Positions 1 through 64,000 of a stretch of DNA of 64,000 bases are shown piece after piece; positions within the stretch are counted from its first letter, which is position 1; each line of letters starts with the position of its first letter. The stretch covers positions 310,001 through 374,000 of the forward strand of contig NZ_JABEME010000002.1 of NCBI RefSeq assembly GCF_013004645.1, in the 5' to 3' direction. Both the position numbers and the translations under genes were made by a program. The DNA is from Stenotrophomonas africana. GTDB lineage: Bacteria > Pseudomonadota > Gammaproteobacteria > Xanthomonadales > Xanthomonadaceae. The notes beneath the pieces were generated by a model that worked only from the letters and a program-made list of their open reading frames with translations, had not been told where the DNA came from and did not search any database.

Positions 1-2339
1 GCGAGGGTGCCGTGCGCCTGTTCGTGGCGCGGCAGTGGATTCCCGGTGAACCGGCGGCTGAGCGTTACCACAAGGTCACGCCCAATGCCGAGAACGCCTT
101 CCTGCACCAGCAGACACTCAACGTCAGCGGCGGCCGCGACTACCAGGCGCTGTCCGCGCGCGGCATGGGCACGCTGGGCCTGTTCGATCGCGGCCATCTG
201 TCCGCCGACTGGTACTACACCCAGCAGCGCTACCGCAGCCGTGGCAGCGACGACGACTTCCAGTTCGACAACGTCTATTACCGTCATGACCTGGGCCAGG
301 CGCATTACCTGCAGGCCGGGCGCATGGACCGCCGCAACCTGTCCAGCCCGCAGGGCGGCACTTTCAGCTTCAGCATGCTGCCGCTGGACCGCTTCCAGGG
401 CGCGCGCGTGGGCACCACCCAGGCCTATGTGGATACCGATGCCGCCGTGCAGGCCACACCGCTGACCGTGCTGCTGGCGCGCGATGCCCGCGTCGATGTG
501 TTCGACGGCGAACGCCTGCTGCAGACGTTCTACCTGCAGGCGGGCATCAACCAGATCGATACCCGCAATTTTCCGTTCGGCAACTACCTGGTACGCATGC
601 GCATCTATGAGGACGGTGTGCTGGTGCGCACCGAGGAAGCGCCGTTCGACAAGGGCGGCGACTGGACCAACAGCCAGTGGCAGTGGTTCGTGCAGGGCGG
701 CCGCCGCAACGAGCGTCGCAGCGACCGCTTCGATGGTGAAAGCGTGGCAATGGCCGGCGTACGCGTGCCGTTGGGCCGCGATGCCGCCATGACCGCCGGC
801 GTCGCCAACCTCGGCGGCCACAGCTACGGCGAGCTGCGCCTGGACCTGCGCCGCGTGCTGGCCACCCAGGAAGTGCGCGCCTCGCTCAGCGGCATGCGTG
901 GCAGTGATGGCAGCAATGGCCAGCAGCACCAGCTGTCGTACCGGCGCAAGGCATCGTGGAATCTCTACCAACAGCGCATGCGTGGCAAGGCCTGCCAGTT
1001 CGAGGCCGATGCGCGCGACCAGCTGGGCTGCACCAACTCACTCAGCGGCTCGATGTCGCTGCCAGTGGCCGGTGGCAACGCCTACGTGGGCTACACCCGG
1101 CGCCAGACCTGGCGCACCGGCTGGCATCAGCCCGGGTTCGAGCAGGACCCGTTGTTCGGGCTCGATCCGCTGCTGCCGCCCGGCCCGCTGGAGCCGCGCC
1201 GTGAGCCGGTGCTCAGCCGCACCTGGCAGGCCAGCTTCAGCCGCAGCCATCGCTGGCAGGACTTCAGCGTGTCCACGCGCGTGGGCTTGTGGCAGCAACG
1301 CAGCACCGACAGCGTGCGCGGCAGCAACGAGCGCGATCGTGGCATCTACTTCAACCTCAGCCTGACCCGCCTGCAGCGCAACCATGACAGCAGTGGCCAG
1401 CGCCGCTACGCCGTGGATGTACGCCAGCCCCAGCATCACCGCCCGGCCATCGATTACAGCGTGGGCCAGAGCCTGCGCCAGGAGCGGGATACGCACTATC
1501 GCGAGCTGAACGCCGAACTGCGCGCCAACAACAACGATCGCTACAGCGCTTCGCTGAGTGGCCAGCTGCAGAACGGCATCGGCAACACCACCGCCAGCAT
1601 CGCGCACTATCAGCAGCGCGGGCGTGGCGAGACCGGCTACAGCGGCAGCCACAGCTCGGGCTTCGCACTGGGCCGCCGCGGTTTCTACTGGAGCGGTACC
1701 AACGGCGCCGAGGCCGGCCTGGCCGTGCACGTGGACGGCACGGACGACATCGACCTGCGTGGCGTGGCCGCCGAACTGCAGGTGGGCGGGCTGCGCCGAC
1801 AGCGCCTGCAGATCGGCGAGCGTCGGCTGCTGCCGTTGTCGTCGTACCAGTCGCATCGCGCCGAAGTGTAGGACGCCAGCACGCTGGACAGCATCGCCGC
1901 CATCCGCGTGACCGGCGTGGGTGGTGCACGGCCGATGTTCCTCCCCCCCGGCAAGCTGATGCGCATGCCGGTGCCGATTGAAGTGACCTACACCTTCATC
2001 GGCAGCGCCAAGGACCTTGCGGGGTCGCCGCTGGGCGGCGCCCGCATCCTCAACGCGCCGGTGCCCGGCACCAGCGCCAACGGCAGCTTCGTTGCCGATT
2101 TCGCGCGTCGCGAAACAACGCTGTACCTGCTGCAGGACGACCGCCTGCTGCACTGCCCTTTGCAGGTGCGCGAGCGCCGCCAGGTGGTGCTGCTGGTCGG
2201 CGCCGTGCACTGCGAGCCGCTGGCCGTGGCCCAGCTGCCGCCCGAGATCCGCCAGCAGGCCCGCGTGACCCGCCTGCTGCAGGAGCGCGCATTGATTGCC
2301 GCCACGCCCCAGACCGCTGCTGCAGGAGGTACGCCATGA
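1..2339 (+). pseudogene. CS1-type (alpha-fimbrial) outer membrane usher, 5'-partial and split by an in-frame amber codon
   Basis: The reading frame is open from the first base, so the N-terminus lies outside the window. The protein resembles TcfC/CooC-type ushers, outer membrane channels that receive chaperone-bound pilins and secrete the growing fimbria. Typical sections are LLQTFYLQAGINQIDTRNFP and FGNYLVRMRIYEDGVLVRTE, followed by a long beta-barrel-like stretch rich in Arg, Gly and Tyr. The frame is interrupted by TAG at 1869-1871 between AEV and DAST. It then continues in the same frame to the TGA at 2337-2339 with usher-like C-terminal sequence (FLPPGKLMRMPVPIEVTYTF). A single CAG-to-TAG change would explain this, with no frameshift. 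The last codons overlap the tip-subunit start (ATGA). It could be a dead gene, a two-chain product restarting near ATG 1935, or amber readthrough; the sequence does not decide. Confidence 0.75.
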
Positions 2340-3469
2340 GCCGGCGTTGGATGTGTGTGTTGATGCTGGTGTGTGCGCTGGTGCTGGTGATGCCACGGGC
2401 GTGGGCGCAGTGGCCGCCGGAGACGCATCCAGCGGATCAGAGCCGGGACATCGTCATGAGCTGGGATCGCTCGGCGGTGCCGGGTGATGTGGAGCTGTGG
2501 GCGCCGCGGACGGTGCTGGGGTTCAGTCATGACCTGGCGTTCAAGTACGGGCAGATCCACGTGGTTTGTGGGTCTGCTTCTGACAGTGAGTTTGGGAAGT
2601 GCCCGACGGAAAGTGAGCCGAGCATGTCAGGGGGGACAACAGAGATTGCGTTACGTCTCGTTGAGCTGAGGACTGGCCTGCAAACGGAGATTCGCGCGGT
2701 AGGAAGCCTGCAGCGAGTTATGTCGGGTCCTCGCTGCAGTTTCGATTACTGGGAAAGTCGGAAGCACATTCTGAATAGCGCATTCTGGTACCGATGTGCA
2801 TCGGACGAACCGATCGGCACAGGTGTTGCTCTGATTGTTCCGGAATCCGAGCTTTCGAGGCTCGTGGCAGGCCACTGGAAGGCCACAATGCGCCTGAACA
2901 TCAAGGCCGATCCGACCGCACTTCCGGTCGCCACGGCCACCTTCAACTTCGACTTCACCGTCACCGACTACGACGCGATCTCGATCTACTTCCCCGGCTT
3001 CGACGGCATCGCACCGCTGGTCAACATGGACCTGCGCTACGACCCCATCCGCAAGGTCGTCGGGGGCTACAAGGAAGTGGACATGTGCCTGTACGACGGC
3101 GTGGGCTCGCAGAGCGAGTTCCTCGGCGTCACCGTGCGCGACAGCGGGCCACGACCACCACCGGGTCGGGACTATGCGGTCTGGCACGGGGATGGCGGCA
3201 GTGACGACACCCAGCGTCTCGATTACCAGGTCAGCCTGAGCTACGGCGGCAATCGCCTGGCGATGAAGAACGACGAAGAACAGCTGCTACGCGGCATCGA
3301 CAGCGCAGAGCTGAGGCTGGTGATGCTGCCGGGCATCAGCCAGCCCGTGTACTGCGTTCCGACGCCGCTGACGCTGGAAACCCCGCCTACACCCATCGCC
3401 AGCAAGCGGCCCGGTCTCTACGACGGCGAGCTGACGGTAGAGCTGCGCGTGCCGACCGCCAAACCCTGA
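2336..3469 (+). CDS. CblD/CfaE-like fimbrial tip subunit (pilus initiator/adhesin)
   Basis: A 377-residue secreted protein with a signal peptide (residues 1-24, ending RAWA before Gln25). Its position directly after the usher and its length match CooD/CfaE/CblD minor tip subunits, which sit at the fibre tip, start assembly and often bind the host receptor. The C-terminal half reads as a pilin-type domain (VATATFNFDFTVTDYDAISI), and six Cys in the mature chain could form disulfides. The start overlaps the usher stop by four bases, which implies translational coupling. The stretch at about 2560-2850 has clearly lower GC than the flanks and falls in the N-terminal, putative receptor-binding half. 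That suggests diversification or recombination. The family call rests on context and general resemblance. Confidence 0.65.
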   Translation: MSRRWMCVLMLVCALVLVMPRAWAQWPPETHPADQSRDIVMSWDRSAVPGDVELWAPRTVLGFSHDLAFKYGQIHVVCGSASDSEFGKCPTESEPSMSGGTTEIALRLVELRTGLQTEIRAVGSLQRVMSGPRCSFDYWESRKHILNSAFWYRCASDEPIGTGVALIVPESELSRLVAGHWKATMRLNIKADPTALPVATATFNFDFTVTDYDAISIYFPGFDGIAPLVNMDLRYDPIRKVVGGYKEVDMCLYDGVGSQSEFLGVTVRDSGPRPPPGRDYAVWHGDGGSDDTQRLDYQVSLSYGGNRLAMKNDEEQLLRGIDSAELRLVMLPGISQPVYCVPTPLTLETPPTPIASKRPGLYDGELTVELRVPTAKP

Positions 3470-3487
3470 TCCCCACGGAGCCTCATC

Positions 3488-4198
3488 ATGAAGAAGCTGC
3501 TGTTCTGTCTGCTGCCGTTGAGCGCGCTGCTGGCGCCGCCGGCGAATGCCAACCTCTCCATCCATCCGATGCGTGCGGCCGTCGATAGCAAACGCGGTAC
3601 GCAGATCCGCGTGTACTCGCACTCCACCCAGCCGCAGTACGTGCAGGCACGCCTGCTGCGCATCTCGAATCCCGCGCAGGTTGGCGAAGAAGAGGTGGAA
3701 ATGGAGGCGGCCGATGCCGCGGTCGCCATCACGCCTGGAAAGTTCGCACTCAGTGGTGGTGGCAATCGCCTGATCCGGGTCATTCCGCTGCGTACTGTCG
3801 AGAAGGAAGCGGCGTACCGAGTCTATTTCGAGGGAGTAAGGGGCCCGGATGGAACCCTTCTCGAAGATGAGGAACAGGCTGCCCAAGCCAACGTCGGCGT
3901 CAGCCTGGTCTGGGGTGCGTTGGTGAACGTGTTGCCCGCCAACGGAAGCGTGGATCTGCAACTGCAGGGAGACACCCTGCGTAACACCGGAACACTGCGC
4001 GTCGGCATCACTGGCGCGGCTGTCTGCACGGCCGAAGGTGTCTGCACCCCGCAGGACCTGTCGCGCAGCCTCTATCCCGATGCCGATCTGACCCTGCCTT
4101 TCCAGATTGCGCCCGGCGACTCACTGCAGCTTCGCTATCGATTGAGCCGCGATGGCCATCGAGAACACACACAGACCCTGGAAAGCAGCGTCAGCTGA
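3488..4198 (+). CDS. Fimbrial periplasmic chaperone (CooB/TcfB type)
   Basis: A 236-residue protein with a signal peptide (cleavage likely after Ala21, ANA-NLS). The N-terminal part has the immunoglobulin-like pattern of pilus chaperones (NLSIHPMRAAVDSKRGTQIR, then NRLIRVIPLRTVEKEAAYRV). Such chaperones cap pilin subunits in the periplasm and hand them to the usher. A ribosome site (CACGGAG) lies just before the start, 18 bases after the tip-subunit gene, so it is probably the last gene of the fimbrial operon. In classical CS1 operons the chaperone comes first, before the major pilin. A chaperone after the tip gene may be a second one specialised for the tip or minor subunits; the first would lie upstream of the window. 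Confidence 0.7.
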   Translation: MKKLLFCLLPLSALLAPPANANLSIHPMRAAVDSKRGTQIRVYSHSTQPQYVQARLLRISNPAQVGEEEVEMEAADAAVAITPGKFALSGGGNRLIRVIPLRTVEKEAAYRVYFEGVRGPDGTLLEDEEQAAQANVGVSLVWGALVNVLPANGSVDLQLQGDTLRNTGTLRVGITGAAVCTAEGVCTPQDLSRSLYPDADLTLPFQIAPGDSLQLRYRLSRDGHREHTQTLESSVS

Positions 4199-4264
4199 GA
4201 AGTTCATCTCCCGCTCCTTGCGCGGCAAGGGGCATTTCATTATCTACCTTGTTAAGGACGAATC

Positions 4265-7200
4265 ATGAATCACGTCTATCGACGTATCTGGAGTACCGCA
4301 AAGCACTGCTGGGTCGTGGGAAGCGAGCTTGCTACGCCACGCGCTAAGCGATCTTCAGGAGCCGCCCGAAGGCTGGCCGTAAGCGCGGCCTGTGGTCTGC
4401 TCGCTGTGACTGGCGTGAACACAGCCCGAGCAGACATCTTCTACTCGCCTTGCAATAAGGACGTGTTCGGATTTTACCAATGCACGCCGTTCATTGGGCA
4501 TGACACCAAGTACGTGGGCGCAAGCTCTGGGTCTGGGAGTGAGCGCTTTCTCGCAATGGGAAATGGCGCGTCGGTAACAGGAAAGGAATCGATCGTTTTT
4601 GGGCATCAGTCCGTTGCTTCGGGTGACCGTAACGCTGTCTTCGGATACAGCGCAAGAGCGACGCGAGGGTACGCTGCCGCATTCGGCGCTTATTCGAAGG
4701 CGTACGGCGTTGGCGCGGTTGCTGTTGGCAACGACTCCCACTCGTCTGCCGATAATGCGATTGCGGTTGGTAGTGGGTCATATGCTTCCGCAGCAAACTC
4801 AGTAGCCCTGGGCGCCAACTCTGTTGCTTCGGAACAGAACGCAGTTTCTGTTGGAAATAGCTCAGTGAAGCGACGAGTGGTGAATGTGGCGGATGCGCGA
4901 CTTAACAGCACAAGTTCGGACGCGGTAACGGGCAAACAGCTGAATGCAACCAACAGCAATGTCACAGCTGCGCGCTCCATTGCTGACAACGCGCTGGCAA
5001 AGGCCAATGTGTTCTCGGGCCTGCTGAGTCAGACCTCTGCATCAGGTAACGTCCGCCTCGGTGCAAGTAACAGCGGCACCGTGCTGGATATTCGAAACAG
5101 CGCCAGCGCCAATCGAAGGATCACGGGCGTGGCGGATGCCACGCTGAGCACGACAAGCACGGACGCTGTGTCAGGCAAGCAGCTGAACTCCACCAACAGC
5201 AATGTAGCGGCCGCGCGCTCCGTCGCCGACTCCGCGAAGACCAATGCTGACAGCGCACTGGCAAAGGCCAACACGCTTTCGGGCCTCCTGAGCGAGACCT
5301 CTGCTTCGGGGAACGTTCGGCTGGGCGCATCCAACAGTGGCACTATCCTGGACGTGCGGAACAGTGCCAGTGCCAACCGCAGGATCACGGGTGTTGCGGA
5401 CGCGACGTTGTCCTCGACGAGTACCGATGCGGTGACTGGCCGGCAGCTCAACACCACCAACAGCAACGTCAGCACCGCGATGAGCGATGCCAGTTCCGCC
5501 AAGACCGCAGCGAACACCGCGCTGACCCAGGTGGGGACGCTCAACGGGCTGCTGAATCAGGTCAGTGCCAGCGGCAATGTTCGCGTGGGTGAGAAGAACA
5601 GTGGCACCGTACTGGATCTGCGCAATAGCGCGAATGCGAACCGGAAGCTGACCGGCGTGGCCGATGGCGTGGTCAGCGCCAGCAGCTACGAGGCCGTCAA
5701 CGGCAGGCAGCTCAGTGCCACCAATGACAAGGTGACCACGGTGGAGGGCGTGGCCAGGTCTGCGGGCGAAGACGCTGCCGTGGCGAAAACTGATGCAGCC
5801 AAGGCGTTGACCGAGACGGCGGCGCTGGGCGGGCTGGTGGCGCAGGTTTCTGCAACTGGCAATGTGCGCCTGGGCGGGAAGAACAGCGGTACGACGTTGG
5901 ACGTGCGCAACAGCGCCAATGCCAATCGGAAGATCAGTGGTGTAGCGGATGGGATATTGAGCGCCAGCAGTGCCGAAGCAGTGTCTGGGAAGCAGCTGTA
6001 TTCAACCAATTCGCGCGTCTCAGAACTTGAGGGCGTCGCGCAGTTCGTAAGTATCGGGTCAGCGCCCTTCAGTGAGCGCGCAGAAGCGGGTGCGGCAGGC
6101 GTTGCGGTGGGAAATTCAGCAAAGACGGGACTGGAGGGAGGCACTGCGGTAGGGACATTTGCGGAGGCCATGGGAAAGAACTCGACCGCAATTGGTAGAG
6201 CGGCGACTGTCTCTGTGGATTCCGAGAATGGATTCGCGATGGGGGTCGGGGCACAGGTCGGTGGAGACGCGGGCGGTGCGAACGAGGGTGTCGCGATTGG
6301 TGCTGGCGCAAGAGTTGGAAGCGGGGCTCACGGCTCGCTGGCACTTGGAGCTAGCTCTCTAGTAGATGAAGAAGGAGTTGCGTCATTTGGCGGCGTTGGC
6401 ATCCAGCGCCGTCTCGTAAACGTCGCACGCGGCACCGCCGACCATAACGCCACGACTGTCTCTCAGCTTAAGGATTCCCTCGGAGCCCTCGGCGGCGGTG
6501 CAGGCATGGATGCCAGCGGCAACATCATCGCGCCGACCTACGCGGTGCAGGGTGGAACGCAGAGCACCGTCGAGGATGCACTGATGGCACTCGATGGCGC
6601 TGTCATCACCGCAGGCCGTCGCGCGGACAAGGTGGAAGGTCAGCTGAGCTCGATCTTCCAGGATTCACCTTCCGCCCGTGCCGATGGCATGAACCAGATC
6701 GCGCTGAATGGCGTGAATGGCATGGTGCTGACCAACCTGGCTGACGGCCGAGTGGAGCCAGGAAGCCGTGATGCCGTAACCGGAAGCCAGTTGCACGCCG
6801 CAGAGCAGAAGATCTCGCAGAATCGGAATGATCTGGAGGCGATGCGCAAGGAGCGGGAGATGGGCGCGCAGGCAATGCGTGGATTGGATGCGAGCGGTCC
6901 AATCGACTTTGGCGGTGCGCGTTTGACTGGCGTGGCCGACGGTTCAGTCTCTGCGGATAGCCACGACGTAGTTACCGGTCGCCAGTTGTTTGTCGTCAGT
7001 GATCGGGTATCTAAGATTGAGCATCAGAGTCGCTTCCTCAAAATTGATACGGATCAGCTGAGCGAGGATGCGTTCGCAGGATTCTTGGGTGTCGCAATTG
7101 GTGACTCGGCTCGTACGCAGGGCGAGGGGGGGACGGCACTGGGGGCCTATGCGAGAGCGCTTGGTGTTAACTCTGTCGCTCTTGGTCGTGGCTCGGGCGT

Positions 7201-8329
7201 TTCTGCTGACGCTCCTTACGGTTTTGCGGTCGGCACTGGATCTCAAGTGCACTCCGCACGAGGTATTGCGATTGGCAGTGGCTCGGTAGTTGACTCATAT
7301 GCAGCAGGATCTCTGGCTTTGGGCGCCAACTCTGCGGCTACAGAAGTTGGAGTTGCCTCCTTCGGCAACGCGACCGCGCGGCGCCGCCTCGTAAACATCG
7401 CCAACGGCACCGCCAACCACAACGCCGCCACCGTAGGCCAACTGCGCGGAGCACTATCCGCTCTCGGCGGTGAAGTCGATGCCAACGGCAATATCGTCGG
7501 CCCCAGCTTCAACGTTCAGGGCCAGTCCCAATCCACCCTCAATGGTGCATTGGAAGCGCTCGACGGCGCAGTCGTCAGCACCACCTCGCGGGTAACCCAA
7601 GTTGAATCCCAGCTCCGCTCCGTGTTCCAGGAAACCCCCTCGGTCCGCGCAGACGGCACCCACCAGCTCACCCTGGCCGGTGCCAACGGCATGGTCATCT
7701 CCAACGTGGCCAACGGCCTGATCGCGGCCGGCAGCCGCGATGCGGTCAACGGCGGCCAGTTGCATTCGATGCAGCAGCAGCTCAACGGCCGCATGGATGG
7801 TCTGGAGAAGCGCATCGATGATCAGCCGCAGGCCCGCGCCATGGCGACAGCGTCCACGCCTTCGCCATCCACCGAAGAGATCGCGCCGATGCCGGAAACC
7901 AGCGGTTCGCCGCAGATCGCCTCTACCGGTGAAGGTGACAAGCCGACGCCGCAGCCGAAGTCGAAGCAGGACGACACGCCCAAGCCGCAGGTCGACACCG
8001 CGGACCTGGAAAAGATGCTGGCCCGTGCCAACGAGTACACCGATGGTGCGATCAGCAACTTCGAGCGTCGCCTGGACAAGATGGACAAGCGCTTCAACCG
8101 CATGGCGGCGATGAGCAGCGCGCAGAGCGCGATGGCGATGAACACCGCCGGTTTGGCCACCTACAACCGCCTCGGTGCGGGCGTGGGCTACAGCGAGGGT
8201 GAGTCGGCGATGGCGGTGGGCTACCAGCGCGTGCTCAACGAGAAGGGTTCGGCCACCTTCAGCCTCAATGGCGCGTTCACCAACAGCGGTGAGCGCAGCA
8301 TGGGCGTCGGCGTGGGCATCGGCTGGTAA
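4265..8329 (+). CDS. Trimeric autotransporter adhesin (YadA/Hia family)
   Basis: A 1354-residue type Vc adhesin. Residues 1-56 are an extended signal peptide (MNHVYRRIWSTAKHCWVV..., cleavage after ARA). YadA-like head repeats with the AVG/AIG-x-S/A pattern follow at about 90-200 (AVGNDSHSSADNAIAVG). Residues about 205-580 hold four stalk repeats of about 90-95 residues, each with a motif like SASGNVRLGASNSGT and then RITGVADATLS and GKQLN. Two long homologous blocks (about 592-850 and 919-1170) each repeat head, neck (RRLVNVARGTADHNA) and stalk. A Pro/Thr/Gln-rich linker lies at about 1195-1250. The end is a coiled coil plus a four-strand membrane anchor (about 1264-1354) finishing in GVGIGW. 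The protein should trimerise in the outer membrane and mediate adhesion or biofilm formation. Parts of the head have lower GC than the surroundings. Confidence 0.93.
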   Translation: MNHVYRRIWSTAKHCWVVGSELATPRAKRSSGAARRLAVSAACGLLAVTGVNTARADIFYSPCNKDVFGFYQCTPFIGHDTKYVGASSGSGSERFLAMGNGASVTGKESIVFGHQSVASGDRNAVFGYSARATRGYAAAFGAYSKAYGVGAVAVGNDSHSSADNAIAVGSGSYASAANSVALGANSVASEQNAVSVGNSSVKRRVVNVADARLNSTSSDAVTGKQLNATNSNVTAARSIADNALAKANVFSGLLSQTSASGNVRLGASNSGTVLDIRNSASANRRITGVADATLSTTSTDAVSGKQLNSTNSNVAAARSVADSAKTNADSALAKANTLSGLLSETSASGNVRLGASNSGTILDVRNSASANRRITGVADATLSSTSTDAVTGRQLNTTNSNVSTAMSDASSAKTAANTALTQVGTLNGLLNQVSASGNVRVGEKNSGTVLDLRNSANANRKLTGVADGVVSASSYEAVNGRQLSATNDKVTTVEGVARSAGEDAAVAKTDAAKALTETAALGGLVAQVSATGNVRLGGKNSGTTLDVRNSANANRKISGVADGILSASSAEAVSGKQLYSTNSRVSELEGVAQFVSIGSAPFSERAEAGAAGVAVGNSAKTGLEGGTAVGTFAEAMGKNSTAIGRAATVSVDSENGFAMGVGAQVGGDAGGANEGVAIGAGARVGSGAHGSLALGASSLVDEEGVASFGGVGIQRRLVNVARGTADHNATTVSQLKDSLGALGGGAGMDASGNIIAPTYAVQGGTQSTVEDALMALDGAVITAGRRADKVEGQLSSIFQDSPSARADGMNQIALNGVNGMVLTNLADGRVEPGSRDAVTGSQLHAAEQKISQNRNDLEAMRKEREMGAQAMRGLDASGPIDFGGARLTGVADGSVSADSHDVVTGRQLFVVSDRVSKIEHQSRFLKIDTDQLSEDAFAGFLGVAIGDSARTQGEGGTALGAYARALGVNSVALGRGSGVSADAPYGFAVGTGSQVHSARGIAIGSGSVVDSYAAGSLALGANSAATEVGVASFGNATARRRLVNIANGTANHNAATVGQLRGALSALGGEVDANGNIVGPSFNVQGQSQSTLNGALEALDGAVVSTTSRVTQVESQLRSVFQETPSVRADGTHQLTLAGANGMVISNVANGLIAAGSRDAVNGGQLHSMQQQLNGRMDGLEKRIDDQPQARAMATASTPSPSTEEIAPMPETSGSPQIASTGEGDKPTPQPKSKQDDTPKPQVDTADLEKMLARANEYTDGAISNFERRLDKMDKRFNRMAAMSSAQSAMAMNTAGLATYNRLGAGVGYSEGESAMAVGYQRVLNEKGSATFSLNGAFTNSGERSMGVGVGIGW

Positions 8330-8362
8330 GCCATGCAACCCCGGCGTGGTGCGCGTAATAAA

Positions 8363-8379
8363 CCCCGCCGCGCCGGGGT
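8363..8379 (+). terminator. GC hairpin after the trimeric autotransporter
   Basis: CCCC-GCCGCGCC-GGGG type hairpin 34 bases after the adhesin stop. No T-run follows, so it may only be an attenuator or weak terminator before the next gene. Confidence 0.3.
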
Positions 8380-8398
8380 CCTTGCCGAGGAGATGGCA

Positions 8399-9148
8399 AT
8401 GTATCGATGGGTGAGTCGATTCGCCAGCTACCGCACGTTCTACGTTTGGCGGGCTCAGTTTTACTACTACACCCGGCATCTGGACGTCTGGATGCTGGCC
8501 AGTGTGCTGTGCTTCCTGGGGGTAGTGGCGCTGCTCTGGTACTACTGGCGGTTCACCAGTGTGCCGCCTCCGCGCATGCATCCGCAGGTAGCGGCGCTAC
8601 GGGTGGAGGGCATCACCAACGAGGCGATCAACCGCATTACTCTGGTGCGTCACGGTGGCAGCACGCCGGGCCAGCCATTCACCACGGCAGAGGATATCCG
8701 CGCCAGTACGCGCAGAACGATGCAGGTGCGGCAGGTGCTGGATGGCGAGGTGGCATGGCGGCTGAAGGCCAACCTGCTGGCGGATATCGCCGATTACATC
8801 GAGGCGACCGCGGGCTGCGTGCCGTATCAATGCACACGGGTGCAGACGCATATCAGCCAGCTGCGTGAGGCCGCGACGGAGAACGCGGGCATCAACAGGG
8901 CCTTGCAGCCCATTCTGGATGGCCCGCGTGATCTGGTGCCTGGTCTCACCAGCGTCGATCGCCAGCGGGTGAAGAGCGGCTGGTCGGATTCGTTCAGTGA
9001 CATCTTTCACCAGGTATGGCTGTTGAACGATCTGCAGACCATGCACGCGCGGATGATGGCGGAGTACCCCAAGCGTGCACCTGCACCGTGGTTGCCGGAG
9101 TGGTTGATTGGCCCGGAGCCGACAACCGGTAAGGGCATGCCGCTGTAG
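8399..9148 (+). CDS. Single-pass membrane protein of unknown function
   Basis: Not recognised. I chose ATG 8399 because GAGG at 8387-8390 is about 8 bases upstream; an ATG at 8393 is too close to it, and a longer frame from 8333 has no good ribosome site. The 249-residue product has an aromatic, basic N-terminus (MYRWVSRFASYRTFYVWRAQ), one hydrophobic span (about residues 30-50, VWMLASVLCFLGVVALLWYY) and a roughly 195-residue soluble part. That part holds a CVPYQC pair (possible disulfide or metal ligand) and ends in a Pro-rich tail. It follows the trimeric autotransporter on the same strand. Some such adhesins have dedicated helper proteins (SadB, TpgA), so an accessory role is conceivable, but I see no homology to them. 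Confidence 0.6.
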   Translation: MYRWVSRFASYRTFYVWRAQFYYYTRHLDVWMLASVLCFLGVVALLWYYWRFTSVPPPRMHPQVAALRVEGITNEAINRITLVRHGGSTPGQPFTTAEDIRASTRRTMQVRQVLDGEVAWRLKANLLADIADYIEATAGCVPYQCTRVQTHISQLREAATENAGINRALQPILDGPRDLVPGLTSVDRQRVKSGWSDSFSDIFHQVWLLNDLQTMHARMMAEYPKRAPAPWLPEWLIGPEPTTGKGMPL

Positions 9149-9191
9149 AGCATTGGCCATGCTGGGTGGCGCCCGCGGGTGCCACGCATTT

Positions 9192-9215
9192 GTAGAGTCG
9201 AGCTTGCTCGACTGC
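9192..9215 (+). repeat. SMAG/REP-like hairpin (GTAG head)
   Basis: GTAG followed by the palindrome AGTCGAGCTTGCTCGACT, matching the GTAG-headed REP layout of Stenotrophomonas. It sits between the membrane-protein gene and the oppositely oriented hypothetical gene. Confidence 0.7.
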
Positions 9216-9248
9216 TCTCCGGTCAGCCATCGAAATGCCTGAAGCACC

Positions 9249-9269
9249 GTGCGGACCAACGGTCCGCAC
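9249..9269. repeat. Short perfect hairpin between convergent genes
   Basis: GTGCGGACC-AAC-GGTCCGCAC, a 9-bp stem with a 3-base loop. It sits between two convergently transcribed genes and may act as a transcription barrier or belong to the REP family. Confidence 0.5.
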
Positions 9270-9299
9270 CCACCCAAGGCAGGCACCGCTGCGCTACCG

Positions 9300-9944
9300 T
9301 CACCCGCCGATGTACGCGGTGATCTCCGCTTCGGCCAGCAGCTGCCGCAGCTGCGCCACCGACGCGCGCCGCATCGGCTTTTCATCCACCGGCGACAGCG
9401 GGGCTTGGCGCAGGGCGTCATACGGCAGCACGGCCAGATCGAAGGTCAGCTCCTCGGCACTGAACACCCACACCGGCACGTCCAGGCAGCGTTCGCGGTC
9501 CATCCGCAACCGGCGCGTCCGCGATTCGGCGGGAATGCCGTGTTCGTCCAGGAAGCGGTGCACGGCTTCCGGGTCGTCGCTGTGCAGGTGCAGCTGCACG
9601 GGGCTGTTGGCGTCGGCGGTGCCCTCCAGCACCGGGCCGGCCAGGCGAGGGGCGAAGCCGTGCAGAAACTCCAGCGCACGCATGGCGGCCTCTCGGCGGC
9701 GCTGCAGTTCGTTGCCATGCTGGGGGCCGGAGAACAGCCGCTGGTACTCGCGCAGGGCGTCTTCGATCTCGGTGTTGCGGGGCAGGGAGGCATCATCGTG
9801 GATGCCGAGCCGGCTGGCGGCCTTCAACTTGGCCTGGTGGTAGTCGCGGATGCCGCCTTCGGCCATCAGGCGGGCGGCTTCGTGGGCGAGGCGGTGGCGC
9901 CGCTCGCGGGTCTGGCTGGCAGCATGCTGACGGGCGCGATGCAT
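9300..9944 (-). CDS. Conserved hypothetical protein (214 aa)
   Basis: I do not recognise this protein. It starts with a basic, Ala/Arg-rich helical segment (MHRARQHAASQTRERRHRLA) and has no signal peptide or membrane span. The middle (about residues 55-110) is predicted helical from its composition. A central mixed section includes VQLHLHSDDPEAVHRFLDEH and RRLRMDRERCLDVPVWVFSA. The C-terminus reads SPVDEKPMRRASVAQLRQLL. The gene stands alone, with hairpin repeats on both sides. Codon use looks like the host, so it is probably a real gene. Function unknown, probably cytoplasmic. Confidence 0.65.
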   Translation of the reverse strand: MHRARQHAASQTRERRHRLAHEAARLMAEGGIRDYHQAKLKAASRLGIHDDASLPRNTEIEDALREYQRLFSGPQHGNELQRRREAAMRALEFLHGFAPRLAGPVLEGTADANSPVQLHLHSDDPEAVHRFLDEHGIPAESRTRRLRMDRERCLDVPVWVFSAEELTFDLAVLPYDALRQAPLSPVDEKPMRRASVAQLRQLLAEAEITAYIGG

Positions 9945-9979
9945 GCGATGACTCCTGTTGCGACCTGGCTACAGACTAG

Positions 9980-13857
<3,878 letters not shown>

Positions 13858-13858
<1 letters not shown>

Positions 13859-14742
13859 TGGCACGCATCAATCTATTGCCCTGGCGCGCCGAACGGCGCA
13901 AGCAACGCCAGCGCGAGTTCTACGCAATGCTGGGCATGGCCGCGATCGGTGGCCTGCTGCTGTCGCTGCTGATCTGGTTCTATTACGACCGCCAGGTGAG
14001 CGGCCAGATGGACCGCAATGCCTATCTGGAAGCCGAGATCGAGAAGGTCAAGGAACAGAACAAGGAGATCGACCGCCTTGACGCGCAGAAGGAGCGCCTG
14101 CTGGCCCGCAAGAAGGTGATCGAGGAACTGCAGGCCAAGCGCTCGCAGATGGTGCACCTGTTCGATGCGCTGGTGCGCACGATTCCCGATGGCCTGGTGC
14201 TGACCGCGCTGAAGCAGGAAGGCGACGTGCTGACCCTGGAAGGCCGCACCCAGTCCAACGCCCGTGTTTCGGCGTACATGCGCAACCTGGAGACCTCCGG
14301 CTGGATGACCAACCCGGAACTGTCGATCATCGAAGCGCGTGACCCCGAAAAGGACAAGGACGGCAAGACCGGCCCTGTTGCGGACATCAAGGCGCTGCCT
14401 TATGTGTTCGTGGTCAAGGTGAAGCTGCCGGCGCAGAGCGAAGAAGTGGCGGCGACGCCCGGTCTGAACGCAGACGGCTCGGTGGCAACGGCAGCGCCGG
14501 CGCCAGTGGCACCGCTTGCCGCAGGCCCGGATGCGGCCACCCCTGCGGCTCCGGCGGCAGGCCCGGCAGCGAGCCCGGGTGCACCGGCGCCGGCGGCACC
14601 TGCTGCTGCCCCGGCCAGCGCACCGGCCAAGCCGAACCAACCGGCCGCACCGGCTGCCCAGCCCGCCCCGAAGCCTGAGGGCAGCCGCCTGGCGCAGCCG
14701 CCGCAGGCCTTCCATGCCCCGCTGCAGGGGGACCGCGCATGA
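13858..14742 (+). CDS. pilN: Type IV pilus inner-membrane protein PilN
   Basis: 294 residues. The conserved PilM-binding motif INLLPWR is at residues 4-10. A single membrane span lies at about 23-42, a Lys/Glu-rich coiled coil at about 45-95, and a ferredoxin-like periplasmic domain after it. PilN pairs with PilO to form the inner-membrane alignment subcomplex. After about residue 198 the protein turns into a tail of nearly 100 residues made almost only of Ala, Pro and Gly, ending in a short basic/Gln-rich segment. PilN is often near 180-220 residues, so this tail is an extension. The stop overlaps pilO by four bases. Confidence 0.93.
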
Positions 14743-15395
14743 GCCAGAAGATCGATCTCAAGAACCTGGATTTCAACGACATCGGCAACTGGCCGCAGAA
14801 GGCCAAGATCGTCTTCTGCTCGCTGCTGGCGGTGGTGATCATGTTCGTTGCGTGGATGCTGCTGATCAGCGGCAAGCGTGAGGAACTGGCCGGCCTGGAA
14901 TCGAAGGAAACCGAGCTGCGTTCGGAGTTCACCAAGCAGCAGGAGCGCGCGGTGAACCTGGCGCCGCTGAAGCAGCAGCTGGCGCAGATGGAGCAGGTGC
15001 TGCAGCAGATGTTGCGGCAGCTGCCCAGCAAGACCGAAATGCCCGACCTGATCATCGACATCTCGCAGACCGCGCTGTCCAGCGGCCTGACCAACGAGCT
15101 GTTCGAGCCGGAGCAGGAGCAGGTCAAGGAGTTCTACGCCGAGAAGCCGATCAAGCTGCGGATGGTGGGCAGCTACCACCAGTTCGGTGCGTTCGTCAGC
15201 GGCGTGGCCTCGCTGCCGCGGGTGGTGATCCTGACCATGCACGACATCAACCTCAAGCCCAAGGACAAGACCAGCGGCAACGTCCGCAGTGGCGCGCTGG
15301 AACTGTCCGGCACGGTCAAGACCTATCGCTACCTGGACGAGACCGAGGTGCAGGAACAGCAGAAGGCTGAAGCCGGCAAGGAGGACAAGAAGTGA
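14739..15395 (+). CDS. pilO: Type IV pilus inner-membrane protein PilO
   Basis: 218 residues, the normal length for the family. A short cytoplasmic N-terminus (IDLKNLDFNDIGNWPQKAK, typical of PilO) leads to one membrane span (about 24-44), a coiled coil (about 48-100) and a periplasmic ferredoxin-like domain (KPIKLRMVGSYHQFGAFVSG). It forms heterodimers with PilN and contacts PilP, linking the inner-membrane platform to the PilQ secretin. It overlaps pilN and pilP by four bases each, so the genes are translationally coupled. Confidence 0.95.
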   Translation: MSQKIDLKNLDFNDIGNWPQKAKIVFCSLLAVVIMFVAWMLLISGKREELAGLESKETELRSEFTKQQERAVNLAPLKQQLAQMEQVLQQMLRQLPSKTEMPDLIIDISQTALSSGLTNELFEPEQEQVKEFYAEKPIKLRMVGSYHQFGAFVSGVASLPRVVILTMHDINLKPKDKTSGNVRSGALELSGTVKTYRYLDETEVQEQQKAEAGKEDKK

Positions 15396-15928
15396 TCCGT
15401 TCCTTCTTCGCACGTTGTGGAATGGTGGCCGCCGTGCTGCTGCTGTCCGCCTGCGGCCGCGGCGTGACCAGCACGCCGGGTGATGCGCCGAATCTTGAAA
15501 AGTGGGTGGAGGGTGAGCGTGCGCGACCGGCACAGCCACTGGAGCCGCTGCCGGTGATGCAGCAGTTCGAGACCTTCGAATACTCCGCGCAGGGCATGCG
15601 CGATCCGTTCACCGATGCCTGGACCAATCCGCAGCAGGGGAATGGCGGATTGCGTCCGGATCCGAACCGGCGCAAGGAGCCGTTGGAAGGCTTCCCGCTG
15701 GATGCACTGGACATGGTCGGTACCATCGGCACCGGTGCAGGCACCGTCGCGCTGGTGATGGGGCCGGACAAGGTGACCTACCGGGTGCGCCCGGGCGGTT
15801 ACCTCGGGCAGAGCGACGGGCGGATCACGGCGGTCTTCGAAGACCGCGTGGAGCTGATCGAACTGGTGCCGGATGGCGCGGGCGGCTGGCTGGAACGGCC
15901 GGCAACGCTCTCGCTTGAAGATCAATGA
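15392..15928 (+). CDS. pilP: Type IV pilus inner-membrane lipoprotein PilP
   Basis: 178 residues with a lipoprotein signal peptide (LLLSAC, lipidated Cys21). A flexible stretch follows with the conserved FEYSAQGMRDPFTD. The C-terminal beta-sandwich (about 105-175) includes LDALDMVGTIGTGAG and VTYRVRPGGYLGQSDGRITA, as in other PilP proteins. PilP bridges PilN/PilO to the N0 domain of the PilQ secretin in the periplasm. It starts within the last codons of pilO and lies 21 bases before pilQ. Confidence 0.95.
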   Translation: MIRSFFARCGMVAAVLLLSACGRGVTSTPGDAPNLEKWVEGERARPAQPLEPLPVMQQFETFEYSAQGMRDPFTDAWTNPQQGNGGLRPDPNRRKEPLEGFPLDALDMVGTIGTGAGTVALVMGPDKVTYRVRPGGYLGQSDGRITAVFEDRVELIELVPDGAGGWLERPATLSLEDQ

Positions 15929-15949
15929 TCGTTTACTGGGGATAGCACG

Positions 15950-17923
15950 ATGACCTTTCACCAAGCCAAGGGGCTGCGTCCCATCCGGCGCTCTACCTTG
16001 AACCGTGTCAGCGCGTTGGGAGTCGCGCTGATGCTGGCCTGCGCTCCGGCGCTGGCCGCGGCACCGGCGGAAAAGCCGGTGGGCGCCACCGTGGCCCCGG
16101 CGACAGCGCCGGCGGGCCTGTCTGTGGCAAAGATTGATTTCAAGCGTGGCGATGACGGCGCCGGGCGCCTGATCGTCCAGTTCGACGGCCAGGGCGCGGT
16201 CCCGGACCTGCGCACGCAGGGCAACAGCGTGGTGGTCGACGTCGGCAATGCCCGACTGCCGGCCAACCTGCAGAAGCCGATGAACGTCACCGACTTCGCC
16301 ACGCCGGTGCAGCGCATCGACGCCAAGCCGTCCGGTGCCGGTACCCAGCTGGTGCTCAGCACCGGTGGCGCAGTGGAGTCGCTGGCTTACCAGAGCGGCA
16401 ACGAGTACGTGGTGGAGATCAGCCCGCGGCAGGCTCCGGCCGCTGTCGGTGCGGTCACTGCCGGCAGCGTCACCCAGGCGGCCAAGGCTGTCGGCCAGCG
16501 CGGTTTCACCGGCAAGCCGGTGACCTTCAACTTCCAGGACGTGCCGGTGCGCACGGTGCTGCAGTTGATCGCCGAGGAATCCAATCTCAACGTGGTGGCG
16601 TCCGATTCGGTACAGGGCAATGTGACCCTGCGCCTGGTCAACGTGCCGTGGGACCAGGCGCTGGACATCGTGCTGCGTGCCAAGGGCCTGGACAAGCGCC
16701 GCGACGGCAGCGTGATCTGGGTGGCGCCGCAGGCCGAACTGGCCAAGTTCGAGCAGGAGAAGGAAGACGCGCGCATCGCCATCGAAAACCGCGAAGACCT
16801 GGTCACCGATTACGTCCAGATCAACTACCACAGCGCCACCCAGATCTTCAAAGCGCTGACCGAGGCCAAGGGCATCGGTGGCGGCGGTGGTGGCGGCAAT
16901 GGTGGTGGTGGCGGTTCGTCGCAGGAGGACAGTGGTTTCCTGTCCTCGCGCGGCCGCATCGTCGCCGATGAGCGCACCAACACGCTGATGATCAGCGACA
17001 TCCCGAAGAAGATCGCGCGCATGCGTGAGCTGATCGGGGTGATCGACCGCCCTGTGGACCAGGTGCTGATCGAAAGCCGCATCGTCATCGCCACCGATAC
17101 CTTCGCCCGCGAGCTGGGTGCGAAGTTCGGCATCAGCGGCAGCCGCGACAACGTGTACTTCAGCGGCAGCCTGGATGCCAATGCCGAAACCCGCAAGTCG
17201 CAGGTGGACACGGCACTGGCCAACGAGAAGGCGGTCCGCGAGTGGCAGGCCGGTGGCAGCGTCGGCCCGGCGCCGATTCCCAGTGGCTCGACCATCAAGC
17301 GCGGCCTGAACTGGAATCTGCCGGTGGCAGCGGCCAACAACCCCGGCTCGCTGGCGCTGTCGATCCTCAACGCAGGCTACCTGCTGGACGTGGAGCTGTC
17401 GGCCATGCAGGAAGAGTCACGTGGTGAAGTGATCTCCAACCCGCGCGTGGTTACCACCAACCAGCGCGAGGCGATGATCAAGCAGGGCAAGGAAATCGGT
17501 TACGTCACCATCAGCGGCGCCGGTGCTGCCGGTGGCGCCGGTTCCACCCCGAACGTGCAGTTCAAGGAAGTGGTGCTGGAGCTGCGGGTAACCCCCACCA
17601 TCACCAACGACAACCGCGTGTTCCTCAACATGCAGGTGAAGAAGGACGAAGTCGACCGCCTGATCGAACTGCAGGGCTACGGCACGGTGCCGTCGATCAA
17701 CCGCCGCGAGGTCAATACTGCGGTGCTGGTCGAGGACGGGCAGACCGTGGTCATCGGTGGTGTGTACGAGTTCACCGACCGCAGCAGCATCAGCAAGGTA
17801 CCGTTCCTGGGCGACGTGCCGTTCCTGGGCAATCTGTTCAAGAAGCGCGGCCGCAACAAGGACAAGGCCGAGCTGCTGGTGTTCGTCACCCCGAAGGTGC
17901 TGCGCGTGGCCAAGCAGAACTGA
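15950..17923 (+). CDS. pilQ: Type IV pilus secretin PilQ
   Basis: 657 residues. A long basic signal peptide (about residues 1-37) is followed by an AMIN-type beta domain, apparently a single one (about 55-160). The N0/STN domain is at about 187-245 (VTFNFQDVPVRTVLQLIAEE), then N1, then a Gly-rich loop (GGGGGGGNGGGGGS, about 309-322). The C-terminal secretin barrel has VEDGQTVVIGGVYEF and the hallmark VPFLGDVPFLGNLFKKRG. It forms the outer-membrane pore through which the pilus extends and retracts. It is the last gene of pilMNOPQ and is followed at once by a strong hairpin. The start could also lie a few codons downstream. Confidence 0.95.
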   Translation: MTFHQAKGLRPIRRSTLNRVSALGVALMLACAPALAAAPAEKPVGATVAPATAPAGLSVAKIDFKRGDDGAGRLIVQFDGQGAVPDLRTQGNSVVVDVGNARLPANLQKPMNVTDFATPVQRIDAKPSGAGTQLVLSTGGAVESLAYQSGNEYVVEISPRQAPAAVGAVTAGSVTQAAKAVGQRGFTGKPVTFNFQDVPVRTVLQLIAEESNLNVVASDSVQGNVTLRLVNVPWDQALDIVLRAKGLDKRRDGSVIWVAPQAELAKFEQEKEDARIAIENREDLVTDYVQINYHSATQIFKALTEAKGIGGGGGGGNGGGGGSSQEDSGFLSSRGRIVADERTNTLMISDIPKKIARMRELIGVIDRPVDQVLIESRIVIATDTFARELGAKFGISGSRDNVYFSGSLDANAETRKSQVDTALANEKAVREWQAGGSVGPAPIPSGSTIKRGLNWNLPVAAANNPGSLALSILNAGYLLDVELSAMQEESRGEVISNPRVVTTNQREAMIKQGKEIGYVTISGAGAAGGAGSTPNVQFKEVVLELRVTPTITNDNRVFLNMQVKKDEVDRLIELQGYGTVPSINRREVNTAVLVEDGQTVVIGGVYEFTDRSSISKVPFLGDVPFLGNLFKKRGRNKDKAELLVFVTPKVLRVAKQN

Positions 17924-17940
17924 GCCCGCGCCACCGGCGA

Positions 17941-17977
17941 AACGAAGAAGGGCCGCCATGCGCGGCCCTTCTTCGTT
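17941..17977 (+). terminator. Intrinsic terminator of pilMNOPQ
   Basis: A perfect 16-bp stem: AACGAAGAAGGGCCGC, loop CATGC, then its complement GCGGCCCTTCTTCGTT, followed by TCC. It lies 17 bases after the pilQ stop. Confidence 0.8.
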
Positions 17978-17984
17978 TCCACAA

Positions 17985-18008
17985 GTAGATCCCCGCCATG
18001 CGTGGATG
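17985..18008 (+). repeat. SMAG/REP-like monomer, GTAGATCC subtype
   Basis: GTAGATCCCCGCCATGCGTGGATGG. It has the same layout as the GTAGATCCACGCCATGCGTGGATG copies at 29529 and 52718, and lies between the pilQ terminator and the moxR operon. Confidence 0.65.
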
Positions 18009-18096
18009 GGCCGTTCAGCCGTTCTTGATGCCAATCGCAGAGCACCCTGCGATGATGTCGGGAACCCGTGCCGTCCCGCGCCGGTCAAAGGCCCCC

Positions 18097-19122
18097 ATGA
18101 ACCTGCCACCGCCGATGCCCGAATCCGCCACGCCGCCGCCCGCGCCGGCCGCCTCCCGCCTGCATGGCGCCTTCACCCAGCTGCGGGACGCCCTGTCGGC
18201 CGAGATCGTCGGCCAGGCGGCACTGGTCGAACGCCTGCTGATCGCGCTGCTGGCCGATGGTCACCTGCTGGTGGAAGGCGCTCCGGGCCTGGCCAAGACC
18301 ACGGCGATCCGTGCGCTGGCCTCGCGCCTGGAGGCTGACTTCGCCCGCGTGCAGTTCACCCCGGACCTGCTGCCGGCCGATCTGACCGGTACCGAGATCT
18401 GGCGCCCGCAGGAAGGCCGCTTCGAATTCGTACCTGGCCCGATCTTCCACCCGATCCTGCTGGCCGATGAAATCAACCGCGCGCCGGCCAAGGTGCAGTC
18501 GGCACTGCTGGAAGCGATGGGCGAGCGCCAGGTCACCGTTGGCCGCCACACCTACGCGCTGCCGCCGCTGTTCCTGGTGATGGCCACGCAGAACCCGATC
18601 GAGCAGGAAGGCACCTTCCCGCTGCCCGAAGCACAGCTGGACCGCTTCCTGATGCACGTGCGCATCAGCTACCCCGATCAGGCCGCCGAATCGGAGATCC
18701 TGCGCCTGGCCCGCGAGCGTGCCCGCGGCGCGCTGGGCGAGGCAGCACCGGCACCGGAGAAGCTGCCGATGCAGGATGTGTTCGATGCCCGCCGCGAAGT
18801 GCTGGACCTGCACATGGCGCCAGCGCTGGAACGCTACCTGATCGAGCTGGTGCTGGCCTCGCGTGATCCGTCCCGTTATGACGCTGGCCTTGGCCGTCGC
18901 ATTGCCTGGGGGGCAAGCCCACGTGGTTCCATCGCGCTGGAACGCTGCGCGCGTGCGCGTGCCTGGCTGGCTGGCCGCGATTTCGTCACCCCCGATGATG
19001 TGCGAGCGGTTGCCGCCGATGTGCTGCGCCATCGCGTGCTGCCCAGCTACGAAGCTACCGCTGAAGGCTGGGATGGCGAACGCCTGGTGCAGGAGCTGCT
19101 GGCCCGGGTGCCGGCACCCTGA
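18097..19122 (+). CDS. MoxR-family AAA+ ATPase
   Basis: 341 residues from ATG 18097; the frame is open earlier but the upstream part is not family-like. The Walker A motif GAPGLAKT is at about residues 61-68, Walker B is ILLADEINRAP, and the sensor stretch is LVMATQNPIEQEGTFPLPEA, followed by the MoxR lid domain. MoxR proteins act as chaperones that mature or activate proteins with von Willebrand A (VWA) domains. Here the gene leads an operon with a DUF58 protein, two VWA proteins and BatD, the usual MoxR/Bat arrangement. That arrangement is linked to envelope stress tolerance, though the exact client is unknown in this group. Confidence 0.9.
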   Translation: MNLPPPMPESATPPPAPAASRLHGAFTQLRDALSAEIVGQAALVERLLIALLADGHLLVEGAPGLAKTTAIRALASRLEADFARVQFTPDLLPADLTGTEIWRPQEGRFEFVPGPIFHPILLADEINRAPAKVQSALLEAMGERQVTVGRHTYALPPLFLVMATQNPIEQEGTFPLPEAQLDRFLMHVRISYPDQAAESEILRLARERARGALGEAAPAPEKLPMQDVFDARREVLDLHMAPALERYLIELVLASRDPSRYDAGLGRRIAWGASPRGSIALERCARARAWLAGRDFVTPDDVRAVAADVLRHRVLPSYEATAEGWDGERLVQELLARVPAP

Positions 19123-19130
19123 GCCTGCGC

Positions 19131-20060
19131 ATGACCGATCCATCCCTGCACGACGTCTCTTCCGTCAGCGACGGTGACGGGCTGCGCCCGCAGCTGGCCG
19201 AGCTGGTGGCGCTGCGCCGCCTTGCACAGCGACCGCCGCCGCCACGCCGTGGCCGTGCCGGCAACGCGGGCCAGGCACCTTCCCCGCTGCGCGGCCGCGG
19301 CATGGAATACGCCGAGTCGCGCGAGTACGTGGCCGGTGACGATGCTCGCCATATCGACTGGCGGGTGACCGCGCGTACCGGCCGTGCCCACACCAAATTG
19401 TTCCAGGCCGAGCGCGAGCGGGTCAGCCTGATCGTGGCCGATACCTCGCCGGCCCTGTACTTCGGCACCCGCGTGCGCTTCAAGTCGGTGCAGGCTGCAC
19501 GTGCGGGCGCCGTTGCCGCGTGGTCGGCGCAGCGTCGTGGTGATCGCATCGGCGCCCTGCGTGGCAGCGACCGTGAACCACCGATTGCACCGGCAGGAGG
19601 CCCCCGTGGCGTGCTGCGCGTGCTGGATGCGCTCACCCGCTGGTACGCGCAGCCCCCGGCCGATGACCTTGGCCTGGAGCGCGCGCTGGACCATGCGGCC
19701 CGCGTGCTGCGCCCGGGCGCGCGCATGCTGGTGCTGGCCGATCCGCAGCAGGCCATCCATATTCCACCTGCGCGCTGGAGCGCGCTGGCCCAGCACCATG
19801 ACCTCAGCCTGGTGCTGCTGGTCGATCCGTTGGAGATGCAGCCGCCCTCGGCCGCGCTGCAGTTCCAGACCGCGCAGCAGCGTATCGGCCTCGACCTGCG
19901 ACGCAGCGAGGTGCAGGCCCATTGGCAGGCCCACTTCGTCGAACCGCTGCAGGAACTGCGACGCCAGCTTGGCGCGCGCCGTGTTGATGTGCAGGTGCTG
20001 TCCACCGATGCGCCCAGCGATGCCTGGCTGGCACCCTCCCCCACCGAGGTGCCGGCATGA
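19131..20060 (+). CDS. DUF58 domain-containing protein of the MoxR/Bat operon
   Basis: 309 residues with the DUF58 signature SREYVAGDDARHIDWRVTAR followed by TKLFQAERERVSLIVADTSP, the part that resembles a degenerate VWA fold. No membrane span or signal peptide is seen, so it is probably cytoplasmic or membrane-associated. DUF58 proteins almost always follow moxR and are thought to work with it; the biochemical role is unknown. The start is 8 bases after the moxR stop, and the end overlaps the next gene by four bases. Confidence 0.9.
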   Translation: MTDPSLHDVSSVSDGDGLRPQLAELVALRRLAQRPPPPRRGRAGNAGQAPSPLRGRGMEYAESREYVAGDDARHIDWRVTARTGRAHTKLFQAERERVSLIVADTSPALYFGTRVRFKSVQAARAGAVAAWSAQRRGDRIGALRGSDREPPIAPAGGPRGVLRVLDALTRWYAQPPADDLGLERALDHAARVLRPGARMLVLADPQQAIHIPPARWSALAQHHDLSLVLLVDPLEMQPPSAALQFQTAQQRIGLDLRRSEVQAHWQAHFVEPLQELRRQLGARRVDVQVLSTDAPSDAWLAPSPTEVPA

Positions 20061-20506
20061 GCGCCAACCTGCCGCTGCGCGATGTGCAGCTGCCGCCGGC
20101 CCCATCGTGGTGGCCACCGGCGCCAGGCTATCTGATGATCGGCGGTGGGGTGCTGCTGTTGCTGGTGGCGTTGGCCTTGCTGCGGTGGCAGCGTCGCCGA
20201 CGTCGCCAGCGCTGGTTGCAGCTGTTCGACCAGGAGCTGGCGACCACCGCCGATGCTGCTGCAGAACTGGCGGCAATCGCCGGACTGCTGCGTCGCGCCG
20301 CGCGCCAGGCACAGCCCGGCAGTGAATCCCTGCGCGATGATGCGTGGTGGCAGCGTGTGGATCCGAAAGGCACGCTGCCCCCGGCACGTCGCAGTCTGCT
20401 GGCGGAAGGCGCCTATCGCCCACGGGTGGACGCCAGCGATGTGGCGGCGCTGCGCAGTTGGGCGCGCGAGCGCTATCTGGCCATGCTGCTGGAGCGGCGC
20501 CGATGA
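20057..20506 (+). CDS. DUF4381 small membrane protein of the MoxR/Bat operon
   Basis: 149 residues. The N-terminus LRDVQLPPAPSWWPPAPGYL is typical of DUF4381 and leads into one membrane span (about 29-49) and an Arg-rich cytoplasmic tail with helical segments (WLQLFDQELATTADAAAELA). It overlaps both neighbours by four bases (ATGA), so it is translationally coupled within the operon. The function is unknown; its constant position suggests a scaffold for the VWA proteins. Confidence 0.85.
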   Translation: MSANLPLRDVQLPPAPSWWPPAPGYLMIGGGVLLLLVALALLRWQRRRRRQRWLQLFDQELATTADAAAELAAIAGLLRRAARQAQPGSESLRDDAWWQRVDPKGTLPPARRSLLAEGAYRPRVDASDVAALRSWARERYLAMLLERRR

Positions 20507-21507
20507 ACCTGCTGGCAAGTTACTGGCCATGGCCGGACCTGCAGCTGGCGTGGCCGCTGGCCCTGCTGGCGCTGCCGTTGCCGTTGCTGATGCGCTGGTG
20601 GAAGCGTCGTGCCGATCCCGGCGCTGCGCTGCGCGTGCCCTATGCGGCGACGGAACTGGAAGCGCTGGCCGGAGGCGGCCGCGTTGATGTTTCGTGGCTG
20701 CGTACGCTGCTGTTGTGGCTGGGCTGGTGCGCGCTGTGCGTCGCGCTGGCTCGCCCGCAACAGCTGGGCGAAGCGATCACGCCACCGCAGCAGGGCCGGC
20801 AGATGATGCTGGCGATGGACGTGTCCGGCAGCATGGGCGAGGGCGACATGGTGCTGGGTGGGCAGGCGGTGGATCGCCTGACCGCAGCCAAGGCCGTGCT
20901 GGCCGATTTCCTTGATCGTCGTGCCGGTGATCGCATCGGCCTGCTGATCTTCGGCGACCGCGCCTACACGCTTACACCGCTTACTGCCGACCTGGCCAGC
21001 GTGCGTGACCAGCTGCGCGACAGCGTGGTCGGCCTGGCCGGGCGCGAGACGGCCATCGGTGATGCCATCGGCCTGGCAGTGAAACGCCTGCGCAGCCAAC
21101 CCGAGGGACAGCGCGTGCTGATCCTGCTGACCGACGGCGTCAGCAACGCCGGCGTGCTGGAACCGCTGCGCGCGGCGGAAGTGGCCCGCGCCGAAGGTGT
21201 GCGTATCCATACCGTGGCATTTGGTGGTGATGGCAGCATGCGCCTGTTCGGCATTCCCATATCCGCCGACCAGGATCCGGTCGACGAGGCTACGTTGAAG
21301 AAGATCGCGAGCATGACCGGCGGCCAGTTCTTCCGCGCCCGCGACACCGCGCAGCTGGCCGGCATCTATGCCGAACTGGATCGGCTGGAACCGATCGCAG
21401 CGAAGGGGCCGAGCCTGCGCCCGCGCGAAGAGCGCTATGCCTGGCCGTTGGGTCTGGCGTTGTTGCTGGGCGCATTGGCATGGGTGTGGCCGGAGCGTCG
21501 CCGATGA
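20503..21507 (+). CDS. VWA-domain membrane protein, BatA type
   Basis: 334 residues from ATG 20503, which overlaps the DUF4381 stop. Membrane spans lie at about residues 11-31 and 60-82, followed by a VWA domain with an intact metal-ion-dependent adhesion site (AMDVSGSMGEGD, then LLTDGVSNAG). A C-terminal span (about 312-330) completes the BatA pattern. Bat proteins are inner-membrane proteins with periplasmic or cytoplasmic VWA domains that assemble with BatB and BatD. The intact DxSxS motif contrasts with the next gene. Confidence 0.88.
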   Translation: MNLLASYWPWPDLQLAWPLALLALPLPLLMRWWKRRADPGAALRVPYAATELEALAGGGRVDVSWLRTLLLWLGWCALCVALARPQQLGEAITPPQQGRQMMLAMDVSGSMGEGDMVLGGQAVDRLTAAKAVLADFLDRRAGDRIGLLIFGDRAYTLTPLTADLASVRDQLRDSVVGLAGRETAIGDAIGLAVKRLRSQPEGQRVLILLTDGVSNAGVLEPLRAAEVARAEGVRIHTVAFGGDGSMRLFGIPISADQDPVDEATLKKIASMTGGQFFRARDTAQLAGIYAELDRLEPIAAKGPSLRPREERYAWPLGLALLLGALAWVWPERRR

Positions 21508-23327
21508 TCGCGTTGGCTTCCCATCTTCCCGACTGGAATGCGCTGCACTTCCTGCGCCCGGAATGGCTGTGGGCCCTGCTGGCGTTGCCGGTCATTCTTG
21601 CGCTGGCGTTGTACCGGCAGCGGCGCAGCGATGTGTGGCGAACCGCGGTGGATGCCCACCTGTTGCCGCATCTGCTGGCTGCGGGCAAGCGCCGGCGTGC
21701 ACGCCTGCCCTGGGCCGTGCTGCTGGGCTGGACGCTGGCCTCGCTGGCCATGGCCGGACCGAGCTGGCGGCAGCAGGCGCAGCCGATGTTCCAGGCCAGC
21801 GCACCGCTGCTGGTGGTGCTGGATCTGTCCAGCCGGATTACCGCCACCGATCTGCCGCCCTCGCGCCTGCTGCAGGCGCGGGCGAAGGTGGGCGAGCTGC
21901 TGCGCGCACGCCAGGGCGGCCAGGTGGGCCTGGTGGTCTATGCCGAAGATGCCTACACCGTGGCGCCGCTGACCGACGACGGCAGCAACGTTGCGCTGTA
22001 TCTGGACGCGTTGTCGCCCGATGTGATGCCACGTGATGGCCAACGTGCCGACCGCGGCATCGACTGGGCGACGCGGTTGATGCGCCAGATCGGGGCATTG
22101 CGGGGGCAGATCCTGCTGGTCAGCGATCAGGCGGATGATGAAGCGGCACTGGCCGCAGCGCAGGCGCGCAGCCTCGGCCTGCAGGTGTCGGTACTGGGCC
22201 TGGGCACGCCCGCTGGTGCGGCGTACCGGGATGGCAGTGGGCAGATCCGCCAGGCTGCGCTGGACGAAGGCAGCCTGCGTGCAGTGGCCACCGCAGGCGG
22301 TGGCCGCTATGCCCGCATCGCCGCCGATGACAGTGACCTGCACGCACTCGGTGTACTTGATGCACGCGAAGGTACCGCGGCGCAGCGGCCGGGCGAGGGC
22401 AAGCATAGGCGTGATGAGGGGTTCTGGCTGGTGCCACCGGTGATGCTGCTGGCGCTGCTCGCCTTCCGTCGCCGCGCGGTGCTGGCGGCCGTGCTGGCAG
22501 TGGGCCTGCTGCCGTGGATGGGGAATGTGCAGGCACAGGCACCTCCAGCGGCCGCTTCGCAGCCCGTGCAGGGCACGCTGTGGAAGCGTGCTGATCAACT
22601 GCAGCACCAACGCTTGGCGGAAGGCGTACAGGCTTACCGCAGTGGCGACTTTGCCAACGCACGCAAGCAATTCGAAGGCATCGACAGCGATGCCGGCTGG
22701 TACAACCTTGCCAATACGCTGGCGCGCCAGGGCAACTACGACGAAGCCATTACCGCCTACGACCGCGCGTTGGCGCTGCATCCCGGCATGGCCGATGCGG
22801 TCGCCAACCGTGCCGTGGTCAATGCCGCACGCAAGCGCAAGCCGCCGGGTGGCAAAGGCCAGGATCAGCAGAAACCGCCGCAGAACGGGCAGCAGAAGCA
22901 ACCGCAGAACGGCCAGGGCCAGCAGCCGCAGCAGGGCCAGCAGAATCCCGGCCAGGGCCAGCCGCAATCGGGCCGCCCGCAGGGCCAGCCCAAGCCCGGT
23001 GACGACCAGAGCCAGTCGAGCCCGCAGCCCGGCGAGCGTGGCCGCGATGGCCAACAGGCGCCACCACAGGTGGAAGATGCCAAGGCGCAGGCCCAGGCTG
23101 ATGAGCAGCAGCGCCAGCGCATGCAGCAGGCAATGCAGCAGGCACGTGAGGGCAAGGGCGAACAGGATGGCAAGCCCGTGCCAGGCAGTGACGGCAGCAC
23201 CCCGCGCCAACGCGAGGAGCAACAAGCGGTGGAGGCCTGGATGCGGCGCGTACCGGATGATCCGGGGGCACTGCTGCGGGCCAAGTTCCAGCTGGAAAAC
23301 GAACGCAGGAAGAGGGAAGGGCGATGA
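21504..23327 (+). CDS. VWA plus TPR protein, BatB-BatC fusion type
   Basis: 607 residues. Two N-terminal membrane spans precede a VWA domain (about 90-290), then a span near 310-330, TPR repeats at about 375-445 (WYNLANTLARQGNYDEAITA) and a roughly 150-residue Gln/Pro/Gly-rich tail. This is BatB joined to BatC. The metal site is degenerate: the usual DxSxS reads DLSSR (near residue 110), so metal binding at this site may be weak or lost. It overlaps batA and batD by four bases each. The tail may be flexible and periplasmic. Confidence 0.85.
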   Translation: MIALASHLPDWNALHFLRPEWLWALLALPVILALALYRQRRSDVWRTAVDAHLLPHLLAAGKRRRARLPWAVLLGWTLASLAMAGPSWRQQAQPMFQASAPLLVVLDLSSRITATDLPPSRLLQARAKVGELLRARQGGQVGLVVYAEDAYTVAPLTDDGSNVALYLDALSPDVMPRDGQRADRGIDWATRLMRQIGALRGQILLVSDQADDEAALAAAQARSLGLQVSVLGLGTPAGAAYRDGSGQIRQAALDEGSLRAVATAGGGRYARIAADDSDLHALGVLDAREGTAAQRPGEGKHRRDEGFWLVPPVMLLALLAFRRRAVLAAVLAVGLLPWMGNVQAQAPPAAASQPVQGTLWKRADQLQHQRLAEGVQAYRSGDFANARKQFEGIDSDAGWYNLANTLARQGNYDEAITAYDRALALHPGMADAVANRAVVNAARKRKPPGGKGQDQQKPPQNGQQKQPQNGQGQQPQQGQQNPGQGQPQSGRPQGQPKPGDDQSQSSPQPGERGRDGQQAPPQVEDAKAQAQADEQQRQRMQQAMQQAREGKGEQDGKPVPGSDGSTPRQREEQQAVEAWMRRVPDDPGALLRAKFQLENERRKREGR

Positions 23328-25039
23328 CGCGGGCGATCAACATGCACGGGCGCTGGCCACTGCAGGTACTGGCGGCACTGCTGCTGTGGCTGCCGCTGCT
23401 GGCCTGGGCGCAGCCGCGCGCGTGGCTGGACCGCGACCGCATCGCGATGGGCGACACGGTCACGCTCAATGTCGAGAGCGACCAGGGCGCGCCGGACTTC
23501 ACGCCATTGCGTACCGACTTCGATCTCAGCGGGCAGACCAGCAGCCGCCAGGTGGAGTGGAGCAACGGCAGCATGCAGCAGCGCAACCTGTACGGCGTGG
23601 CGTTGACGCCACGGCGCAGCGGTGCCCTGGTGGTGCCGGGCCTGCAGGTGGGCAGCGTACGTACCGCGCCGCTGACCCTGCAGGTGGATGCCGCTGCCGT
23701 GGCCGGCCCTGACAGCAATGCGGTGGCGTTCATCGAAACCGTTGTCGATGACCAGACACCGTATGTGCAGCAGAGCGTAGGCGTGGTGGTGCGGCTGTAT
23801 TTCGCTTCGCAGCTGGCCTCCGGCGAACTGGTGCTGGATACCCCGGCAGGCGCGTCATTGCAGCGGGTGGGCGATGATCGCACCGATGTGCGACAGGTCA
23901 ATGGCCGCCGCTACAACGTGGTCGAGCGGCGCTTCCTGCTGATTCCGGAGCGCAGCGGCGCGTTGCGCCTCGCCGGTGCCCGTTTCAGCGGGCGCAGCGC
24001 GGGCGGCTTCTTTGATGACTTCTTCGGTGGTGGCGACGGGCGCATGAATGCCACCGGCGCTGACCGCACGTTGCAGGTGCAGGCACAGCCGGCACAGGCG
24101 CCGCAGCCATGGCTGCCACTGCAGAGTCTCCAGCTGCGCTACACCAGTGCGCCGACCAGTGCCCGTACCGGCGAAGCGGCCAACGTGGTGGTCGAGGCGA
24201 TTGCTGAAGGCGCGACCCGCGCGCAGTTCACCGACCTGCCGGTGCCGGATGTCGGCGCCAATGCGCAGGTGTTTGCCGAACCCGCGCAGTACGAAGAGAC
24301 CTTCAACGGCAGTACGCCGCGGCTGAAGATCACCCGCCGTTATTCGATCGTGCCGCGCCAGCCGGGCGCGCTGGCGGTGCCTGGGCCGCGCTTGCCCTGG
24401 TGGGACGTGCGCAACGGCAAGGCGCAGGAGGCGAAGCTGCCGGACCTGACACTGACGGTTGCGGCCGGCACCGGCACGGTCACTGCCTCACCGGCAACGT
24501 TGCCGCCGATCGACACCGACGCCGCATTGCCGGGCACCGATGGCCAGGACAGCCGTATCGCGGCCACCGATCCGCGCGCCAGCGGCCTGGCCGAGCGTCC
24601 GTGGCCGTGGATGGCGGCGGCCATCGGTCTGGCGCTGCTGTGGCTGTTGACCCTGTTGTGGGGCTGGCAGCGAGGCCGGCGCCCGCGTGCAGTGACGCCT
24701 GTCGCTGGCAAGCCCTCTGTGCCGACTGTGGCGAGCGGACGTGCCGGCCTGGCCGAACTGCGCCGCGCGCTCGATGGCGAGGGGTTCGACCAGGTTGAAG
24801 CACAGCTGTGTGCGATGGCCGGCGTTGAACGCATCGAACAGGTCATCGCGCGGCTTGAGGATGCAGCCCAGCGCCAGGTGCTGCAGGACCTGCAGCAGGC
24901 ACGCTGGGGCGGGCAGGGTGATCTGGCGCCGCTGCGTGCGCGCCTGCGCGAAGTCTTCCGTGACGGACCGCACTGGTCGACGGACGCGGGTGCCGTCGAC
25001 ACTGGGCTGGCGCCGCTGTATCCGCCACGGCGAACCTGA
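23324..25039 (+). CDS. BatD family protein
   Basis: 571 residues. An N-terminal signal segment (about 6-30) is followed by the BatD/oxygen-tolerance beta domain starting QPRAWLDRDRIAMGDTVTLN. It continues with repeated beta-sandwich sections (QQSVGVVVRLYFASQL; TGEAANVVVEAIAEG). A single membrane span lies at about 427-447, with a cytoplasmic tail of about 120 residues. BatD is the last gene of this moxR operon and overlaps the BatB/C gene. It is thought to expose its large domain to the periplasm and to complex with BatA/BatB. The role in this organism is inferred only from family and context. Confidence 0.87.
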   Translation: MTRAINMHGRWPLQVLAALLLWLPLLAWAQPRAWLDRDRIAMGDTVTLNVESDQGAPDFTPLRTDFDLSGQTSSRQVEWSNGSMQQRNLYGVALTPRRSGALVVPGLQVGSVRTAPLTLQVDAAAVAGPDSNAVAFIETVVDDQTPYVQQSVGVVVRLYFASQLASGELVLDTPAGASLQRVGDDRTDVRQVNGRRYNVVERRFLLIPERSGALRLAGARFSGRSAGGFFDDFFGGGDGRMNATGADRTLQVQAQPAQAPQPWLPLQSLQLRYTSAPTSARTGEAANVVVEAIAEGATRAQFTDLPVPDVGANAQVFAEPAQYEETFNGSTPRLKITRRYSIVPRQPGALAVPGPRLPWWDVRNGKAQEAKLPDLTLTVAAGTGTVTASPATLPPIDTDAALPGTDGQDSRIAATDPRASGLAERPWPWMAAAIGLALLWLLTLLWGWQRGRRPRAVTPVAGKPSVPTVASGRAGLAELRRALDGEGFDQVEAQLCAMAGVERIEQVIARLEDAAQRQVLQDLQQARWGGQGDLAPLRARLREVFRDGPHWSTDAGAVDTGLAPLYPPRRT

Positions 25040-25096
25040 ACCGGCGCCGCTTGCGCGCTTTGTTAGAGTGCATTCATTTTTCGAGGAAACCCGCGT

Positions 25097-26416
25097 ATGA
25101 CAGCAGCTGCTGCCGACAAGAAGAAGTTGCCCCTGCATTGGAAGATGGGCATCGGCTTTGCGATCGGCCTGGTCCTGGGACTGATCGTGCACGCCCTGGG
25201 CGGCAGCGTCGATGGTCTGCAGGCCGGTGCCAAGTGGGTAATGGACTACGTCACTACCCCGGCATCGGGCCTGTTCCTCAACCTGATCTTCATGCTGATC
25301 GTGCCGCTGATCTTCTCGGCGCTGATCATGGGTGTGTCGGAGATGGGCGACATCCGCGCCCTCGGCCGCATCGGCTGGAAAACGCTGGCCTACACCGTGC
25401 TGCTGTCCGGCATTGCCGTGGGCATCGGCCTGGTGCTGGTCAACCTGCTCAAGCCGGGTGCCGGCGTTGACCCGCAGGTCGCCGCGATGATGTTGTCGGA
25501 GAACGCCGAGCGCAGCAAGGAGATTGTCGCGGGCATCCATGGCACGCCGAAGGGCATGGACATGCTGCTGTCGATCGTGCCGAGCAACGTGCTGCAGGCT
25601 GCGTCTGACAACGGTGCGATCCTGTCGCTGATGTTCTTCGCGCTGATGTTCGGCATCGGCATGGTGCTGACCGACAACGAGAAGGTCGCCCCGCTGCGCC
25701 GCGCCATCGAAGGCGTGTTCGAAATCTCGATGACCCTGATCAACCTGGTCATCCGCCTGGCCCCGTATGCGGTGGCCTGCTTCATGTTCAACCTGGCCGC
25801 GCTGTTCGGCTTTGAGCTGATCATCCGCCTGGGCGCCTACGTGGGCGTGGTGGTGCTGGCCCTCGGCCTGCACATGGTGGTGACCTACGGTACGGCCGTA
25901 TGGCTGTCCGGTCGCTCGCCGCTGTCGTTCTTCCGCGATACCCAGGAAGCGACGGTGATGGCGTTCTCCACGGCCTCCAGCAACGCCACCCTGCCGACCG
26001 CGCTGCGCGTGGCCGACCAGATGGGCCTGCCGCAGCGCGTGTCGCGCTTCGTGCTGACCGTGGGCGCCACCGCCAACCAGAACGGCACCGCGCTGTTCGA
26101 GGGCGTGACGGTGATCTTCCTGGCCCAGTTCTTCGGGGTGGACCTGAGCATCGGCCAGCAGATCATGGTGATGGCGGTCTGCATCCTCGGTGGCATCGGC
26201 ACTGCCGGCGTGCCGTCGGGCTCGCTGCCGGTGGTGGCGATGATCTGCGCGATGGTGGGCGTGAACCCGCTCGGCATCGGCCTGATCCTGGGCGTGAACC
26301 ACTTCCTGGACATGTGCCGTACCGCGCTGAACGTGACTGGCGACCTGGCCCTGACCACGCTGGTGGCCAAGGGCGAAGGCCACGATGGCCCGGCGCTGGG
26401 CCCGCAGCAGGACTGA
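25097..26416 (+). CDS. Dicarboxylate/amino acid:cation symporter (DAACS family)
   Basis: 439 residues with about eight membrane spans and two re-entrant loops. Family motifs are ASSNATLPTALRVADQ (the Ser-rich hairpin before TLP), ATANQNGTALFEGV (equivalent of the NMDG sodium site, here NQNG) and GGIGTAGVPSGSLPVVAMIC. It imports glutamate/aspartate or C4-dicarboxylates with Na+ or H+ across the inner membrane; the substrate cannot be fixed from sequence. It is a single gene followed by a hairpin with a T-run. GltP and DctA are the closest named types. Confidence 0.9.
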   Translation: MTAAAADKKKLPLHWKMGIGFAIGLVLGLIVHALGGSVDGLQAGAKWVMDYVTTPASGLFLNLIFMLIVPLIFSALIMGVSEMGDIRALGRIGWKTLAYTVLLSGIAVGIGLVLVNLLKPGAGVDPQVAAMMLSENAERSKEIVAGIHGTPKGMDMLLSIVPSNVLQAASDNGAILSLMFFALMFGIGMVLTDNEKVAPLRRAIEGVFEISMTLINLVIRLAPYAVACFMFNLAALFGFELIIRLGAYVGVVVLALGLHMVVTYGTAVWLSGRSPLSFFRDTQEATVMAFSTASSNATLPTALRVADQMGLPQRVSRFVLTVGATANQNGTALFEGVTVIFLAQFFGVDLSIGQQIMVMAVCILGGIGTAGVPSGSLPVVAMICAMVGVNPLGIGLILGVNHFLDMCRTALNVTGDLALTTLVAKGEGHDGPALGPQQD

Positions 26417-26444
26417 GTCCGGAGCCACTGCTGGCGACCTGATC

Positions 26445-26488
26445 GGGGTCGGATTCCTTTCCGCAAAGAAAGGGATTCGACCCCTTTT
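26445..26488 (+). terminator. GGGGTC-type palindrome acting as terminator after the symporter
   Basis: GGGGTCGGATTCCTTTC, loop CGCAAA, then GAAAGGGATTCGACCCC and TTTT. This is a long stem with a T-run 28 bases after the stop. It belongs to the set of palindromes with GGGGTC ends also found near 50289, 52769 and 63245. Confidence 0.7.
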
Positions 26489-26630
26489 CACATGCGGAAT
26501 CCGGCGGAGATCATGAAGTGCCGGCCAGCGGCCGCCACGACCGGGCACGGTGAACCGACCCCCGGCCCGACGACTATGGGACAATAGGCCGCCCGCACGT
26601 CCGCGGCCGCCTCCCGATTCCGACAGAACC

Positions 26631-28628
26631 ATGACGCAGCCTACCCGTCGCCAGTTGGCCAACGCCATCCGCTTCCTTGCCGCCGATGCGGTTGAAACCG
26701 CAAAGTCCGGCCACCCCGGCATGCCCATGGGCATGGCCGACATCGCCGAAGTCCTCTGGAACGACTACCTCCGCCATAACCCGAGCAATCCGCACTGGTT
26801 CAACCGCGACCGTTTCGTGCTGTCCAACGGCCACGGTTCGATGCTGCAGTACGCGCTGCTGCACCTGAGCGGTTACGACCTGCCGATCGAGCAGCTGAAG
26901 CTGTTCCGCCAGCTGGGCAGCCACACCGCCGGTCATCCGGAACGCCACGAGACCCCGGGCGTGGAAACCACCACCGGCCCGCTGGGCCAGGGTTTCGCCA
27001 ACGCCGTGGGCTTTGCCCTGGCCGAGAAGCTGCTGGCACAGCGCTTCAACCGCCCGGAGCTGGAAGTGGTCGACCACCGCACCTGGGTGTTCATGGGCGA
27101 TGGCTGCCTGATGGAAGGCGTGTCGCATGAAGCGGCGTCGCTGGCTGGCACCTGGGGCCTGCACAAGCTGGTCTGCTTCTGGGACAACAACCACATCTCC
27201 ATCGACGGCAACGTCGAGGGCTGGTTCACCGACAATACCCCGGAGCGTTTCGAGGCCTATGGCTGGAACGTGGTCCGCGATGTTGATGGCCACGACCCGG
27301 AGAGCATCAAGGCCGGCATCGAGGCCGCGCTGTCGCAGAGCGACAAGCCGACCCTGATCTGCTGCCGCACCACCATTGGTTTTGGTTCGCCGAACAAGGC
27401 GGGCAAGGAATCCAGCCACGGCGCACCGCTGGGCAAGGACGAGCTGGAGGCCACCCGCAAGCAGCTGGGCTGGGAGTACGGTCCGTTCGAGATCCCGCAG
27501 GCGATCTACGACGGCTGGCGCGCCAATGGCGCCGGCACCCTGCGCCAGGCCGAGTGGGAACAGCTGTTCGACAAGTACGCCAGCCAGTACCCGGGCGAAG
27601 CCGCCGAACTGACCCGCCGCTCGCACGGCGAGCTGCCGGCCGACTTCGTTGCCAAGGCCGATGCCTACATCGCCCAGGTGGCCGCTGAAGGCCCGACGAT
27701 CGCTTCGCGCAAGGCCTCGCAGCTGGCCATTGAAGCCTTCGCCCCGCTGCTGCCGGAAATCGTCGGCGGCTCGGCCGACCTGGCGCACTCCAACCTGACC
27801 CTGTGGAAGGGCAGCAAATCGGTTGCCAGCGACGACGCCAACGCCAACTACGTGTACTACGGCGTGCGCGAGTTCGGCATGACCGCCATTGCCAATGGCC
27901 TGGCCCTGCACGGTGGTTTCATTCCGTTCGACGCCACCTTCCTGGTGTTCAGCGACTACGCCCGCAACGGCGTGCGCATGAGCGCGCTGATCCCGGCCCA
28001 CGCCATCCACGTCTACACCCACGACTCGATCGGCCTGGGCGAAGACGGCCCGACCCACCAGCCGGTGGAGCACCTGGCCTCGCTGCGCTACATCCCGAAC
28101 AACGACGTGTGGCGTCCGTGCGATGCGGTCGAGTCGGCAGTGAGCTGGAAGGCCGCAATCACCCGTCAGGACGGCCCGAGCTGCCTGGTGTTCAGCCGCC
28201 AGAACCTGCCGCACCAGCCGCGCAGCGCCGAGCAGATCGCCCAGATCGAACGCGGTGGTTACGTGCTGGCCGATGCTGCCGGCACCCCGGACGTGATCCT
28301 GATCGCCACCGGTTCGGAAGTCTCGCTGGCCACCGAAGCCAAGGCCCAGCTGGACGCGGCCGGCCTCAAGACCCGCGTGGTCTCGATGCCGTCCACCGAC
28401 GTGTTCCTGCGCCAGGATGCGGCCTACCGTGAATCGGTGCTGCCGAATGCCGTGCGCAAGCGCGTGGCTGTGGAAGCCGGCGTCACCGGTTTCTGGCGCC
28501 AGTTCGTCGGCCTGGACGGTGCCGTGATCGGTATCGACACCTTCGGCGCCTCGGCCCCGGCCGACCAGCTGTACAAGCACTTCGGCATCACCACCGCCCA
28601 CGTGGTGGAAGCGGCCAAGTCGCTGTAA
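26631..28628 (+). CDS. tkt: Transketolase
   Basis: 665 residues from ATG 26631, giving the family-typical start [20 protein letters not shown]. The thiamine-diphosphate motif is [13 protein letters not shown] (about residues 156-168) with [10 protein letters not shown] after it. The pyrimidine-binding domain has [18 protein letters not shown], and the C-terminal domain has VLIATGSEV-like sequence. It transfers two-carbon units between sugar phosphates in the non-oxidative pentose phosphate pathway. It is a single gene with its own terminator. A tkt near gapA, pgk, pyk and fba is a common proteobacterial grouping. Confidence 0.97.
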
Positions 28629-28651
28629 GCAGCATCGCAGCGTGATGAAGG

Positions 28652-28680
28652 AAAGGCCGGCGCACGCCGGCCTTTTCTTT
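28652..28680 (+). terminator. Intrinsic terminator of tkt
   Basis: AAAGGCCGGC, loop GCAC, GCCGGCCTTT, then TCTTT, 23 bases after the tkt stop. Confidence 0.85.
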
Positions 28681-28690
28681 GCCGCAGGAA

Positions 28691-28752
28691 AAAGGGGACG
28701 GAGGGGATTAAGTCGTATGTGCACATACGACTTAATCCCCTCCGTCCCTTTT
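28691..28752. repeat. Long palindrome, copy A, left of higBA
   Basis: A perfect 54-base palindrome at 28695-28748 (arms of 27 bases, GGGACGGAGGGGATTAAGTC... meeting at GTGCAC) with A-rich and T-rich borders. A near-identical palindrome lies at 29551-29620 on the other side of higBA. The gap 28629-28936 holds only the tkt terminator, this palindrome and the higBA promoter region. Confidence 0.9.
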
Positions 28753-28894
28753 CCCTTTGTCCGGCATGCTCCGCTCGGCGGTGCCGCTGTCGCGTTGGCC
28801 TCCTCATCTGACCTGCGATGTCTGCGAAAAGGAGGGCTGCCGAGGCTCCCTCAGAAGTAGGCATGGACAGCAAAAGCGGCGCGAAAACACACGG

Positions 28895-28927
28895 CATACT
28901 TGCGATGTGTAAGGTGTTGCCTTACAC
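28895..28927 (+). promoter_or_regulatory. Probable higBA promoter and autoregulatory operator
   Basis: A perfect inverted repeat, GTGTAAGG (28907-28914), 5-base spacer, CCTTACAC (28920-28927), lies 10 bases before the toxin start. A -10-like CATACT is at 28895-28900. HigA-type antitoxins commonly bind such dyads to repress their own operon; that use is inferred here. Confidence 0.6.
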
Positions 28928-28936
28928 TTGCGGCTC

Positions 28937-29215
28937 ATGATCGTCAGCTTCAGGCACAAGGGCCTGAAAGCGCTCTATGAGCGGGGCGACATTTCGGGAG
29001 TCCGTGCGGATCATGTGGCTCGGTTGCGGCGTTTGCTTCTGCAGCTGGATCAGGCCCGGCTGCCTGGAGACATGGGTCTGCCCGGCAATCGCCTGCACCC
29101 TCTGCGGGGAAGCTATAGCGGCTACTGGGCTGTAAGTGTCTCGGCGAGTTGGCGATTGGTGTTCCGTTTTCGTGGGCTCGACGTCGAACTGGTCGATTAC
29201 CTTGATTACCACTAG
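28937..29215 (+). CDS. higB: HigB-like RelE-superfamily toxin
   Basis: 92 residues from ATG 28937; an in-frame TTG three codons earlier overlaps the operator and is less likely. The sequence has the HigB pattern: MIVSFRHKGLKALYERGDIS, a helix with RLRRLLLQLD, then LHPLRGSYSGYWAVSVSASW, RLVFRF and a final VDYLDYH. HigB toxins are ribosome-dependent mRNA endonucleases that slow growth when the antitoxin is degraded. The toxin gene comes first, as is usual for higBA, and the antitoxin gene follows after 11 bases. Confidence 0.9.
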   Translation: MIVSFRHKGLKALYERGDISGVRADHVARLRRLLLQLDQARLPGDMGLPGNRLHPLRGSYSGYWAVSVSASWRLVFRFRGLDVELVDYLDYH

Positions 29216-29226
29216 GAGTCTGCTCG

Positions 29227-29532
29227 ATGCCGTTGCATGATCCGCCGCATCCCGGGGAATCGCTGCGCGAAGACATCCTGCCAGCGATCAGCATGTCGAT
29301 CAGTGCGCTGGCGCAGCATCTTGGCTATTCACGTGGACAGCTGTCGACGATCATCAACGGGCACGCCGGCATCTCCGCGGAACTCGCATTCCGCCTTGAG
29401 CTTGCAGGTCTGGGCAATGCCCGCATGTGGCTGGCGATGCAGGCGGCATACGACCTGTGGCAGGTCGAGCATCGAGAACATCCGCCCATTGCCCGCCTGT
29501 ATCTTGAGGACTCAGTGAGGATAGGACAGTAG
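29227..29532 (+). CDS. higA: HigA-like XRE-family antitoxin
   Basis: 101 residues. It opens with the HigA signature HDPPHPGESLREDILPAISM and a helix-turn-helix at about residues 24-60 (SISALAQHLGYSRGQLSTII, NGHAGIS). The C-terminal helix has MWLAMQAAYDLWQVE, typical of the family. It neutralises HigB and should repress the operon through the dyad upstream of higB. Its TAG stop lies inside a GTAGATCC-type REP sequence (29529-29552). Confidence 0.93.
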   Translation: MPLHDPPHPGESLREDILPAISMSISALAQHLGYSRGQLSTIINGHAGISAELAFRLELAGLGNARMWLAMQAAYDLWQVEHREHPPIARLYLEDSVRIGQ

Positions 29533-29552
29533 ATCCACGCCACGTGTGGATG
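29529..29552 (+). repeat. SMAG/REP-like monomer overlapping the higA stop codon
   Basis: GTAGATCCACGCCACGTGTGGATG. The TAG of the GTAG head is the higA stop codon (29530-29532). Confidence 0.75.
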
Positions 29553-29620
29553 AGAAAGGGGACGGAGGGGATTAAGTCGTATGTGCACAAACGACTTAAT
29601 CCCCTCCGTCCCCTTTCTCA
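29551..29620. repeat. Long palindrome, copy B, right of higBA
   Basis: Arms of 35 bases starting TGAGAAAGGGGACGGAGGGG, meeting at GTGCAC, with one mismatch near the centre. The internal 50-odd bases match copy A (28695-28748). The last three bases are the stop codon (TGA on the minus strand) of the acyl-CoA hydrolase gene, so the element also sits at the 3' end of that gene and may end its transcription. Confidence 0.9.
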
Positions 29621-31570
29621 GGCGGTGCGCGCCAGTGCCAGCCGCAGGAGGCGCGCGTCCAGGCGTTCGGCGAAATCCTTCGGGGCCTGCAGGCCCATGC
29701 GCTGCAGGTACACCGCATCGCCATCGCCGGCCGGTTGGCGCAGCGCTGCCCAGACGGTACGCAGCTTGTCGCCACGGGTCTGCGTGTTGGCCTTCAGCCA
29801 ACCCAGCGCCTTCACCAGCACCTGCTCGATCTCGTTGAAGTCGCTGCCCAGCGGATAGTCGGGCAGGCTGCCGTCGGCGCGGAACGGTGCCAGCGCCGCC
29901 GCCAACGCCTGTGGCGTGTTGCGCTGCTGCTGTTCCGGATCTGGTTGCGCGGCCGCCAGCAGCTTGCGCGAGGCATGTGCCTGCTGCAGCAGGCCGCCCT
30001 GGAACGGGGCTTCGGTGATCGCGGTCATCGCATGCACGCAGTCCTCGTCGGTCAGCCCACGCAGATCGGCGATGCCGTACTCGTTGAGGTAGATGTCGCG
30101 CAGATGGCGCGGGATGGTGGTATGCCCGTAGTTCCAGCGCACGTTGGATTTGCGCTGGCCCTTGTCATCGCGCGCGGCGCGGAACATCAGCACGCTGCGC
30201 GCTTCCGGCAGCGCATGTGCCATCGCCACGAAGTTGTACTGGCCGCCTACGCCGGACACTACGCGTCCGTCGTCCAGCGCATCCGACACCGCCGCACCCA
30301 GCGCGGTGGCCATCATGCAGGAGTTGAAGAAGCGCGCGTGCCGGCGCTGCAGGCGTTCCAACGTTTCGTTGCCGCCGTACAGCTGGTTGATCTCGCTGAT
30401 CCGGCGCATGCCGATTGCGCGGCACTCGTCTTCCGGCAACGTGCGCAGCCACTCGTAGAATTCCGGCGAGCCCAGGTAGAACGCGCCATGCAGGTACTCG
30501 CCCTCGGCGGCCAGGGTGGCGTGATCGATGGACAGCGTGCTGCCATTTTCAATGCGCTGCATCAGCGCCAGGTCGTCGTGCACCTTGCGCTTGATCACCC
30601 CGGTCTGCACCAGCCGGCGGAAGCCCTCGTTGAGCATCTCGCTGCAGCCGTACAGGCCCACCTCGAACGGATCCAGTCCGCCGATTTCCTGCACCAGCGG
30701 GTGGCTGGCCAGCTGCGGGTCCAGCGCGTGCAGTACGCGGCGGTAGCGGGCGTTGTCGGTGTGGCGCAGCACCAGCGCATGGCTGAGCGCATCGGCCAGC
30801 GTGCCGATGCCAATCTGCAGGGTGCCGCCATCGCGCACCAGCGTGCTGGCGTACAGGCCAATGGCGTAGTCAGCATCGCCAACTGGCTGCCGCGGCAGGC
30901 CGAACAACGCCGGGTACGGCGGTGGCGGGGTGATCACCAGATCGAAGAACGACACATCGACCGTCGCCGAGCCGCCCAGATAGGGCAGCTGCGGGTCGAT
31001 CTCGGCGATCAGCAACGGGCGCGGCAGCCCGCGCGCGGTCATCGCATCCAGCGTGTCCTGGGTGATGTCGTTGTTGCACGACAGCGAGAGCCGGCGGTCA
31101 TCGGGCCGCATCGCCACCTTCTGCACGATCACCTGCGGCGCGCGCTGCGCCACCGCATCGGCGGCGTGGGTGTAGTTCAGGCTGGTATAGCTGGATTGCG
31201 CCTGCCGCGACCCGAGCAGGGCGCCGGATTGCATGTAGAACTCTTCCACCTGCACATGTGCCGGCAACGCGTCGCGCGCGATCGCATCGGCATAGGCCAG
31301 GCGCGGGAAGTCGTCGCCGAAATGGCGCTGCGCGAACGGCGCCAGGAAGCGCGCTTCCAGGCCGTTGCCCCGCGCCTTCGGCGGATTCAGCGACAGCGCG
31401 GTATACAGCTGCAGCGGCCGCGAAGGGTCGTGCTCGACGCGTGCGTAGAGGGCATTGAGCAGCCGGTGTGGCTTGCCCAGTGCCAGCGGTGCCCCGATCC
31501 GCAGCGGCCCGTCCACGCGCGCAAACAACCAGTCGACAGCGGCGTCCAGGTCGGTGAGGTGTTCGGTCAT
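29618..31570 (-). CDS. Acetyl/acyl-CoA hydrolase or CoA-transferase family protein
   Basis: 650 residues from ATG 31570 (MTEHLTDLDAAVDWLF). It has the acetyl-CoA hydrolase/transferase fold with GGLDPFEVGLYGCSEMLNEG, SGVGGQYNFVAMAHAL (the Gly-rich CoA-loop motif) and a C-terminal section RHLRDIYLNEYGIADLRGLT. Members cleave acetyl-CoA or move CoA between acids. The chain is longer than the usual 430-500 residues, with an extra N-terminal region (about 1-200) and a C-terminal tail, and it belongs to a less characterised subgroup. The substrate is unknown. The flavin reductase gene just upstream is on the same strand, so they may be co-transcribed. Confidence 0.8.
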   Translation of the reverse strand: MTEHLTDLDAAVDWLFARVDGPLRIGAPLALGKPHRLLNALYARVEHDPSRPLQLYTALSLNPPKARGNGLEARFLAPFAQRHFGDDFPRLAYADAIARDALPAHVQVEEFYMQSGALLGSRQAQSSYTSLNYTHAADAVAQRAPQVIVQKVAMRPDDRRLSLSCNNDITQDTLDAMTARGLPRPLLIAEIDPQLPYLGGSATVDVSFFDLVITPPPPYPALFGLPRQPVGDADYAIGLYASTLVRDGGTLQIGIGTLADALSHALVLRHTDNARYRRVLHALDPQLASHPLVQEIGGLDPFEVGLYGCSEMLNEGFRRLVQTGVIKRKVHDDLALMQRIENGSTLSIDHATLAAEGEYLHGAFYLGSPEFYEWLRTLPEDECRAIGMRRISEINQLYGGNETLERLQRRHARFFNSCMMATALGAAVSDALDDGRVVSGVGGQYNFVAMAHALPEARSVLMFRAARDDKGQRKSNVRWNYGHTTIPRHLRDIYLNEYGIADLRGLTDEDCVHAMTAITEAPFQGGLLQQAHASRKLLAAAQPDPEQQQRNTPQALAAALAPFRADGSLPDYPLGSDFNEIEQVLVKALGWLKANTQTRGDKLRTVWAALRQPAGDGDAVYLQRMGLQAPKDFAERLDARLLRLALARTA

Positions 31571-31604
31571 GCGGGGCGGTCCTGCGTGTGGGGGAGTGCT
31601 GGCA

Positions 31605-32162
31605 TTACAGCATGTCGGGCTTGAACCGCCGTCGACGCGAGACTTCCGCGCCGGACACCATGAACTGCCCATCGCCCCGGTAATGCACCGTGCGCGGCAG
31701 CTTCGGCCGGGGCGCGACGTGGGCGCGCACGATTTCCCAGATGAACAGGTTGCTCGATTGCACCTGGCTGTCGTCGTACAAGCGGCATTCGAAGCACGAA
31801 TGACATTGGCCGACCAGCGGCGCGCCGACCTCGCGCGCGGGCAATGCGTCGAGACCGAAACGGGCGAACTTGTCGACCTCGCGGCCGCTGCAGTTGCCGA
31901 TGTCCACCACGGTATCGAGCAGCTCCACGCCGGGCACGTTGATCACGCACTCGCCGCTGCCACGGGCCAGCGCATGGCTGTGGTTTTCGTTCCACAGGTA
32001 GGTGGCGACCAGCGAAGGCGAGAAGCCCATCACCATGTGCCAGCCCATCGTCATCAGGTTGCGCTGGCCGCGCCAGGCCGTGCTGACCAGCACGATCGGG
32101 CCGGGTTCGAGGAAGTGGCGGGCCTGCTCGACCGGGAAATCCTTCTTGGGCAGCGCTTTCAT
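31605..32162 (-). CDS. Flavin reductase-like (FMN-binding split barrel) protein
   Basis: 185 residues from ATG 32162 (MKALPKKDFPVEQARHFLEP). The pattern GPIVLVSTAWRGQRNLMTMG, then WHMVMGFSPSLVATYL and ECVINVPGVELLDTV, is that of flavin reductase-like domains that bind FMN. It probably supplies or uses reduced flavin; the electron partner is unknown. Cysteines in GQCHSCFECRLY are notable and may have a redox role. Its start faces the blaI-like gene, with the divergent promoter region between them. Confidence 0.8.
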   Translation of the reverse strand: MKALPKKDFPVEQARHFLEPGPIVLVSTAWRGQRNLMTMGWHMVMGFSPSLVATYLWNENHSHALARGSGECVINVPGVELLDTVVDIGNCSGREVDKFARFGLDALPAREVGAPLVGQCHSCFECRLYDDSQVQSSNLFIWEIVRAHVAPRPKLPRTVHYRGDGQFMVSGAEVSRRRRFKPDML

Positions 32163-32225
32163 CCGGGGCCTGGAGCGGGAGGAACCGATGCTGGCGCAGC
32201 CGGGATGAACCTGGAGTCGAGGGGC

Positions 32226-32279
32226 TTGACAGACGATTCGATTACGCGCGTAATCGGATGGTCGATTACGGATGTAAAC
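32226..32279 (+). promoter_or_regulatory. Promoter and BlaI-type operator upstream of the regulator gene
   Basis: TTGACA (32226-32231), a 17-base spacer, then CGTAAT (32249-32254) make a good sigma-70 promoter. The perfect palindrome GATTACGCGCGTAATC (32240-32255) covers the -10. A second, imperfect copy GATTACGGATGTAAAC lies at 32264-32279, ending one base before the ATG. The spacing fits tandem repressor sites controlling this operon. Confidence 0.75.
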
Positions 32280-32280
32280 C

Positions 32281-32646
32281 ATGAGCCCGATCAGCGAAGC
32301 CGAAGCCGTTGTGATGGAGGTGCTCTGGCAGCAGGCACCGCGTAGCGCCGACGAAGTGGTCGCCGCGCTGGCCCACCGCGACTGGGCCGAGCCGACCATC
32401 AAGACCCTGCTCAACCGCCTGCTGACCAAGGGCGCGATCGCCGCCGAACGTGATGGACGGCGCTACCTGTACCGGCCGCTGCTGCAGCGCCAGGCATGGG
32501 TGGAGGCGCAGAGCCAGGATTTCATCGGGCGAGTCTTTGAAGGGCGCGTGGCGCCGTTGGTCGCGCACTTCAGCGAACGTGGCCAGTTGAGCGCGCAGGA
32601 CATCGCCGAACTGAAGAAGCTCATCCAGGAGCTGGACCATGACTGA
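32281..32646 (+). CDS. BlaI/MecI/CopY-family transcriptional repressor
   Basis: 121 residues. A winged helix lies at about residues 3-75 (ISEAEAVVMEVLWQQAPRSA, ADEVVAALAHRDWAEPTIKT, LLNRLLTKGAIAAERDGRRY) and a C-terminal dimerisation helix at about 95-120. It should bind the dyads just upstream and be cleaved or released when the partner metallopeptidase senses its signal. It overlaps the next gene by eight bases. No beta-lactamase gene is next to it, so the regulon may lie elsewhere or be the operon itself. Confidence 0.92.
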   Translation: MSPISEAEAVVMEVLWQQAPRSADEVVAALAHRDWAEPTIKTLLNRLLTKGAIAAERDGRRYLYRPLLQRQAWVEAQSQDFIGRVFEGRVAPLVAHFSERGQLSAQDIAELKKLIQELDHD

Positions 32647-33838
32647 GCTGCTCGACGGACTGTGGCAGGCCAGCCTGTGGCTGGCGGTGGGCGTGGTCCT
32701 GCTGGCGGTGATGCGGCCATTGCTGGTGCGATTGGGCGGCGCGGGACTGGCCTATCGCAGCTGGTGGTTGTTGCCGATGCTGCTGGTGGCGCTGATGCTG
32801 CCGTTGCCGCAGGTTGCGCTGTTGCAGCAGGTGCCCACGCTGCCGCTGAAAGTGATGCCCGGTGCCCTTGATAGCGTGGCCGGGCATTGGCTTTCATGGG
32901 CCGGGCTGTTGTTCACGCTGTGGGCACTGGGCGCGGGTATCTGCCTGCTGCGTGACCTGCACGCACAACGTCGTTTCGAACGGCGCATGGGGCCACTGAC
33001 GCTGCGCACCGATGGAAGCTGGCAGGCCATTGGCGATCCAGGCCTGCCCGCGCTGGTGGGCCTGTGGCGGCCGCGCATCGTGGTCGGCCCGGAATTCGAT
33101 CAGCAGTTCAGTGCACAGGAGCAGGGCCTGATCCTGCAACACGAGCGCAACCACCGTCGCAACGGCGATCACTGGGCCAACGGCGCGCTGCTGCTGATGC
33201 GCGCGGCGTTCTGGTTCCACCCGCTGGTGCCGTGGGCTGCACGCCGCTTCCTGCGCGATCAGGAGCTGGCCTGTGATGCCCGCACCATGGCCCCGCAGCC
33301 TGCGCTGCGCGGCCTCTACGCCAGCACGCTGCTGAAGGCGCAGCTGGTCCACCCGGTTGCGCCCGCGGTCTGCCATTGGCGCGGCCAACCCGTGTTGAAG
33401 GAGCGTATTGCCATGTTGAAGCAGTCCAAGCGGAAGGCATTGCCGTGGGTGTCGGGCCAGGTACTGGTGGTCGGGTTGTGCCTGGGAATGGGAGCGGTGG
33501 CGTGGGCCAGCCAGGGCGGTACGGCGGGAGGCCCGGCAGGGCCCGTCATGGATCGGGAGATCCAGGTCGACAAGATGCCGCCACCGTCCTACCCGAAGTC
33601 CGCGGTCGAGCAGCGCCAGGTGGGCGTAGTGAACCTGCGCGTGGAAGTGGACGCCCAAGGGCATCCCACTGATGTCCAGGTGCTCAGTGCCACCAACCCG
33701 GGCGTATTCGATGCGGTGTCGATCGCCGCCGCACGCAGCTGGACCTATCGGCCGGCGGTGAAGCATGGCCAGCCGGTTGCAGGGGCGGTGAAGATTCCGA
33801 TCACCTTCGCCATGGATGACACCGAGGACGCGAAGTGA
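32639..33838 (+). CDS. M56 (BlaR1-like) membrane metallopeptidase with TonB-like C-terminal domain
   Basis: 399 residues. Membrane spans lie at about 13-32, 38-57 and 83-103, then a zinc peptidase domain with the HExxH site LQHERNHRRNGD (about residues 165-176), followed by a span near 273-292. The extracytoplasmic part (about 305-395) is not a penicillin-binding domain as in BlaR1 but a TonB C-terminal-like domain (VGVVNLRVEVDAQGHPTDVQ). It probably senses an envelope signal and inactivates the BlaI-type repressor encoded upstream. The signal is unknown. The end overlaps the lipoprotein gene by four bases. Confidence 0.85.
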   Translation: MTELLDGLWQASLWLAVGVVLLAVMRPLLVRLGGAGLAYRSWWLLPMLLVALMLPLPQVALLQQVPTLPLKVMPGALDSVAGHWLSWAGLLFTLWALGAGICLLRDLHAQRRFERRMGPLTLRTDGSWQAIGDPGLPALVGLWRPRIVVGPEFDQQFSAQEQGLILQHERNHRRNGDHWANGALLLMRAAFWFHPLVPWAARRFLRDQELACDARTMAPQPALRGLYASTLLKAQLVHPVAPAVCHWRGQPVLKERIAMLKQSKRKALPWVSGQVLVVGLCLGMGAVAWASQGGTAGGPAGPVMDREIQVDKMPPPSYPKSAVEQRQVGVVNLRVEVDAQGHPTDVQVLSATNPGVFDAVSIAAARSWTYRPAVKHGQPVAGAVKIPITFAMDDTEDAK

Positions 33839-34398
33839 AGTCCGCGCCGCTGTTGATGATGGCGGCGCTGCTGGTGGGGTGTGCAACCCAGGATCGCCTG
33901 ACCACGGTCGATACCCGCAGCGAGAATGTCGGTCACCAGCGCCTGCGGCCCGATGCGGGGGGAGGGACCGGCCAGATCCAGCGCTACACGCTGGCCGCCA
34001 GCGAAGGCTACCGCATGCCGCAGCTGCATACGGCACCGGATCCGGTAGTGGGCGAGCGTGATCCACGCACCTCGCTGCCGCCGACTACGGTCTGCCTGCA
34101 GGTGGTGGTGGATGCGCAGGGCAGCGTTGAGCGCAGCATCCCGCTGACCGACCGCAGCGAATGCCGTGCGGGTGAGGCACCGGAGAATGCGCCCTTGCTG
34201 CAGGCAGCGCAGGAGGCGGTTGCCATGTGGAAATACTCGTCTGCCGCGGTCTGCCACTTCGCACCGGGCAAGGTGCCGGCTGATCGCGGCGACTGCCGCA
34301 GTGCCGAGCGGGTCGAACCGGTGGCTGTCACCCTGCAGTACGCCTTCACCTTCGAGGTCGTGAAGGGCCAGCATGTGGTGCGCACGCAGGGGAAGTGA
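33835..34398 (+). CDS. Lipoprotein with TonB-like features, third gene of the BlaI/M56 operon
   Basis: 187 residues with a lipoprotein signal (MAALLVGC, Cys16). The mature part contains TTVCLQVVVDAQGSVERSIP, the same valdag pattern as the TonB-like domain of the upstream M56 protein. A Cys-containing insert and LQYAFTFEV near the end follow. It is probably a periplasm-facing lipoprotein that works with the M56 sensor; no specific function is known. It overlaps the M56 gene (ATGA) and is followed by a REP sequence. Confidence 0.65.
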   Translation: MKSAPLLMMAALLVGCATQDRLTTVDTRSENVGHQRLRPDAGGGTGQIQRYTLAASEGYRMPQLHTAPDPVVGERDPRTSLPPTTVCLQVVVDAQGSVERSIPLTDRSECRAGEAPENAPLLQAAQEAVAMWKYSSAAVCHFAPGKVPADRGDCRSAERVEPVAVTLQYAFTFEVVKGQHVVRTQGK

Positions 34399-34422
34399 AC
34401 GGGGCTGATTCCCGACGGAACG

Positions 34423-34445
34423 GTAGCGCCGGGCCTTGCCCGGCG
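34423..34445 (+). repeat. SMAG/REP monomer, GTAGCGCC subtype
   Basis: GTAGCGCCGGGCCTTGCCCGGCG, a GTAG head with a 9-bp stem, between the convergent lipoprotein and metallo-hydrolase genes. Confidence 0.75.
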
Positions 34446-34461
34446 GGTACCGCGGCGCCTA

Positions 34462-35262
34462 TCAGGCCCCGCCCTGGATGTTGGCTATCACCGCGGGCTG
34501 CATCAGCTTCGGTTCTTCCAGCGTGGCATCGCGGGCCTGCCGCACGCTGACGAATTCCGCCTCGGCTACACCGTCGTGCACGTGGATGTTGTGCGCGCGC
34601 TGTTCGCCGACGGTGGTTTCGTTGGCGAAGCCGCGGCCACCCGGGCCGTAGTCGTGGCAGACAAACACGCGCGTTGCATCGGGCAGGGCCAGCAGGCGCT
34701 GGATCGAGCGGTACAGCTGCGCGGCATCGCCGCCCGGGAAATCGCAGCGGGCAGTGCCACCGTCGGGCATGAACAGCGAGTCACCGGTGAACAGCGCGTC
34801 GTCGATCAGATAGGCAATGCTGTCGCTGGTATGGCCGGGCACGGCGATCACCTGACAGCGTAGTTCGCCCAGAGCGAAGGTTTCGCCGTCGCTGAACAGG
34901 TGATCGAAGATTTCATCTGCGGCAGGAAGCTGCAGGCCATAGCGTGGTGCAAACGTTGCCTGTACCGCGCGGATGCCTTCGCCGATGGCCAGCGTGGCCT
35001 GCGGGAAGCGACGCTTCAGGCGGCGCCCGGCCGACACATGGTCAGCGTGGGCATGGGTTTCCAGCAGCCAGCGCAGCTGCAGGCCTTGTTGCTCGATGGC
35101 CTGCAACGCGCCATGCAGCGGCGCTTCACTGCTGGCGTCGGTATCCGGGTCGTAGTCCAGTACCGGGTCGATCAGCGCTGCCTCGCTACTGGCCGGGTCG
35201 CTGACCAGGTAGCTGAAGGTGTTGCTGTCACGGTGGAAGAACGACTGCACCTGGACCGACAT
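34462..35262 (-). CDS. Metallo-beta-lactamase-fold hydrolase (persulfide dioxygenase/glyoxalase II-like)
   Basis: 266 residues. The metal site THAHADH is at about residues 69-75 (HxHxDH), with GHTSDSIAYLI, ALFTGDSLFMPDGGTARCDF and FVCHDYGPGGRGF supplying the further His and Asp ligands. This layout resembles ETHE1-type persulfide dioxygenases and the Blh protein of BigR operons more than true beta-lactamases. No rhodanese or DUF442 domain is fused. It starts 11 bases after the nuclease gene, so the two probably form one transcript. Activity is inferred from the family. Confidence 0.85.
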   Translation of the reverse strand: MSVQVQSFFHRDSNTFSYLVSDPASSEAALIDPVLDYDPDTDASSEAPLHGALQAIEQQGLQLRWLLETHAHADHVSAGRRLKRRFPQATLAIGEGIRAVQATFAPRYGLQLPAADEIFDHLFSDGETFALGELRCQVIAVPGHTSDSIAYLIDDALFTGDSLFMPDGGTARCDFPGGDAAQLYRSIQRLLALPDATRVFVCHDYGPGGRGFANETTVGEQRAHNIHVHDGVAEAEFVSVRQARDATLEEPKLMQPAVIANIQGGA

Positions 35263-35273
35263 CGGAGCTCTCC

Positions 35274-36092
35274 TCAGCGCGCGCCGAGCACGCGGTTCAG
35301 CAACTGCGCCAGGTTTTCACCGGCCAGTCGCAGCTGCGCTTCGGCCAGCGGCCGGTAGCGCTCGGTGTATTCGTCACCGATTTTACGCTTGGCCGGATAA
35401 ACGCCAGCTTGCATGGAGATGCGGCAGCTGGCCTCGGCCCACGTCTGCGGGTCGCGCTGCGGGCTGGACTGGCGTGCCAGCTTCGGTGCGCGCAGTCCCT
35501 GCAGCAGCGGCAGATAGCCCGCGTCGTCCAGCTTGCGGGTGTTGAGCATGCCGCTGTCCCACAGCGAGTGCAGGTTGGTGCCGCGGTTGCCGAACTGCAG
35601 CTGGAAATCGTTGCCGCCCTTGTCGTGGGCGTAGCCGGCGTGCATCGGCTGATGGATGTCGCCGACCAGGTGCACGACGAACTTCAGCGCCTGCAGGCGC
35701 TCGCCATCGGTCAGGTTGCGGTCGCCGAGGATGGCACTCTGCGCCTTCAATGCCTCGACGATGCAGTTGCCGTTCCTGCAGTGCTTCGGTGCTTCGTAAT
35801 GGCAGTTGTCTTCGGCGATGTTGACGTAGTGCCAGCCGGCCGAGCGACGGCCCAGGCCCGGGTCCTTGGCGCGCAGCTGGTCGGCCCACGGCGCGATGCT
35901 GGCCAGGGTGGCGTCCGGTTCGGTGGCCAACAGGCGGTCCACTTCGGCGCGGGCGGTGGGGGTGAGGCGGGCGTCGGCGACTTCGGCGACAAGGCGGTGG
36001 CCTTGCGCACCCCAGGCATGGGCGGGGGCGGAGACGAACAGCAGGGCCGGCGCGAGGGCGGCGGCGAGGAACAGGGAGTGCAGGGCTTTCAT
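35274..36092 (-). CDS. Secreted S1/P1-type nuclease
   Basis: 272 residues from ATG 36092. The signal peptide (residues 1-26, APAHA) leaves Trp27 as the mature N-terminus, which matters because the terminal Trp amine binds zinc in this family (WGAQGHRLVAEVADARL). Further zinc ligands are seen in IAPWADQLR, WHYVNI, HLVGDIHQPMHAGYAHDKGG and NLHSLWD. Cysteines near NCHYEAPKHCRNGNC fit the disulfides of the family. It cleaves single-stranded DNA and RNA and removes 3' phosphates, outside the cell or in the periplasm. A nuclease of this family, SmNuc1, is known from S. maltophilia. Confidence 0.92.
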   Translation of the reverse strand: MKALHSLFLAAALAPALLFVSAPAHAWGAQGHRLVAEVADARLTPTARAEVDRLLATEPDATLASIAPWADQLRAKDPGLGRRSAGWHYVNIAEDNCHYEAPKHCRNGNCIVEALKAQSAILGDRNLTDGERLQALKFVVHLVGDIHQPMHAGYAHDKGGNDFQLQFGNRGTNLHSLWDSGMLNTRKLDDAGYLPLLQGLRAPKLARQSSPQRDPQTWAEASCRISMQAGVYPAKRKIGDEYTERYRPLAEAQLRLAGENLAQLLNRVLGAR

Positions 36093-36148
36093 GCGCACAT
36101 TCTAGCGGGGTAGGTGGATTGAAGAGCGGCGCGTTCCTGTTCCGAAGT

Positions 36149-36336
36149 GGGAGCGTAGAGGGAGGGGCGGCGGGACACGCCGTGAACCCCGCTCCGCGGT
36201 CCGGCCCAGCCGCTGGCGGCTGTGCGTTCGGGCGCTTGCGAAGCAGTGCTTCGCAAGCAAAGCGCCCTCACCCCTGGGGGCTCGATGGCGCCATCCATGG
36301 CGCCAACGGTCCCGCCGCCCCTCCCTCTGCGCTCCC
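36149..36336 (-). repeat. Long structured element, copy 1 (minus orientation, with nested insert)
   Basis: A 28-bp outer stem: 36149-36176 pairs with 36309-36336 with only one G-T pair. Read on the minus strand, the core is TGGCGCCATGGATGGCGCCA, then the conserved GTTCACGGCGTGTCC-like end. The apical part of the second hairpin holds about 80 extra bases, including the nested hairpin CTTGCGAAGCAGTGCTTCGCAAG (near 36235-36257). With copy 2 it fills the gap 36093-36720, which has no gene. Confidence 0.8.
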
Positions 36337-36392
36337 CTCCAAACATGGCCGCGGAGGCGGATGCAAACGTCAAAGGCAAGATCAAAGACAAA

Positions 36393-36418
36393 TGCAGGAT
36401 CAAAATCTGCATCCTGCA
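36393..36418. repeat. Small hairpin between element copies 1 and 2
   Basis: TGCAGGAT, 10-base loop, ATCCTGCA. It lies in AT-richer sequence between two copies of the long structured element; role unknown. Confidence 0.45.
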
Positions 36419-36489
36419 ATTGCAGGCCACCAGTACGCCTCGAATGTACAGATTCTGCTTCTGCTTGAGCTGGCGCGCGCAGATGGGAA

Positions 36490-36595
36490 GGGTGGAGAGG
36501 GTGGGGGGGGCGGGACCGTTCGCCGCATGGATGCGGCGATCGAGCCTACAGGGACGTATTTACGGCGTGTCCCGATCACCTCACCCTCTCCGCCC
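36490..36595 (+). repeat. Long structured element, copy 2 (plus orientation)
   Basis: A 14-base outer stem, GGGTGGAGAGGGTG (36490-36503), pairs with CACCCTCTCCGCCC (36582-36595) with one mismatch. The core is CGCCGCATGGATGCGGCG, GATCGAGCC, then GGGAC-GTATTTACGGCGT-GTCCC. This is the weakest outer stem of the six copies. Confidence 0.75.
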
Positions 36596-36624
36596 AATTC
36601 CGGAAGCCGGTGCTTCTCGCACAA

Positions 36625-36652
36625 ACAAAAAAGCCCCGGCAATTACCGGGGC
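36625..36652 (-). terminator. Intrinsic terminator of ompW
   Basis: On the minus strand GCCCCGGTAATTGCCGGGGC is followed by TTTTTT, about 70 bases after the ompW stop. Confidence 0.88.
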
Positions 36653-36720
36653 AACATGCTGCGAGGGTTTTGCGTGTAGCGGGGGAGCGGGGGCGAAGCC
36701 CCCGCGCCCAATACACCGCT

Positions 36721-37350
36721 TTAGAACTTGAAGACGTACGAAGCGCCGTAGACCAGCGGATCGATGTTGACCGTGCCGATCTTCTCGCCGTTCAACTTCA
36801 CCTTGCTGTCGATGTCGATCCAGCGCATGTCCACGCGCAGGGCGCCCTTTTCGCCGATCGCGAAGTCCACGCCCGCATGCGCGGCCAGACCCCACGAATC
36901 CTGCAGCTTCAGCTTGCTGCCGGCCAGCGCGCCGGTGGTGTCTTCGCTGAAGAAGGTCGTGTAGTTCACGCCCGCGCCAACGAACGGCGATACCTTGCCC
37001 TTGCTGTTGAAGTGGTACTGCAGGGTCACCACCGGCGGCAGCTGCTTGGTGCTGCCCACGCGGCCCAGGCCGTTGATGTTGATGTCGTGCTTGAACGGCA
37101 GCGCGGCCAGCACTTCGATGCCCAGGTTGTCGGCAATGAAGTACTCGCCGGTGATGGTCGGCTTGACGTCGTTGTCGACGTCGACCTTCAGGGTGTGGCC
37201 CGCCAGCCAGCCGTTGTTCGACTTCGGCGCCACCTGGTGGATGCCGGCCGAAACGGTCCAGTCGCCCTTGGACTGGGCCATGGCCGGGGCAGCGGCAAGG
37301 GACAGGGCGGCGGCCAGGCTGGCCACGATCAGGGGGGAGGTCTTGCGCAT
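36721..37350 (-). CDS. ompW: OmpW-family outer membrane protein
   Basis: 209 residues with a signal peptide (1-25, AMAQ) and an eight-strand barrel. Features are GDWTVSAGIHQVAP at the first strand, ITGEYFIADNLGIEVLAALP, LQYHFNSKGKVSPFVGAGVN and a terminal YVFKF ending in Phe, needed for barrel assembly. OmpW forms a narrow hydrophobic channel in the outer membrane and has been linked to small hydrophobic solutes and stress. A perfect FNR/ANR-like box lies about 60 bases upstream, and OmpW is FNR-controlled in enterobacteria, so regulation by oxygen is plausible. Confidence 0.92.
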   Translation of the reverse strand: MRKTSPLIVASLAAALSLAAAPAMAQSKGDWTVSAGIHQVAPKSNNGWLAGHTLKVDVDNDVKPTITGEYFIADNLGIEVLAALPFKHDININGLGRVGSTKQLPPVVTLQYHFNSKGKVSPFVGAGVNYTTFFSEDTTGALAGSKLKLQDSWGLAAHAGVDFAIGEKGALRVDMRWIDIDSKVKLNGEKIGTVNIDPLVYGASYVFKF

Positions 37351-37410
37351 GGGGATGTTCTCGTTGCTGGGTGGATGGCGACAGTCTCGGCCTCACGCCG
37401 CGCTAACGCT

Positions 37411-37424
37411 TTGATCCGGATCAA
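37411..37424. promoter_or_regulatory. FNR/ANR/CRP-family box between ompW and gapA
   Basis: TTGATCCGGATCAA matches the FNR/ANR consensus TTGAT-N4-ATCAA exactly. It is 60 bases before the ompW start and 118 before gapA, so it fits control of ompW best. Confidence 0.75.
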
Positions 37425-37539
37425 ATCCTGTCCGGCAGCCCGCCGCGGGGCCCGGCTGGCCCACGGTGGCCAGCGGCGGTTTGCTAGACTTGTGGGCCCT
37501 ATCCATCCCGCCGCACCCGTCGCGGCTGCAGGAGCTTGA

Positions 37540-38547
<1,008 letters not shown>

Positions 38548-38569
38548 GGCGGGCGTAGATCGCAGACGG

Positions 38570-38597
38570 ACCCCGGCCTGGCCGGGGTTCGTCGTTT
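38570..38597 (+). terminator. Terminator of gapA
   Basis: ACCCCGGC-CTG-GCCGGGGT followed by TCGTCGTTT, 22 bases after the gapA stop. Confidence 0.75.
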
Positions 38598-38654
38598 ATG
38601 GGGCCGGCCCTGTCGTAGCATGGGCCGGTCGACCGCCGCCGCTGGGGCGCGGGA

Positions 38655-38680
38655 ACGCAATGGAAGCACGCAATGGAAGC
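38655..38680 (+). repeat. 13-base tandem duplication spanning the DUF2339 start codon
   Basis: ACGCAATGGAAGC is repeated exactly and directly (38655-38667, 38668-38680). It gives two ATGs 13 bases apart in different frames (38660 and 38673); only the second opens the long gene. Confidence 0.85.
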
Positions 38681-41354
38681 ATTGATAGCCCTGGTCGTAC
38701 TGGTCCTGCTGGCCATCCCGCTGCTGCTGGTGGTGGCACTGGTGATGATTGCCGGCCTGCGCCGTCGCGTCGCCGCGTTGGAAAGCGCGATGGCCGCTGC
38801 GCCTGTCGCTGCCAAGCCGGCCGCCGCCACGCCCGCGCCTGAACGGCCTGCGGCCCCCCCTGCGGCCAGTGCCGATCCACCCTTCCTGCGGCCGGTGGCG
38901 GCGGCTGCACCGCCTCCTCCTCCGCCTCAGCCAACGCCGCCGGTGCGCGAAGCGGTGCCCACGGCAGCGGAGGCGCCGCGCCCGATCGCACCACCGCCGG
39001 TGCCACCCGCGCCGATGCAGCCGCCGTTGCCTTCCGAACCGGCGCTGCCGAACTTCATCGAGCGCGGCATTGGCGCGGTCAAGCGCTGGTTCACCGAAGG
39101 CAACGTGCCGGTCAAGATCGGCATGCTGGTGCTGCTGGCCGGTGTTGCCGCGCTGTTGAAGTACGTCAGCGACCAGGGCTGGCTGGTGCTGCCGATCGAA
39201 CTGCGCCTGGCCGGCATCACCGTGGGTGCGCTGGGCCTGCTGGCCTTCGGCTGGCACCAGCGCGAGCGCCGGCGCCTGTTTGCGTTGGCGTTGCAGGGCG
39301 GCGCCATCGGTGTGCTGCTGCTGACCATCTTCGCGGCGTTCAAACGCTTCGACCTGATTCCGCCCGGCTTCGCTTTCGTCAGCTCCATTGCACTGGTGGC
39401 CGGGCTGTGTGTACTGGCGGTGGTGCAGAACTCGCGCACGCTGGCGGTACTGGGCATCCTGGCCGGCTTCATGGCCCCGCTGTGGCTGTCCACCGGCAGT
39501 GGCAACCATGTGGGGTTGTTCAGCTACTACGCGGTGCTCAACGCGGGCATCTTCGCCATCGCCTGGTTCCGTCCATGGCGAGCGCTGAACCTGCTTGGCT
39601 TCGCCTTTACCTTCGGCATCGGTACGTTCTGGGGCGTGCTGCAGTACGCGCCGGACAAGTTCAGCAGCACCGAGCCGTTCCTGCTGCTGTTCTTCGCCTT
39701 CTACCTGTTGATCCCGCTGCTGTACGCACGCCGGCAGCCCGCCGGGCGACGCGACCTGGTCGACGGCAGTCTGGTGTTCGGCACGCCGCTGGTCGCGTTC
39801 TCGCTGCAGGCCGGCATGCTGCACGAGCAGCCGATGACGCTGGCGCTATGCGCGCTGGGCCTGGCGGCGATCTATGCGGTGCTGGCGCGGGCGCTGATCG
39901 CGCGTGCGTCGTACACCGTGCTGGCGCAGTCGCATGCGGTGCTGGCGGTGGGCTTCGCCACGCTGGCGGTGCCGCTGGCCTTGTCGGCGCGCGCCACCGG
40001 CGCGGTCTTTGCGCTGGAAGGCGCCGGCCTGGCCTGGTTGGGCCTGCGCCAGAAGCGCTGGCTGCCGCAGGTGTCCGGTGCGCTGCTGCAGATCGGCGCT
40101 GCGTTCGCCTTCGTGGCCGGCGGCGATCACTGGCATGAGGACCTGCGCTTCCTGATCAACCCGACTGCCATCGGCGCGCTGCTGCTGGCCCTGGCAGGCT
40201 TCGCGTCGGCCTGGAGCTACCAGCGCAGGTCACGCCACGAGATCGCCCTGGTCTACTACCTGTGGGGCCTGCTGTGGTGGCTGGGTGGCCTGGTGCATGA
40301 GATCACCCGTTTCTTCCCGTACCGCACCGAAGGGGATGCATTGCTGGTGCTGGCTGCCGTCACCGCATGGCTGGCCGCCGAAATGCAGCGCCGCCAGCCG
40401 GCGCGCGCACTGGGCGTGACCGCGCTGGCGATGCTGGCGCTGGGCTTCCCGCTGGCGCTTTTGCAGAGCGATGCGCACCATCAGCCGTTCGCCGGCTACG
40501 GTGCGCTGGCCTGGGCGGTGTTCGCGGTGCTGGGTGTGCGCACGCTGCTGTGCCTGCGCCAGGGGGGCGACACGGTGGCGCGCATCGCGCAGTTCCTGTG
40601 GTGGCTGCTGTGGCCGTCGCTGCTTTCGCTGCTGGCCCTGTGGGGCGGTGGCGAGGCCGATCTGGCACAGGGCTGGACGACGCTGCTGGTGACCCTGCCG
40701 TGGTTGCTGATGGCGGCGCTGTCGCTGTGGCGCTGGAATGCACTGCGTTGGCCGCTGGGTGCAGCGTTCGACAGCGTGCGCCAGCCGCTGCAGTGCGTGC
40801 TGTTCGGGCTGCTGTCGATGGGATGGCTGTTCGGCCAGCTGCTGCCGGGCGACGCCGCGCCGCTGTTGTGGCTGCCGGTGCTGAATCCGGCCGAGGTCGG
40901 ACAATGGTTGAGCCTGCTGCTTCTGGCGCGCTGGTTGTACAGCGATCAGGCACCGCAGGCATTGCTGAACATCCGCATGCCGCTGCTGTCCCTGGCAACC
41001 TTCGTCGCGCTGACCAGCGTTGTGCTGCATGGCGTGCACCAGTGGGGCGGGCTGTCGTGGAATGTGTCGATGATGCGCTTCAGCCTGGCGCAGACCAGCC
41101 TGACCGTGTTGTGGAGCGTGCTCGGCGTGATTGCCTGGGTGTGGGGATCGCGCCGTGGCCAGCGCGTGCTGTGGATGGTCGGTGCCGTGCTGATGGGCGT
41201 GGTACTGGCCAAACTGGTCATTGTCGATCGCCAGCACCTGGGCAATCTGCTGGGCATCGCATCGTTCATCGCCTACGGCCTGCTGTGCACGGTCGTGGGT
41301 TATCTGGCACCGGCACCGCCCAGCGCGGCGCCGTCCGTGGAGGAAAAACAATGA
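38673..41354 (+). CDS. DUF2339 polytopic membrane protein
   Basis: 893 residues. An N-terminal span (about 3-27) is followed by a short helix and a Pro/Ala-rich linker (about 45-125). About two dozen hydrophobic spans make up the rest, starting GNVPVKIGMLVLLAGVAALL. The conserved DUF2339 centre includes LFALALQGGAIGVLLLTIFA and ILAGFMAPLWLSTGSGNHVG. It is an inner-membrane protein of unknown function. It overlaps the DUF3999 gene by four bases, a pairing often seen, so the two probably act together. The start lies in a 13-base tandem duplication, and the ribosome site is poor. Confidence 0.88.
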   Translation: MEALIALVVLVLLAIPLLLVVALVMIAGLRRRVAALESAMAAAPVAAKPAAATPAPERPAAPPAASADPPFLRPVAAAAPPPPPPQPTPPVREAVPTAAEAPRPIAPPPVPPAPMQPPLPSEPALPNFIERGIGAVKRWFTEGNVPVKIGMLVLLAGVAALLKYVSDQGWLVLPIELRLAGITVGALGLLAFGWHQRERRRLFALALQGGAIGVLLLTIFAAFKRFDLIPPGFAFVSSIALVAGLCVLAVVQNSRTLAVLGILAGFMAPLWLSTGSGNHVGLFSYYAVLNAGIFAIAWFRPWRALNLLGFAFTFGIGTFWGVLQYAPDKFSSTEPFLLLFFAFYLLIPLLYARRQPAGRRDLVDGSLVFGTPLVAFSLQAGMLHEQPMTLALCALGLAAIYAVLARALIARASYTVLAQSHAVLAVGFATLAVPLALSARATGAVFALEGAGLAWLGLRQKRWLPQVSGALLQIGAAFAFVAGGDHWHEDLRFLINPTAIGALLLALAGFASAWSYQRRSRHEIALVYYLWGLLWWLGGLVHEITRFFPYRTEGDALLVLAAVTAWLAAEMQRRQPARALGVTALAMLALGFPLALLQSDAHHQPFAGYGALAWAVFAVLGVRTLLCLRQGGDTVARIAQFLWWLLWPSLLSLLALWGGGEADLAQGWTTLLVTLPWLLMAALSLWRWNALRWPLGAAFDSVRQPLQCVLFGLLSMGWLFGQLLPGDAAPLLWLPVLNPAEVGQWLSLLLLARWLYSDQAPQALLNIRMPLLSLATFVALTSVVLHGVHQWGGLSWNVSMMRFSLAQTSLTVLWSVLGVIAWVWGSRRGQRVLWMVGAVLMGVVLAKLVIVDRQHLGNLLGIASFIAYGLLCTVVGYLAPAPPSAAPSVEEKQ

Positions 41355-42727
41355 GGAAGTGGAGCAGGGCGCTGCTGCCGACAATGTTCGGCATGCTGGC
41401 CGCCGTGGCGGTGCAGGCCGCCGACTACCGCACGCAGTACGCCGAGCAGTGGCCGCTGACGCTGTCCAGCGCGCAGTCCGGTGCATACAGGGTGGTTCTG
41501 GAGCCGGCCATCTATCGCCGTGCCGGTGCCGCAGACCTCGGTGACCTGCAGGTGTTCAACGCCGCCGGCCAATCGTTGCCATCGGCATTGCTGGCGCCGG
41601 ACCAGCCGCTGGCCCAGCCGCCCGTGCAGCGTGAGCTGCCGTGGTTCGCGTTGCCGCCGCTGGCCGAAGCACAGCGCAACGATCTGCAGTTGCTGACCGA
41701 GCGCGATACCGATGGCCGTGTCCGTCGCGTCGAAGCACGCGTGAGCGGCGGTGCGGCAACGAACGGGCAGGGGGGCTGGCTGATCGATGCCAGCGTGCTC
41801 GGCGAGCAACCGTTGGCGGCCCTGGTGCTGGATTGGGCTGACAGCGGACAGCCGTTGCAGGCGCAGGTGCAGCTGGATGCCAGTGACGATCTGCAGCACT
41901 GGCGCGCGGTCGGGCGTGACATTCCGCTGGTGGACCTGCAGCGCGCCGGCAAGCGCCTGCTGCAGCGCCGGCTGCAGGTGAATGGCGAAGCACGCTACCT
42001 GCGCGTACTGGCACAGGGCGATGCGCGTCTGCCGACGCTGCGCAGTGTGCTGGCCGAGCTGCCGCCGGCACCGGCCACACTGCCATGGGAGTGGTTGTCG
42101 CTGGAACCGACCTCGAAGGGCAAGGGCGAGTACACCTTCGAGATGGATGGCCGGTTCCCGGCGGCGCGTGCCGACGTGGCCAGCACCGACAACAGCCTGG
42201 TGCAGTGGACATTGTTCAGTCGCGATGACGAGAGTGCAGAGTGGCAGCGCCGCAGTGCGCCGTGGATTGCCTACCAGCTGCAGCAGGGCGCGCAGGGCCA
42301 GCGCCAGCAATCAGCGGCCCAGCCGCTGGGCGGCGTGCATCGCGACCGCTACTGGAAGTTGGTGGCAAACCCGGCGGAAACTGCGACCGCACCGACCCTG
42401 CGCCTGGGCTATCAGCCGGAAGTACTGGTGTTCCTGAGCCAGGGTGCAGCGCCGTATGCACTGGCGGTGGGCAGCGCGACCGCGCGCCGCATGGAAGCGC
42501 CGATTGGTGTGCTGATCGAGGAACTGCGACAGCGCAATGATCCGTCGTGGCAGCCGACGCTGGCCCGCCTGGAAGGCAGCCCGGAGCCGCTGGCCGGCGA
42601 CGCGGCGCTGAAACCGCAGCACGATTGGAAGTCGTGGTTGCTGTGGGCGTTGCTGGGGCTGGGTGTGTTGGTCGTTGGCGGCCTGGCGGTCAGCCTGCTG
42701 CGGCAGAAGCCGGCGCCTTCGGCGTAG
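41351..42727 (+). CDS. DUF3999 membrane-anchored protein
   Basis: 458 residues from ATG 41351, which overlaps the DUF2339 stop. The signal peptide (about 1-23, VAVQAAD) leads into a large beta-rich periplasmic part with YRVVLEPAIYRRAGAADLGD and LQVFNAAGQSLPSALLAP. One C-terminal span (about 430-450) is followed by a short basic tail. This is the usual DUF3999 layout. The function is unknown, but the constant pairing with DUF2339 suggests a shared envelope complex. Confidence 0.88.
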   Translation: MRKWSRALLPTMFGMLAAVAVQAADYRTQYAEQWPLTLSSAQSGAYRVVLEPAIYRRAGAADLGDLQVFNAAGQSLPSALLAPDQPLAQPPVQRELPWFALPPLAEAQRNDLQLLTERDTDGRVRRVEARVSGGAATNGQGGWLIDASVLGEQPLAALVLDWADSGQPLQAQVQLDASDDLQHWRAVGRDIPLVDLQRAGKRLLQRRLQVNGEARYLRVLAQGDARLPTLRSVLAELPPAPATLPWEWLSLEPTSKGKGEYTFEMDGRFPAARADVASTDNSLVQWTLFSRDDESAEWQRRSAPWIAYQLQQGAQGQRQQSAAQPLGGVHRDRYWKLVANPAETATAPTLRLGYQPEVLVFLSQGAAPYALAVGSATARRMEAPIGVLIEELRQRNDPSWQPTLARLEGSPEPLAGDAALKPQHDWKSWLLWALLGLGVLVVGGLAVSLLRQKPAPSA

Positions 42728-42796
42728 GTTCCGGCGAACGGCGCAGCCCCTCGTGGGTGGGGTTGGTCGTGCAAAGCAAAAGCAAAAGCCGCGCTT

Positions 42797-42899
42797 GGCC
42801 GGGCGGGGTGGGTTCGTGGGGGACGCCGCAAGTACGTCCTTTAGGCTTGGCAGCCGCATCCATGCGGCTGACACCCCCGCGAACCCACCCCGCCCGGCC
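42797..42899 (-). repeat. Long structured element, copy 3 (minus orientation)
   Basis: A 26-base outer stem (42797-42822 with 42874-42899) with a single G-T pair. On the minus strand the core is AGCCGCATGGATGCGGCT, GCCAAGCC, then GGACG-TACTTGCGG-CGTCC. It is bordered by CTGTCAGAGG on the outside of one arm and an AAAGC-repeat tract on the other. With copy 4 and a SMAG dimer it fills the gene-free gap 42728-43369. Confidence 0.85.
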
Positions 42900-42979
42900 T
42901 CTGACAGTTTCCGGTTGCGTCCACCCACGGAAGAGAAGAAAGAAGAGCAAAAGCAAAGCAGCTTCGCTGGGCGCTTCTT

Positions 42980-43045
42980 GTAGAGCCGAGCCCACGCTCG
43001 GCTGCTGCTCGCGGTAGACCCGGCCGAGCATGGGCTCGGCTCTAC
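42980..43045. repeat. SMAG/REP dimer between element copies 3 and 4
   Basis: GTAGAGCCGAGCCCACGCTCGGCTGC and the inverted partner ending GGCTCTAC, as in the dimers at 10043, 45202 and 60715. Confidence 0.9.
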
Positions 43046-43120
43046 ATTAGTTTTTCCGACACCAGAAACCGCTCTTGCTCCTGCCTTTGCCATCCGCTCC
43101 GCCTCATGAAACCTGTCGAG

Positions 43121-43224
43121 GCCGGGGCGGTGTGGGCTGGCAGGGGTGTGAGCCGCATGGACGCGGCGACCAAGCCCCCATGGACGGGTTTACGGCGTCC
43201 CCTGCCATCCCACAGCACCCCGGC
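43121..43224 (+). repeat. Long structured element, copy 4 (plus orientation)
   Basis: The outer stem 43121-43146 pairs with 43199-43224 (23 of 26 positions). The core is GCCGCATGGACGCGGC, GACCAAGCC, then GGACG-GGTTTACGG-CGTCC. It is preceded by CTGTCGAGGC, as in copy 6, and lies about 145 bases before pgk. Confidence 0.8.
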
Positions 43225-43369
43225 TCCCCCCCAGCACCAAGAAGCGCCAGCGCTTTGGCTGTTGCAGTTCGCTGTTGCCGTACGCCTCTGCCTGCCGCAG
43301 GCATCGCCACCCGATACAATGGCCGTCTGCCGTAGCCCGGCATCCCGTCCCTGAGCCAAAGAGTTGCCC

Positions 43370-44545
43370 ATGTCCATCGTCCGCATGACCGACCTCGACC
43401 TCTCCGGCAAGCGCGTGCTGATCCGCCAGGATCTGAACGTGCCGATCGAGAATGGCCGCATCACCTCCGAACAGCGCATCACCGCTTCGCTGCCGACGCT
43501 CAAGCGCGCGCTGGAGCAGGGTGCGGCGGTGATGGTCACCTCGCACCTGGGGCGCCCGAAGGAAGGCGTGTGGAGCGAAGCCGATTCGCTGGCGCCGGTC
43601 GCCCAGCGTCTGTCCGAGCTGCTCGGCCGCGAGGTCCCGCTGGTGCGTGACTGGGTCGACGGTGTCGACGTGCAGCCGGGCCAGCTGGTGCTGCTGGAAA
43701 ACTGCCGCATGAACGTCGGCGAGGGCAAGGACGATGAAGCCCTGTCGAAGAAGTACGCGGCGCTGTGCGATGTGTTCGTGATGGATGCCTTCGGCACCGC
43801 GCACCGTGCGCAGGCCTCCACCCACGGTGTCATCCGCTTCGCCCCGGTTGCTGCCGGTGGCCCGCTGCTGATGGCCGAACTGGACGCGCTGGCGCAGGCG
43901 CTGGATGCGCCGGCCAAGCCGCTGCTGGCCATCGTCGCCGGCAGCAAGGTCAGCACCAAGCTGGAACTGCTGGCCAACCTGGTCGGCAAGGTCGACCAGC
44001 TGATCGTCGGTGGCGGCATCGCCAATACCTTCATTGCTGCCGCTGGCTACAACGTCGGCAAGTCGCTGTACGAGCCGGACCTGCTGGGCACCGCGAAGAA
44101 GATCGTGGCCGATGCCAAGGCGCGTGGCGCCGACATTCCGCTGCCGGTCGACGTGGTCACCGCCAAGCAGTTCATGCCGGATGCTGTTGCCGAAGTGAAG
44201 GCGGTCGATGCCGTTGCCGAGGACGACCTGATCCTGGACATCGGCCCGCAGACCGCTGCGCAGTACGCGCAGCTGATCGAGAAGGCCGGCACCGTGGTCT
44301 GGAACGGCCCGGTCGGCGTGTTCGAGTTCGAAGCCTTCAGCAAGGGCACCGAAGCGCTGGCTCGCGCCATCGCCAGCTCGCCGGCATTCTCCATCGCCGG
44401 TGGCGGCGACACCCTGGCGGCAGTCGACAAGTTCGATATCGCCAAGGACGTCAGCTACATCTCCACCGGTGGCGGTGCGTTCCTGGAGTTCCTGGAAGGC
44501 AAGACCCTGCCCGCAGTGGCCGCACTCGACGCGCGCGGCGCATGA
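43370..44545 (+). CDS. pgk: Phosphoglycerate kinase
   Basis: 391 residues from ATG 43370 ([20 protein letters not shown]). Substrate-binding motifs are [24 protein letters not shown] and [13 protein letters not shown]. The nucleotide domain has [20 protein letters not shown] and the Gly-rich [15 protein letters not shown]. It makes ATP from 1,3-bisphosphoglycerate in glycolysis and runs in reverse in gluconeogenesis. Its stop overlaps the HAD phosphatase start (ATGA). The upstream gap holds repeat elements and presumably the promoter. Confidence 0.98.
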
Positions 44546-45195
44546 GTGCCGCGCGCAGCAAGGACGTCCTGTTCTTCGACCTGGACGGCACGCTGATCGA
44601 TTCGCAGGTGGGCATCACCGCCTGCATCGCCTATGCGCTGCAGAAGATGGACCATCCGGTGCCGCCGCAGGAGACGCTGCTGGGCTGGATCGGTCCGTCG
44701 CTGCGGACTACCTTCGCGCCGCTGTTCGGTGAACCGGCGCGGGTGGAACAGGCGGTGGGCTACTACCGTGAGCGCTTCGACGTCGAAGGCTGGCGCGAGC
44801 ACACGGTGTACCCGCAGGTGGAAGACACCCTGCGCGCGCTGCATGGTCGTGGCCACCGCCTGGCGGTGGTCACGGCCAAGAACGAGCCGCACGCGCGCCG
44901 CATTCTCGCCCACCTGCCGTTCGGCGGGCTGTTCGAGGAGATCGTCGGTTCCACCCTGGACGGCTCCCGCAGCCACAAGCCGGAACTGGTAGGTGAGGCG
45001 CTGCGTCGGCTGCAGGTGCAGCCCGCGCAGTGCTGGATGATCGGCGATCGTCGCATGGACATCGAAGGCGCGCGCCACCACGGCCTGCGCAGTGTCGGTG
45101 TGCTGTGGGGCTTTGGCGGCGAGGCGGAACTCACTGAAGCCGGTGCCGGCCAGCTGGCCCGTGAGCCGATGCAGCTGGAAACGCTGCTGGCCTAG
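44542..45195 (+). CDS. HAD-superfamily hydrolase (phosphoglycolate phosphatase-like)
   Basis: 217 residues from ATG 44542. HAD motif I is [11 protein letters not shown] (Asp nucleophile near residue 13), motif II includes [15 protein letters not shown], motif III a Lys in [10 protein letters not shown], and motif [18 protein letters not shown]. An alpha-helical cap lies between I and II. The order is typical of Gph/PGMB-like phosphatases that clear small phosphorylated metabolites. Translational coupling to pgk suggests a house-cleaning role near glycolysis; the substrate is not known. Confidence 0.87.
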
Positions 45196-45201
45196 CCTCC
45201 T

Positions 45202-45265
45202 GTGGAGCCGAGCCCATGCTCGGCTGCTCCGGCGAGTGCCCAGCCGGGCAAGGGCTCGGCTCTAC
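45202..45265. repeat. SMAG/REP dimer (variant GTGG head)
   Basis: GTGGAGCCGAGCCCATGCTCGGCTGC, spacer, then CCGGGCAAGGGCTCGGCTCTAC. The two halves differ more than in the other dimers. Confidence 0.8.
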
Positions 45266-45405
45266 AAAATACCCTGCGCCACCGTATGTCCGGACGATGT
45301 CCGTTCGATGACGCGCGAAGTCAGGCGGCGCAAGGCTGTAACCGTATACATGGGGCGTGAAGGATGTGCTAATTTCCGTTCTTTAACGGGAGAGGCCCCT
45401 TCACC

Positions 45406-46872
45406 ATGTTCGAGCGTCAGCGTCGCACCAAGATCCTTGCCACCCTCGGTCCGGCCACCGATCCGCCGGGCGTGCTGGAGGATCTGTTCCGCGCTGGCGT
45501 CAACGTGGTGCGTCTGAACTTCAGCCACGGCGATCCGTCCGGCCAGGCCAAGCGTGCGGCCGAGGTACGCGCCGCTGCGGCCCGCGTCGGCGTGGAAGTG
45601 GGCATCCTGGCCGACCTGCCGGGCCCGAAGATCCGCATCGAACGCTTCGCTGAAGGCAAGGTGCAGCTCAAGGCGGGTGACCGCTTCGACCTGATCGCCA
45701 GCTCCAACGCCGGTCCCGGCGATACGACCCAGGTGGGCGTGAGCTACCTCGGCCTGCCGCAGGACGTGGGCCCGGGCGATGTGCTGCTGCTGGACGATGG
45801 CCTGATGCAGCTGCAGGTGGTGGAGGTGCAGGGCGAGCGCATCATCAACACCGTGCTCAACGACGGTGTGCTGTCCGACCGCAAGGGCCTGAACAAGCAG
45901 GGCGGCGGCCTCTCGCTGGGCGCGCTGACCGAGCGTGACAAGGAGCTGATCGGCATCGTCGCCAAGATCGGTGTCGACTTCATCGCCGTGTCGTTCTGCC
46001 GCAACGCGCAGGACATGAACGATGCGCGTGACATCGCCCGCTCGCATGGCTGCGATGCTGCGCTGGTATCGAAGATCGAGCGTACCGAGGCGATCGAGAA
46101 CCTGGAAGAGATCGTCGAGGCCAGCGACGTGGTGATGGTGGCCCGTGGCGACCTCGGCGTGGAAATCGGCGACGCCGAACTGCCGGGCCTACAGAAGAAG
46201 ATCATCAAGGCCTCGCTGGCGCAGAACAAGGTGGTGATCACTGCCACGCAGATGCTGCAGTCGATGGTCGAAAGCCCGATCCCGACCCGCGCCGAAGTGC
46301 TGGACGTGGCCAACTCGGTCATCGACGGCACCGACGCGGTGATGCTGTCGGCCGAAACCGCTGCCGGCGCCTACCCGGTCAAGGCCGTGGAAGCGATGGC
46401 ACGCATCTGCCTGGGTGCCGAGCGCCAGTTCCAGACCGAGACCGACTTCAACGCTTCGCCGCGCAACCTGGAACGTGCCGACCAGGCCATCGCCATGGCC
46501 ACCATGTTCCTGTCGCAGCACGTGGGCGTGCGCGCGATCGTGGCGATGACCGAATCCGGCGGCACTGCGCGTTACCTGTCGCGTTTCCGCGCCAAGGCGC
46601 CGGTGTTCGCGGTCACCCGCCATGACGGCGCACGCCGGCAGATGGCGCTGATGCGCGACGTCTATCCGATCAATTTCGACAGCCGTGGCCTGACCCCGCG
46701 CGAAGCGGCGCGTGGCAGCATCCGCCTGCTGGTGGAAGCCGAACTGCTGCAGGCCGGCGACCGCGTCGTGTTCACCAGCGGTGAGCACATGGAAACCCAC
46801 GGTGCCACCAATACCCTGCGCCTGCTGGAAGTGGGCGAAGACGGCCGCGCCATTGGGCTGGGCGACCTGTAA
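45406..46872 (+). CDS. pyk: Pyruvate kinase
   Basis: 488 residues. The start is RRTKILATLGPATDPPGVLE, with LRLNFSHG-type sequence (VVRLNFSHGDPSGQ), LADLPGPKIRIERF, and the active-site Lys region ALVSKIERTEAIENLEEIVE. MVARGDLGVEIGDAELPGLQ and DAVMLSAETAAGAYPVKAVE complete the barrel. The C-terminal domain (about 370-488) is normal. It makes pyruvate and ATP from phosphoenolpyruvate. A ribosome site (GGGAGAGG) lies upstream of ATG 45406. Confidence 0.97.
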   Translation: MFERQRRTKILATLGPATDPPGVLEDLFRAGVNVVRLNFSHGDPSGQAKRAAEVRAAAARVGVEVGILADLPGPKIRIERFAEGKVQLKAGDRFDLIASSNAGPGDTTQVGVSYLGLPQDVGPGDVLLLDDGLMQLQVVEVQGERIINTVLNDGVLSDRKGLNKQGGGLSLGALTERDKELIGIVAKIGVDFIAVSFCRNAQDMNDARDIARSHGCDAALVSKIERTEAIENLEEIVEASDVVMVARGDLGVEIGDAELPGLQKKIIKASLAQNKVVITATQMLQSMVESPIPTRAEVLDVANSVIDGTDAVMLSAETAAGAYPVKAVEAMARICLGAERQFQTETDFNASPRNLERADQAIAMATMFLSQHVGVRAIVAMTESGGTARYLSRFRAKAPVFAVTRHDGARRQMALMRDVYPINFDSRGLTPREAARGSIRLLVEAELLQAGDRVVFTSGEHMETHGATNTLRLLEVGEDGRAIGLGDL

Positions 46873-46901
46873 GGTACGCGCCATCGCATGCGCGCTGCCG
46901 C

Positions 46902-46928
46902 CCCACGATCTGCTGTGCAGATCGTGGG
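46902..46928. terminator. Hairpin after pyk
   Basis: CCCACGATCTGC-TGT-GCAGATCGTGGG, a perfect 12-bp stem 29 bases after the pyk stop, followed by CCCCTTCTT. A plausible terminator with a weak T-tract. Confidence 0.65.
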
Positions 46929-47151
46929 CCCCTTCTTACCAGCATCCAGACCCCCGCCGCTGCACGGCCGCCCCCTGACTCAGGGGGCACTCGTCCCGGG
47001 ATCCGGGTTTGCGCGGTACCCACGCCCAGTCCGCATGGGTCAATGATTGTCCTGCGCGGGCATTGGAATCGTTTCCAGCCTGGCCTCCACGTCGGGGCAA
47101 CGGGTAGCGGGGCTATACTTACGTTTTTCCCGCACCCGCCACAGGAAGTAC

Positions 47152-48156
47152 ATGAGCATCGAACAGCTGGCTGAAACCGCCCAGGCCATGGTTGCCCCGG
47201 GCAAGGGCATCATCGCGATCGACGAATCCACCGCTACCATCGCCAAGCGTTTCGCTGGCGTCGGTATCGAGAACACCGAGGAGAACCGTCGTGCCTACCG
47301 CGAACTGCTGCTGACCACGCCGAAGCTCAACGAGCACATTTCCGGCGCCATTCTGTTTGACGAAACCATCCGTCAGTCGACCAAGGACGGCGTGCCGTTC
47401 GCCAAGTACATGGCTGACCACGGCATGATTCCGGGCATCAAGGTGGACAAGGGTGCGCACCCGCTGGCCGGCTGCCCGGGCGAGCTGGTCACCGAAGGCC
47501 TGGACGGCCTGCGCGAGCGCCTGCAGGAGTACTACAAGCTGGGTGCGCGCTTCGCCAAGTGGCGTGCGGTCATCAACATCGGCGAGAGCATTCCGTCGGG
47601 CACCTGCATCGAGTCCAACGCTCACGCGCTGGCCCGTTATGCTGCCCTGTGCCAGGAATGCGGCCTGGTGCCGATGGTCGAGCCGGAAGTGATCATGGAC
47701 GGCGACCATGACATCGAGACCTGCTACGAAGTCACCGAAGCCACCCTGCGTTCGCTGTTCGACGCGCTGTACCAGCAGAACGTGCTGCTGGAAGGCACCA
47801 TCCTGAAGGCCTCGATGGTCATCTCCGGCAAGAACTGCGATGAGCAGGCCGACGTCGAGGAAGTGGCTGAGTCGACCGTGATGTGCCTGAAGAGCACCGT
47901 GCCGGCGATCCTGCCGGGCGTGGTGTTCCTGTCCGGTGGCCAGAGCGACGAGCAGTCCACCGAGCACCTGAACGCGATGAACCAGCTGGGCAACCTGCCG
48001 TGGCCGCTGAGCTTCTCCTACGGCCGCGCCATGCAGCAGGCCGCGCTGAAGCTGTGGGCCAAGGACATGAAGGGCAACTACGCCGCTGCCCAGAAGACCG
48101 TGTACGAGCGCGCCAAGGACAACGGCCTGGCTGCGCTGGGCAAGTGGAACGGTTGA
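47152..48156 (+). CDS. fba: Fructose-bisphosphate aldolase, class I
   Basis: 334 residues from ATG 47152 (MSIEQLAETAQAMVAPGKGI). This is the animal-type class I enzyme: GIIAIDESTATIAKRF near the N-terminus, the Schiff-base Lys219 in EGTILKASMVISG, KWRAVINIG, and SGGQSDEQSTEHLNAMN. It needs no metal ion. It splits fructose-1,6-bisphosphate in glycolysis and joins the trioses in gluconeogenesis. A -10-like TATACT is at 47114-47119 and AGGAAG lies near the start. Class I rather than class II next to pyk is usual in xanthomonads, as far as I recall. Confidence 0.96.
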   Translation: MSIEQLAETAQAMVAPGKGIIAIDESTATIAKRFAGVGIENTEENRRAYRELLLTTPKLNEHISGAILFDETIRQSTKDGVPFAKYMADHGMIPGIKVDKGAHPLAGCPGELVTEGLDGLRERLQEYYKLGARFAKWRAVINIGESIPSGTCIESNAHALARYAALCQECGLVPMVEPEVIMDGDHDIETCYEVTEATLRSLFDALYQQNVLLEGTILKASMVISGKNCDEQADVEEVAESTVMCLKSTVPAILPGVVFLSGGQSDEQSTEHLNAMNQLGNLPWPLSFSYGRAMQQAALKLWAKDMKGNYAAAQKTVYERAKDNGLAALGKWNG

Positions 48157-48185
48157 TCCGTCCCATCGCTGGATGAACAAGGCAG

Positions 48186-48213
48186 CGCCGGCATCACGCC
48201 GGCGTTTGCTTTT
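48186..48213 (+). terminator. Terminator of fba
   Basis: CGCCGGC-ATCAC-GCCGGCG followed by TTTGCTTTT. Confidence 0.85.
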
Positions 48214-48285
48214 GCGGGTATCTTTTCCGCCCCCGCGTGCCCGGCCGGTACGCGGGAACCACATGGAAGGCCAAGGAGAAACAAC

Positions 48286-49428
48286 ATGCGTTTGGCAGCA
48301 CTCACACTGGCCGTCGCCACGGTCCTGGTCGCCGGCGGGTGCAACCGTCTCGGTGGCGGTGGTGACGCAGGCAAGGCCGCGTCGCTCGATTTCGACAAGC
48401 CGGTGTCCGGCGAGATCACCTCGCGCAGCGGTATCAACTACAACGACGGCAGCCACCACCAGCTCTACCAGATCAAGCTGGAAGACAAGCAGCTGGTCGG
48501 GCTGAAGCTGACCGGTTCGCTGAGCGGCTCGATCGCCGTGTTCAACAACGGCAGCCTGGTGGCCAGCAGCAACACCGGCTACGAGCGCGAAGGCGACGTT
48601 TCGCTTGCCTTCCGTGCCAACGGTGGCGGCACCTACCAGGTGGCGGTCAACGCCAACGGCTCGACCGATTACGGTCCGTACCGCCTGCGCGCCGAGAAGC
48701 TGGTGCCGTACGACGGCAAGCCGCTCGCGGGCAGTGGCGAGATCGTCGACATGCTGGCCGGTGGTTCCCAGGACTACACCCTGCAGGTCGACAAGGCCGG
48801 CCTGTACGAGATCCGCCTGGTGTCGGAGGTCTTCGATCCGGTGCTGAAGCTGTCGGGCCAGGGCGTGGATGCCGAGAATGACGATGGCGGGGACAGCACC
48901 AACTCGCGCCTGACCCTGTCACTGAAGCCGGGCAAGTACACCCTGACCGCACGTGGCCTGGGCGACGGCGTCAATGGCATGTTCACCCTGTCGGCCAACC
49001 GCATCGAGCTGCCCGGCAATCTGGTCGAGCGCGATGGCACGGCGCTGCCGAAGTCGGGCAGCGTGTACACGATGCTCGACAACGATGGCCGCCGCCGCTT
49101 CCTGCTGACCCTGGACCGCCCGGCCGACGTGCGCCTGGATGCGATTTCCAGCCAGGTCGATACCGTGCTGCGCGTGGTCGGTGGCGATGTCGAGTTGACC
49201 GACGACGACGGTGGCAACGGTACCAACTCGCGCCTGGAAGAGACCCTGCCGGCCGGTCACTACACTGTCGACGTTTCCAGCCTGAACAATGGCGCAGGCA
49301 TGGTGGAAGTGCGCGTGCAGGTGGATGGGGCCAGTGCTGACGGTGCTGCGGCCTCTGCGGCCCGCGCTGCGGCCGATGCCGCCGCCGTGGCCGATGACGC
49401 TGCAGCGGTGGAAGCTGCCAGCCGTTGA
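48286..49428 (+). CDS. Lipoprotein with two PPC-like beta domains
   Basis: 380 residues with a lipoprotein signal (LVAGGC, Cys19). The mature chain has repeats of the bacterial pre-peptidase C-terminal (PPC) type: DPVLKLSGQGVDAENDDGGD then KPGKYTLTARGLGDG, and TVLRVVGGDVELTDDDGGNG then PAGHYTVDVSSLNNG. The shared NDDGG/DDDGG-STNSRL motif may bind calcium. A first related domain is at about residues 33-140. The last 35 residues are nearly all Ala, Asp and Val. PPC domains are usually attached to secreted proteases; no enzyme domain is present here. A stand-alone envelope lipoprotein of unknown role. Confidence 0.7.
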   Translation: MRLAALTLAVATVLVAGGCNRLGGGGDAGKAASLDFDKPVSGEITSRSGINYNDGSHHQLYQIKLEDKQLVGLKLTGSLSGSIAVFNNGSLVASSNTGYEREGDVSLAFRANGGGTYQVAVNANGSTDYGPYRLRAEKLVPYDGKPLAGSGEIVDMLAGGSQDYTLQVDKAGLYEIRLVSEVFDPVLKLSGQGVDAENDDGGDSTNSRLTLSLKPGKYTLTARGLGDGVNGMFTLSANRIELPGNLVERDGTALPKSGSVYTMLDNDGRRRFLLTLDRPADVRLDAISSQVDTVLRVVGGDVELTDDDGGNGTNSRLEETLPAGHYTVDVSSLNNGAGMVEVRVQVDGASADGAAASAARAAADAAAVADDAAAVEAASR

Positions 49429-49433
49429 GGTGG

Positions 49434-49450
49434 TCCACGCGTAGCGTGGA
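49434..49450 (+). repeat. Short REP-like hairpin
   Basis: TCCACGC-GTA-GCGTGGA just after the lipoprotein stop. It resembles the stem of the GTAGATCCACGC-type REP copies but lacks the GTAG head. Confidence 0.5.
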
Positions 49451-49470
49451 TGACATCAAGGCTGCAACGG

Positions 49471-49501
49471 AAAAGGCCGGGCAATGCCCGGCCTTTTCTT
49501 C
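49471..49501 (+). terminator. Terminator of the PPC lipoprotein gene
   Basis: AAAAGGCCGGGC-AAT-GCCCGGCCTTTT then CTT. The symmetric A and T runs make it bidirectional; it could also serve the convergent macrodomain gene. Confidence 0.85.
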
Positions 49502-49519
49502 TACCTGCCGCGCTGCGGT

Positions 49520-50119
49520 TCAGTGCGCAGCGGCGAAGCCCGCATCGCCCAGAGGTGGGAGCATCGACGCGCGCGGTTCGTTGTCCGCGCTTTGCCCGGC
49601 GGCGCTCAACGCCTGCTGGTAGGCCTTGGCCGTAGCGGTATTGAACGCCACCAGCACGATGCGCATCGGCTGTGCATGGCTGCGCTGCCACGCCAGTGTT
49701 TCGGTCACTGCAATCTGTGCGGCCTGGTACAGCGGATAGCCGTATACGCCGCAGCTGATGGCCGGGAACGCGATCGACTGCACACCCAGCGATTCGGCCA
49801 GTTGCAGCGACTTCCAGTAGCAGTTGGCGAGCAACGCCGGTTCATCGCGTTGGCCGTCGTGCCAGACCGGGCCCACCGTGTGCAGTACATAGCGTGCAGG
49901 CAAAGCGTAAGCGCTGGTGGCGCGTACTTCGCCGGTCGGGCAACGCACGCCCGGGCGCAGCTCCGGCAGCTGCTCGCATTCGGCCAGCAATGCGGGGCCC
50001 GCTGCACGATGGATCGCGCCGTCCACCCCGCCGCCACCGAGCAGTGTTTCGTTGGCCGCGTTGACGATCGCATCCACCGCCAGGGTCGTGATGTCGCCCT
50101 GCCAAACTTCGATCTTCAT
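49520..50119 (-). CDS. Macrodomain protein (O-acetyl-ADP-ribose deacetylase-like)
   Basis: 199 residues from ATG 50119 ([20 protein letters not shown]). ADP-ribose-binding motifs are [40 protein letters not shown] and [20 protein letters not shown]. This is the MacroD/YmdB type, which removes ADP-ribose from proteins or deacetylates O-acetyl-ADP-ribose. A short low-complexity C-terminal extension of about 30 residues follows the domain. It is a single gene convergent with the lipoprotein gene. Confidence 0.92.
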
Positions 50120-50288
50120 GCGTCCGTCTCCTGCCTGTGAGGTGATCCGCGCAGCATCTGCGCCGGCTGTTCCCACGGTAGGGGACAGGGCATCGATACT
50201 GCGTCATGACCGTCTCACGCGCTGCGATCCGACGGTCTTCACGCACGATGGCGGGCGACGCCTTCACGCAGGCTGAAGCGGAGGAGGG

Positions 50289-50324
50289 CGGCTCCCTTCC
50301 CCTGCGGAAAAGGGAGCCGACCCC
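50289..50324. repeat. GGGGTC-type palindrome near the cysK stop
   Basis: CGGCTCCCTTCCCC-TGC-GGAAAAGGGAGCCGACCCC, with the GGGGTC end on the right. It lies 5 bases after the cysK stop (minus strand), so it may end cysK transcription. Confidence 0.7.
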
Positions 50325-50329
50325 GGGTG

Positions 50330-51289
50330 TCACGGCAGGCCGGCCAGCCAGTCGTCGTCGGAACCCTCATTCACATCGGCGAACAGCGGCGTGGAGAAAT
50401 AGCGTTCACCGGTGTCCGGCAGCATGGCCAGAATCACTGAGCCCGGTTCGGCACGTGCGGCCACGTCCAGTGCGCTGGCCACGGTAGCGCCGGCGGAGAT
50501 GCCGACGAAGATGCCTTCCTCCGCAGCCAGTCGGCGTGCGGTGGCGATGGCGCGGTCATCTTCCACCGTCACCAATTCATCCACCACATCGCGGTTGAGC
50601 ACATCCGGCACGAAGTCCGGGGTCCAGCCCTGGATCTTGTGCGGCTTCCAGTCATCGCCCTTCAGCAGTGCGGCGCCGGCCGGCTCGGTGGCGATGATGC
50701 GGGTCTGCGGGCGCGCGACCTTCAGTACTTCACCCACGCCGGTGAGCGTACCGCCGGTGCCCCAGCCACTGACGAAGTAGTCCAGCCGCTTGCCGGCGAA
50801 GTCGCGCAGGATCTCGGCGGCGGTGGTGTTGCGGTGATACGCCGGGTTGGCCGGGTTGGCGAACTGGCTGGCCAGGAACCAGCCGTGCTCCTCGGCCAGT
50901 TCGCGTGCCCTGCGCACCATGCCGCTGCCGCGCTCGGCGGCCGGGGTCAGGATCACCTTGGCGCCGTAGGCGCGCATCAGCTTGCGGCGCTCCACCGAGA
51001 AGGTCTCGACCATGGTGGCCACGAACTTGTAGCCGCGCGCGGCGGCGACCATCGCCAGTGCCACGCCGGTGTTGCCCGAGGTGGCCTCCACGATCGTGTC
51101 GCCCGGCTTGAGCACGCCGCGCGCTTCGGCGTCGAGGATGATCGCCAGCGCCAGGCGGTCCTTGACCGAGCCGCCCGGGTTGAACGACTCGACCTTGGCG
51201 TAGACGCTGACCTGCGGTGGCGCCAGGCGCTGCAGCTTGACGATGGGGGTGTTGCCGACGGTATCGAGGATGGAGTCGTACAGGGCCAT
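50330..51289 (-). CDS. cysK: Cysteine synthase (O-acetylserine sulfhydrylase)
   Basis: 319 residues from ATG 51289 (MALYDSILDTVGNTPIVKLQ). The PLP Lys is K43 in SFNPGGSVKDRLALAI. The substrate loop is EATSGNTGVALAMVAAARGY, and the PLP-phosphate loop is VSGWGTGGTLTGVGEVLK. It forms cysteine from O-acetylserine and sulfide. The substrate-loop residue after Glu is Ala, as in CysM, but the overall sequence (ERRKLMRAYGAKVILTPAAE) looks more like CysK. It is divergent from cysB, its likely activator. Confidence 0.92.
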   Translation of the reverse strand: MALYDSILDTVGNTPIVKLQRLAPPQVSVYAKVESFNPGGSVKDRLALAIILDAEARGVLKPGDTIVEATSGNTGVALAMVAAARGYKFVATMVETFSVERRKLMRAYGAKVILTPAAERGSGMVRRARELAEEHGWFLASQFANPANPAYHRNTTAAEILRDFAGKRLDYFVSGWGTGGTLTGVGEVLKVARPQTRIIATEPAGAALLKGDDWKPHKIQGWTPDFVPDVLNRDVVDELVTVEDDRAIATARRLAAEEGIFVGISAGATVASALDVAARAEPGSVILAMLPDTGERYFSTPLFADVNEGSDDDWLAGLP

Positions 51290-51399
51290 GGAAGCGCTCC
51301 GGAAACGGGGCCGCGCCGGGTTTCGGCGGGCGAAGGGGGAGGGCTGGCTGTTCAGGCCAGCGGCTGCCGGCTGACCGTAGCGCCGGCATATGACGCCCG

Positions 51400-51445
51400 G
51401 AAATGACCAGATACCTTTCTTAAACAACCTTTGGTTATAAGCTGG
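51400..51445. promoter_or_regulatory. AT-rich cysK/cysB divergent promoter region, possible CysB site
   Basis: A clear drop in GC with ATACCTTTCTTAAACAACC and TTTGGTTATAAG (containing AACC-TT-TGGTT) between two divergent genes of one pathway. CysB sites are degenerate, so the assignment is only positional. Confidence 0.4.
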
Positions 51446-51496
51446 TGACGGCAAATGACCCTAGAGTGGACCTCCGCCCCACGCCGCCTGCCTCCC

Positions 51497-52480
51497 ATGA
51501 CGCTGACCCAGCTGCGCTATCTGGTTGCCATCGCCGACGCCGAGCTGAACATCACGCTGGCTGCCTCGCGCGTGCATGCCACCCAGCCCGGCCTGTCCAA
51601 GCAGCTCAAGCAGCTGGAGGACGAGCTTGGCTTCCTGTTGTTCGTACGCAAGGGCCGCAGTCTGGAGTCGGTTACCCCGGCCGGCACCGAGGTCATTGCC
51701 CGCGCCCGTGCGGTACTGGCCGAGGCCAACAACATCCGCACCTATGCGGCCAACCAGCGCCGCGAGAGCCAGGGCCAGCTGATCCTGACCACCACCCACA
51801 CCCAGGCACGCTTCGTGCTGCCGCCGGCGGTGGCGGCGATCAAGCAGGCCTATCCGCAGGTGAGCGTGCACCTGCAGCAGGCCGGCGAAGCCGATGCGCT
51901 GGATCGCCTGAACCAGGGTGATGCCGATATCGCCATCATCAGCACCGCCGGCGGTGAGCCCACCGATGGCATCGCGGTGCCGCTGTTCCGCTGGCGGCGT
52001 CTGGTGGTGGTGCCGAAGGGCCACCCGCTGGACCGCGCTGGCCGCGCCCCGGACCTGGCCGCGCTGGCCCGCCAGCCATTGATCAGCTACGAGTCCTCGA
52101 CCCGTCCGAACTCGTCGCTGCAGCGCGCCTTCGCCGCCAATGGGCTGGCGCCCGACCTGGCACTGACCGCGCTCGATGCGGATCTGATCAAGACCTACGT
52201 GCGTACCGGTCTGGGTGTAGGCCTGCTGGCGGAGATGGCGGTCAGTTCCAACGATGAAGACCTGCGCTCGTGGCCGGCCCCGGAGCCGATCACGGAGTGC
52301 ATTGCCTGGGCGGTGCTGCCGCGCGACCGTGTGCTGCGTGATTACGCGCTGGAGCTGGTGCATGTGCTGGCACCGCAGATTGATCCGCGCGACCTGCGCA
52401 GGGTGCTGGATGGCAACCAGGCGGCGGCGTGGCCGGTGCCACCGACGTGGGAGTCACTGACCCAGACCATCACGGTGTGA
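51497..52480 (+). CDS. cysB: CysB-type LysR-family regulator
   Basis: 327 residues from ATG 51497 (MTLTQLRYLVAIADAELNIT). The N-terminal winged helix (about 1-60) reads LAASRVHATQPGLSKQLKQL, as in CysB. The effector domain (about 92-300) has THTQARFVLPPAVAAIKQAY and LISYESSTRPNSSLQRAF. It senses the sulfur state through N-acetylserine-like inducers and activates cysteine biosynthesis genes. It is divergent from cysK. Length and start match CysB. Confidence 0.93.
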   Translation: MTLTQLRYLVAIADAELNITLAASRVHATQPGLSKQLKQLEDELGFLLFVRKGRSLESVTPAGTEVIARARAVLAEANNIRTYAANQRRESQGQLILTTTHTQARFVLPPAVAAIKQAYPQVSVHLQQAGEADALDRLNQGDADIAIISTAGGEPTDGIAVPLFRWRRLVVVPKGHPLDRAGRAPDLAALARQPLISYESSTRPNSSLQRAFAANGLAPDLALTALDADLIKTYVRTGLGVGLLAEMAVSSNDEDLRSWPAPEPITECIAWAVLPRDRVLRDYALELVHVLAPQIDPRDLRRVLDGNQAAAWPVPPTWESLTQTITV

Positions 52481-52567
52481 GGTGGGTCGAGCAGGGCTTG
52501 CAGCCCTGCACCTGCCGAATCAATGGCAAAAGCCGAAGCAACAGCAACAGCTGGCTTCCGTGGGGGC

Positions 52568-52665
52568 GGGGCGGTGTGGGCAGGCAGGACACGCCGTAAA
52601 CCCATCCCTGGGGGCTTGATGGCGCCATCCATGGCGCCAACGGTCCTGCCTGCCCACACCGCCCC
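52568..52665 (-). repeat. Long structured element, copy 5 (minus orientation)
   Basis: A perfect 23-bp outer stem (52568-52590 with 52643-52665). On the minus strand the core is TGGCGCCATGGATGGCGCCA, TCAAGCC, then a second hairpin ending TTTACGGCGTGTCC. It is bordered by CTGTCAGAGG and by a GAAGCAACAGCAACAG tract. The gap 52481-53094 has no gene; it holds copies 5 and 6, two REP monomers and one palindrome. Confidence 0.88.
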
Positions 52666-52692
52666 ACCTCTGACAGATTTCGATGGCTGTTG

Positions 52693-52741
52693 GTAGGTGT
52701 CGACCTTGGTCGACACGGTAGATCCACGCCATGCGTGGATG
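52693..52741 (+). repeat. Two tandem SMAG/REP monomers
   Basis: GTAGGTGTCGACCTTGGTCGACAC (52693-52716, whose stem starts inside the head) and GTAGATCCACGCCATGCGTGGATG (52718-52741), one base apart. Confidence 0.8.
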
Positions 52742-52768
52742 AAAGCTGTCAGATATCGAAATACATCT

Positions 52769-52809
52769 GGGGTCAGATCCGTTTTCCTTCGGAAAACGGA
52801 TCTGACCCC
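52769..52809. repeat. GGGGTC-type palindrome
   Basis: GGGGTCAGATCCGTTTTCC-TTC-GGAAAACGGATCTGACCCC, a perfect 19-bp stem with a 3-base loop. It shares only its ends with the copies at 26445 and 50289. Confidence 0.9.
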
Positions 52810-52844
52810 AAAGCCGTTCCAACAGACCGCAGGAAGCTGTCGAA

Positions 52845-52946
52845 GGCGGGGTGGGTCCGGTTGCGGGGGCGTGAGCCGCATGGATGCGGCGACCGAGCCT
52901 ACATGGACGTATTTACGGCGTCCCCCGCAACCGGACCCACCCCGCC
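52845..52946 (+). repeat. Long structured element, copy 6 (plus orientation), clearest copy
   Basis: A perfect 25-base outer stem (52845-52869 with 52922-52946). Hairpin 2 is GCCGCAT-GG-ATGCGGC (52875-52890). Hairpin 3 is GGACG-TATTTACGG-CGTCC (52905-52923), which abuts the returning outer strand. It is preceded by CTGTCGAAGG and followed by GGAAGCCCGCTTTTGCTTCG and a GCTGTT repeat tract. Confidence 0.9.
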
Positions 52947-53094
52947 TACCCACAGGAAGCCCGCTTTTGCTTCGGCTGTTGCTGTTGCTGTTGCTCCAGC
53001 TCGCAGCGGGTGCAGGGCGCAGCCCTGCCGATAAACCCCCTCCTGCGACGGTTCGTCGCACGGGTAACCCTGGACCCGGCTCTACACTAGCGGG

Positions 53095-53526
53095 GTGACC
53101 CGCCTGTCCCGCCCGCAGCGCCTTCTGCTCCAGCTCGCCGTCCTGGCGACGCTGCTGATGGTGCTTGCGCCACTGGTCAGTCGCGCGCTGCAGGCGCAGC
53201 CGATGGAGCACGTCGCGATGGCAGGCATGGACCACGCTGCCATGGGCCATGACATGCACGGCATGGCCATGGCCGGGCACGATCAACACGGGTCCTCACC
53301 GGTAGCGCCTGACCGTCCGCCCGACCCCCACGCCATGCACGGCGAAGCCTGCGAGTACTGCGTGCTGGCGATGCGCCTGCTGCCATGGCTGGCAGTACTG
53401 GTGCTGCTGTTGCCGCTGCTGTGGCGGCCGCGCCTGGTGTTCCCGTGGTCTCAGCAGGTTCTGCCCGCGCTGCGCTGGCCGGCGCATGCCGCGCGTGGGC
53501 CGCCGCGTTTCTCCATCGTTCGCTGA
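53095..53526 (+). CDS. DUF2946 family protein, copper-linked
   Basis: 143 residues, GTG start. A signal or membrane segment (about 10-32) is followed by a Met/His-rich stretch (AMAGMDHAAMGHDMHGMAMA, then GHDQHG), the conserved CEYC pair in GEACEYCVLAMRLLPW, and a second span (about 96-113). Met/His clusters and a CxxC fit binding of copper ions. It is directly upstream of a TonB-dependent copper receptor gene, a common pairing. Exact function unknown; a periplasmic or membrane helper in copper handling is the likely role. Confidence 0.82.
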   Translation: MTRLSRPQRLLLQLAVLATLLMVLAPLVSRALQAQPMEHVAMAGMDHAAMGHDMHGMAMAGHDQHGSSPVAPDRPPDPHAMHGEACEYCVLAMRLLPWLAVLVLLLPLLWRPRLVFPWSQQVLPALRWPAHAARGPPRFSIVR

Positions 53527-53597
53527 TGTCCCTATCGAATCTGCCGCACGACGCCTGACCGGCGCCGTGCGCGCGTGCGTACCTTGGAGCTGTTCCG

Positions 53598-55661
53598 ATG
53601 AAAATGACTTCCCGCCCCGCGGGCGCCTGCGCGCGCCTGCCGGTTGCCCTTGGCCTGGCCGTGGCTGCAACGCTGGCCCACGCTGCGCCCGCCGAAGAGG
53701 CGCGTACCCTCGACACGATGGTGGTCACCGCCGCCGCACCGTCCTCGCCGCTGCACTGGGTGACCGATCCGCGCCTGCCACGGCAGCCGGTGCCCGCCAG
53801 CGATGGCGCCGATTACCTGAAGACCGTTCCCGGCTTCTCCGCCATCCGCAACGGTGGCACCAACGGTGACCCGGTGCTGCGCGGCATGTTCGGTTCGCGC
53901 CTGAACATCCTCAGCAACGACGGCAACCTGATCGGTGCCTGCCCATCGCGCATGGACAATCCGCTGTCCTACATCGCGCCGGAGAGCTTCGACCGATTGA
54001 CCATCATCAAGGGGCCGCAGAGCGTGCGCTGGGGCGCCGGTGCCTCGGCCGGCACCGTGCGCTTCGAACGCGATACGCCGCGCTTCGAGGAGCCTGGCCT
54101 GCGGGCGGACGCCAGTGCGCTGGTTGGCTCGCGCAACCGCAACGACCAGGTGCTGGACCTGACCCTGGGCAATCCGACCGGCTATGTACGCGCCAGCGGC
54201 AACCGTTCCGAAGCTGACGACTACAAGGATGGCCACGGTGATGTGGTGCCCTCGAAGTGGCGCAAGTGGAATGGCGACGTGGCCGTTGGCTGGACGCCGG
54301 ATGCCGACACGCTGCTGGAGATTTCCGCCGGTGCCGGTGATGCCATCGCGCGTTACGCCGGGCGCGGCATGGACGGTGCCGCGTTCGAACGCACCAGCTA
54401 TGCCGCGCGCTTCGAAAAAAGAAATCTTCCCGGTGCGTGGGACACGTTGCAGGCCAACGTGTACTACAACGAGGCCGACCACGTGATGGACAACTACACG
54501 CTGCGCACGCCGAACCCGCACAGCATGATGCCGATGCCGATGGCGTCGAACGTGGATCGCCGTACCCAGGGCGGCCGGGTCAGTTCCGAGTGGCGCTGGC
54601 AGGACGTGCTGCTGGTGGCCGGTGTGGATGGCGAGGACAGCCGCCATCGTGGCCGCATGGGCATGGGCCGCGACACCTACCGACAGGCCGCCTGGGAGAC
54701 CGATGCCAACTTCCGCCGCTATGGCGTGTTCACCGAGTTGACCTTGGGCGCCGGCACCGACCAGCGCTGGATCAGTGGCCTGCGCATTGACCGCGCCAGC
54801 GTGCGCGATGAGCGGCACTCGATCCGCGGCATGATGGGGAACATGCCCAATCCGACTGCGGGCCAGCGCCGCAAGGAATGGCTCGGCAGCGGTTTCCTGC
54901 GCTACGAGCAGGACCTGGCCGATGGCCTGACCTGGTATGCCGGTCTCGGCCACAGTGAGCGCATGCCCGACTACTGGGAGTTGTTCTCGCCCAACCACGG
55001 TCCGTCTGGCGCAGTGAACGCGTTCACCGGCGTGCAGCCCGAACGCACCACCCAGCTCGACGTCGGCCTGCAGTACAAGGGACCGCGCGTGCAGGCGTGG
55101 GTTTCGGCGTACGCCGGGCAGATCCGGGACTACATCCTGTTCACCTACCATGGCAGCGGCATGATGGGCATGAGCCAGGCCAGCAACGTCGATGCGCGCA
55201 TCGCCGGTGCCGAAGCCGGGCTGGAGGTGAGCGTGGCCGAGCAGTGGAAGCTGGGCGGTACGCTGGCCTACGCCTGGGGCGAGAACCGCGACCAGCAGCG
55301 TCCGCTGCCGCAGATGCCGCCGCTGGAAGCACGCCTGAGCGCGAACTGGGAAGGCGAGCGCTGGAGTGCCGGTGCGCTGCTGCGCGCGGTGACCCACCAG
55401 CATCGTGTCGCCGATGGCCAAGGCAATGTGGTCGCGCAGGACCTGGGGCCGAGTGCCGGTTTCGCCACCTTCGCGCTCAATGCGGCCTACCGCTTCAGTT
55501 CGCAGCTGCAGCTCAGCGCGGGTGTCGACAATCTGTTCGACCGTGCCTACAGCGAGCATCTGAACCTGGCCGGCAGCGCCGATTTCGGCTTCCCGGCCGA
55601 TCCGGTGCGCATCAACGAGCCGGGCCGCAGCCTGTGGATGAAGGTGAACTACCGGTATTGA
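53598..55661 (+). CDS. TonB-dependent copper receptor (OprC/NosA type)
   Basis: 687 residues. The signal peptide (about 1-30, LAHAAP) is followed by a TonB-box-like LDTMVVTAAAPSS. The plug domain starts GADYLKTVPGFSAIRNGGTN and includes MFGSRLNILSNDGNLIGACP. The 22-strand barrel ends in SLWMKVNYRY. Met-rich loops (IRGMMGNMPNP; GSGMMGMSQ; MGMGRDTYR) are the expected copper-binding features of this receptor class. It takes copper across the outer membrane using TonB energy. It lies 71 bases after the DUF2946 gene, probably in one transcript. Confidence 0.92.
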   Translation: MKMTSRPAGACARLPVALGLAVAATLAHAAPAEEARTLDTMVVTAAAPSSPLHWVTDPRLPRQPVPASDGADYLKTVPGFSAIRNGGTNGDPVLRGMFGSRLNILSNDGNLIGACPSRMDNPLSYIAPESFDRLTIIKGPQSVRWGAGASAGTVRFERDTPRFEEPGLRADASALVGSRNRNDQVLDLTLGNPTGYVRASGNRSEADDYKDGHGDVVPSKWRKWNGDVAVGWTPDADTLLEISAGAGDAIARYAGRGMDGAAFERTSYAARFEKRNLPGAWDTLQANVYYNEADHVMDNYTLRTPNPHSMMPMPMASNVDRRTQGGRVSSEWRWQDVLLVAGVDGEDSRHRGRMGMGRDTYRQAAWETDANFRRYGVFTELTLGAGTDQRWISGLRIDRASVRDERHSIRGMMGNMPNPTAGQRRKEWLGSGFLRYEQDLADGLTWYAGLGHSERMPDYWELFSPNHGPSGAVNAFTGVQPERTTQLDVGLQYKGPRVQAWVSAYAGQIRDYILFTYHGSGMMGMSQASNVDARIAGAEAGLEVSVAEQWKLGGTLAYAWGENRDQQRPLPQMPPLEARLSANWEGERWSAGALLRAVTHQHRVADGQGNVVAQDLGPSAGFATFALNAAYRFSSQLQLSAGVDNLFDRAYSEHLNLAGSADFGFPADPVRINEPGRSLWMKVNYRY

Positions 55662-55682
55662 TCCGGCGGGTGTAAAAAAACC

Positions 55683-55712
55683 GGGGCCGGATCCCCGCCA
55701 GGATCCGTCCCC
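55683..55712 (-). terminator. Hairpin with T-run on the minus strand, after the copper receptor gene
   Basis: GGGGCCGGATCC-CCGCCA-GGATCCGTCCCC with seven As before it on the plus strand, so the T-run is on the minus strand. It could block minus-strand transcription; for the plus-strand receptor it would be a hairpin without a T-run. Confidence 0.5.
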
Positions 55713-55935
55713 GCCCGACGCCCTCTGCCGGGCAGCTTCGACTCTACGATGGCAACGCCTGCGGTGCACGGCTGGATACACCTCGACACACGCCGACATC
55801 GCCACGACCCGCCTTGCACGGAACGGATTCCGGGCGCTATCACGGCACTGGTTCCACGCTGGTAAACGCTTGGCACATACCGCTTTTGCGGGCCCTTGCC
55901 TACACTCGGCGGCCGTGGATCAATCAGGACCATTC

Positions 55936-57042
55936 ATGTTGGCTCGTATCGCTTCGACCCTGGCCCTTGGCCTCAGCCTGGCCGTGCTGGCCGGGTGCGC
56001 AGGCAAACAGGAGGCCGCCGCGCGTCGGCAGGGAGAAGCGGTGCCGGTCACCGCGCAGGTCGTGCAGTCCCGGCAGTGGAACGACACCCTGCAGGCACTG
56101 GGCACGGCCAAGGCACGCGAGTCGATCAGCGTCACCGCCAAGGTCAGCGAGATCGTCGAGAAGGTGCACTTCGAAAGCGGCCAGCACATCGCCGCCGGCG
56201 CACCGATCGTGACCCTGCGCGGGCAGGCCCAGGAAGCGGCCCTGGTGCAGGCGCAGGCCACCTTCCACGAGGCCGACCAGCTGTACAAGCGCCAGCGCGA
56301 GCTGGCCTCCCAGCGGTTGGTGTCCAGCGCCACGCTGGATACGCAGAAGTCGATCCGCGATGCCGCCGAGGCGCGTGTGGCGCAGATGCAGGCGGATATC
56401 GGCGACCGCCGCGTGCGTGCGCCGTTCGCTGGCGTCCTGGGTATCCGCCAGGTCAGCCCGGGCACGCTGCTGACGCCGACCACGGTGATCGCCACGCTCG
56501 ACGACATCGAGCACATGCACATCGATTTCCAGGTGCCGGAAGTGGAACTGGCCGCGCTGGGCGTCGGTGACAAGGTCAGCGCCACCAGCGTGGCGTGGCC
56601 GGGCCGCACCTTCGAGGGCGTGGTCAGCACCATCGACGCACGCATCGACCCGGCGACCCGTGCGGTGACCGTGCGCGGCGATTTCGCCAACAGCGACCAC
56701 GCGCTGCGCCCGGGCATGTTGCTGGACGTGCGCCTGTTCCGCCCCGAGCGCCCGGCGCTGGTGGTGCCGGAAATCGCCGTGGTGCAGGTGGGCCGCGACA
56801 CGTTCGTGTACCGCATCAAGAGCGACGACAGCGTCGAGCGCGTGGACGTGGTGACCGGTGCGCGCCGCGCCGGCGTGGTCGAGATCAAGCAGGGCCTGGA
56901 AGCGGGCCAGCGCATCGTGGTCGATGGCACCGGCAAGCTGCGCCCAGGCCTGAAGGTCGCGGCCAAGGATGCGGCACCGGCCAGCGGTGCAAAGCCCGCT
57001 GACGCCGCTGCACCGGTCGCGGCCGAGGGCCACGGCGGATGA
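55936..57042 (+). CDS. RND efflux periplasmic adaptor (membrane fusion lipoprotein)
   Basis: 368 residues from ATG 55936. A lipoprotein signal (AVLAGC, Cys21) is followed by the MFP layout: beta-barrel start VPVTAQVVQSRQWNDTLQAL, lipoyl half (VEKVHFESGQHIAAGAPIVT), alpha-helical hairpin (about 110-160), second lipoyl half (APFAGVLGIRQVSPGTLLTP), and a beta-barrel and proximal domain. It links the inner-membrane pump to an outer-membrane channel. It overlaps the pump gene by four bases, and no outer-membrane factor gene is here. S. maltophilia has several such two-gene Sme pumps (SmeMN, SmeYZ, SmeGH); which one this is cannot be told from sequence alone. Confidence 0.92.
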   Translation: MLARIASTLALGLSLAVLAGCAGKQEAAARRQGEAVPVTAQVVQSRQWNDTLQALGTAKARESISVTAKVSEIVEKVHFESGQHIAAGAPIVTLRGQAQEAALVQAQATFHEADQLYKRQRELASQRLVSSATLDTQKSIRDAAEARVAQMQADIGDRRVRAPFAGVLGIRQVSPGTLLTPTTVIATLDDIEHMHIDFQVPEVELAALGVGDKVSATSVAWPGRTFEGVVSTIDARIDPATRAVTVRGDFANSDHALRPGMLLDVRLFRPERPALVVPEIAVVQVGRDTFVYRIKSDDSVERVDVVTGARRAGVVEIKQGLEAGQRIVVDGTGKLRPGLKVAAKDAAPASGAKPADAAAPVAAEGHGG

Positions 57043-60000
57043 AGCTGTCCGACGTCTCCATCCAGCGGCCGGTGTTCGCCGTGGTGATGAGCCTGTTGCT
57101 GCTGGTGCTGGGCGTGATGTCCTTCACCCGCCTGACCCTGCGCGAACTGCCCGCCATCGATCCGCCGATCGTCTCGGTATCGGTGGACTACACCGGCGCC
57201 TCGGCAGCGGTCATCGAAAGCCGCATCACCCAGGTGCTGGAAGATGCGCTGGCCGGCATCGAAGGCATCGATACGATCAACGCGCGCAGCACCAACGGCC
57301 GCTCGCAGGTCAGCATCGAGTTCACCTCCAACCGCGATATCGAAGCGGCGGCCAATGACGTGCGTGATGCGGTCAGCCGTGTCGCCGACCGCATGCCGGA
57401 AGAAGCGCGGCCGCCGGAAATCGCCAAGGTCGAAAGCGATGCCGATCCGATCATCTGGTTCAACATGGTCTCCTCGACCATGGACACGCTGGAACTGAGC
57501 GACTACGCCGACCGCTATGTTGTCGACCGCTTCTCCAGCCTCGATGGCGTGGCCCAGGTCCGCATCGGTGGCCGCCAGCGCTACGCGATGCGCATCTGGC
57601 TGGACCGTGACCAGCTGGCCGCACGCGGGCTGACCACCGGCGACGTGGAAACCGCGCTGCGCAACGAGAACGTGGAATTGCCGGCCGGCCGCATCGAGTC
57701 GACCGACCGCGATTTCACCCTGCGCGTTGAGCGCAACTACATCAAGCCGGAAGACTTCGCGACCATCCCGCTGGGCAAGGGCCGCGACGGCTACGTGGTG
57801 CGCATGGGCGACGTGGCGAAGATCGAGCTGGCCTCGGCCGAGCGTCGCGCGTACTACCGCAGCAACGGCGAGCCGGGCATCGGCCTGGGCATCGTCAAGA
57901 CCTCTACCGCCAACTCGCTGGACGTGGCGCGCACTGCGCGTGCCGAATCCGAGCGTGTGGCGCTGTCGCTGCCCAAGGGCACGCAGATCTTCGTTGCGTT
58001 CGACAACACCACCTTCATCGAAGCCGCCGTGGACCGCGTCTACGCCACGCTGGTGGAGGCGATGATCCTGGTGCTGGCGGTGATCTGGCTGTTCCTCGGC
58101 AGCTTCCGCGCCGCACTGATTCCGGCGGTGACGGTACCGGTGTGCCTGGTCGCGGCGTTCATCGCGCTGTATGCGTTCGACTTCTCGATCAACCTGCTGA
58201 CCCTGCTTGCTCTGGTGCTGTGCATCGGCCTGGTGGTGGACGATGCGATCGTGGTGGTGGAGAACGTGCAGCGCCGCATCGACCTGGGCGAGCCGCCGCT
58301 GGTGGCCTCCAAGCGCGGTACCGCGCAGGTCGCCTTCGCGGTGATCGCCACCACCGCCGTGCTGGTGGCGGTGTTCCTGCCGGTCGGTTTCCTGGAAGGC
58401 AACACCGGGCGCCTGTTCCGCGAACTGGCAGTGGCACTGGCCGCCGCAGTGGCGCTGTCGGCGTTCGTGGCGCTGACGCTGACCCCGATGATGGCCTCCA
58501 AGCTGCTCAAGCCGCATACCGGGCAGGCACCGCGCGGGCTGCACGGCTTCATCAACCGCAACCTGGAACGCCTGGCGAGCGCCTATGGGCGGGTGCTCGA
58601 TCATCATGTGGATCGCACCTGGATCTATCTGCTGGTGATGGTTGCTGCGTTGGCGGCCAGCTGGTTGCTGATCAAGGTGCTGCCGTCGGAACTGGCGCCG
58701 GCCGAAGACCGCGGTTCGTTCCAGATCATGATCGATGGACCGGAAGGCGCCGGCTACGACTACACCGTGCAGCAGGTACAGCAGGTGGAAGCGCTGCTGG
58801 CGCCGCACGTGGGCGCGGACAAGCCGATCGTGCGCGCCAACCCGCGCGTGCCCGGCGGCTTCGGCGCCAGCGAGGAAATGCACACCGGCCGCGTCAGCGT
58901 GTTCCTGCAGCCGTGGCGTCAGCGCAGCGAAGGCACGCCGGAAGTCGCCAACGAACTGCAGAAGGAGCTGGACACCATCCGTGGCGTGCGCGTGCGTACC
59001 CAGGTCGGTGGCGGCCTGGTGCGCAGTGGCGGGCAGCCGTTCCAGATCGTGCTCGGTGGCCCGGAATACGCCGAGATCGCGCAGTGGCGCGACCGCATTC
59101 TGCTGCGCATGGCCGACAATCCCGGCCTGGTCGGCCCGGACTCGGACTACAAGGAAACCCGGCCACAGATGCGGGTGAACATCGACCGCCAGCGTGCGGC
59201 CGACCTCGGCGTGCCGGTCACCGCGATCGGTTCGGCGCTGGAAACCATGATGGGCTCGCGCCGCGTCACCACCTTCGTCGACAACGGCGAGGAATACGAC
59301 GTGCTGGTCCAGGCCGGCCGTGATGGCCGCGCCAGCCCGGCCGATCTGGCCGCGATCCGCGTGCGTGCGACCTCCGGCGAACTTGTGCCGCTGTCCAATC
59401 TGGTCACACTGAGCGAAGTGGCCGAGGCCGGCACCCTGAACCGCTTCAACCGACTGCGTTCGATCACCATCAGCGCCGGCCTGGCGCCGGGCTATCCGCT
59501 GGGTGAGGCCATCGCCTGGGCGCAGCAGGTCACGCGCGAAGAGCTGCCGCAGTACGCGCAGGTGAACTGGAAGGGCGAATCGCGCGAATACCAGAGCGCC
59601 GGTGGCGCGGTGCTGCTGACCTTCGCGATGGCCCTGCTGGTGGTCTATCTGGTGCTGGCCGCGCAGTTCGAGAGCTTCATCCACCCGCTGACCATCATGC
59701 TGACCGTGCCGCTGGGCGTACTCGGTGCACTGGTCGGGTTGTGGGTGAGTGGGGGCACGGTGAACCTGTTCAGCCAGATCGGCATCGTCATGCTGGTCGG
59801 CCTGGCAGCGAAGAACGGCATCCTCATTGTCGAATTCGCCAACCAGCTGCGCGACGACGGAAGAACCGTGCGCGAGGCGATCATCGAATCGGCGATGGTG
59901 CGCCTGCGCCCGATCCTGATGACCTCCATCGCCACCGTCGTCGGCGCGATCCCGCTGGTGGTGGCCGGTGGCCCGGGTTCGGCCAGCCGTGGCACGATCG

Positions 60001-60164
60001 GCATCGTGATCATCTTCGGCGTCACCCTGTCCACCTTCCTGTCGCTGTTCGTGGTGCCGGCGTTCTACGCGCGGCTGGCCCCATACACCCGCTCGCCGGA
60101 AGCGGTGAAGCGCGAACTGGAGAAGCAGGAAGCGGAATCGCCCTCGGTGGGTGGCCATGCCTGA
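57039..60164 (+). CDS. RND efflux permease (AcrB/MexB family)
   Basis: 1041 residues, the normal length, with twelve membrane spans and two large periplasmic loops. Features are MKLSDVSIQRPVFAVVMSLL, LPAIDPPIVSVSVDYTGASA, the proton-relay Asp pair in IGLVVDDAIVVVENVQRR (spans 4-5), and GLAAKNGILIVEFANQLRDD near span 10. It uses the proton gradient to pump drugs or other small molecules out through an adaptor and a shared outer-membrane channel. It ends with a charged Glu/Lys tail and overlaps the GNAT gene by eight bases. Substrates are not predictable; drug export is typical. Confidence 0.95.
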   Translation: MKLSDVSIQRPVFAVVMSLLLLVLGVMSFTRLTLRELPAIDPPIVSVSVDYTGASAAVIESRITQVLEDALAGIEGIDTINARSTNGRSQVSIEFTSNRDIEAAANDVRDAVSRVADRMPEEARPPEIAKVESDADPIIWFNMVSSTMDTLELSDYADRYVVDRFSSLDGVAQVRIGGRQRYAMRIWLDRDQLAARGLTTGDVETALRNENVELPAGRIESTDRDFTLRVERNYIKPEDFATIPLGKGRDGYVVRMGDVAKIELASAERRAYYRSNGEPGIGLGIVKTSTANSLDVARTARAESERVALSLPKGTQIFVAFDNTTFIEAAVDRVYATLVEAMILVLAVIWLFLGSFRAALIPAVTVPVCLVAAFIALYAFDFSINLLTLLALVLCIGLVVDDAIVVVENVQRRIDLGEPPLVASKRGTAQVAFAVIATTAVLVAVFLPVGFLEGNTGRLFRELAVALAAAVALSAFVALTLTPMMASKLLKPHTGQAPRGLHGFINRNLERLASAYGRVLDHHVDRTWIYLLVMVAALAASWLLIKVLPSELAPAEDRGSFQIMIDGPEGAGYDYTVQQVQQVEALLAPHVGADKPIVRANPRVPGGFGASEEMHTGRVSVFLQPWRQRSEGTPEVANELQKELDTIRGVRVRTQVGGGLVRSGGQPFQIVLGGPEYAEIAQWRDRILLRMADNPGLVGPDSDYKETRPQMRVNIDRQRAADLGVPVTAIGSALETMMGSRRVTTFVDNGEEYDVLVQAGRDGRASPADLAAIRVRATSGELVPLSNLVTLSEVAEAGTLNRFNRLRSITISAGLAPGYPLGEAIAWAQQVTREELPQYAQVNWKGESREYQSAGGAVLLTFAMALLVVYLVLAAQFESFIHPLTIMLTVPLGVLGALVGLWVSGGTVNLFSQIGIVMLVGLAAKNGILIVEFANQLRDDGRTVREAIIESAMVRLRPILMTSIATVVGAIPLVVAGGPGSASRGTIGIVIIFGVTLSTFLSLFVVPAFYARLAPYTRSPEAVKRELEKQEAESPSVGGHA

Positions 60165-60696
60165 TCCGACCACCCTGCTGCGGGGCGACGGCTTCCAGCT
60201 GCGGGCCTGGCGCCCGGATGATCTGGAATCGCTGCTGCGCCATGCCAACGACGCCGAAGTGTCGCGGGGCCTGCGTGATCGCTTTCCGTACCCGTACACG
60301 CGCGAGGATGGCGAGGCCTTCCTCGCGGGCCGCGTGCTGGCCCCCGGCACCCTGAACCTGGCCATCGAGATAGACGGCCAGGCCTGCGGCAGCGTCGGTG
60401 CCCAACAGGGCGTGGCCGAACGTGGGCATACCGCCGAACTGGGTTACTGGCTGGGCCAGGCCTACTGGGGCCAGGGCGTGATGACCCGCGTGGTCGGCCT
60501 GTTCGCACCGTGGGTGATGGACGAACTGCGCCTGTTCAGGCTGCAGGCCACCGTGGTCGACTTCAACCTCGGCTCGGCCCGGGTGCTGGAGAAGAACGGC
60601 TTTCAGGAAGAAGGCGTGGAGCGCTCCGCGGTCTACAAGCGCGGCGTCCTGCACGACCTGCGCCGCTTTGCCCGGGTACGCACGCAGCTGCCCTGA
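60157..60696 (+). CDS. GNAT-family N-acetyltransferase
   Basis: 179 residues from ATG 60157; an in-frame GTG at 60151 is less likely. The GNAT fold shows FQLRAWRPDDLESLLRHAND, LGYWLGQAYWGQGVMTRVVG (the acetyl-CoA loop pattern QxxGxG/A as YWGQGVMT) and DFNLGSARVLEKNGFQEEG. This resembles RimJ/RimL or YdaF/SpeG-like acetyltransferases that modify protein N-termini or small amines. The start lies inside the pump gene end, so translation is coupled; a role with the pump is possible but not shown. Confidence 0.9.
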   Translation: MPDPTTLLRGDGFQLRAWRPDDLESLLRHANDAEVSRGLRDRFPYPYTREDGEAFLAGRVLAPGTLNLAIEIDGQACGSVGAQQGVAERGHTAELGYWLGQAYWGQGVMTRVVGLFAPWVMDELRLFRLQATVVDFNLGSARVLEKNGFQEEGVERSAVYKRGVLHDLRRFARVRTQLP

Positions 60697-60714
60697 ACAC
60701 GCGGGCTGGCCGCT

Positions 60715-60777
60715 GTAGAGCCGAGCCCATGCTCGGCTGCCCTCGGGGGCCCAAGCCGAGCATGGGCTCGGCTCTAC
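60715..60777. repeat. SMAG/REP dimer
   Basis: GTAGAGCCGAGCCCATGCTCGGCTGC, a short spacer, then AAGCCGAGCATGGGCTCGGCTCTAC, 18 bases after the GNAT stop. Confidence 0.92.
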
Positions 60778-60876
60778 AAAACAGCGCTACCGCAGCGGCC
60801 TTCGATCAGGGAGAATCGACCGGTCCCTTCCAGCCGACGGGACGTCCTTACAACCCGCCGACTGGAGAGAGCGCGC

Positions 60877-62394
60877 GTGGAAGCAACCGTACATTTCATC
60901 AACAGCATCATCTGGAGCAAGGCACTGATCTTCGTATGCCTGGGCGCCGGCCTGTTCTTCAGCCTGCGCACGCGCTTCATGCAGATCCGCGGCTTCCTCG
61001 AGATGTGCCGCCTCACCGTCAAGGGTGAGAAATCCGACGCCGGCGTGTCCTCGTTCCAGGCCCTGGCCATGTCGATGGCCGGCCGCATGGGCATCGGCAA
61101 CATCGCCGGCGTGGCCACCGCCATCGCCTTCGGCGGCCCCGGTGCCATCTTCTGGATGTGGGTGATGGGCTTCCTTGGCGCGTCCACGTCGTACGTGGAA
61201 TGCACCCTGGCGCAGATCTACAAGACCAAGGACGCCGAAGGCCGCTACCGCGGTGGCCCGGCGTACTACATCGAAAAGGCCATGGGCCTGAAGTGGTACG
61301 CGCTGGCCTTCGCCATCGCCACGATTATCGCCGCCGGCTTCCTGATGCCGGGCGTGCAGGCCAACGCCATTGCCGACAGCATCATCAACGCCTGCCGTGG
61401 CACCGCGCTGTGCGGGCCGCTCGATGGCCAGGCCTTCGGCATGGAATCGGTGCAGGCGCTGAAGCTGGGCATCGGCATCGTGGTCGCGCTGCTGCTGGGC
61501 GTGGTGATCTTCGGCGGCGTCAAGCGCATCGCCAACTTCGCCGAAGTGGTGGTGCCGTTCATGGCCGCCGGCTTCATCCTGATGGCCATCGTCATCATGA
61601 TCATCAACTACGACCGCGTGCCGGAGATGTTCAACATCATCTTCAGCAGCGCCTTCGGCACCCACGCCGCGTTCGGCGCGATGATGGGCCTGGCGGTGGA
61701 GTGGGGCATCAAGCGCGGCATCTACGCCAACGAAGCCGGCCAGGGCTCGGGCCCGCACGCGGCAGCCGCCTCGGAAGTCTCGCACCCGGCCAAGCAGGGT
61801 TACGTGCAGGCTTTCGCCATCTACTTCGACACCATGATGGTGTGTACCGCCACCGCGTTCCTGATCCTGGCCAGCGGCACCTACAACGTGTACTCGCCCG
61901 TGGCCGGCGCCGAGCCGATCTTCCAGGGCCTGGCCGGCATTCCGGAAGGCGCGGGCTACGCGCAGGCCGGCGTGGAAGCGGTGCTGCCGGGCTGGGGTTC
62001 GGCGTTCGTATCGATCGCGATCTTCTTCTTCGCCTTCACCACCATCATGGCGTACTACTACATGGCCGAGACCAATCTGAGCTATGTGAACCACAACAAG
62101 AAGCGCCCGCTGACCGTGCTGCTGCTGCGCCTGGGCATCATCGGCATGGTGGTGTTCGGCGCGTTCCATAATGCAACCCTGGCCTGGGCGCTGGGTGACA
62201 TCGGCGTGGGCCTGATGGCCTGGCTGAACATCATTGCCATCCTCATCATCCAGAAGCCGGCCATGCTGGCCCTGCGTGATTACGAACGACAGAAGAAGCT
62301 CGGCCTCGATCCGACCTTCGACCCCGATGCCCTGGGCATCAAGAACGCCGATTTCTGGCGTCAACGCAAGCTGGAGTTGTCCCGTAGTGAATGA
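60877..62394 (+). CDS. Alanine or glycine:cation symporter (AGCS family)
   Basis: 505 residues, GTG start with GGAGAG upstream. About ten to eleven membrane spans. Family motifs are FRLRTRFMQIR-like (SLRTRFMQIRGFLEM), SMAGRMGIGNIAGVATAIAF, GGPGAIFWMWVMGFLGASTS and GIYANEAGQGSGPHAAAASE. It imports D- or L-alanine or glycine with Na+. The end overlaps the methyltransferase start by eight bases. There is no upstream regulator; a REP dimer separates it from the GNAT gene. Confidence 0.93.
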   Translation: MEATVHFINSIIWSKALIFVCLGAGLFFSLRTRFMQIRGFLEMCRLTVKGEKSDAGVSSFQALAMSMAGRMGIGNIAGVATAIAFGGPGAIFWMWVMGFLGASTSYVECTLAQIYKTKDAEGRYRGGPAYYIEKAMGLKWYALAFAIATIIAAGFLMPGVQANAIADSIINACRGTALCGPLDGQAFGMESVQALKLGIGIVVALLLGVVIFGGVKRIANFAEVVVPFMAAGFILMAIVIMIINYDRVPEMFNIIFSSAFGTHAAFGAMMGLAVEWGIKRGIYANEAGQGSGPHAAAASEVSHPAKQGYVQAFAIYFDTMMVCTATAFLILASGTYNVYSPVAGAEPIFQGLAGIPEGAGYAQAGVEAVLPGWGSAFVSIAIFFFAFTTIMAYYYMAETNLSYVNHNKKRPLTVLLLRLGIIGMVVFGAFHNATLAWALGDIGVGLMAWLNIIAILIIQKPAMLALRDYERQKKLGLDPTFDPDALGIKNADFWRQRKLELSRSE

Positions 62395-63220
62395 TCCCTG
62401 GAAGAACGCCCGCCGCCCGTCGTCGCGACCGCCGCGGGCCACCCCGCTGCCACCGCGTGAGGGCGGCACCCCGCCGCCACCGGGGCGCGGCAACGACGAA
62501 TTGCGCCTGTATGGCTGGAACGCCGTGCAGGCCCTGTTCGCCAAGCGGCCGCAGGCGTTGCGCAAGTTGTACCTGGTGGACGCGCTGATTCCGCGCATGC
62601 AGCCGGTGCTGAAGTGGTGCGTGGCCAACCGCGTGGGCTATCGCGTGGTGGAGGAGGGTGACCTCAACAAGCTGGCCGCTACCACGCACCACGAAGGCCT
62701 GGTGGCCGACGTGCTGCGCGCGCCGGTCGTGCCGCTGGCGCAGTGGCTGGAGGATCTCGGCGAAGGCCCGGCGCTGGCGTTGTGGCTGGACGGCGTCGGC
62801 AATCCGCACAACTTCGGTGCGATCCTGCGCTCGGCCGCGCACTTCGGCGTCAAGGCGCTGCTGCTGCCGGCTGGCAGCACACTGGCGCTGTCCGGTGCCG
62901 CCGCACGCGTGGCTGAAGGCGGGGCGGAGTCGGTGCCGCTGGTGCAGCTGCCGGAGACTGCAGAGGCGATGGCGCAGCTGCGCAGTGCCGGTTTCGGCCT
63001 GGCCGCAACCCTGGTCGAGGGCGGTGATGACGTGTTCCGCGCGTCGCTGCCGTCGCGCCTTGTGTATGTGATGGGCGCTGAAGGCGAGGGCATGGACCGC
63101 GGCCTGGCCAGCGAATGCGACATGCGGGTCTCGATTCCCGGCAGCGGCGCGGTGGAGAGCCTGAACGTGGCCTCGGCCACGGCCGTGCTGCTGGCGCAGT
63201 GGGCCAGTCGACGCGGCTGA
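62387..63220 (+). CDS. TrmH/SpoU-family RNA ribose methyltransferase (RlmB-like)
   Basis: 277 residues from GTG 62387, which overlaps the symporter stop; the frame is open earlier inside the symporter gene without a better start. A Pro/Arg-rich N-terminus of about 40 residues is followed by the substrate-binding domain (RLYGWNAVQALFAKRPQALR). The SPOUT knot domain has LDGVGNPHNFGAILRSAAHF, YVMGAEGEGMDRGL and SIPGSGAVESLNVASATAVL. This class 2'-O-methylates ribose in rRNA or tRNA using S-adenosylmethionine. RlmB (23S G2251) is the nearest named type, but the exact target is uncertain. Confidence 0.88.
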   Translation: MNDPWKNARRPSSRPPRATPLPPREGGTPPPPGRGNDELRLYGWNAVQALFAKRPQALRKLYLVDALIPRMQPVLKWCVANRVGYRVVEEGDLNKLAATTHHEGLVADVLRAPVVPLAQWLEDLGEGPALALWLDGVGNPHNFGAILRSAAHFGVKALLLPAGSTLALSGAAARVAEGGAESVPLVQLPETAEAMAQLRSAGFGLAATLVEGGDDVFRASLPSRLVYVMGAEGEGMDRGLASECDMRVSIPGSGAVESLNVASATAVLLAQWASRRG

Positions 63221-63244
63221 TCCCGTATCCGGGGTCGCATGATC

Positions 63245-63283
63245 GGGGTTGGATCCCTCGCCGCAGGCGAGGGCTCTGATCCT
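63245..63283. repeat. Degenerate GGGGTC-type palindrome
   Basis: GGGGTTGGATCCCTCGC-CGCA-GGCGAGGGCTCTGATCC, an imperfect stem after the methyltransferase gene; the inner CCTCGC-CGCA-GGCGAGG part pairs fully. Confidence 0.55.
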
Positions 63284-63315
63284 GCAGGGTTCCTGATTCA
63301 GGACCCGCCTTGGTG

Positions 63316-63377
63316 GGTGCGAACCTTGGTTCGCACCGCGCTTCCAGTTGCGCTCGCCGGGCATGGCCCGGCACTAC
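63316..63377. repeat. Hairpin plus inverted SMAG monomer
   Basis: GGTGCGAACC-TT-GGTTCGCACC (63316-63337), then GCCGGGCATGGCCCGGCACTAC (63356-63377), a REP monomer whose GTAG head is on the minus strand. They lie between convergent genes. Confidence 0.7.
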
Positions 63378-63381
63378 CGCA

Positions 63382-64000
63382 TCACTCGTTCGGAGGCGTG
63401 GTCGCCTTGGCCTCGCTGCCGAAGCTGCCATCGGCTTCCGCGGCCAGGTAGGCGAACACAGTGTAGGCGGCCACGTTCTGTGCCAGCGCCTTCGGGTCGA
63501 TCTTGTCCAGCGTGTCGTCGGCGGTGTGGTGCAGGTGGAAGTAGTCCGAGCCATCCTGCGCCAGCCACGCCCACGCACCGCCCCTGGCGGCCAGCGGGCC
63601 GACGTCCGGGCCCGGGCCACCCTTGTCGGCCTGGTACTCGATGCCCAGCGGCTTCATCACTTCGGCAATCTGCCTGGTCGCTTCGCGCGAGCCTTCCGGG
63701 TTCGGCGAACCGGTATTGAAGGCGTAGATGCGGCCTGCGCCGAAGTCGCTCTCGGCAGCCAGCTGGTGCAGGGCCACGTCCTTTGCATGCGCTTCGGCGT
63801 AGGCCTTGCCGCCGTACAGGCCCTGTTCTTCGTTGGCGAAGGCAACCACGCGGATGGTTCGCTTCGGTGCCTGCTTCAGCAGGCCGATCAGGTGACCAGC
63901 AGCCATGGTGATGCCCACGCCTGCGCCGTCATCGACCGCGCCGGTGCCCAGGTCCCACGAATCCAGGTGACCACCGATCACCACCACTTCCTTCGGCAGG
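63382..64000 (-). CDS. M28-family metallopeptidase, C-terminal part
   Basis: About 205 residues are visible; the frame is open past the window end (LPKEVVVIGGHLDSWD), so the N-terminus is missing. M28 motifs are GGHLDSWDLGTGAVDDGAGV (metal His and Asp), AFANEEQGLYGG (catalytic Glu and a metal Glu) and SDYFHLHHTADDTLDKID (metal His). It is a zinc aminopeptidase or carboxypeptidase, usually exported in this group; the signal peptide would lie upstream of the window. It is convergent with the methyltransferase gene across two hairpins. Confidence 0.92.
   Translation of the reverse strand, partial: LPKEVVVIGGHLDSWDLGTGAVDDGAGVGITMAAGHLIGLLKQAPKRTIRVVAFANEEQGLYGGKAYAEAHAKDVALHQLAAESDFGAGRIYAFNTGSPNPEGSREATRQIAEVMKPLGIEYQADKGGPGPDVGPLAARGGAWAWLAQDGSDYFHLHHTADDTLDKIDPKALAQNVAAYTVFAYLAAEADGSFGSEAKATTPPNE

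What the first reader, a model, noticed from the sequence alone, without database searches (positions are those of the whole stretch)
52845..52946. Six-copy family of long structured elements with a conserved core and covarying stems
Six sequences (36149-36336, 36490-36595, 42797-42899, 43121-43224, 52568-52665, 52845-52946) share, in element orientation, a core close to GCCGCATGGATGCGGC, a GAYCRAGCC linker, GGACG-TATTTACGG-CGTCC. Each is closed by an outer stem of 14-28 bases. The outer stems differ in sequence but still pair: perfectly in copies 5 and 6, with one G-T pair in copies 1 and 3. The outermost pair of hairpin 2 changes as T-A, C-G or A-T between copies. That pattern points to selection on a fold, in DNA (REP-like cruciform) or RNA (three-way junction). 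I do not recognise a published name; it is not the SMAG consensus.
Basis: partly seen in the sequence, partly recalled or inferred. Interest (0 to 1): 0.82.

Follow-up and report, generated by a model that had tools for sequence, protein, structure and literature searches.

The report
Dispersed CsrA-type double-hairpin RNA element
This bacterium carries more than a hundred scattered copies of a folded element that, as RNA, would show two docking sites of the kind bound by the global regulator CsrA, which makes it a candidate set of decoys for that regulator.

Summary
A covariance model finds all six copies and 118 at E<=2e-6 in the draft genome, whose nearest named matches are Stenotrophomonas maltophilia-complex. 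The fold is a three-way junction: an outer stem of about 25 bp, variable in sequence but paired, and two short hairpins. Covariation is strong. That is the CsrA/RsmA site. G-U pairs outnumber A-C mismatches 66 to 12, pointing to RNA from the GGA strand. Relatives occur in 74 of 369 genomes of the class. 33 of 34 close couples stand 5'-to-5'. No element lies near 73 RAYT loci examined. The nearest known family, Rfam TwoAYGGAY (already predicted to bind CsrA), matches here only below its cut-off. Verdict: a dispersed, high-copy variant of the TwoAYGGAY kind, probably a CsrA/RsmA decoy. Binding and transcription are untested, copies show no sense bias toward neighbouring genes, and energy folding of single copies does not always give hairpin 2.

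The parts
52842..52949 (+). Copy 6 (focal): complete element
   Evidence: R1 hit 119.6 bits, E 2.6e-23, copy was in the model's alignment; RNA fold z -10.2
52845..52869 (+). Copy 6, outer stem 5' arm (25 bp)
   Evidence: pairs with 52922-52946; 22 of 26 helix-1 pairs have compensatory changes in 31 copies
52922..52946 (+). Copy 6, outer stem 3' arm
   Evidence: as above
52871..52894 (+). Copy 6, hairpin 1; loop ATGGAT at 52880-52885, closed by C-G (CATGGATG)
   Evidence: 6 of 8 pairs with compensatory changes; CANGGANG in 82 of 83 own copies
52897..52919 (+). Copy 6, hairpin 2 with 5-nt 3' bulge; loop ATGGAC at 52903-52908, closed by C-G (CATGGACG)
   Evidence: upper-stem pairs T-A/C-G 15:16 and A-T/C-G 11:20; CANGGANG in 82 of 83 own copies; not the minimum-energy pairing of this copy
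52563..52670 (-). Copy 5, coupled 5'-to-5' with copy 6
   Evidence: R1 116.9 bits
43119..43226 (+). Copy 4
   Evidence: R1 97.4 bits
42795..42901 (-). Copy 3, coupled 5'-to-5' with copy 4; one base missing in hairpin 2
   Evidence: R1 100.3 bits; alignment
36489..36596 (+). Copy 2
   Evidence: R1 101.7 bits
36149..36336 (-). Copy 1, coupled 5'-to-5' with copy 2; about 80 bases inserted in hairpin 2
   Evidence: R1 75.3 bits; alignment

Best explanation
Each copy encodes a structured RNA module of about 104 nt on the strand that carries the GGA loops: a long outer duplex presents, at a three-way junction, two small hairpins with ANGGAN loops closed by C-G, with 20 nt between the two GGAs, a spacing that one CsrA/RsmA dimer can bridge. 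SHOWN HERE: the fold by covariation, the near-invariance of both CANGGANG loops with free N positions, the strand asymmetry, the copy number, the 5'-to-5' couples and the spread through the class. INFERRED: transcripts that run through the intergenic regions carry the module, CsrA binds it, and the many copies together act as decoys (or as 3'-end regulatory sites) that lower free CsrA; the long outer stem may shield the module or let RNase III release it. Couples in opposite orientation would give one GGA-sense copy to transcripts from either side.
For: Covariation: 31 of 40 pairs with compensatory changes in 31 own copies, score 0.655 against 0.170 shuffled; 36 of 40 in 32 distinct copies from six other genomes, 0.835 against 0.193; 19 of 24 in 31 copies from 28 class-wide loci, 0.653 against 0.160. 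Loops: both hairpins CANGGANG in 81 of 83 own copies, 26 of 32 (A3), 28 of 31 (A6); N2 takes all four bases in both loops, N6 all four in hairpin 2. Published CsrA features: SELEX consensus RUACARGGAUGU, mostly six-base loops, bridging of sites 10-63 nt apart with an optimum above 18 nt (passages of PMC7652899). RNA strand: G-U 66 versus A-C 12 cells in 83 own copies; 22:7, 40:5 and 7:1 in A2, A3 and A6. Outer stem of 22-38 bp, mostly of unrelated sequence, in 27 of 28 class-wide loci. csrA present in 69 of 74 element-bearing genomes against 244 of 295 others, one-sided p=0.014; in nearly complete genomes 60 of 61 against 220 of 253, p=0.004. Precedent: TwoAYGGAY was predicted to bind CsrA from the same loop motif (PMC4333381 passages); RsmU, processed from a 3'-UTR, is an RsmA-binding sRNA of Xanthomonas (PMC7694677 passages).
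Against: No transcript or binding was measured. Energy folding of single copies does not always give hairpin 2: in copy 6 the minimum-energy fold pairs GGACG with CGUCC, which would hide the second GGA, and copies 2, 3 and 4 do not show hairpin 2 as modelled either. The third pair of the lower stem of hairpin 2 (cols 61-102 of A3) fails in 19 of 32 copies, and in A6 the count of further pair types does not exceed shuffles (162 of 500 reach it). Of 36 single copies with gene context, those between co-directional genes lie sense in 8 and antisense in 12, so a simple cis 3'-UTR role is not supported; class-wide, by crude gene calls, the neighbour at the 3' end points toward the element in 17 of 19 usable loci, i.e. 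that gene's own transcript would carry the complement. I saw no conserved promoter in the 5' flank (by eye only). One nearly complete element-bearing genome (G259) has no csrA match, and four incomplete ones. R1 has no hit at E<=1e-5 in 9 of 37 genus genomes and 20 of 24 others of the order, so the element is dispensable. Hairpin 1 is longer than most SELEX ligands, which had four or fewer contiguous pairs. Several copies have lost a GGA.
Confidence: 0.62

Rival explanations
1. REP/REPIN- or MITE-like selfish DNA: an inverted couple mobilised as DNA, with folding needed only for transposition (single-stranded hairpins) and no host function.
For: 118 copies at E<=2e-6, some sharing arms at different sites; 5'-to-5' couples in 33 of 34, as REP dimers lie in opposite orientation; intergenic (none of 92 inside a called gene, one overlapping a gene end); patchy within the genus; S. 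maltophilia is reported to hold two TIR repeat families linked to RAYT-like genes, one self-complementary and found at short distance (PMC3733652 passages; its figure with the sequences is not held, so identity with this family is not excluded).
Against: No element within about 1.5-2.5 kb of 73 of 115 PF01797 hits, 60 of the 73 in genomes known to carry at least 12 elements, all 3 of the own genome included. Elements stand at the site of copies 5/6 in 15 Stenotrophomonas-type and 6 Xanthomonas loci of 80 fetched. CANGGANG with free N positions and the G-U excess on one strand are not expected from a two-stranded cruciform, though a one-strand DNA hairpin could also favour G-T over A-C.
Confidence: 0.18
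2. Strand-symmetric 3'-end element: a very stable hairpin at gene ends that blocks exonucleases or aids termination in both directions; the loops are incidental.
For: Enriched between convergent genes, about 22 of 64 element regions against 31 of 249 others by my gene calls, p=1e-4, rare between divergent genes; predicted fold of copy 6 about -82 kcal/mol on either strand.
Against: No U-tract after the stem in own copies (by eye); strand asymmetry of G-U and loop conservation are unexplained.
Confidence: 0.15
3. Single-stranded DNA hairpin serving as a recombination or insertion target (attC-like).
For: Foreign hairpin-rich DNA found inside hairpin 1 in L016, L017 and L263; modular exchange of arms and hairpins between copies at one site.
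Against: Such inserts were seen in three copies only; I did not search for a linked recombinase other than PF01797; conservation of ANGGAN is not a feature of attC sites (recalled).
Confidence: 0.05

Closest known systems
TwoAYGGAY RNA (Rfam RF01731, clan CL00106)
   Same: Outer stem closing a junction with two hairpins whose loops are C-ANGGAN-G (consensus printed); multi-copy; of the couples under 1 kb that I can read in the capped listing, six are - + (two in G332, one each in G425, G222, G326, G400) and one is + + (G154); predicted to bind CsrA (PMC4333381).
   Different: RF01731 hairpin 2 is a 15-bp uninterrupted stem joined by one base to hairpin 1; here hairpin 2 is 3+3 bp with a 5-nt bulge (mostly TTYAC). 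Own copies score at most 33.6 bits against a cut-off of 43; reciprocally R2 scores six RF01731 loci at most 28.1 bits, against 64.6-91.3 for the 31 class-wide matches.
CsrB/CsrC, RsmX/Y/Z sRNAs
   Same: GGA hairpin loops that titrate CsrA/RsmA.
   Different: Those are dedicated sRNA genes with several GGAs each (recalled); here two sites per module and 118 dispersed copies. RF00166 (RsmZ) has no match over its cut-off in the own genome, best 25.4 of 44 bits; the other families were not searched genome-wide.
RsmU (Xanthomonas 3'-UTR-derived RsmA-binding sRNA)
   Same: Intergenic 3'-end origin, GGA motifs, related bacteria.
   Different: Reported as one locus conserved only in Xanthomonas (PMC7694677 passages); sequences not compared here.
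REP/SMAG and REPIN repeats
   Same: Palindromic, intergenic, high copy, inverted couples.
   Different: REPs are 20-40 bp, mostly with a GTAG or CGTC tag, GTAG ones thought to be moved by RAYTs (PMC3733652 abstract); this is about 104 bp with a conserved internal core, and no RAYT linkage was found.

Membership tests
TwoAYGGAY (RF01731) | Score at or above the curated gathering score (43 bits) | tested here: not met
   Window: 0 matches; own genome best 33.6 bits, six matches at E<=10.
TwoAYGGAY (RF01731) | Two hairpins with AYGGAY-type loops inside an outer stem | tested here: met
   Both loops CANGGANG in 81 of 83 own copies; outer stem. N2 is also G or A, so the looser ANGGAN.
TwoAYGGAY (RF01731) | Long uninterrupted hairpin 2 (15 bp in the Rfam consensus) | tested here: not met
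   Hairpin 2 is 3+3 bp with a 5-nt bulge; Rfam consensus printed.
CsrA/RsmA-binding RNA | GGA in hairpin loops, sites 10-63 nt apart | tested here: met
   Sequence and covarying fold only; criteria from PMC7652899. Minimum-energy folds of single copies do not all agree.
CsrA/RsmA-binding RNA | Physical binding to CsrA | not testable with these tools
   No binding data.
CsrA/RsmA-binding RNA | Host encodes CsrA | tested here: met
   1 csrA match in the own genome; 69 of 74 element-bearing class genomes, 5 without.
REP / REPIN | 20-40 bp palindrome with GTAG or CGTC terminal tag | tested here: not met
   About 104 bp, no such tag at the ends by eye.
REP / REPIN | Linked RAYT transposase gene | tested here: not met
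   0 elements at 73 of 115 PF01797 hits; 42 hits not examined.
SMAG | Consensus GTAGTGCCGGCCGCTGGCCGGCA | tested here: not met
   Consensus from PMC2613905; no resemblance to the core in A2, by eye.
S. maltophilia TIR repeats of TIRYT ORF 1152 | Repeat sequence of the figure in PMC3733652 | not testable with these tools
   Figures not held; only the description 'self-complementary', 'at short distance' was read.

The most novel reading that the evidence does not exclude
A distributed CsrA/RsmA sponge: in the Stenotrophomonas/Xanthomonas line, where RsmX/Y/Z-type sRNAs have not been found in Xanthomonas, more than a hundred dispersed two-site RNA modules at gene ends together set the level of free CsrA, so that overall read-through or antisense transcription of the genome is sensed through CsrA titration, with inverted couples giving a sense copy in either direction of transcription.
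Probability: 0.28. Interest if true: 0.87.

Novelty: new variant of a known kind. Interest (0 to 1): 0.66.

Why it matters
The circuit that antagonises CsrA/RsmA in Xanthomonadaceae is poorly known: a published BLAST search found no CsrB/C or RsmV/W/X/Y/Z homologue in any sequenced Xanthomonas (PMC7694677). A family with two near-perfect CsrA sites per copy, over 100 copies in this genome and relatives in 74 of 369 sampled genomes of the class is a ready, testable candidate. It would also mean that some repeats that look like REP-type DNA are RNA regulators, and that repeat copy number can tune a global regulator.

Tried and rejected
RAYT linkage: not found at 73 of 115 PF01797 hits. Plasmid and phage carriage, with copy 6 as the only query: no blastn match at E<=1e-5 in either collection; an exact pattern gave 5 contigs in viral contigs, not followed. 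The microRNA matches of cmscan at loose thresholds are all below their gathering scores and look like long-hairpin artefacts. Extra GGA motifs in the flanks: 57 of 84 5' flanks and 49 of 84 3' flanks have GGA within 30 nt (shuffle means 32 and 24), but TCC is also above its shuffle mean in the 5' flank (46 against 35) and most flank GGAs fold as paired, so I do not rely on it. Sense orientation to neighbouring genes: no bias (8 to 12, p=0.50). RF00166 in the own genome: nothing over cut-off. Outside the class: 32 of 398 phylum genomes matched at E<=1e-4, all of the own class or nearer; how many of the 398 lie outside the class is not visible in the listing.

Full report
WHAT IS THERE. The window is G000:C12:310001-374000 of a 4.57-Mb draft in 29 contigs. 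A protein encoded next to copies 5 and 6 (a LysR-type regulator) has its best matches, 96-99% identity, in Stenotrophomonas maltophilia-complex records (the source record itself may be left out there). A core pattern with up to one mismatch occurs at 56 places in the genome against 1 for the reversed pattern. I aligned 31 copies (A2: ungapped, 108 columns); they had to pass a filter of at least 20 of 26 outer pairs, G-T allowed, so A2 leans slightly toward paired arms. In the similar scan, 30 of 35 stretches passed. Model R1 built from A2 finds 126 places at E<=0.01 and 118 at E<=2e-6 in the genome; only 150 of 4802 first-look candidates were scored, so this may be an undercount. All six reported copies are among the window's hits, four of them part of A2.

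THE FOLD. Outer stem: columns 4-28 with 81-105 plus 29-79; 22 of these 26 pairs have compensatory changes and 97.4% of cells pair. In 30 copies with paired arms, pairing is 93% at position 1, 57% at position 0 and at most 63% at any position beyond. Hairpin 1: columns 30-38 with 45-53, 6 of 8 pairs compensatory. Hairpin 2: 56-58 with 76-78 and 59-61 with 68-70, separated by a 5-nt bulge; 3 of 6 pairs compensatory, all cells paired. Whole structure: covariation score 0.655, shuffled mean 0.170, slid versions at most 0.119. The structure survives outside the genus: 36 of 40 pairs compensatory in 32 distinct copies from six other genomes, two of them of the same genus, though the pair corresponding to 58-76 fails in 19 of 32; and 19 of 24 in 31 copies from 28 class-wide loci, where one measure, further pair types, does not exceed shuffles. 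A3 and A6 were fitted to the models, which favours the structure; A2 was not. Outward from the junction, and allowing single mismatches, the stem extends 22-38 bp in 27 of 28 class-wide loci and 9 in one, mostly with unrelated sequences.

THE LOOPS. In 83 distinct own copies (those of the 126 hits that are exactly 108 long and have enough flank in fetched loci) hairpin 1 is CANGGANG in 82, hairpin 2 in 82, both in 81. In A3 both match in 26 of 32; four of the six exceptions have a five-base AGGAN loop in hairpin 1. In A6 both match in 28 of 31. Pooled, the first N of hairpin 2 is G 65, T 53, A 15, C 8 and the last N is C 81, T 51, G 5, A 4. So constraint falls on C-A-x-G-G-A-x-G and less on x. 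That is the CsrA/RsmA signature: SELEX consensus RUACARGGAUGU, ACA and GGA fully conserved, six-base loops in 44 of 55 ligands, and dimers bridging two sites 10-63 nt apart with an optimum above 18 nt (passages of PMC7652899; PMC4066749). Here 20 nt separate the two GGAs, and the T-A variant of hairpin 2, UACAGGGACGU, is close to the SELEX consensus. Copy 3 of the window lacks the closing C of hairpin 2, copy 1 has an insert there, and orthologues in L254, L258, L259 and L314 have a changed GGA, so some copies are decayed.

WHICH STRAND, DNA OR RNA. Reading the GGA strand, G-U cells outnumber A-C cells 66 to 12 in the 83 own copies (29 to 10 distinct column types), 22:7 in A2, 40:5 in A3, 7:1 in A6 (pair 29-79, always G-U or C-G in A2, left out). 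All but A2 were picked by a model that itself scores G-U above A-C, a mild bias. A two-stranded cruciform should give equal numbers and RNA from the other strand the reverse. A fold of this strand as RNA is the simplest reading; a hairpin of the same strand as single-stranded DNA is not excluded.

ARRANGEMENT. Of 34 adjacent couples closer than 1 kb, weak hits included, 33 are - then + (5' ends facing), one is - -, none + + or + -. Of 92 copies with gene context by my own codon-usage gene calls, none lies inside a gene and one overlaps a gene end by 69 bases. Oriented on the element, the 36 single copies have neighbours + - in 13, - - in 12, + + in 8, - + in 3. Element-bearing regions are enriched between convergent genes (about 22 of 64 against 31 of 249 others in the fetched loci, p=1e-4). 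Between co-directional genes there is no sense bias (8:12). In other lineages, with cruder calls on 27 loci, 19 have usable neighbours: - - 9, + - 8, + + 2; 7 were called inside an ORF and 1 undecided. So the gene abutting the element's 3' end usually points toward it. This is the main difficulty for a cis 3'-UTR role: the abutting gene's transcript carries the complement first, and a GGA-sense transcript must come from the other side or from a promoter I did not find. Couples do put one GGA-sense copy on either strand. In G605 six copies stand in a tandem array of 227-bp units, all on one strand, which would place twelve CsrA-type sites in one transcript.

SPREAD AND HISTORY. R1 finds the element in 32 of 61 genomes at E<=1e-5: 28 of 37 of the genus and 4 of 24 others of the order, in three genera of two families. 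R2 (core, 70 positions) finds it in 74 of 369 genomes of the class, own genome and one congener included, 65 of 271 genera, and in 32 of 398 of the phylum, all in the own class or nearer. csrA (PF02599) is found in 69 of these 74 and in 244 of the other 295 (p=0.014); among nearly complete genomes 60 of 61 against 220 of 253 (p=0.004). Genomes without a csrA match include small and incomplete ones, and relatedness is not controlled, so this is supportive and no more. At the site of copies 5 and 6, 21 of 80 named loci have R1 hits: 15 of Stenotrophomonas type and 6 of Xanthomonas. Most that show two have the - + order; L308 has + - and L297 and L311 have - - (Xanthomonas). The S. rhizophila-type loci fetched have none. 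Orthologous copies exchange arms, hairpin 1 and hairpin 2 as modules. No plasmid or phage record matched copy 6 by blastn.

TRANSPOSASE LINK. REP dimers also lie close in opposite orientation (PMC3733652 abstract), and that paper reports two TIR repeat families in S. maltophilia tied to RAYT-like genes, one self-complementary and close-set (passages). I therefore tested linkage: 33 PF01797 loci, the own genome's three among them, and 40 more contain no element; 60 of the 73 are in genomes known to carry at least 12 elements, 42 of the 115 hits were not examined. The figure with the TIR sequences is not held, so I cannot say by sequence that those TIRs are something else.

RELATION TO WHAT IS KNOWN. 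Nothing in the window reaches an Rfam gathering score. RF01731 TwoAYGGAY has six own-genome matches at E<=10, all lying on R1 hits, at 33.6 bits or less against 43, and six RF01731 loci score at most 28.1 bits with R2. RF01731 is over its cut-off in 15 of 369 class genomes (30 at E<=0.01) against 74 with R2 at E<=0.001. Its consensus has the same topology but a long, unbroken hairpin 2, and its hits often come in - + couples too (six, with one + +). Weinberg et al. 2010 listed TwoAYGGAY from human gut, gamma-Proteobacteria and Clostridiales (one table passage), and the RMfam paper predicted that it binds CsrA (passages). I therefore file the element as a sister variant, not a member. None of six probe words from its core occurs in a held paper, and my other searches returned nothing that describes it, as far as their listings show. 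Most subscription papers are not in that library.

MECHANISM. Shown: a conserved fold with two CsrA-type loops and RNA-like strand asymmetry, high copy, couples. Inferred: transcription, CsrA binding, decoy action, and a shielding or RNase III-release role for the long stem (from its length, not tested). I put 0.62 on a CsrA-binding RNA that acts mainly by titration or as a 3'-end CsrA site, and 0.28 on the stronger claim of a distributed sponge that sets free CsrA.

Noticed in passing
L016 and L017 beside the core at about 1500; L263 about 3630-3730: Foreign hairpin-rich DNA (shared end with GTGTGCGC...GCGCACAC, AGGA in the loop) stands inside hairpin 1 of an element in the own genome (two copies) and, roughly 95 bases long, in S. 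maltophilia LMG 978: perhaps a second small element that targets this hairpin.
   Followed up: no
window about 36190-36272: Copy 1 carries an insert of about 80 bases with its own palindrome (GCTTGCGAAGCACTGCTTCGCAAGC) in hairpin 2.
   Followed up: no
L103 and L106 (genomes G042, G052): RF01731 TwoAYGGAY copies, some over cut-off, lie on both sides of the RNase P RNA gene rnpB.
   Followed up: no
L366 2288-3652 (G605): Tandem array of six 227-bp units, one element per unit, all on one strand.
   Followed up: partly
window 42979-43046 and 52690-52811: SMAG/GTAG-like palindromes and a perfect 20-bp palindrome (TGGGGTCAGATCCGTTTTCC) lie between the coupled copies; similar modules recur in gaps of other couples.
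   Followed up: partly
contig ends of G000 (e.g. C1, C5, C6, C7, C8, C17, C20, C21, C29): Many contigs of the draft begin or end inside an element (with contig lengths), so the repeat breaks assemblies.
   Followed up: no
L276: A contig labelled Bacillus subtilis SK7B5 carries an 89% identical Stenotrophomonas-type protein: probably a contaminated or mislabelled assembly.
   Followed up: no
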